From a virus: a stretch of 23,275 bases of DNA. This document shows, in pieces, positions 1 to 23,275 of the stretch. The position numbers and the translations under genes were made by a program. A model generated the notes under the pieces. That model ran no database searches and was not told the DNA's origin. It saw only the letters and a program-made list of their open reading frames with translations. How positions within the stretch are numbered: position 1 is the first letter of the stretch; the number at the start of each line of letters is the position of its first letter. The stretch lies in the IMG/VR virus record IMGVR_UViG_3300030382_000877, positions 1 through 23,275 of that record, one strand, 5' to 3'.

Positions 1-1854
1 CATCTGAGAACCACCAGTTCCACTGGCAGTAGAAGGTGCAGATGATATAGCTGTCGCTTTTTCATCGTGTTTATTCTGCTTAAAAGTTGTCCCTAATGGA
101 AGACCTGTTAGAATGTCTGTGTATTCTGAATCGAAAAACTTTTTAGCTTCAAGAACCATCTCTCTAATTGGAGCAGAGTCACCACTCCTAAGAACTAAAG
201 TTTCTAGATATTCATCATACAGTATTTCTGCATCAAGTATCTTCATGATAAGATCAGCATTAGGTCTTCCTTTAATCTTCTTTTTAATGGCAGCTCGTGT
301 TACCTCATTCAAATCTTTTATATTACCATCATCACCTACCATCTGTTTTAATAACTTGGTTGCTCCTAAATCTTCCATGATAGAAGTTATTGTTGAAGCA
401 AATCTTTTTCTAGTAGTATCAATAACTTTATCATTAAAGAATCTTGTTCGTACTTTACCTAGTTTTGTAGTAGGATCAGCTTGTTTTACAGCATCTTTTA
501 GGGCTTGAACTTTAATTTTCATCCTAGAACCTTCAGCCATAAAAGCTACTTCATCAAGCTCACCGTTTGGTTTTATAAATTCTTTAGCTCTTGCAATTAA
601 ATTAACCCAAGGTTTAGAACCTGTTTCAAAAGTTCCTTCACCACTAAAATAATTATCTATAAGAGTCTTTAGAGCACGTTTTTCAGACGTATTAGTTATA
701 GCAATTAGGTATGCTTTATATGTATCATGTGTTATTTTTGGATCATTTAATACCATACCATTTATAATTGCATTAGAATATTCATTATTTCTTGCTTTTT
801 CAGCAGCATCAGAATCGTCTTCTATTTTCTTTAAAACAGCCTTTTGTGACTCTTTATAATCGTTTAGAAAAGTCTTTACACGTTTACCTAGATCAGTTTC
901 AGAATCTACATCATCTCTTAATGTAGTACCTTTAGCTGTACCTGGAACTGTATTAATAATATTGTCCATTATTAATAAATTAGATAAGCCTGGATTTTTA
1001 CTAGTTCTCTTTAATAATTCATCTCCAAGAATATTTAATGCAGTAAGCTTAATATCTGGTATCTTACTTCCTTTTAAATCTCCCTCATTATTAAGTGTAT
1101 TTGTTCTAGAAATATCAACTACTAGTTCATTAAACCAAGTAGAATTAATATGCTTTCCTACGGCATCAGCCATAAAGGTTTTATATTTTTTAGCATATTG
1201 AGCAGGAGTTGATTCATCCCAAACACCCATGTAAACAGGCATTAGTCCTTCTAAGAACCTTACCTTATTATCTATTTTTGCTCTAAGAGCTTTAGATGTA
1301 ACACCCAAGGCTTCCTGTTGTTTACTCTCGGCTATAATTATATTAGCCTTATTCATGAGAGTACCAAAGGTAAGATCAACATCCCGATATAACGCAGCTT
1401 TATTGGCAGGATCAACTCCAGTTTTAATACCGTTTGAAAGACCTAGAAGGGTATTTTTAAATAGAGTTGCTCTATCTTTTATAGGCATTCGTTCATCATT
1501 CAAAATCTGTAAGCCTTCTACAGAATGAAAATCCTTCATCTTCTGAATGCCTTTATTTACCTTTATCTCATCAACTGCTTTATGATAATGAAACTGTGCC
1601 TCTTCCTCTAAGAACCCTGGCATTTGTTTGTCTAAAGCAGCAGCTAATTCTGCGGTAATAATATCATTATGAACAGCATTAGCTTGTTGTTTAGTAGCTA
1701 ATGTTGACATTGAATCTGCTAATGTAGTTAGTCCAGTAGACATTCTTCGTCTGTTGGTAGAATCATCTATTGGTTTTTGTACGGCAATATCTGTAACGGG
1801 AGCTGTTAATTTAGTTATTACAGGATCAAGTCCAAATTGATTTTCTTTAGGCAT
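1..1854 (-). CDS. Internal virion protein C (T7 gp15-like), 3' end missing
   Basis: An uninterrupted minus-strand frame of 618 codons runs from ATG at 1854 to the window edge, with no stop, so the gene is partial. The product begins MPKENQFGLDPVITKL and is a soluble, Lys/Asp/Glu-rich, largely helical protein with no membrane segment. It directly follows the gp13- and gp14-like genes, as T7 gene 15 (about 750 residues) does. In T7, gp15 is part of the internal core that is ejected with the DNA and builds the trans-envelope channel. The start is supported by its adjacency to the stop of the gp14-like gene at 1854-1856, sharing one base (TAATG). The assignment rests on position, length and composition, because no catalytic motif is expected. 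About 130 residues probably lie beyond the left edge. Confidence 0.78.
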   Translation of the reverse strand, partial: MPKENQFGLDPVITKLTAPVTDIAVQKPIDDSTNRRRMSTGLTTLADSMSTLATKQQANAVHNDIITAELAAALDKQMPGFLEEEAQFHYHKAVDEIKVNKGIQKMKDFHSVEGLQILNDERMPIKDRATLFKNTLLGLSNGIKTGVDPANKAALYRDVDLTFGTLMNKANIIIAESKQQEALGVTSKALRAKIDNKVRFLEGLMPVYMGVWDESTPAQYAKKYKTFMADAVGKHINSTWFNELVVDISRTNTLNNEGDLKGSKIPDIKLTALNILGDELLKRTSKNPGLSNLLIMDNIINTVPGTAKGTTLRDDVDSETDLGKRVKTFLNDYKESQKAVLKKIEDDSDAAEKARNNEYSNAIINGMVLNDPKITHDTYKAYLIAITNTSEKRALKTLIDNYFSGEGTFETGSKPWVNLIARAKEFIKPNGELDEVAFMAEGSRMKIKVQALKDAVKQADPTTKLGKVRTRFFNDKVIDTTRKRFASTITSIMEDLGATKLLKQMVGDDGNIKDLNEVTRAAIKKKIKGRPNADLIMKILDAEILYDEYLETLVLRSGDSAPIREMVLEAKKFFDSEYTDILTGLPLGTTFKQNKHDEKATAISSAPSTASGTGGSQM

Positions 1855-2438
1855 TATCCACTCCCACTAAATCTAGACTTAATTTTACCGTCTGCAGCAG
1901 TATAAAAACCAACCTTAGCATATTTATCTATACCCAATCCTATAGCTTGAGTAACTAGACCAGTTGAATCAGGTACAGCAGTCAAGCCAGAAAATGCTTT
2001 GTTATTCTTATCTAATGTACTAAGCTCAGTATTCTTTCTCCTTCTTCTAAAATCACCTAATGCTATTTTAAAGTTCAAATCTTTTCTTGCTAAAGCTTCA
2101 TAACCATCTCTCTGAATATTTTGTATTCTAGCTAAACCAGAACCTAACTCAGAGTCTCCACCTTGAGATTCAATCTTAGCCTTTTCTGAAGCTTGAGCTG
2201 CCCGAATAGCTTTATTTAAAGCATTAACATCTAAGTGTTGTTTTTGAACGGATAATTGCTGTTCTTCGTTTATATGTAAATAAGAATTGTATGCCAAGTT
2301 ATTGTTCATCGCAACCTGTCGATTAGCTGTGTCCCTGCTCCTATAGTAATCAGTCCAATCTTGGTTATTTTGATCACTGAGTTTCATCAGACTCATGCCA
2401 AATGAAGCAAGCTCTGTCAACATATATGCTTTACTCAT
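1854..2438 (-). CDS. Internal virion protein B (T7 gp14-like)
   Basis: The product has 194 residues, against 196 for T7 gp14. It opens with a short hydrophobic stretch (MSKAYMLTELASFGMSLMKL) and continues as a long Ala/Gln/Lys-rich helical region of coiled-coil character (about 45-140). It is the core/ejection protein thought to help build the channel through the outer membrane with gp15 and gp16. The ATG overlaps the TGA of the gp13-like gene by four bases (ATGA), and the stop TAA shares a base with the ATG of the gp15-like gene, so translation is probably coupled across all three. Family membership is judged from order, size and the N-terminal hydrophobic plus helical design. The sequence itself is only moderately diagnostic. 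Confidence 0.75.
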   Translation of the reverse strand: MSKAYMLTELASFGMSLMKLSDQNNQDWTDYYRSRDTANRQVAMNNNLAYNSYLHINEEQQLSVQKQHLDVNALNKAIRAAQASEKAKIESQGGDSELGSGLARIQNIQRDGYEALARKDLNFKIALGDFRRRRKNTELSTLDKNNKAFSGLTAVPDSTGLVTQAIGLGIDKYAKVGFYTAADGKIKSRFSGSG

Positions 2439-2911
2439 GTTGCTAACCTACAGAATTCATAAAACTTAACATTATTGAACATCCTCTCTCCTATTATTTT
2501 AAAGCCACACCATTTAATCCACTTGAGGTGGACTTCATTTCTACTATCTATGATATTACATAGATGAGGATATATCGTATTCATTCCTACGACCTCTGAT
2601 CGAGACTCTTTTAGAAAAGGAATCTTAATTTTTAGTAAACCTTTGCTCCCTAACATCCACACAGCTCCCGATATCTCAGAGGTTTGTATAGGTGAAACTC
2701 CATACATTCCTACAACTTGACCATAAGGGTTTATTATAGAGCGACAGACAGTGCTAGACAAGTAAGCATATCCTAAGGCTTGCTCTGGAGTGTGTCCTAA
2801 AGTTTCTACTTCTCGTTTATCTTCGTATCTTAAATTTTCTTTTAAATATAATACGTCTTCTAATATACTTTTTCTATGGTAAGGTTTCATATACGGCCTT
2901 ATCTTAATCAC
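2435..2911 (-). CDS. Internal virion protein A (T7 gp13-like, acyltransferase-like fold)
   Basis: The product has 158 residues, slightly longer than T7 gp13 (138). The sequence IRPYMKPYHRKSILEDV, the central GQVVGMYGVSPI and AVWMLGS elements and the C-terminal HLKWIKWCGFKI segment are the layout of gp13-like proteins, which resemble GNAT acyltransferases. Lack of known activity in T7 gp13 means an enzymatic role is not claimed; gp13 is needed for normal virion assembly. The start is GTG at 2911, overlapping the TAG of tail tube B (TAGTG). It is supported by a strong AGGAG six bases upstream. The next ATG, at 2890, lacks this. The gene lies between tail tube B and the gp14-like gene, as in T7. 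Confidence 0.85.
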   Translation of the reverse strand: MIKIRPYMKPYHRKSILEDVLYLKENLRYEDKREVETLGHTPEQALGYAYLSSTVCRSIINPYGQVVGMYGVSPIQTSEISGAVWMLGSKGLLKIKIPFLKESRSEVVGMNTIYPHLCNIIDSRNEVHLKWIKWCGFKIIGERMFNNVKFYEFCRLAT

Positions 2912-5385
2912 TATGCTCTCCTACTAACCGTCCTCACTACATAGTTGCCTTCCCAATCTGCTCCTGTGAAAGCACAAGGTAGATAGGAATCGGATAATAA
3001 TTCTATTTTTAAATCTCTAGCATCTGCTAGAATTAGTTTCTTAAAACTTCCTGTTTCAAACGGTACTTCACCTACTTTATTTAAGGCTGATCCAAGTATT
3101 CTACCAGTATATATGTGACTGAAAGGAGACCTACCTGGAGCTGTGACCTTCATCTCAAAGTATCCTGCCCTAAAGTAGTCTACATTAAACTTCCTGATCT
3201 TTAGAATACCACCAGAAAGAGAGCTAAGTCTCCCTGCTACATCTGTTTTAATTGTAGGCTCTGTAAACTCATATAAAAACTGATACTCTTTACCTATTAA
3301 TACAGGATATGCTGAGTGATCACCAGTAGCCTCTAGTGTTCTAGGTGTTATTTGTGATACTCCTTGTACTAATCCACCTTCTTTACCTTCCCAAGCAGCA
3401 CTGTAAATAACCCTGAAAGTAGAATTAAAATCATCAGGGTATGGAATAACCCATGAAGTTTTATCAGTACCAATATTATATGTACCAGTAACCTCAACTA
3501 GTCTATCTAGATGTACCTTAAATGGAAGCTGAGTAGAACTGGCAGTCATACCAACAAGATTAGCATCTTGTAAACTCATCTGATCTAGGTAAGTACCATC
3601 AGGTCTAACCACTACAAAGTAGGCTATGTAGTCTATGATAGTCATTCCTATTACTTGCTCTTCTTCTTTAAATGTCCACTTAGACCAAGAGCTTAATTTC
3701 TTAGCTCCCTCTTGAAACATGAACTTGTATACAAATATCTCATTGACATTTTCATCAGATAATACGAACAAGAAATCATCGTGAGGAACGATTTGAAATC
3801 CTCTACCCTTGATGTAGCTAGGACAATGAGCTGTAATGTTCTCTGCTGTCTCTTCCTGCAAGTCCTCGATGATACCGAACTCCCGAATTGTAGAGAAACC
3901 ATCGTTCTCATCAGCGAAATATATCTTCCTGCCGTTGACCACAGGTGTAACAGTCTTGTCATGTTCGTACTCTGTCAGTAGTGATATCTTAGCATTGGTA
4001 GGAGTAAGCCCACCAGCAGCAAATTCACTTAATTTAAACTGGCTGAAGTCACTAAAGATATATAGATTTTCATTGAAGGGTATAGCACTATGTAATATGC
4101 TTACCTTATTTGATGGGGCTGCCAGATCAATCATGTCTGTATCTAGCAAGTCTGTAGCTGTGGTAGCATAGTAATTATAATGTCTACCTAATTCAGATAA
4201 TATAATATTTTCATTAGCTAAAAACCCAAGTCTGTTCTTATGAAAGAACATATCATTTAACTTCTGTCCAATGAATGATGGGTCTGGAGTTGTGTCCTCA
4301 TCTCCTGCAGCTCTATCAGTCCATTCAATTTGTGATAGAGTAAATCTTTTTTCTCCAAAGTCTGTACCAAGAGATGAGTGGAATGGGTCTTCTATAGTTC
4401 TAATTAAATTTATTGGCATAGTATCAGCATCAATACTATTGGGTAATCCTGCTCCTACAGTTTCCGTCCATTCTCCTACATCTGAATCTGAAGCATTTGA
4501 GTGTCTTATCCAGTAGTCATCCGTACCAGCACTAGGATCACCAGTAAGTTTAATAGTAAATCCATCTTTAGTCCTTGAAGGTAAGTCAGTAAAATCTGGA
4601 ACTGAATCTTTTATTCCTATTAAGTTATCTTCAGGTGCATTACAATGTAAAGTAAAATCTGTTCCATCATCTTTAGTCACATGAATATTACTACCACCAA
4701 ACTTAGTCATGGTAAATGTAGAACCAATAGCAGAGTTCATGTCACTATAAATATCATCAATCTGTACTGCTGCATCAGTGCTTGAAGTAACAGTAGATAC
4801 TAATGATCCATCTACATAGACTGTCATTGTGGCAGCATTAGTAGCTTGCTTTAAAAATACTATTCCTTCAGGTGCTCTTACACTTCCAACACTTGTAAAC
4901 TCTTCACTAAAATCTAAACTAAATGCAGATTGTGTTCTCTTTAGAACTGTTTTCTGTTTATTTAAAATGAATGTATAGTCTGCTACTGAGAATAACTGTA
5001 AGTTATCCCTAGCGTTGCTCGTAGTTATGTAAGATAATGGTTTACCAGTAACACCAGAAACACTAACTGGACTACCATCTATATCATATACTTCTAATTC
5101 TGTTCCTGTAAAGTCTGAACTAAACGCTGCATCAAATTGTTCTGAGGATATTATAAGAACATATCTCTCAGACGCATCCCTATTAATATAATGAACGTAA
5201 GCATCGGTATCCGTTTTAGAAGTTAATTTAGAAATATGTTCTAATGGGGGTCTCTTCTTCAAACCCTCTGCTACAGTAGACATACCATTTTCTTGTACTT
5301 CTGATTGTGATGCTAATCTTAAACTGGGTGGTTGTTGTGAAATACCATTTATCAGATTAGAAATCTGTTCGTTAATAAGTGGCAT
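2911..5385 (-). CDS. Tail tubular protein B (nozzle, T7 gp12-like)
   Basis: The product has 824 residues (T7 gp12 has 794). The N-terminus carries the family signature LINGISQQPPSLRLASQSEV followed by QENGMSTVAEGLKKRPP. The rest is beta-rich with many short repeats of Asp/Gly/Thr, as expected for the propeller-like nozzle protein. The protein forms the end of the short tail, binds tail tube A and anchors fibres. The ATG at 5385 follows the stop of the tail tube A gene directly. The 3' end overlaps the GTG of the gp13-like gene by one base. No frameshift or internal insertion is visible. Confidence 0.96.
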   Translation of the reverse strand: MPLINEQISNLINGISQQPPSLRLASQSEVQENGMSTVAEGLKKRPPLEHISKLTSKTDTDAYVHYINRDASERYVLIISSEQFDAAFSSDFTGTELEVYDIDGSPVSVSGVTGKPLSYITTSNARDNLQLFSVADYTFILNKQKTVLKRTQSAFSLDFSEEFTSVGSVRAPEGIVFLKQATNAATMTVYVDGSLVSTVTSSTDAAVQIDDIYSDMNSAIGSTFTMTKFGGSNIHVTKDDGTDFTLHCNAPEDNLIGIKDSVPDFTDLPSRTKDGFTIKLTGDPSAGTDDYWIRHSNASDSDVGEWTETVGAGLPNSIDADTMPINLIRTIEDPFHSSLGTDFGEKRFTLSQIEWTDRAAGDEDTTPDPSFIGQKLNDMFFHKNRLGFLANENIILSELGRHYNYYATTATDLLDTDMIDLAAPSNKVSILHSAIPFNENLYIFSDFSQFKLSEFAAGGLTPTNAKISLLTEYEHDKTVTPVVNGRKIYFADENDGFSTIREFGIIEDLQEETAENITAHCPSYIKGRGFQIVPHDDFLFVLSDENVNEIFVYKFMFQEGAKKLSSWSKWTFKEEEQVIGMTIIDYIAYFVVVRPDGTYLDQMSLQDANLVGMTASSTQLPFKVHLDRLVEVTGTYNIGTDKTSWVIPYPDDFNSTFRVIYSAAWEGKEGGLVQGVSQITPRTLEATGDHSAYPVLIGKEYQFLYEFTEPTIKTDVAGRLSSLSGGILKIRKFNVDYFRAGYFEMKVTAPGRSPFSHIYTGRILGSALNKVGEVPFETGSFKKLILADARDLKIELLSDSYLPCAFTGADWEGNYVVRTVSRRA

Positions 5386-5991
5386 TTATAAGAACTTCCT
5401 ATAGGTCTTTGTCATATTTACCATATCTAGTGTTCCATATCCCACATTATATCCTGCTCGTTCTGCCTCATCATCTAGTAAATCAGCATAAGCTTCAGAT
5501 TCTTCAAGCCTATTAACTGTTTCAGCAGATGTTTGTCCAATTATTTCTTCTTGAAAAATTCTAGCAGCCTTGGTAGTAACATACTGTCTGACTGCTTGTG
5601 GAGTATCTTGGAAATCTAATAGAGTTATAGTAACTGCATTGGTTAGATTTTTAGTCCAAGTAAATGTATTATTATCTAGATCATAAATATACATTACTCC
5701 AGAGATTCCCCTAATAGTAGTTAACTGGTTCTCTACATAAACTGATAGAACCGAACTACCTATAGGAATTTTATTATCACTATCTCTTGTTAGTGTTACG
5801 TCCCACTCTGTATTGAAATGCCAACCTTTTTGCTGTGTTTCTCTATTAACATTAGATAGTAAGTTCTTTGCTTGCGTTACTTCTACAGTTGTTGCAGTTT
5901 CTAAACTGGAAACAGCAGCCTCACCTATAGCAGAAAGCAAGCTATTAACTGCTTCTAATTCAGTTAGCGGAGTGGTTGATATAAAGCCCAT
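5386..5991 (-). CDS. Tail tubular protein A (gatekeeper/adaptor, T7 gp11-like)
   Basis: The product has 201 residues (T7 gp11 has 196). The N-terminal region LTELEAVNSLLSAIGEAAV and the following QKGWHFNTEWDVTL are characteristic of tail tube A. It forms the adaptor ring between the portal and the nozzle. The ATG at 5991 lies one base after the TAA of the jelly-roll gene, and the gene ends directly against tail tube B, so the two are probably translated together. The length is intact and all parts of the family are present. Confidence 0.95.
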   Translation of the reverse strand: MGFISTTPLTELEAVNSLLSAIGEAAVSSLETATTVEVTQAKNLLSNVNRETQQKGWHFNTEWDVTLTRDSDNKIPIGSSVLSVYVENQLTTIRGISGVMYIYDLDNNTFTWTKNLTNAVTITLLDFQDTPQAVRQYVTTKAARIFQEEIIGQTSAETVNRLEESEAYADLLDDEAERAGYNVGYGTLDMVNMTKTYRKFL

Positions 5992-5992
5992 T

Positions 5993-6553
5993 TTACGTTA
6001 CCATACTCATGCCCATAAGTTGAGCATTTCTTATTGTTAAGTTATCTGTGCTATCTATATTAGCAACAAAGACAGAAATATAATCATTTGTAGCCATTGA
6101 AGCATAGCCCATTGTGTGTAAGTTAACTGAGTTCACAGTAGTTGCAGGAGAAAAACCTACAATCTGAGTACCAGTTATTAGCGTACCATTCTTATGTAAT
6201 GCTACTGCAAATTCTTTATTAGTTATAGCTGTATCAATTTCTAAAGATACTGAAGCCATAAACATACAGTTAACAGTAGGTGTACCTGTATAGCGTAACC
6301 TTGCATTTGTATTCATATCAAACTCATTAGCTGCAGGACTAACACTTAGAGTATAAGTTCCTGCACCTTCTACATAAGTTCCTGCCCCTGCAATAGAGGT
6401 AGATGCAGGTGTAGATACATAGATACTACCCTGTTTAGTTTGACACGTTTCAATGAAGTCACGCAAATCTTGAGGTGTTATTGCTCCTGCAGACTGACCA
6501 TCTTGAAAGAGGTTAGTCGTAAGATCAGTAACGGTGCGTGATGTGTCTGCCAT
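5993..6553 (-). CDS. Putative virion decoration or fibre-like protein, jelly-roll type
   Basis: This 186-residue protein has no counterpart at this place in T7. The N-terminal part contains ITPQDLRDFIETC, a short helix often found ahead of phage fibre or decoration domains. From about residue 55 the sequence is beta-rich (GAGTYTLSV, ARLRYTGTPTVNC, KEFAVALHKNGTLITGT, YASMATNDYISVFVANIDST), the pattern of C1q/TNF-like jelly rolls in phage structural proteins. That fold is an inference from pattern. The gene lies just after the terminator that follows the capsid gene, with an AGGGAGA ribosome binding site, and one base ahead of tail tube A, so a structural role is likely. Head decoration or head fibre is the best guess. 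Confidence 0.6.
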   Translation of the reverse strand: MADTSRTVTDLTTNLFQDGQSAGAITPQDLRDFIETCQTKQGSIYVSTPASTSIAGAGTYVEGAGTYTLSVSPAANEFDMNTNARLRYTGTPTVNCMFMASVSLEIDTAITNKEFAVALHKNGTLITGTQIVGFSPATTVNSVNLHTMGYASMATNDYISVFVANIDSTDNLTIRNAQLMGMSMVT

Positions 6554-6570
6554 TCTATTCTCCCTAAATT

Positions 6571-6610
6571 AAAAAAAATAGGAGAGTCTAGTAAACAACC
6601 TAGACTCCCC
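6571..6610 (-). terminator. Intrinsic terminator after the capsid gene (T-phi equivalent)
   Basis: On the minus strand GGGGAGTCTAG (6610-6600) pairs with CTAGACTCTCC (6591-6581), ten of eleven positions, around an eight-base loop. It is followed by TA and a run of eight T (6578-6571). It begins eight bases after the capsid stop codon, exactly where T7 has its T-phi terminator downstream of gene 10. Partial read-through would set a high ratio of capsid to tail proteins. Confidence 0.93.
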
Positions 6611-6617
6611 CATGATG

Positions 6618-7595
6618 TTACGAGGTTTTAAGCTCAATACAAGCTTCAGGTCTAATAAAGCCGTGACCCATAGCGTACTTAGCTACGATCCACCAACCTT
6701 GAAGTTTGATATCATACTCAGTTTCAACAGCCAAGTTAAGTAACTTAACGGTAGCTACTGAAGATTTGTGCATGATAAGTCCAACAGTAGTAGAGAAGTT
6801 GCCACGATGAGCAGCAGCTCCAGTAGTGATGTTGGAAGTAGGTAGGTTATTAGTCTTCACAATGTGAATACCTGCAACCCTCAGTACCGTACCATCTGCA
6901 TACGTTCCTGATCCACCCCAATCCCTATTAAGAACTGATGTGGTTTCTGCCATCAGATAATACTGGGCAGGTTTAACGAACATATACCTGTCATTCTCAG
7001 GTACATTATTCTCATCCAACTTCTGAGCACCATCGAACATACCTGCAGCCAGATCAGTACCAGAAGTACCATATCCTGCTAAGGTTTGCACAGTACCACC
7101 ACTAGCACCAGAAACTAATGCAGCGGATCGTGCTCCAAGAACACCCTGTTGAAGAATGTTCTGATCCCATTCTGTACCAAGGGCTATACCTGCTTCCTTA
7201 GCATAAATAGAACGTACATCGTAGTGATTCATAGCTTCATCAAGGTTGTTGACAAAGTGATCAGCTACTAATAGACCATCAATCGAGATGACCTTTTCAT
7301 TTTTGTGTATTGCCGTACCATCAAGCTTATTAGCAGTAGTACCTGTGTCACCAGATGCGTTTATATACGCATATTCTGGTGCAGTAGATTTCCAAACCAA
7401 TGGAAACTGAGCACTAATACCAGAGTTAATAGAACGGACAACGTGCTTGTCCATAGTAACACTTGCTTGTTCAAAAGCGGTCAAAACCTCTCCTGCATAT
7501 ACCTTTAGATATAATGCAACGGAAGAACCTGTAGAGTTCGCCTGACCTGAACGAGTCATTGTTACTGCAGGTGCGGTTGTCGCTGTTACACCCAT
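6618..7595 (-). CDS. Major capsid protein (T7 gp10A-like, HK97 fold)
   Basis: The product has 325 residues (T7 gp10A has 345). Family-like features include the N-terminal SSVALYLKVYAGEVLTAFEQ segment, the hallmark FPLVWKSTAPEYAY region, the DKHVVRSINSG sequence, the KPAQYYLMAETTSVLNRDWGG region and the C-terminal VAKYAMGHGFIRPEACIEL. It builds the icosahedral shell on the scaffold protein. The ATG at 7595 has a strong AAGGAG seven bases upstream. The gene is flanked by a 121-base leader and a strong terminator, which suggests that it is transcribed at high level. No clear 10B-type frameshift product is visible, because the terminator begins almost at once after the stop. Confidence 0.96.
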   Translation of the reverse strand: MGVTATTAPAVTMTRSGQANSTGSSVALYLKVYAGEVLTAFEQASVTMDKHVVRSINSGISAQFPLVWKSTAPEYAYINASGDTGTTANKLDGTAIHKNEKVISIDGLLVADHFVNNLDEAMNHYDVRSIYAKEAGIALGTEWDQNILQQGVLGARSAALVSGASGGTVQTLAGYGTSGTDLAAGMFDGAQKLDENNVPENDRYMFVKPAQYYLMAETTSVLNRDWGGSGTYADGTVLRVAGIHIVKTNNLPTSNITTGAAAHRGNFSTTVGLIMHKSSVATVKLLNLAVETEYDIKLQGWWIVAKYAMGHGFIRPEACIELKTS

Positions 7596-7716
7596 AGTAA
7601 TCTCCTTAAATTAAATTAATAAAAAGTACCTAACAATAGCTATACTTTTTTTTAACTTTCACTCAAAGATTGTCCACCGCAGTAGGTCTTTAGTTACTTG
7701 TCAATACTTTATAGCC
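7596..7716 (-). promoter_or_regulatory. Capsid gene leader; likely promoter location, with AT-rich hairpin
   Basis: This is the largest intergenic gap inside the structural block and lies upstream of the most highly expressed gene, where T7 has its strong phi10 promoter. Reading on the minus strand it contains TATTGACAAGTAACTAAAG near the scaffold stop, then TGGACAATC, then an eight-base inverted repeat (AAAAAGTA 7650-7643 and TACTTTTT 7628-7621, loop of 14) and the AAGGAG ribosome binding site. The -35-like TTGACA has no matching -10 at the usual distance, so a host-type promoter is not supported. A phage RNA polymerase promoter is inferred from position only. The hairpin is AT-only apart from one G-C pair and could act as an mRNA 5' structure or weak terminator. 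Confidence 0.45.
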
Positions 7717-8499
7717 TTAGATAGAGCCTGTAGCAAATATATCAGACCTATCTAATTTATCTAAAACATCTTGGCGAAATGCCAAGTCACTCTCATATCT
7801 TGGGTCTTTCATAGCTTGTACTACCTCAGCATTACTACGAAATACATCTCCATCAATTCTGCCAGTAGGAGATTCGCCACCATAGGTAGTACCTTCCTTA
7901 CCAGTTGATCCTTGGTAGTCAGCCCTAAGTCCTTTAGCTGCCATTAAAGCTGTGTTAATATCACCACCATTAACTGCAGCATCATAAGATTTAATTTGTT
8001 CAGGAGTATAATTAGATTTAGCCCAATCAACCATAGAGGAATATTCTGTTTTTCCACCCACAGATTCCATTACCTGAGTTCCTAGTTGTTGTCCCAAAGC
8101 TTTTACTCCTGCAATATATGTATCAGCATATTGTCTACTGATTCCTGCATCTTCTAATGTCTTATAACTTTCATCCCTAAGTCCACCAAGTTCTTTATAC
8201 TCATTAGCTAAAGCTTCCATATCAAATGGAGCTTCTTGAGTTTGAGGTATACTTAGATCATCACTTTCCAGTTCTAATGTTTGTTCTGGTTCTTGACCAT
8301 GAAATTTCTTTTCTAATTCTTCATAACTTTGTTTAAGTTTATTATAGTCACCACCAAACTTATCGCTCTCTTGTTCTATAGGTCTAACTCCACCTATATC
8401 ATGTTCTACTTCTTCAACCTTTGAAAGCATCTCCTGATTATGAGCCTCTTCTGCCGTCATATCAGGTGCTTCACTATTTACCTGTATTTGGTCTGCCAT
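7717..8499 (-). CDS. Capsid assembly scaffolding protein (T7 gp9-like)
   Basis: From ATG at 8499 the product has 260 residues, starting MADQIQVNSEAPDMTAEEAH. It is very acidic and predicted mostly helical, with QESDKFGGDYNKLKQSYEEL in the middle and a basic/helical C-terminus (AMKDPRYESDLAFRQDVLDK) that resembles the capsid-binding end of podovirus scaffolds. It guides procapsid assembly and leaves before DNA packaging. An upstream in-frame TTG at 8583 would add 28 residues but has no ribosome binding site. The ATG at 8499 has GGAG six bases upstream. The gene overlaps the preceding small gene by 26 bases and precedes the capsid leader. Confidence 0.9.
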   Translation of the reverse strand: MADQIQVNSEAPDMTAEEAHNQEMLSKVEEVEHDIGGVRPIEQESDKFGGDYNKLKQSYEELEKKFHGQEPEQTLELESDDLSIPQTQEAPFDMEALANEYKELGGLRDESYKTLEDAGISRQYADTYIAGVKALGQQLGTQVMESVGGKTEYSSMVDWAKSNYTPEQIKSYDAAVNGGDINTALMAAKGLRADYQGSTGKEGTTYGGESPTGRIDGDVFRSNAEVVQAMKDPRYESDLAFRQDVLDKLDRSDIFATGSI

Positions 8500-8692
8500 C
8501 TCGTTCTCCGAATGTTTCTTGTATTGCTCCACTATGTAGTCTCTTCTTAGTCCAAGTAGAGGGAACACCGCCAGAAGACCCAACTTGATCTAGTTTTTGT
8601 TCTAATATTTCATCTGGTTTATGTACTACATCTTTTAGTTCTTCCTTAGAAATAATATTTTTCTCAGGCTTCTTGCTCTTAGTTGTTGCCAT
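8474..8692 (-). CDS. Small conserved-looking protein between portal and scaffold
   Basis: This 72-residue protein is charged and Lys-rich at the start (MATTKSKKPEKNIISKEELK) and ends in a Gly/Arg-rich tail (FGERDGRPNTGK). No motif or membrane segment is visible and I do not recognise a family. The ATG at 8692 overlaps the 3' end of the portal gene by 14 bases and has a GGGAG upstream, although the spacing is long. The stop lies 26 bases inside the scaffold gene. The tight overlaps on both sides argue that it is real and co-translated with virion genes, so a role in assembly is plausible. Confidence 0.6.
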   Translation of the reverse strand: MATTKSKKPEKNIISKEELKDVVHKPDEILEQKLDQVGSSGGVPSTWTKKRLHSGAIQETFGERDGRPNTGK

Positions 8693-10220
8693 TTTTCATT
8701 TGCTCCCTCATCATTTCACCGCCCTGACTAACAGCATTAGGTACTCCTGCTTGCATCATATCAGCCCTTTGCTGTGCTTGTTGAGCAGCTTGTTGTTCTT
8801 GTTGGACTTCTTCTTGTGTCTTGATTAAACCCTTCATGTCTATACCAAATCCAGTACCTAATCTTTTCATAGCATCACTTACATTAGTGTAAGATACCAC
8901 TGCCTCAGGGCCAAGTATTTGGGCTGCAGTCTGTAAGAAAGTGGCAAGTTTATTTGCATCGTTACCCCTACCTAACGCTTCAAACCCTGTGATAATTATA
9001 GGCTCTACTGTGTCTTTAGGTAGTTGTGGTAATTTCTTTTCACGTTCTAGCACTGCAATAATCCGTCTGATTAAAGGTAACTGTAGCTCATGAGAAAGTA
9101 AACTATAGATACCACCAAGTGAGGTCTCCAGTTCATTAGCTAAGAACCTGATCTCTTCTGCAGTAACACGCTCTGCATCCCTTTGAACACTCTGGTTCAA
9201 TAGGAATGCAGCAGCCAATCTCCTTTCGGTTGTTTCTAGGGTTTCTCTAGCTACCCTAAAGTCATTGAACTTTTCCATCTGAAGGACACTAACATCTTCT
9301 GCAGACCCTTGCCTAACTGCTAGGTTAGGAGCTTGGGATATAGTTTTAAGCTTGGTAGTTCCATTAGGTCTCACAAGAAAGATTGCTCTCGCTGCTGCAC
9401 ATGAACCTTCTAGTATAGCTTTGCTCAATCCTTCTAGTGCTCTTAAGTCACCTAGATATTCTTCTACGAAACCTCTTCCATAATCCTCACCATCTATTGA
9501 AGAGAACCTCAGGGTTAACCAAGGGTTCTTATCTAACGGATAATTAGAATCAGTTCCAGGTATCTTCATGTCATTTACTTCTTGATGGACACGAATTTTA
9601 TTATCTTTACGTCTTACTATTGTATATAAATTTAATTCTTTTTCATCTGCCTTGTCTGCATCACCTGATTCTTTGGGGGGGAGCTTACCAAAGATATCCA
9701 TATAGAGTTCTCGACTCATCTTCTCATGGACAATGACTTCTAACATTTTACCTTGAGGGTCTCGTCTTACTACATACTGATCAAGATGAAATACTCTTAC
9801 TGCATTATCTTTATCTACATGAAGACAGGCATTACCTGTAATTATTAAATGTCTTAATGCCTCGTTCAAAGGAACACGCATGGCTTTAGCTTCTACCTCA
9901 TCCATGACTGAGCGTTCCATAGAATTTAATCCCTCTTCTACTGGTGCTCTCTGTGTTTGTAGTTCTTCTAATGTAAAGTCATCTATCTGAAATTTAAAGA
10001 AAGGAGAATTGGGGGGAAACAAAGTCAACAATAATTTTGCTGACAAATTATTTACACCCCTTGCTCCTATAGCTTGATACGGTGTGGGTAAATCATGATC
10101 CTGTGTTCTATGTCTAGGAAGTATAAAAGGTATGGTCAACTCTGAGGCATCCCAAGCTCTCTCTAGGAAGTTCTGTCTCCTTCTACATAAAGTTCCATAC
10201 CGTTTACTAGTTTGATTCAT
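8679..10220 (-). CDS. Portal / head-tail connector protein (T7 gp8-like)
   Basis: The product has 513 residues (T7 gp8 has 536). Typical elements are RRRQNFLERAWDASELTIPF near the start, GARGVNNLSAKLLLTLFPPN (about 50-70), and the FLLNQSVQRDAERVTAEEIR segment followed by the long crown/stem helices. The C-terminus is Gln/Ala-rich (EVQQEQQAAQQAQQRADMMQ). It forms the dodecameric portal through which DNA enters and leaves. ATG at 10220 overlaps the TGA of the preceding gene by four bases (ATGA). A run of seven G on the plus strand near 9676 lies inside the gene and does not break the frame. Confidence 0.96.
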   Translation of the reverse strand: MNQTSKRYGTLCRRRQNFLERAWDASELTIPFILPRHRTQDHDLPTPYQAIGARGVNNLSAKLLLTLFPPNSPFFKFQIDDFTLEELQTQRAPVEEGLNSMERSVMDEVEAKAMRVPLNEALRHLIITGNACLHVDKDNAVRVFHLDQYVVRRDPQGKMLEVIVHEKMSRELYMDIFGKLPPKESGDADKADEKELNLYTIVRRKDNKIRVHQEVNDMKIPGTDSNYPLDKNPWLTLRFSSIDGEDYGRGFVEEYLGDLRALEGLSKAILEGSCAAARAIFLVRPNGTTKLKTISQAPNLAVRQGSAEDVSVLQMEKFNDFRVARETLETTERRLAAAFLLNQSVQRDAERVTAEEIRFLANELETSLGGIYSLLSHELQLPLIRRIIAVLEREKKLPQLPKDTVEPIIITGFEALGRGNDANKLATFLQTAAQILGPEAVVSYTNVSDAMKRLGTGFGIDMKGLIKTQEEVQQEQQAAQQAQQRADMMQAGVPNAVSQGGEMMREQMKNGNN

Positions 10221-10741
10221 GCTAGTTGTAGTCCTGTGTTAGCAAATGATTCTGTGTTAACATAAGTATCACCTGTATCCTGTTGTTTTTGTCTGTTTGA
10301 TTTAGCTTTCTTTATTTCCATAGCTAATACTGCTGAAGCCTGTGCTCCACCTGAGCCTGTTACTTGATTGTGAAGTGAGTTATATACTATTGGGTTGTAG
10401 CTGTAAGCTGACTGATCATATGCAGATGCTTCTTGACCTTGGGGAAATAACTGACCCATAGCTACTGAGCCACCTAAACTCATTACTCCAAATCCTAACG
10501 CTCCTGCTTGAGTTACACTACTACCAACAGCATTTATAAATGATGTGGAAGTACTAGCACCTAAAGAACCACCTAAACTAGAAGCAGTAGAGCCAGCACC
10601 TAAGCCACCCATACCACCAGTAAAACCACCAGTAATTCCACCAAGTAAAGCACCTTGTAATACATCACCACCAGTAATGGCTGCCCCGGCAGCTCCAGTA
10701 GCTGCACCGATAGCTATACCAATAGATATAGGATCACACAT
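10217..10741 (-). CDS. Gly/Ala-rich hydrophobic virion-associated protein
   Basis: This 174-residue protein begins MCDPISIGIAIGAATGAAG, followed by about 90 residues of Gly/Ala/Ser-rich, glycine-zipper-like sequence (ITGGFTGGMGGLGAG) that could insert in or cross a membrane. The C-terminal half is polar (EIKKAKSNRQKQQDTGDTYV). Small proteins starting MCDP at this place, just ahead of the portal, are common in marine T7-like phages; I recall the pattern but no proven function. The composition suggests an ejected protein acting at the host envelope during DNA entry, which is an inference. It is linked to the portal gene by an ATGA overlap and begins four bases after the gp7.3-like stop. Confidence 0.65.
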   Translation of the reverse strand: MCDPISIGIAIGAATGAAGAAITGGDVLQGALLGGITGGFTGGMGGLGAGSTASSLGGSLGASTSTSFINAVGSSVTQAGALGFGVMSLGGSVAMGQLFPQGQEASAYDQSAYSYNPIVYNSLHNQVTGSGGAQASAVLAMEIKKAKSNRQKQQDTGDTYVNTESFANTGLQLA

Positions 10742-10744
10742 AGT

Positions 10745-10966
10745 TTAACCTATGTTCAAACCAGATGGGCCAGTTGGTATAGTGAATCTAGATTTCCCTG
10801 TCGCTCTCCTTGCCACCTTAGTCTTTGCCTTTGCACTAGCCTTCTCAGCAGGAGCTTTCGCTTTAGCTGCCACAGTTGCTATCGGTGCAGGAGGACTTGG
10901 AGGAGGAGGCGGTGGGGGAGGAGGAGGGGGTGGGGGTGGAGCACTTGGTCTCCCCCCCATACACAT
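10745..10966 (-). CDS. gp7.3-like tail/ejection protein with a polyproline run
   Basis: From ATG at 10966 the product has 73 residues: MCMGGRPSA, a run of 14 prolines, SPPAP, then an Ala/Lys-rich region (KAKAPAEKASAKAKTKVARR) and a C-terminus ending GPSGLNIG. T7 gp7.3, a small virion protein needed for tail assembly and host adsorption, is also Lys/Ala-rich and ends in a similar Gly/Ser-rich GGGINI. That match and the location ahead of the portal suggest a distant relative. A GTG at 10990 in the same frame would add eight residues but lies inside the preceding gene without a clear ribosome binding site. The proline run comes from CCN-rich DNA that reads as a G-rich tract on the plus strand. 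Confidence 0.6.
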   Translation of the reverse strand: MCMGGRPSAPPPPPPPPPPPPPPSPPAPIATVAAKAKAPAEKASAKAKTKVARRATGKSRFTIPTGPSGLNIG

Positions 10967-10973
10967 TGCCACA

Positions 10974-11204
10974 CTAAGTAACTCTAACACTAGTATTTTC
11001 TCCCTTGTAAGCTTCTGCTTTTATCTCTTCTTGTTTATCTTTCAGCCACCGTATCACTTGTTGCTGACCAATTAACTTGGACACTTCTGGCTCACTCACT
11101 AATAATGTTGGCAACTTATCAGGGAACATCTCATCTAAATGTTGAAGTAATCCATCTGTTATTACCATGCCACCAAAATCTTCAGTGTGTCTATATTTTA
11201 CCAT
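10974..11204 (-). CDS. Small protein of unknown function ahead of the virion genes
   Basis: The product has 76 residues, begins MVKYRHTEDFGGMVITDGLL and contains a helical Lys/Glu-rich middle (IRWLKDKQEEIKAEAYKGEN). No known domain or membrane segment is visible. The ATG at 11204 has a good AGGAG seven bases upstream. It is the first gene after the ribonucleotide reductase, from which it is separated by 45 bases, and its stop lies eight bases before the gp7.3-like ATG. The context suggests that it belongs with the virion genes. I do not recognise the family. Confidence 0.6.
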   Translation of the reverse strand: MVKYRHTEDFGGMVITDGLLQHLDEMFPDKLPTLLVSEPEVSKLIGQQQVIRWLKDKQEEIKAEAYKGENTSVRVT

Positions 11205-11249
11205 AAGTGTACTCCTAAAGGTCTGAAATTATTTGAGTGTAATCAAACT

Positions 11250-13202
11250 TTACTTTACTGGACAAACTCCTTGCACACATTCATCATCCTCAAGCTCGTG
11301 GATACCTACCGCTTTCTCCCAATCCACCGTGGAAAGCTGAGAGATGTACTCTTCATAGGTTTCTCTGTTGACAACTTGTTGGGGGAGATACTCATATCCT
11401 GCCTTCTCTTCATCAGACATACGGGGAAGAAAGCTAACCCCAACATAAGAAGACCAGTTAGATTTGAGCCAGTTAATAATATATGGGACTTCAGCTTCTT
11501 CATAAGAAACTGTAATCGAGCAGTTCTGCTCAACGTAAGTATCCATAAGAAATTTATAGCGAACCAGTTGTTCAATCGCTCCTTCCATGTTGACATATCT
11601 ATCTTTCTCCTTTGAATAAATGTCTTGACTAAACCTAATGTCTTCCCAAATTACAGGGAATGTGACAATAACATTGTGTTCATCCACAGGATTAGGTATT
11701 ACTCTATACCCTGCTTCCCTTAACTTGGAAACCATTGGGTCATTAACACTGAAGTTTACATTGTTAAATATATATTTTCCCTGAGGTTTATGACAACCCT
11801 CAGTAGTATCCATGATCTTACTGAGTGTCCCACTAGGTTTAATGGTGGTGACATTCTTAGGTCTCTGAGTACCTAGCTCGTCAGCCATAGAGTAAGCACC
11901 ATGTACTGCTATGTTTTTAAACTGTTTATAATCATACTCTGCTAAGTCAGACCGCCTAGCTATACCTGTTAGTCCTACTCCACACAGCCTGAGGTATTCA
12001 TTGTTCTCATGCCATGAGTCTTGGAGTATGCCATCCTTCAGGTTGACTAAGGTTTGTCTGTAGTTAGCCCTAGCTATAAGATAGAGTGCTCTACACAGAC
12101 CATCACTATCATCTTTAAACTTTCCTACGTCTACCTCTGATAGATTACAGAAGCTCTTGTTCCCCAAGAGTATCTCCGCACACGGATTAACACCAGAGAA
12201 CCAAGGTGCTCTCCTTCTAGCCTCAACCCCATTGATAATTCCAGGTTCAGAACCACCAGACTCTTTTATAATATCAAAGAATTGGGTAAGCTCACTATCA
12301 TCAGGCTCTCTCCAGAATACTACAGAGTTATTAGACTGACTCCTATGGGGAGTGTCCTCTAGTTTATCCTTAGCTCTGGCGAATTGTTCCCACTCTGGAT
12401 TATCATAATACATAAGGGCTATCTCTGCTGACCTTCTACTACTGAGCACAGTACCCAACCAGTTCATAATGTCTAGGATATCCATCCTGCTAAGGAGTTG
12501 ACCTGCTTTCTTATTAAGAATCTGAACGATAGATTGGAAGGCTTTAGCTATAGGCTTATCACCTGAGCTTATCCAACCGTATCCAGAGAGTCGTAGTCCT
12601 GAGGGTCTGAGGTTTGATAGATCGAGTACGAACTTTGTAGCTTTCCCTTTGAATGCCAGAAGCTTACCGATACTTTTCGCCCATGCCTCAGCGGAGTCTC
12701 CAATAGCAACTGTCCAAGTCCCTGTATCGGAATCATAAGATTCTCTGTTGGTTTCTCGTCCCCCTTTACTAGTTCGCTTTGAATATTTAACTTCAACTTC
12801 TTTGATTGGCTGTGTGAATCCAGACAACGTTCCGACAACTGGAGTAAATCCGACTCCGCATCCTTGAAGCAAAAGCCACAGACTGTCAACGATATCATGT
12901 ATAGTCTCCACTTTTAAATGAGCACAATTAAATTGACTAGCTTCTCTAGTCTTGGCGATATCAGTACCACCTAACCACAAGGTTCTGCCACTCACAGAAA
13001 CCTTTCGTTCTAGCATGAGCTGACGTAGCTCCTCTAGTTCAGCCCCATTATACATATGTTCTCCTGCCCTACACCATAACCACTTCTGGTGTTCGATGAC
13101 TCTATCTATAGTTTGTTCCCAAGTCTCAAACACCTCACCCTTCTCATCCAACGGTCTACTATAGGTACGTCTTGTAATAATTTCAGCTCTAACTGAAGTC
13201 AT
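11250..13202 (-). CDS. nrdJ: Adenosylcobalamin-dependent (class II) ribonucleotide reductase
   Basis: From ATG at 13202 the product has 650 residues. It reduces ribonucleotides to deoxyribonucleotides, using a cobalamin-generated thiyl radical. The active-site set of the monomeric class II enzyme is visible: QFNCAH (Cys93), NPCAEI (Cys341 and Glu343) and Cys352 in KSFCNLSE, with the same 11-residue spacing as Cys408-Cys419 of the Lactobacillus leichmannii enzyme. A CVQGVC pair lies at the C-terminus for reduction by a thiol carrier. IKPSGTLSKIMDTTEGCH is also typical. It is shorter than the Lactobacillus protein (739). An upstream GTG at 13208 is possible but the ATG has GGAG five bases upstream and an ATGA overlap with the MazG-like gene. 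Cobalamin must come from the host. Confidence 0.96.
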   Translation of the reverse strand: MTSVRAEIITRRTYSRPLDEKGEVFETWEQTIDRVIEHQKWLWCRAGEHMYNGAELEELRQLMLERKVSVSGRTLWLGGTDIAKTREASQFNCAHLKVETIHDIVDSLWLLLQGCGVGFTPVVGTLSGFTQPIKEVEVKYSKRTSKGGRETNRESYDSDTGTWTVAIGDSAEAWAKSIGKLLAFKGKATKFVLDLSNLRPSGLRLSGYGWISSGDKPIAKAFQSIVQILNKKAGQLLSRMDILDIMNWLGTVLSSRRSAEIALMYYDNPEWEQFARAKDKLEDTPHRSQSNNSVVFWREPDDSELTQFFDIIKESGGSEPGIINGVEARRRAPWFSGVNPCAEILLGNKSFCNLSEVDVGKFKDDSDGLCRALYLIARANYRQTLVNLKDGILQDSWHENNEYLRLCGVGLTGIARRSDLAEYDYKQFKNIAVHGAYSMADELGTQRPKNVTTIKPSGTLSKIMDTTEGCHKPQGKYIFNNVNFSVNDPMVSKLREAGYRVIPNPVDEHNVIVTFPVIWEDIRFSQDIYSKEKDRYVNMEGAIEQLVRYKFLMDTYVEQNCSITVSYEEAEVPYIINWLKSNWSSYVGVSFLPRMSDEEKAGYEYLPQQVVNRETYEEYISQLSTVDWEKAVGIHELEDDECVQGVCPVK

Positions 13203-13570
13203 ACACACTCCTCTAAGACAGGTGGTTTATAATTTTTACCTTTAAGTATCTTCCCCTTCTCATCTTTAGTAAACGGATACTTACTCATGTTAGATTTATG
13301 AACAAACTCAAAAGCCTTATCAAAATCTAAACCAAATGACAATGCAGTTCCCTTTATAACATAGACAACATCACACATTTCTTTCAGGAAATCTTGCATA
13401 AGAACATGGCGTTCTTCTAAGTCTAAGTTACCCTCTAAATCTAGACCAACCTCAGCAAGCTCTTGAACCTCTTCAAATATTAATCTCATTCTCAGCTCAA
13501 GTAATTCCTTACTGAACGGTTGGTCTATTGCAAGCTCCATTTTCTCATGGAACTCTCTAACTTTTTTCAT
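13199..13570 (-). CDS. MazG-like nucleotide pyrophosphohydrolase
   Basis: This 123-residue all-helical protein carries the metal-binding pattern of the NTP pyrophosphohydrolase superfamily (MazG, dUTPase-2, HisE): EEVQE (Glu33, Glu34, Glu37) and KEMCD (Glu64, Asp67), followed by a DVVYVIKGTALSFGLD helix and the HKSNMSK loop that often contacts the substrate. It probably hydrolyses a nucleoside triphosphate to the monophosphate and pyrophosphate; the substrate cannot be read from sequence. In phages such enzymes are thought to cleanse or redirect the nucleotide pool, or to lower (p)ppGpp. The neighbouring reductase favours the first. The gene overlaps both neighbours by a few bases. Confidence 0.85.
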   Translation of the reverse strand: MKKVREFHEKMELAIDQPFSKELLELRMRLIFEEVQELAEVGLDLEGNLDLEERHVLMQDFLKEMCDVVYVIKGTALSFGLDFDKAFEFVHKSNMSKYPFTKDEKGKILKGKNYKPPVLEECV

Positions 13571-13799
13571 TATAATAATACTCCTTCATCATTTCTAAAC
13601 ATTTAATGGCTTTGTTCAAGTCTTCTATACCATTCTTATCCTTGTGCCTGACCACATATTTAACTACACTACCAACATCCATACCCAACTGGTTCTCCAT
13701 TATAAAAGTCCAAGGGTCTATCTTATACTTAGCATAATATGGTGGTCTAATGTTAGTGCTACCACCCTTCCACTGATCATTCAATTCGTTGGAGTCCAT
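13557..13799 (-). CDS. DUF3310-like small protein
   Basis: This 80-residue protein contains PPYYAKYKIDPWTFIMENQL, GSVVKYVVRHKDKNGIEDLN and KAIKCLEMM, the conserved core of the DUF3310 family found in many phages. T7 gp1.7, reported as a nucleotide kinase, is to my knowledge related to this family, but that activity is not shown for this short form, and no P-loop is visible. ATG at 13799 has AGAGG about eight bases upstream. The gene overlaps the exonuclease end by 19 bases and the MazG-like start by 14. Its place among nucleotide enzymes suggests a role in nucleotide metabolism. Confidence 0.8.
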   Translation of the reverse strand: MDSNELNDQWKGGSTNIRPPYYAKYKIDPWTFIMENQLGMDVGSVVKYVVRHKDKNGIEDLNKAIKCLEMMKEYYYNEKS

Positions 13800-14530
13800 A
13801 ACAATACCTCTTCATTTTTAAAGTTATAGTCTTCAGCCCTTAGTATCCTAGCTACCCTAGCTTGGGTAAGAGCTGCGAATTCATCTAGCCCTGCCTTAGC
13901 AAAAGCATCTACCACCGTCTGCCACTTCACACCCTCTTCTCTTAATAAAATATCAGCTTTCTTTTTCCCGATACCTGGACAGCCCTTATAGTTATCAACC
14001 GCATCACCTGTCAACGTCTGATAGTAAAACATAAAGTCTGCTTTGTCCTCATCTATTTCCATCAGTTCTTCTGAGTCCATGTTAAAATACTCACATGGAA
14101 TTGTCATCATATCTTTATCAATAGATATAATAATGTTCCTGTCTTTAGTTGAAGTGGCAAGCACCCCCAAGGCATCATCAGCCTCACAATTATCGAGGAC
14201 ACAAGAATTGTAAGTTAATTTTAAATGTTTCTCCAGATGATTATACCCTAGAGGCTTCTTACCACCTTTTCGGTTTGCTTTATATTCGGGAAAAATTTTT
14301 CGCCTAAAATTATTTGTCCTATCTGAGAAGCAGAGTATAACGTGCTCTCTATCTGAGACTCCAAACCTTTCCTTCCAGTATTCTACTGAATTTACAGACT
14401 GAGCCTCAAGCTCTTTGAGATTAGTAGCAGTAGTAACAATACCATCATCCCACTCTACTTCTTTTTGTACTGCCCAACAAGTTCTGTATGTAAGAATGTC
14501 TGCGTCTATTAATAACCTCGTAGTGTCCAT
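13781..14530 (-). CDS. 5'-3' exonuclease (T7 gp6-like, FEN/PIN family)
   Basis: The product has 249 residues (T7 gp6 has 300). Metal-binding acidic residues of the FEN family are visible: LIDADIL (Asp9, Asp11), FRRKIFPEYKANR, CEADDALG (Glu116, Asp118, Asp119), ISIDKDMM (Asp138, Asp140) and GDAVDN (Asp176, Asp179), followed by the helix-three-turn-helix GCPGIGKKKA at about 183-192. It removes RNA primers and degrades host DNA to nucleotides for reuse. The ATG at 14530 is fixed by the LIDAD motif just after it and a GGGGG-type ribosome binding site. Oddly, the first 86 bases also encode the out-of-frame tail of the HNH endonuclease. Confidence 0.95.
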   Translation of the reverse strand: MDTTRLLIDADILTYRTCWAVQKEVEWDDGIVTTATNLKELEAQSVNSVEYWKERFGVSDREHVILCFSDRTNNFRRKIFPEYKANRKGGKKPLGYNHLEKHLKLTYNSCVLDNCEADDALGVLATSTKDRNIIISIDKDMMTIPCEYFNMDSEELMEIDEDKADFMFYYQTLTGDAVDNYKGCPGIGKKKADILLREEGVKWQTVVDAFAKAGLDEFAALTQARVARILRAEDYNFKNEEVLLWTPTN

Positions 14531-14849
14531 TTAAGCCCCCTTCATGAGCATGAATTTTATAATGACAGTTTTCACAAACGTATATACATTTGAGAACTTC
14601 TTTAATTAGTTTAACCTTATTCTTTTTACCAAGACCACCCAACACAGTTAATTTCTTTTTACTAGGATCAACATGATGAAAATTAAATGATCTAGTTGGG
14701 TTTCTAAAACTACATACCTCACAAGTATAATCTTTTAACCAACATAAAAATGATGCCCTTACAGAATTTTGAAATCGGTTATAGTTAGACCTATTAGTTT
14801 TAGATTTATAAGGATTATCTTTTAGAAGAAAGTTTCTATCTCTCTCCAT
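14445..14849 (-). CDS. HNH endonuclease, probably a homing endonuclease
   Basis: From ATG at 14849 the product has 134 residues. It has the HNH layout with zinc-binding cysteines: CEVC (Cys43, Cys46), FNFHHVDPSKKK (His58, His59, Asp61) and CENCHYKIH (Cys92, Cys95, His96, His100). The N-terminal 40 residues are rich in Lys/Arg/Asn, consistent with DNA binding. It lies between DNA polymerase and exonuclease, a typical site for free-standing homing endonucleases in T7-like phages. The open frame extends upstream to an ATG at 14996, inside the polymerase gene, which would add 49 residues. I prefer 14849 because it avoids that overlap, although its AAAGGAG is about 12 bases away. The stop lies 86 bases inside the exonuclease gene. 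Confidence 0.85.
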   Translation of the reverse strand: MERDRNFLLKDNPYKSKTNRSNYNRFQNSVRASFLCWLKDYTCEVCSFRNPTRSFNFHHVDPSKKKLTVLGGLGKKNKVKLIKEVLKCIYVCENCHYKIHAHEGGLNGHYEVINRRRHSYIQNLLGSTKRSRVG

Positions 14850-14874
14850 AAAAGAAACCAGCTCCTTTACAGTC

Positions 14875-16704
14875 TTAATGCGTTTCTGCCCAAGTTTCTC
14901 CAATTTTTGCAGTTGCGGAAAGTGGGCAACCAAACTCAAAGAATTCCCCTGCGGATTGAATCGCTCCCTCAGCGTAGGTGGCAATAGTTCTAGCATAGCG
15001 TTTAGTTACCTCGATTTGAAATTCATCATGTATGTTAGCAACAAACTCATAGTCTGTGCGTGGCATAAGCCCACAAAATTGTAATCGTTTGTCTAATATA
15101 ACTAGAGCCTTCTTCATAAGCACTGCACCTGCTGACTGAAGCAGAGTGTTTAACGCACTGTGCTCCGATCTAATATGTAATTTCCTACCATCAAGTCCTA
15201 TCAAATATCCCCTTCTTCTATAGGTTTCTTTAACTTTGTTGGTAAGATCATCTAAGCCTGTAACATTCTGTAAAAACCTACGCCTTGATAATCTACCTGC
15301 CTTTATTCCCTTACCTAGTATAGCTCCTAGCTTGGTATCACCTGCCCCATAGATGAAAGCATAAAACCAAGTCTTTGCTGTGTCACGGTTCTCTATCTTA
15401 AGAGCCTTCATGTTAAGGGTATGTATGTCAGTACCCTTAGACTTACTTCCAGATACAGCAGCTTCTACATACTTACCACCATCATACCTAGTCATGTATC
15501 CTGCTAGTGCTCTAAGCTCTAGCCCATCAGCATCCACTCCTACTAATTGTTTCCCATCACTAACACCGAACAAACCCCTGCACTCCTTACCGTAAGGACT
15601 ATAAGAGGCAGGAACTTGAGCTATATTAGGATAAGAGTGAGTACAACGTCCAGTAATTGCTCCATTTGTGTTTACCCTTCCATGTAGTCTGCCGTTACGT
15701 TCAAGTTTAAGCCAAGCGTTATCACCCTCAGCCAGTTGAGAAATACGTTTGCTAATTAAGAAGTGTTCTTTAAGTTCTTTACAGTTTGGATAATCAAGCT
15801 TAGATAGTATTGCCTCGTTCACTTCTGGTTTCCCACCTGGAGTAAAAGAGTTTGGTATCCATCCATACAATGTCTGCAATCGAGACGATATATGGTCTCT
15901 GGAATTCGGGTTGAATTCCACAGTTTTAATCTTAGTAAGCTTATCTCCAGTTGTGTAGCCTCGTTTCTCGTTATCTTTCTTTGGAGTAAACTCTCCTTCA
16001 GAAACGTACCAACTGCCAAATGAATCCCTGAGCTTTTTAGCAAGTGCTTCTTGATTTTTAAGTAAGCTAACATATAGTTCTTGTCCTTTCTTTACATCAA
16101 AATGAAAGCCATGTTTTTCCTGTCTAGCTATGATCAATGCAAACTCATGTTCTATTTCTACTGAATCATTAGGTGGTTCTTGATCTAAGAAATGATAATA
16201 CAAATCAAGAGTGACCTGAACATCCTGCACACAATACTTAGCCATCTCCATAGTAAACTTAGACCAATCGGCAGTCTCACCGTAACTGTCTTTAAGTTCT
16301 CCATTACGTTGACCCCAAGCTTTTAAACCATGACTACCCCATAGCTTAGTCTCTACCTTTCGCTCCTTAGCATCCAGTTCCTTTAAGTCTGGATGAATCA
16401 ATCGAGACAGGACTAGAGTATCTACAATTTTAGTAGTCTTACGAGGAGTCCAGTTTAACACCTTCTTTAAAACAGGCAGGTCATACCCTATAATATTATG
16501 ACCTATCAAAGTATCAGCATCTTTCATTAAATCAAGAGCATCATCCAGACATTCATAAGAATTAAATTCATAATTCATAAAGTGTCCTAGCTCATTTGCA
16601 TACAGTTGACCTGCCTTTGCACCCACTACAGCCAACCCTATACAATGTACCTTATCTACTGTATCAAGTAGTCCATTAGTTTCTAGGTCAAAAACAAGTT
16701 CCAT
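14875..16704 (-). CDS. Family A DNA polymerase with 3'-5' exonuclease (T7 gp5-like)
   Basis: The product has 609 residues (T7 gp5 has 704). The proofreading domain has Exo I FDLET (Asp6, Glu8), Exo II HNIIGYD (Asn70, Asp75) and Exo III YCVQD (Tyr157, Asp161). The polymerase domain has motif A GVDADGLELR (Asp391), motif B RDTAKTWFYAFIYGAG (Arg440, Lys444, Tyr448, Tyr452) and motif C NIHDEFQIEV (Asp560, Glu561). Tyr448 matches T7 Tyr526. The protein ends in His, as T7 gp5 does. The Exo III to motif A distance is 230 residues against 301 in T7, so the roughly 76-residue thioredoxin-binding insertion is probably absent. ATG at 16704 overlaps an upstream TAA (TAATG). Confidence 0.96.
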   Translation of the reverse strand: MELVFDLETNGLLDTVDKVHCIGLAVVGAKAGQLYANELGHFMNYEFNSYECLDDALDLMKDADTLIGHNIIGYDLPVLKKVLNWTPRKTTKIVDTLVLSRLIHPDLKELDAKERKVETKLWGSHGLKAWGQRNGELKDSYGETADWSKFTMEMAKYCVQDVQVTLDLYYHFLDQEPPNDSVEIEHEFALIIARQEKHGFHFDVKKGQELYVSLLKNQEALAKKLRDSFGSWYVSEGEFTPKKDNEKRGYTTGDKLTKIKTVEFNPNSRDHISSRLQTLYGWIPNSFTPGGKPEVNEAILSKLDYPNCKELKEHFLISKRISQLAEGDNAWLKLERNGRLHGRVNTNGAITGRCTHSYPNIAQVPASYSPYGKECRGLFGVSDGKQLVGVDADGLELRALAGYMTRYDGGKYVEAAVSGSKSKGTDIHTLNMKALKIENRDTAKTWFYAFIYGAGDTKLGAILGKGIKAGRLSRRRFLQNVTGLDDLTNKVKETYRRRGYLIGLDGRKLHIRSEHSALNTLLQSAGAVLMKKALVILDKRLQFCGLMPRTDYEFVANIHDEFQIEVTKRYARTIATYAEGAIQSAGEFFEFGCPLSATAKIGETWAETH

Positions 16705-16994
16705 TATTTCATATCTCCTATTGGAAATCTTTGTTCAAAGTTAGAAAGGCGGTTCTGTATCTTTGCTATATCCATCCTCACTGATGCCAGAGCATTCACT
16801 AAGTCTTCCTGTATCCTGAGAGTACCGTAGTGTGGTTGCAACGCCAGTTGAGCTTCCTTTATACCTTGCTTTGAGAACTCTAACAGTCGTTTCATCTCCT
16901 TCCTGTTGATCTCTTTCAAGTCCAATAACGAAATCACTGAGTTGAGCAATCGCTCCGCTTCCCCTAAGGTCTCCAATACTGATCTGTTTACCAT
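16704..16994 (-). CDS. Possible small gene overlapping the 3' end of primase-helicase
   Basis: A 96-codon frame starts at ATG 16994, preceded by AAAGGA seven to eight bases upstream, and runs in another frame through the last 250 bases of the primase-helicase gene and past its stop. It ends in TAATG, fused to the DNA polymerase start. The predicted product is charged and strongly helical (EINRKEMKRLLEFSKQGIKE; MDIAKIQNRLSNFEQRF). Against it: the AAAGGA lies within conserved GKGHEDG codons of the helicase and helical-looking shadow frames occur by chance. A shorter version from ATG 16775 would encode only 23 residues. I cannot decide between a real coupling gene and a shadow. Confidence 0.25.
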   Translation of the reverse strand: MVNRSVLETLGEAERLLNSVISLLDLKEINRKEMKRLLEFSKQGIKEAQLALQPHYGTLRIQEDLVNALASVRMDIAKIQNRLSNFEQRFPIGDMK

Positions 16995-18405
16995 CTTCAT
17001 GTCCTTTCCCCTGCATAGGTCTTTTAAGGTGAGACACAATAAACATTCCTATGTTTAACTCTTCTGCCAGTGATCTTAAAGAAGTCATTAAATTATCTAT
17101 CAGTCTACGCTCGTCTCCGTCCCCTCTACCAGACACAACAATAGATATATGATCAAGAATGATCCAATCCACATTGCAACTCCTAGCAAGATAACGAATA
17201 CGATTGGCAAGTACATCTCCATCTACACTCCCCCAATGGTCATAGAGAAAAAGTCTTCCACCAGAAAAAACCTTTTCCCAAGTTTCCCTAAAAAATTTTG
17301 GCTCTAAATTATTTTCAAGGTGGAGCATCTGGTTTGCTTCAATAGACATAAAGTCAATCGCAGCCTGTCTTATAGACTCTTCCAGTGCGATATAACCTAG
17401 TGTCTCCCCTTTGGATAAGAAGTATGAAGCTATCTCCTTAACCATCGTTGACTTACCTGCACCTGTACCTGCACAGAAAGTTACAAGCTCTCCTTTCCTA
17501 GCTCCTAAAGTTTTAGCATTCAATCCATGCCAAGGATATTCATGATCACTAGGGGTCATCGGTGTATTAACCAAGTCCCAAGTGTCTTCTCCTGCTACTA
17601 TGCCATCAGGTCTTTCTACTCTAGCATTCCATATGGCACTTACTACTTGATCCCTCAGCCCCTTCTTCAAACACTCATTAGCGTCCTTCTCAGGCAACTT
17701 AGCTATCTTACACTTTCCTGGTTTAAATAATTCAGACACTTGAGTAGATGCTGTTTGTCCTGCCTTATCCATATCAAACATCAGGATAATCTCATCAAAA
17801 TTATCTACTAACCATTCATAGTCTTTCTTGATAGCCTTCTTAGCGGATGCTGCCCCATTAGGAAGAGAGACCACAGGCCACTTGCAGTTCTGAATCTCCG
17901 CAACACTCAGGGCATCTATCTCTCCCTCAGTGATAACAATCTTTCTCCCTGTGCTCCAGAGCTGTTTACCCCAAAGACTACTACAGTCACCTAATGTTTT
18001 AAAGTCATGTCCTTTAAGCCTTACCTTTTGTCCTATTACACTTCCACCCTCTTTGAATTCTGCAATGTGACAGTCTTTGTTATTATATGTTCCTATAGAA
18101 TAGGAAAAAAACTTGCAGGTTTTTTCTGAGATTCTTCTTTTGGATAGGTCTTTGAATTCACCCCTTTGAATAAGGGTGGTATTCTTTTTCTTTGGGACAG
18201 CCGTATCATTAGTACCAGTAGTACCATGCTCACGGTAGTCACAGTTAATGCCAAAACAGTAAGCGTGTCCATCATCATACCTCGCTAGATTATCCTTTGA
18301 TCCGCATTTAGGACAAGGTTCATGCCCAACCAAATTCGATGAGCCATTCCCTTGGTACTGATCCTTTTGCGTATTTGAATCCATGTTTATCACACCATTG
18401 TCCAT
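16741..18405 (-). CDS. Primase-helicase (T7 gp4-like)
   Basis: From ATG at 18405 the product has 554 residues (T7 gp4A has 566). It makes primers and unwinds the fork. The order is a zinc-binding domain (Cys31, Cys34, Cys50, Cys55), TOPRIM primase core (ITEGEIDALS with Glu160; MFDMDKAG with Asp211 and Asp213), then the RecA-like DnaB-type helicase with Walker A AGTGAGKST (Lys318), Walker B WIILDH (Asp418), IVSHLKRP and DLRGSGAIAQLSDFVIGLER. It ends in an acidic tail closing in Phe, as in T7, where that Phe contacts the polymerase. The last zinc pair is CX4C (CFGINC) rather than CX2C. ATG 18405 has GAGGA six bases upstream. A TTG at 18456 and ATG at 18384 are less likely. It overlaps endonuclease I by 86 bases. 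Confidence 0.95.
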   Translation of the reverse strand: MDNGVINMDSNTQKDQYQGNGSSNLVGHEPCPKCGSKDNLARYDDGHAYCFGINCDYREHGTTGTNDTAVPKKKNTTLIQRGEFKDLSKRRISEKTCKFFSYSIGTYNNKDCHIAEFKEGGSVIGQKVRLKGHDFKTLGDCSSLWGKQLWSTGRKIVITEGEIDALSVAEIQNCKWPVVSLPNGAASAKKAIKKDYEWLVDNFDEIILMFDMDKAGQTASTQVSELFKPGKCKIAKLPEKDANECLKKGLRDQVVSAIWNARVERPDGIVAGEDTWDLVNTPMTPSDHEYPWHGLNAKTLGARKGELVTFCAGTGAGKSTMVKEIASYFLSKGETLGYIALEESIRQAAIDFMSIEANQMLHLENNLEPKFFRETWEKVFSGGRLFLYDHWGSVDGDVLANRIRYLARSCNVDWIILDHISIVVSGRGDGDERRLIDNLMTSLRSLAEELNIGMFIVSHLKRPMQGKGHEDGKQISIGDLRGSGAIAQLSDFVIGLERDQQEGDETTVRVLKARYKGSSTGVATTLRYSQDTGRLSECSGISEDGYSKDTEPPF

Positions 18406-18742
18406 AAGTTGTCCTCGATCCTTTATAGAGTTTTTGGTTTGGATTAGTAAATACAAATCTTAAATCTAAATTAGGATATTGTTCTTTAAGAAGAAGATGT
18501 TTAGTCCTATCCTTAGCTAAGAACCTACCCTTAGTTTCTACTAAAAAACCACCCCCGACTCCATACCTACTACCAATACTGAAGTCAGGGGTGTAATGTT
18601 GTCGCTTAGGTGTATAAGGGATACGGTAAGGCTCATAGTTCCACTCTACTCTTGCTCCCTCTAGCTGTGTGCCTACCGAAACTTCTAAGCCTGACCGATA
18701 CCCCTGTTTGATACCTCTGGCTAATCCTTTAATTGGCTTCAT
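18320..18742 (-). CDS. Endonuclease I (Holliday junction resolvase, T7 gp3-like)
   Basis: The product has 140 residues (T7 endonuclease I has 149). Catalytic residues of this PD-(D/E)XK enzyme are all present: Glu20 in RSGLE, Asp53 in YTPDF, Glu69 and Lys71 in VETKG. DRTKHLLLKEQYPNLDLRFVF and the LYKGSRTTYGQWCDKHG segment closely follow T7. It cuts branched DNA, resolves replication intermediates and helps break down host DNA. The start ATG at 18742 overlaps the 74-residue gene by 14 bases. The 3' end overlaps the primase start by 86 bases, so there is no room for a lysozyme gene, which separates these genes in T7. Confidence 0.95.
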   Translation of the reverse strand: MKPIKGLARGIKQGYRSGLEVSVGTQLEGARVEWNYEPYRIPYTPKRQHYTPDFSIGSRYGVGGGFLVETKGRFLAKDRTKHLLLKEQYPNLDLRFVFTNPNQKLYKGSRTTYGQWCDKHGFKYAKGSVPREWLIEFGWA

Positions 18743-18953
18743 TTTTTACAGTATTATCTTCTGTACTTAGTAATGTTCTTAATACATCATCAGTAGATTT
18801 AACACCATAAAATGAGCCAATAGGAAAAGTCCCTGCTTTAATAATGTCCCTCATGTCGTTTAATAAAAGAAAAACAGCTTCAGGACTTAATTCCATAAGC
18901 CGTTCAAAAACTACATGAGAGTCCATCTCTAATATGTCTTTATAGCTAGGCAT
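18729..18953 (-). CDS. Small protein between SSB and endonuclease I, unknown function
   Basis: This 74-residue acidic, mainly helical protein begins MPSYKDILEMDSHVVFERLM and contains ELSPEAVFLLLNDMRDIIKA. No catalytic motif or membrane segment is visible and I do not recognise a family. ATG at 18953 lies two bases after the SSB stop, and the gene ends 14 bases inside endonuclease I. The tight packing supports a real gene in the replication block. T7 has gene 2.8 at about this place, but I see no basis for equating them. Confidence 0.6.
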   Translation of the reverse strand: MPSYKDILEMDSHVVFERLMELSPEAVFLLLNDMRDIIKAGTFPIGSFYGVKSTDDVLRTLLSTEDNTVKNEAN

Positions 18954-18955
18954 AT

Positions 18956-19495
18956 TTAGAAGTCCTCATCTTCAGTATCATTCTCATCTACATCATCTTT
19001 CTTAAACTCATCACCCCAATCCAAATCACTACCACTACCACCTTCATACTCAACCAAGTCGAGCACTCGTACTTTCTGCAAACGCATGGTAACACCACCA
19101 CCACCTTGATCAAAAGGGATAGCTTGATAGGCTACCTTCATCTTAGTCCCTGCACCAACGATAGCATCAATTCTGTTTCCCTCTTTGTCTAGGATAACAG
19201 GCTTCTGATCAAACTCACCTTTCCTAGTTTTTACATGGGACTTCATTTTAAACTGAACAACATAGTTACCAGTATCCTCACCAACATCATTAAGTTCAGC
19301 CTTTACAGGGTTATGCTTACCACCGTTCATCAGTGGGTCTACTATTCCCTGTACCTTCTTAGCGTCACCCTTAGACATGATCAGTTTGACATGATAAATA
19401 CCATCAGGGTCAAACCGCACATCAGGCTTATTAAGCCAAGGCCAAGATGCTGTACCGATTGGTGAAACGTGCATTGGAAACTTTGATTGTGCCAT
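18956..19495 (-). CDS. Single-stranded DNA-binding protein (T7 gp2.5-like)
   Basis: The product has 179 residues (T7 gp2.5 has 232). The OB-fold part (about 5-150) includes IGTASWPWLNKPDVRFDPDG, YHVKLIMS and KMKVAYQAIPF. The C-terminal tail from about 155 is strongly acidic (DDVDENDTEDEDF) and ends in Phe. In T7 the same tail with a final aromatic residue contacts gp5 and gp4 and is essential. It coats single-stranded DNA at the fork and helps annealing. The position, two genes after RNA polymerase, agrees with T7. The ATG at 19495 lies two bases after the stop of the 88-residue gene, with an AAGGAG upstream inside that gene. Confidence 0.93.
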   Translation of the reverse strand: MAQSKFPMHVSPIGTASWPWLNKPDVRFDPDGIYHVKLIMSKGDAKKVQGIVDPLMNGGKHNPVKAELNDVGEDTGNYVVQFKMKSHVKTRKGEFDQKPVILDKEGNRIDAIVGAGTKMKVAYQAIPFDQGGGGVTMRLQKVRVLDLVEYEGGSGSDLDWGDEFKKDDVDENDTEDEDF

Positions 19496-19497
19496 AA

Positions 19498-19764
19498 TTA
19501 TAATTCTCCTTGAATGAATTTTTCCGCACCCCCGAACTCTGGAATGCCCTTTCGTTTACAATCTACCCTAATACGGTCAACAATCTGCATCACTTCTGTT
19601 AATGTTCTCTCTCCTTTCAATTTAGAGTTAAACATACAGTTAAAGATACTACAAATTATAGCGTACTTCTCTGCCTTACTATAGTTCCCTAGTACATCAA
19701 CTGCTTCCATCATGCCAGATGAAACCTTCTCAATATTTACATTAGCTAAAAAAGAATTCTGCAT
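19498..19764 (-). CDS. Small protein between RNA polymerase and SSB, unknown function
   Basis: The product has 88 residues and begins MQNSFLANVNIEKVSSGMME. The middle is helical (VLGNYSKAEKYAIICSIFNC), followed by a Lys/Arg-rich region. It has four cysteines without a metal-binding spacing and no membrane segment. I do not recognise the family. ATG at 19764 has GAGG six bases upstream and overlaps the last 23 bases of the RNA polymerase gene. In T7 this interval holds the ligase and kinase/inhibitor genes, none of which resemble this protein. Confidence 0.6.
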   Translation of the reverse strand: MQNSFLANVNIEKVSSGMMEAVDVLGNYSKAEKYAIICSIFNCMFNSKLKGERTLTEVMQIVDRIRVDCKRKGIPEFGGAEKFIQGEL

Positions 19765-22147
19765 TTATTACCTCACTTATGCACAGTATACCATAGCCAT
19801 ATGGCTTTTGCAAGTTAATTTTTTGTTCTAACCTAAACTTCTCTAAAACATCTTCTTCATATATCTCTACAAATTTTTCTCGTAAAATCATTCCTAGTCG
19901 TTCAATGTCGCAAGCGTGAGTGCCAAAAGAATCATGAACCACAGAAAAACTGTTAATTGAGAACTCATCGTTAGCTCCTATCACTGTCTTCATAAGGTGA
20001 CACGCATCTAAACTATGAACAAAATTAGGTGCTATGCCATTAATCTGCCTATGCTTGTTTATTTTATCGTTTTGTCCATGAGCTGCATATAGTGAAGCCA
20101 TCTTTCCATTGATTACAGTTTTTACCTGAGACACAGTAGACTTTAAATACTTCTGCTTTACCATGAACCCTGTAGGTAGCGTCCAGTATATAGGCATATC
20201 AGCCTTGTTTAAAACAGAAGCACACTCCTGAAGCCATTTCATACCCTCTCTTGCAGAGATAACAACCTCTCCGATAGCCTCGTAGATAAACCCTGCTAGA
20301 TACTTACAGTGTACCCACAGGTCTTCTCCCTCTGCAATACCATCAAAGACCTTCCCTTTATCTAATTGCTTTTTCATTTCTTCATGGAGCTGTTCTCTCA
20401 TGCCGTACAGGGTAGCCCCATAAGGGGTGGTCATTACTGGACGTTTAACAAGGGAACGATCAAGATTTTTATCGCTACTCCATATAGTATGCAAAGGATT
20501 GCAATCATGAAATATTTTTTCTTTGACCACTTTTCTGACGATCTCATATATGTCCTCTGGTTGATCTGAGTTAGTAAGATTAACAGCCTTACCCCCACGC
20601 TCATCTCTAAGCATAGCTGAGAAATGCTGTAGTCCATTACATGAACCATCTACGGTAATAGGAAGATGACTGACCCACTTCTCCCCCCACTTACCAAGTT
20701 CCTTAACTTTAACATACTCAATACACGCCCTCAGGAATTGCCATGGCTTATCGGCTTCCATCCACCAATGCTCTGTAAGTGGATTTTTACCTATATCAAG
20801 AATAGCTTGTTCATGAAATAAAGTCCACTCTACTCTATCCTCTAATGAAACCTTATCATAGCCATAGCAATTAGCTAAGTGGACCTGGAGCCAAGGCATA
20901 CCACTATTACCCATAGGTTTACCATCAGAGAACTCCAGTAAACCCCTAGCTGAGTCTTCCCCCTGAGGATTTAGGAATGCTGTGTTAGCATACATCCTAC
21001 CCCTGAAGTCCAGAGTGTGAGGGAAATAAAAAGTTTTTTCATTTTGAAATTTACGAGTCATCCACATGAGCTGAGAAAATTGTATACGCTTAGTTTTCTT
21101 CCTAACGTTATCGGTATACATTACCGTAGCTCTACGCTTCCATTCTATTTGTTCTTCCTTAGTACCCTTCTTAGGGTATGGGTCAGGCATAGTCTTTTCA
21201 TGAAACTCAGGAATGACATTACAACTAGCCTGACTAGTAAACAGGGCATCCATAACTTTAAAGACAGTTTTGTTAACTCTCCACCCTGTCTCCTGTACCA
21301 CGTTTACCGCATGGAACACCTCAGATAAGTCCATGTGCTCCATCTGTTTGAGGTAGGCAGCATCATTGGTTTTTATCAAGTTCATTCCAGTATAGGTATA
21401 GTAACCACCCACATAAATAGAACTCCACTTTCTAGGTGGTATAATACAAGGCAACTTAACTGGACTTAATAACTCACAGATAGAATTTTTCTTATCTATC
21501 CATTTAAGTGATTCCTCAGTAGCTTCTAGCCAATAACTTGTTTTCTTACCTTGCACCAAACCTGTGTGTTTCTTTATCTCAAAGAGTTTTGTGTGGTTAC
21601 ATATTATTTCACAAAGCATTTGACCTAACCGTAACCTAATAGTGGTAGACCAGTTCTGCCATTCAACCTCAGCCTTATTTGCTGAGTGAACTAAAACTCT
21701 CTTCTGTTTCCTGTAGTTGGTAGTTCGCTTTGACAAGTCCCTAGAAACTACACCAAACAGAGCAGGGTTCTCAGTTTTAAAATGTCTAAACCTTACCTCA
21801 TCCTCGATAAAACCACCAACCTCTAAAGATACTTTAACTAATTTTACTGGAGTAGAAAGGTGGTTAACACAACCCTTCAGAGCTAGGAACGCTATGACCT
21901 CAGACGGTAGATCAAAGAGTTTACCAATAGCATCTGAAGGATATTTGTTAACCTTCCCTGTCATGTAGTCTACTTTTATTTCATCTATCTGTTTAACTAT
22001 CCTGCCTATACCCTTCCTGATAAATTGGATACCTGCTGGAGTGGTACTCTCATGCTTACCCTTACGGGCATCAACATTCTCCCTGCGGTAACGCAGCACC
22101 CCCAAATCAACCATTTCCTTTTCTAAATCTTTTTGTCTTTGTAACAT
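19742..22147 (-). CDS. Single-subunit phage RNA polymerase (T7 gp1-like)
   Basis: From ATG at 22147 the product has 801 residues (T7 has 883). Catalytic elements are complete: motif A VDGSCNGLQHFSAMLRD (Asp500, T7 Asp537), motif B VKRPVMTTPYGATLYG (Lys568 and Tyr576, T7 Lys631 and Tyr639) and motif C VVHDSFGTHACD (Asp739, T7 Asp812). DFRGRMYANTAFLNPQGED is also typical. It transcribes the middle and late genes from its own promoters, which I could not define here. The longer frame from TTG at 22186 lacks a ribosome binding site; the ATG at 22147 overlaps the preceding membrane gene by 25 bases and has only a weak site, so ATG 22114 is a further alternative. The C-terminus ends FFFS, where T7 ends in FAFA. 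Confidence 0.96.
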   Translation of the reverse strand: MLQRQKDLEKEMVDLGVLRYRRENVDARKGKHESTTPAGIQFIRKGIGRIVKQIDEIKVDYMTGKVNKYPSDAIGKLFDLPSEVIAFLALKGCVNHLSTPVKLVKVSLEVGGFIEDEVRFRHFKTENPALFGVVSRDLSKRTTNYRKQKRVLVHSANKAEVEWQNWSTTIRLRLGQMLCEIICNHTKLFEIKKHTGLVQGKKTSYWLEATEESLKWIDKKNSICELLSPVKLPCIIPPRKWSSIYVGGYYTYTGMNLIKTNDAAYLKQMEHMDLSEVFHAVNVVQETGWRVNKTVFKVMDALFTSQASCNVIPEFHEKTMPDPYPKKGTKEEQIEWKRRATVMYTDNVRKKTKRIQFSQLMWMTRKFQNEKTFYFPHTLDFRGRMYANTAFLNPQGEDSARGLLEFSDGKPMGNSGMPWLQVHLANCYGYDKVSLEDRVEWTLFHEQAILDIGKNPLTEHWWMEADKPWQFLRACIEYVKVKELGKWGEKWVSHLPITVDGSCNGLQHFSAMLRDERGGKAVNLTNSDQPEDIYEIVRKVVKEKIFHDCNPLHTIWSSDKNLDRSLVKRPVMTTPYGATLYGMREQLHEEMKKQLDKGKVFDGIAEGEDLWVHCKYLAGFIYEAIGEVVISAREGMKWLQECASVLNKADMPIYWTLPTGFMVKQKYLKSTVSQVKTVINGKMASLYAAHGQNDKINKHRQINGIAPNFVHSLDACHLMKTVIGANDEFSINSFSVVHDSFGTHACDIERLGMILREKFVEIYEEDVLEKFRLEQKINLQKPYGYGILCISEVINAEFFFS

Positions 22148-22350
22148 TGTCTTATATAGTCCAAGTAAATAAAAATTAAACCACAATCAATTATTAAAAA
22201 TCCAAACTGTTTACTGTAAATCCAGTAACTCACCCAACACGTTTGGCAAGCCACTCCGACATAGCCACCATACCTATGGTTTATAGCTATGAGCCTGACC
22301 GACAGTAAAGCAAATAAAGATAATACAACTTCAAGAACATGGTGCATCAT
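22123..22350 (-). CDS. Small membrane protein with three predicted helices
   Basis: This 75-residue protein has three hydrophobic stretches: about 5-23 (VLEVVLSLFALLSVRLIAI), 28-45 (GGYVGVACQTCWVSYWIY) and 48-66 (FGFLIIDCGLIFIYLDYI), with a basic C-terminus. The pattern R.G...GL..Q..W......FG followed by a last helix ending in Arg resembles small phage inner-membrane proteins, some with PnuC-like repeats; this is only a resemblance. Its ATGATG start overlaps the TGA of the cyclic-nucleotide-binding gene, so the two are likely co-translated. The stop lies inside the RNA polymerase start region. A function as holin cannot be excluded, but its early position speaks against it. Confidence 0.6.
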   Translation of the reverse strand: MMHHVLEVVLSLFALLSVRLIAINHRYGGYVGVACQTCWVSYWIYSKQFGFLIIDCGLIFIYLDYIRQCYKDKKI

Positions 22351-22733
22351 TCTTCAGGTGTTCCAGTAAACTTCTCAATCAAGTCCAGGGTATCCCTGAG
22401 CCTACTTCCTAACACCTTCAAGATAGGCATAAGAGCCTTTGGGTTATCCTTAGTCAGCTTAACAGCGTCCTCTTCAGTCAATACCTTTAGCTCTAACCTA
22501 CTCTTAGCTTTAATTGTAGCTGTACGAGGCTTACGATCAAGCCAACCTATCTCACCAAATATCTCACCTTCTTTTAGTGTTGCTAGGTGAATCTCTTGAG
22601 CAGGTAAATTTCTATTGTAGATAGTTTTAAATACATCCACCTCACCATCTACGATAATGTAAGCTTCAAAACTTAACTCCCCTTCATCTAAAACTGTTTG
22701 TCCTTTATTATAAAACTGTGTTTTAGAACCCAT
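22347..22733 (-). CDS. Stand-alone cyclic-nucleotide-binding domain protein
   Basis: The 128-residue product is a complete CAP/PKA-type cyclic-nucleotide-binding domain and little else. Visible are the strands KGQTVLDEGELSFEAYIIVDG, the GEVDVF turn, and the phosphate-binding cassette at 57-74, EIFGEIGWLDRKPRTATI, with Gly60, Glu61 and Arg70, the residues that hold ribose and cyclic phosphate in the family. A C-terminal helical pair (98-121) would be the lid. No DNA-binding helix-turn-helix follows, unlike CRP. The start ATG 22733 has GGTGG upstream. Ligand binding is an inference from the intact cassette; the ligand could be cAMP, cGMP or a pyrimidine cyclic nucleotide. It sits between two tiny membrane proteins, with overlapping stops and starts. 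Confidence 0.88.
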   Translation of the reverse strand: MGSKTQFYNKGQTVLDEGELSFEAYIIVDGEVDVFKTIYNRNLPAQEIHLATLKEGEIFGEIGWLDRKPRTATIKAKSRLELKVLTEEDAVKLTKDNPKALMPILKVLGSRLRDTLDLIEKFTGTPEE

Positions 22734-22809
22734 TTGCTACCACCCCCATTAGATATATAAACAAGGTTACTAATCCTAAGCCAACTACTACATCAGCAAA
22801 TTTTCTCAT
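22723..22809 (-). CDS. 28-residue single-helix membrane peptide
   Basis: The frame reads MRKFADVVVGLGLVTLFIYL then eight more residues ending NGF. It has a basic N-terminus and one uninterrupted hydrophobic helix of about 20 residues. Its ATG overlaps the TGA of the 102-residue gene (ATGA) and its stop lies 11 bases inside the cyclic-nucleotide-binding gene. If it were not translated, a ribosome would find a 73-base gap here, which is unusual for this compact region. It is too short to be judged by homology, so support is from the overlaps and the membrane-helix design only. Confidence 0.5.
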   Translation of the reverse strand: MRKFADVVVGLGLVTLFIYLMGVVANGF

Positions 22810-23114
22810 CTTGGGTCATGTGGTTTAGGTAATTCTATACGATGCCAGAAATGAGGATGACGTATAAACCTAGGACTTGATAGGTCAAAGACTGAATAGC
22901 ATCGGTTATCCTCTCCCGACTGTTTACTTACAAACACCATTTCGTATTTATTTCTAGGTCTATGCCGACAGTTAACAGGATTAGCGTTGTAACTCACTTG
23001 AGTTCCGTTCTCGTGGACTACCTGGATTTGAGTTGGCACTTCATTCAAAGTCCAATCCACCATCTTATGTGGTGGTGGTACTACCAACATTATGGTTACA
23101 AGTAGTTCTCCCAT
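22806..23114 (-). CDS. First gene of the early block, unknown function
   Basis: From the ATG at 23114 the product has 102 residues; a neighbouring ATG at 23117 is too close to the AAAGGAG site. The first 14 residues are hydrophobic (MGELLVTIMLVVPP), short for a signal peptide but possible as a membrane anchor. The rest is polar, with CRHRPRNKYEMVFVSKQSGE, two cysteines at about 50 and 74 that could form a disulphide, and a His/Pro-rich end (HPHFWHRIELPKPHDPR). I do not recognise the family. It is the first gene after the structured leader and is coupled by ATGA to the next small gene. Confidence 0.6.
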   Translation of the reverse strand: MGELLVTIMLVVPPPHKMVDWTLNEVPTQIQVVHENGTQVSYNANPVNCRHRPRNKYEMVFVSKQSGEDNRCYSVFDLSSPRFIRHPHFWHRIELPKPHDPR

Positions 23115-23275
23115 CATCTCTCCTTTCTCTCTGGTTAACAGGCTTAATCGAGACTAGGCAACAAGGAGCTAACTTGGAGAGTTTTGAGGTCTCTAAGGCT
23201 AAAATGCCTGAGAGTCTCCCTGCCCCTAGCCTCTGTTAAGGCTATTACTTTTCAGCTAATGAATTACCTTTATTG
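23115..23275 (-). promoter_or_regulatory. Early leader region without a supported gene
   Basis: On the minus strand this stretch holds a possible end of an upstream reading frame (TAA at 23245), a small hairpin TAGCC-loop-GGCTA (23244-23227), a longer imperfect hairpin (23220-23186) and the AAAGGAG ribosome binding site of the first early gene. The octamer TAAGGCTA (plus strand) occurs twice, at 23194-23201 and 23237-23244. I found no convincing -35/-10 pair. No tRNA cloverleaf could be drawn. A role as transcript leader, terminator of the preceding gene or promoter region is likely but unproved. Confidence 0.4.
23186..23220 (-). other. Imperfect inverted repeat in the early leader
   Basis: On the minus strand GAGACTCTCAGGC and GCCTTAGAGACC flank a six-base loop ATTTTA. 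The inner AGGC/GCCT pairs fully, then one mismatch, then CTCT/AGAG pairs fully, with partial pairing beyond. No T-run follows, so it is not a standard terminator. It could be an RNase III-type processing site, an operator or a recombination site. Confidence 0.45.

Follow-up and report, generated by a model that had tools for sequence, protein, structure and literature searches.

What would a phage do with a cyclic-nucleotide-binding domain (CNBD) to which no output domain is attached? In the window, by which we mean the whole 23,275-nucleotide stretch of viral DNA analysed here, a gene in the region upstream of the RNA polymerase (RNAP) gene had been read as coding for a phage-encoded protein of 128 residues that is only a CAP/PKA-type domain, and its ORF coordinates (Table 1), family and fold all bear out that description. 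PF00027 matches residues 6-95 with 54.8 bits (E 9.2e-15, curated cut-off 27.5), which places the protein in this family, and the best NCBIfam match is CRP, with residues 4-118 aligned to model positions 24-135 (E 7.6e-12) through the dimerisation helix; identity as a CRP proper was rejected, the 45 bits obtained lying far under the equivalog cut-off of 266. The AlphaFold2 (AF2) model, built from a 51-sequence alignment, has a mean pLDDT of 88.4 and a pTM of 0.75, and its best matches among solved structures are CRP, GlxR, MtbCRP and the CNBD of Bd1971 (Foldseek E about 1e-9; Z about 15).

Table 1. Features of the window and of related contigs, and the phage types that carry the domain
Feature	Coordinates	Strand	Evidence or remark
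Stand-alone CNBD protein, 128 aa	22347..22733	(-)	PF00027, CRP model, AF2, PDB fold matches, conservation; codons 22350-22733, stop 22347-22349
Uncharacterised 103-aa ORF	22806..23117	(-)	Directly upstream of CNBD gene; in L003, L004, L006, L009, L010
Small predicted membrane protein, 75 aa	22123..22350	(-)	phrog_2421; downstream of CNBD gene
T7-type single-subunit RNAP	19742..22147	(-)	PF00940, E 5e-118; start MLQRQK inferred from relatives
HNH endonuclease ORF	14445-14996		
Class II (B12-dependent) ribonucleotide reductase	11250-13208		PF21995, PF17975 matches
T4 endonuclease V (DenV)-type UV repair gene	L003:867-1298; L004:1645-2076		phrog_1183, E 2e-46
Divergent stand-alone CNBD	L107:786-1226		Thr-Ser pair
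Locus of CNBD gene with adjoining NifU-domain gene	L111:9209-9918		Also in L113, L120, L121
NifU, ferredoxin and IscA-type gene	L116:2972-5587		Locus with CNBD gene, all within 2.5 kb of it
Locus of CNBD gene with FTR1 iron permease nearby	L112:8187-10041; L117:666-2315		Also in L118
Locus of CNBD gene followed by 2[4Fe-4S] ferredoxin gene	L119:4304-4990		L092/L119 podophages
T7-like podophages			Window group; L092/L119 group (T7 RNAP, phrog_38 terminase); L096 group (terminase)
T4-like myophages			L011 (baseplate genes); others by shared neighbours
Type with phrog_1216 portal and phrog_1328 head protein			L123

The protein consists of a single CNBD in which ~5 residues precede the barrel and the C-terminus forms a helix (residues 98-123 by DSSP), the equivalent of the CRP dimerisation helix, that carries R111, T115 and L116. 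PF00027 is the sole family found, and neither the family search nor the model revealed an HTH, kinase, channel or TIR part. Thus the chain stops at residue 128, past the C-helix, without a match to any HTH family where CRP/FNR proteins have a C-terminal winged HTH; the fused TIR or membrane domain of a Pycsar effector is absent, PF00027 standing alone; one CNBD is present rather than the docking/inhibitor segment and tandem CNBDs of a PKA-type regulatory subunit; and both family and fold are those of a CNBD, not of an MBL-fold phosphodiesterase of the Apyc1 type. A chance ORF or wrong frame is excluded by the PF00027 match (E 9e-15), conservation in relatives and dN/dS well below 1, and contamination of one contig by host DNA is excluded because several contigs, independent of one another, have the gene at this same position upstream of a T7-type RNAP. 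The gene is phage-encoded, as had been claimed, because it adjoins a T7-type RNAP gene in a phage contig and because further viral contigs show this gene order too.

The phosphate-binding cassette, FGEIGWLDRKPRTAT, contains G60, E61 and R70. With mature CRP of E. coli MG1655 as the reference, residues G60, E61, R70, T71, T115 and L116 align with G71, E72, R82, S83, T127 and S128, in agreement with the earlier description of a preserved FGE and PRTAT cassette. The sequence-only reading had looked to close homologues for a loss of the Gly-Glu pair or the Arg, and all three residues proved invariant there (7/7). Among 24 diverse aligned phage versions, L53, F59, G60, E61, R70, A72 and A76 are invariant in 24/24, and once 27 bacterial sequences join the alignment (51 in total, the bacterial-extended set being partly motif-selected) only G60, E61 and R70 are. 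Conservation in the phage set also extends beyond the pocket, to K36, P98, P103, L105 and L53. Structural work on PycTIR places base specificity at the position of CRP Ser128, where Ser or Thr denotes cAMP, Asn143 cUMP and, in XC_0249, Glu146 cGMP (PMC11224242). This position is Leu116 in the window protein and Leu, Met or Ile in nearly all phage relatives, and only the divergent version in L107 has a CRP-like Thr-Ser there. An assignment from the base-specificity residue therefore fails and the ligand cannot be named; with residue 116 hydrophobic, the base contacts would differ from those of known cAMP and cUMP receptors.

About 39 further IMG/VR contigs carry a stand-alone CNBD, mostly of 109-148 aa. 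Two of them (L011 and L012, at 44-45% identity) came from an alignment-based scan, and a degenerate pocket pattern, FGE..xLxxxPR[TSA]AT, scanned over IMG/VR matched 36 stretches, every one of which (36/36) is a single-domain CNBD, typically of 109-148 aa where complete; fusion to an output domain occurred in 0/36 of these pattern-matched stretches. All full-length members have the C-helix except the version in L123, which is 85 aa long. Since this pattern itself requires the pocket, two pocket-blind patterns were used as well. The strand pattern AY[IV]IxxGE[VI]xV matched 39 stretches, comprising 31 CNBDs and 8 chance ORFs, and G-E and R are kept in 31/31 of the CNBDs. The C-helix pattern NPKAxxPIL matched 26 stretches, all family members bar one chance ORF (L134), among which the assessable domains all keep G-E and R; L133 is a new full member with the pocket kept and L132 a fragment that does not cover the pocket. 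Neither pocket-blind search of IMG/VR yielded a pocket-less relative. Because the pocket is invariant and these searches turned up no decayed version, ligand binding very probably matters to the phage protein. All 24 phage rows fall on one side of the tree, with weak support (65/36) and long branches, so a single origin of the phage versions is possible and too weakly supported to be taken as established.

A protein 77-86% identical to that of the window is encoded at seven IMG/VR loci, and in the close relatives with enough flank the gene lies just upstream of a T7-type RNAP. Pairwise dN/dS within the window group is 0.04-0.13 (dS approaches saturation in the most divergent comparisons). Conservation of the CNBD exceeds that of the single-stranded-DNA-binding protein and of the ORFs upstream (102-103 aa) and downstream (88 aa) and, in comparisons with L010 and L003, that of the RNAP. 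By these measures the gene is slow-evolving and under purifying selection. It had been proposed that preserved pocket residues in a fast-evolving early gene indicate that binding matters; the preserved pocket, invariant and with no decayed versions, holds as a sign of selection, whereas the fast evolution is contradicted by the dN/dS range and by conservation above several neighbours. Early expression may be suggested from position only, and a promoter scan found sites no commoner than in shuffled sequence. Between L009 and L010 the CNBD is 89% identical and the RNAP 67%, a difference between neighbouring genes that points to recombination around the locus.

The presence of the CNBD in at least three unrelated phage types is supported by the marker genes in Table 1, and L107, with a 52.5-kb contig whose gene content, including a YqaJ-like gene, was read by eye, is probably a fourth. 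In L011, T4-type baseplate wedge genes (phrog_219, phrog_261) are found close to the CNBD gene; PF07068 was rejected as a T4 marker, having matched only G020, and the baseplate wedge families served to identify L011 instead. No credible member was found among 50,697 phage records, and no PHROG matches the protein. Named phages give few matches, all of them weak (26-31% identical); the annotated ones are bacterial records or crp genes, and the others carry no annotation. The viral-protein structure library does contain a phage protein that resembles CRP over its full length (A0A6J5RKH2, 216 aa) and so differs in its arrangement. For the window RNAP the nearest named phages are 34-37% identical and infect many hosts. 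The window phage, T7-like by its polymerase, also encodes a class II ribonucleotide reductase, and its HNH endonuclease ORF overlaps the end of the DNA polymerase A gene by ~120 bases and looks like a homing-type insertion.

The genes around the CNBD gene bear on whether it serves a partner. It had been suggested that the protein might be a regulatory subunit for such a partner, which in phage-encoded form could be the membrane protein encoded downstream, as a split relative of a Pycsar membrane effector, or else the 102-103-aa protein encoded upstream. The ATG of the 75-aa membrane-protein ORF overlaps the CNBD stop (ATGATG), making coupled translation possible, the gene is likewise followed by ORFs for small membrane proteins in L011, L096 and L107, and conservation of the upstream ORF extends across the window group. 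However, that ORF is conserved beside the CNBD gene only in this group and has no Pfam family or named-phage relative, the small membrane ORFs belong to no common family, and in close relatives the place of the 75-aa ORF is taken by DenV (L003, L004) or by a 59-aa basic ORF (L006, L008), with unrelated neighbours in the T4-like and L092 groups. Since the flanking genes vary from one phage type to another, and the downstream gene even among close relatives, an obligate phage-encoded partner appears unlikely; the phage-partner form of the suggestion is weakened accordingly, and we consider it rather improbable. In L003 and L004 the start of the UV repair gene overlaps the CNBD stop. Membership of a cyclase or MBL-phosphodiesterase module gained no support, as neither a class III cyclase (PF00211) nor a Lactamase_B_2 phosphodiesterase matched in 24 related contigs, which are fragments, with controls in both searches behaving as expected; the window ORFs were family-searched in part. 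A further reading ties the CNBD, as an auxiliary regulator, to the iron or redox metabolism of the host, its gene travelling together with genes for Fe-S proteins and iron uptake. NifU-domain genes adjoin the CNBD gene in four T4-like contigs, NifU, ferredoxin and IscA-type genes lie close by in another, FTR1 is near it in three, and in the L092/L119 podophages a ferredoxin gene begins a few bases past the CNBD stop. Such genes were not detected in the window group, L107, L114, L123 or L124, however, and the locus may merely be rich in auxiliary genes, so we give this role little credence and treat the proximity as no more than a lead. The same ferredoxin type occurs in T7-like and T4-like contigs.

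The main competing explanation looks to the host instead: the protein would be a ligand-controlled modulator that docks on a host protein, with or without nucleotide, either as a heterodimer with host CRP through the C-helix, leaving one DNA-binding half and repressing CRP-dependent genes, or as a regulatory subunit of a host enzyme. That the CRP match spans the dimerisation helix and ends just before the HTH speaks for such docking, as do the retention of the C-helix in every full-length member except the 85-aa version and the conserved positions outside the pocket, which suggest added constraints. Against this, an identity to CRP of only about 25-30% leaves no specific heterodimer interface in evidence, and occurrence in phages that differ greatly and presumably infect different hosts favours a small-molecule target; we regard docking on a host protein as unlikely, though a serious minority possibility. 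As for a counter-defence sponge specific to the Pycsar signals cCMP or cUMP, which are established cyclic mononucleotide signals of that system (PMC11224242), the PADLOC PycTIR profile does match residues 4-122 (1.2e-8), but this match reflects the shared domain and the CRP match is stronger. Moreover, the Asn143 that specifies cUMP in PycTIR (PMC11224242) is replaced by Leu116, and by Leu, Met or Ile in nearly all relatives, so that the specific Pycsar link raised by the sequence-only reading is not supported and retains, in our view, a slight chance.

As the protein lacks both an output domain and a conserved phage partner, its likeliest job is sequestration of a host signal by a functional 3',5'-cyclic mononucleotide binder, a reading that had been raised as a sponge from the sequence alone and that we favour tentatively and at somewhat less than an even chance. 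The beta barrel, with its intact phosphate-binding cassette and with the C-terminal helix as a cap, would very probably bind a 3',5'-cyclic mononucleotide, with the ribose 2'-OH held by Glu61 and Gly60, the cyclic phosphate by Arg70 and Thr71, and the base covered as the C-helix closes; from established CNBD biology, dimerisation through the C-helix as in CRP may be expected. If expressed early in infection, the protein would then sequester the nucleotide and blunt a host signal, whether cAMP/cGMP physiology or a nucleotide-triggered defence, by analogy with Tad1, Tad2 and Acb2. That phages make use of sponges is established (PMC12043709). Counted against sequestration are the Fe-S and iron neighbours in several T4-like and T7-like phages, which defence evasion alone leaves unexplained, and the 85-aa version in L123, which lacks the C-helix. 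A sponge must also be abundant relative to its ligand, and some CNBD-fold proteins bind no cyclic nucleotide, both of which likewise weigh against it.

The domain as such is familiar; its deployment on its own, by phages of several types, appears not to have been described. Sponging of defence signals by phages is known for cyclic oligonucleotides and ADP-ribose signals, and their Apyc1 cleaves cyclic mononucleotides. Searches of open-access full text in PMC yielded no description of phage CNBD proteins, nor did we find a described phage protein that merely binds a cyclic mononucleotide. A broader claim, that bare CRP-type domains form a widespread, uncatalogued family of cyclic-mononucleotide sponges common to unrelated T7-like, T4-like and other phages, is one that we entertain but doubt. 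If true, these would be the first viral proteins known to us that capture a cyclic mononucleotide signal by non-enzymatic means, and their existence would point towards a cNMP-based defence not yet recognised, or towards a takeover of cAMP, in the hosts. That one invariant pocket recurs in phages of unrelated types implies that they face a pressure in common, either a host signal that all would profit from silencing or an unrecognised defence triggered by a cNMP, and suggests that many phages may capture or read a host signal nucleotide. Since the family is absent from PHROGs and effectively from cultured-phage records, it is overlooked by current genome annotation. These small single-domain proteins should purify easily, making both the ligand and the effect on infection directly testable.

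The phage protein can be compared with several known systems. The CNBD of the Bd1971 EAL phosphodiesterase and the PKA regulatory subunit are close structural matches (Z about 15), but they control a fused or bound enzyme, of which the phage CNBD protein has none. The Pycsar effectors PycTIR and PycTM have a CRP-type CNBD with the invariant G-E and R (PMC11224242), whereas the phage protein has no effector part, cUMP-specifying Asn or N-terminal extension, has no cyclase match in the contigs searched, and is a phage rather than a host gene. Apyc1 is likewise a phage protein that acts on cyclic mononucleotides, an action that is hypothetical for the phage CNBD, but it is an MBL-fold enzyme and the CNBD has no catalytic site (PMC9117128). 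With the Tad1, Tad2, Acb2 and Acb4 sponges the proposed common logic is that of a small phage protein holding a signal nucleotide uncleaved; those proteins belong to families other than PF00027 and target cyclic oligonucleotides or ADP-ribose signals, binding by the phage CNBD is predicted, and among the top matches of the fold searches CNBD proteins came first and no known sponge was listed. Stand-alone CNBDs of alphaproteobacteria (SAR116, Rhodobacteraceae; L021, L022, L027, L059) resemble the phage proteins in being single-domain, about 115-150 aa long and equipped with FGE and R, but are 27-30% identical to the phage CNBD, have Asn (which specifies cUMP in PycTIR) or Asp at the base-specificity position and are set apart from the phage set in the tree (weak support). 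Although the CRP/CAP proteins (E. coli CRP, MtbCRP, GlxR and T. thermophilus CAP) differ in their HTH output domain, in Ser128 (Leu116 in the phage) and in an identity of about 25-32%, their N-terminal domain shares the fold, the cassette and the C-helix with the phage CNBD.
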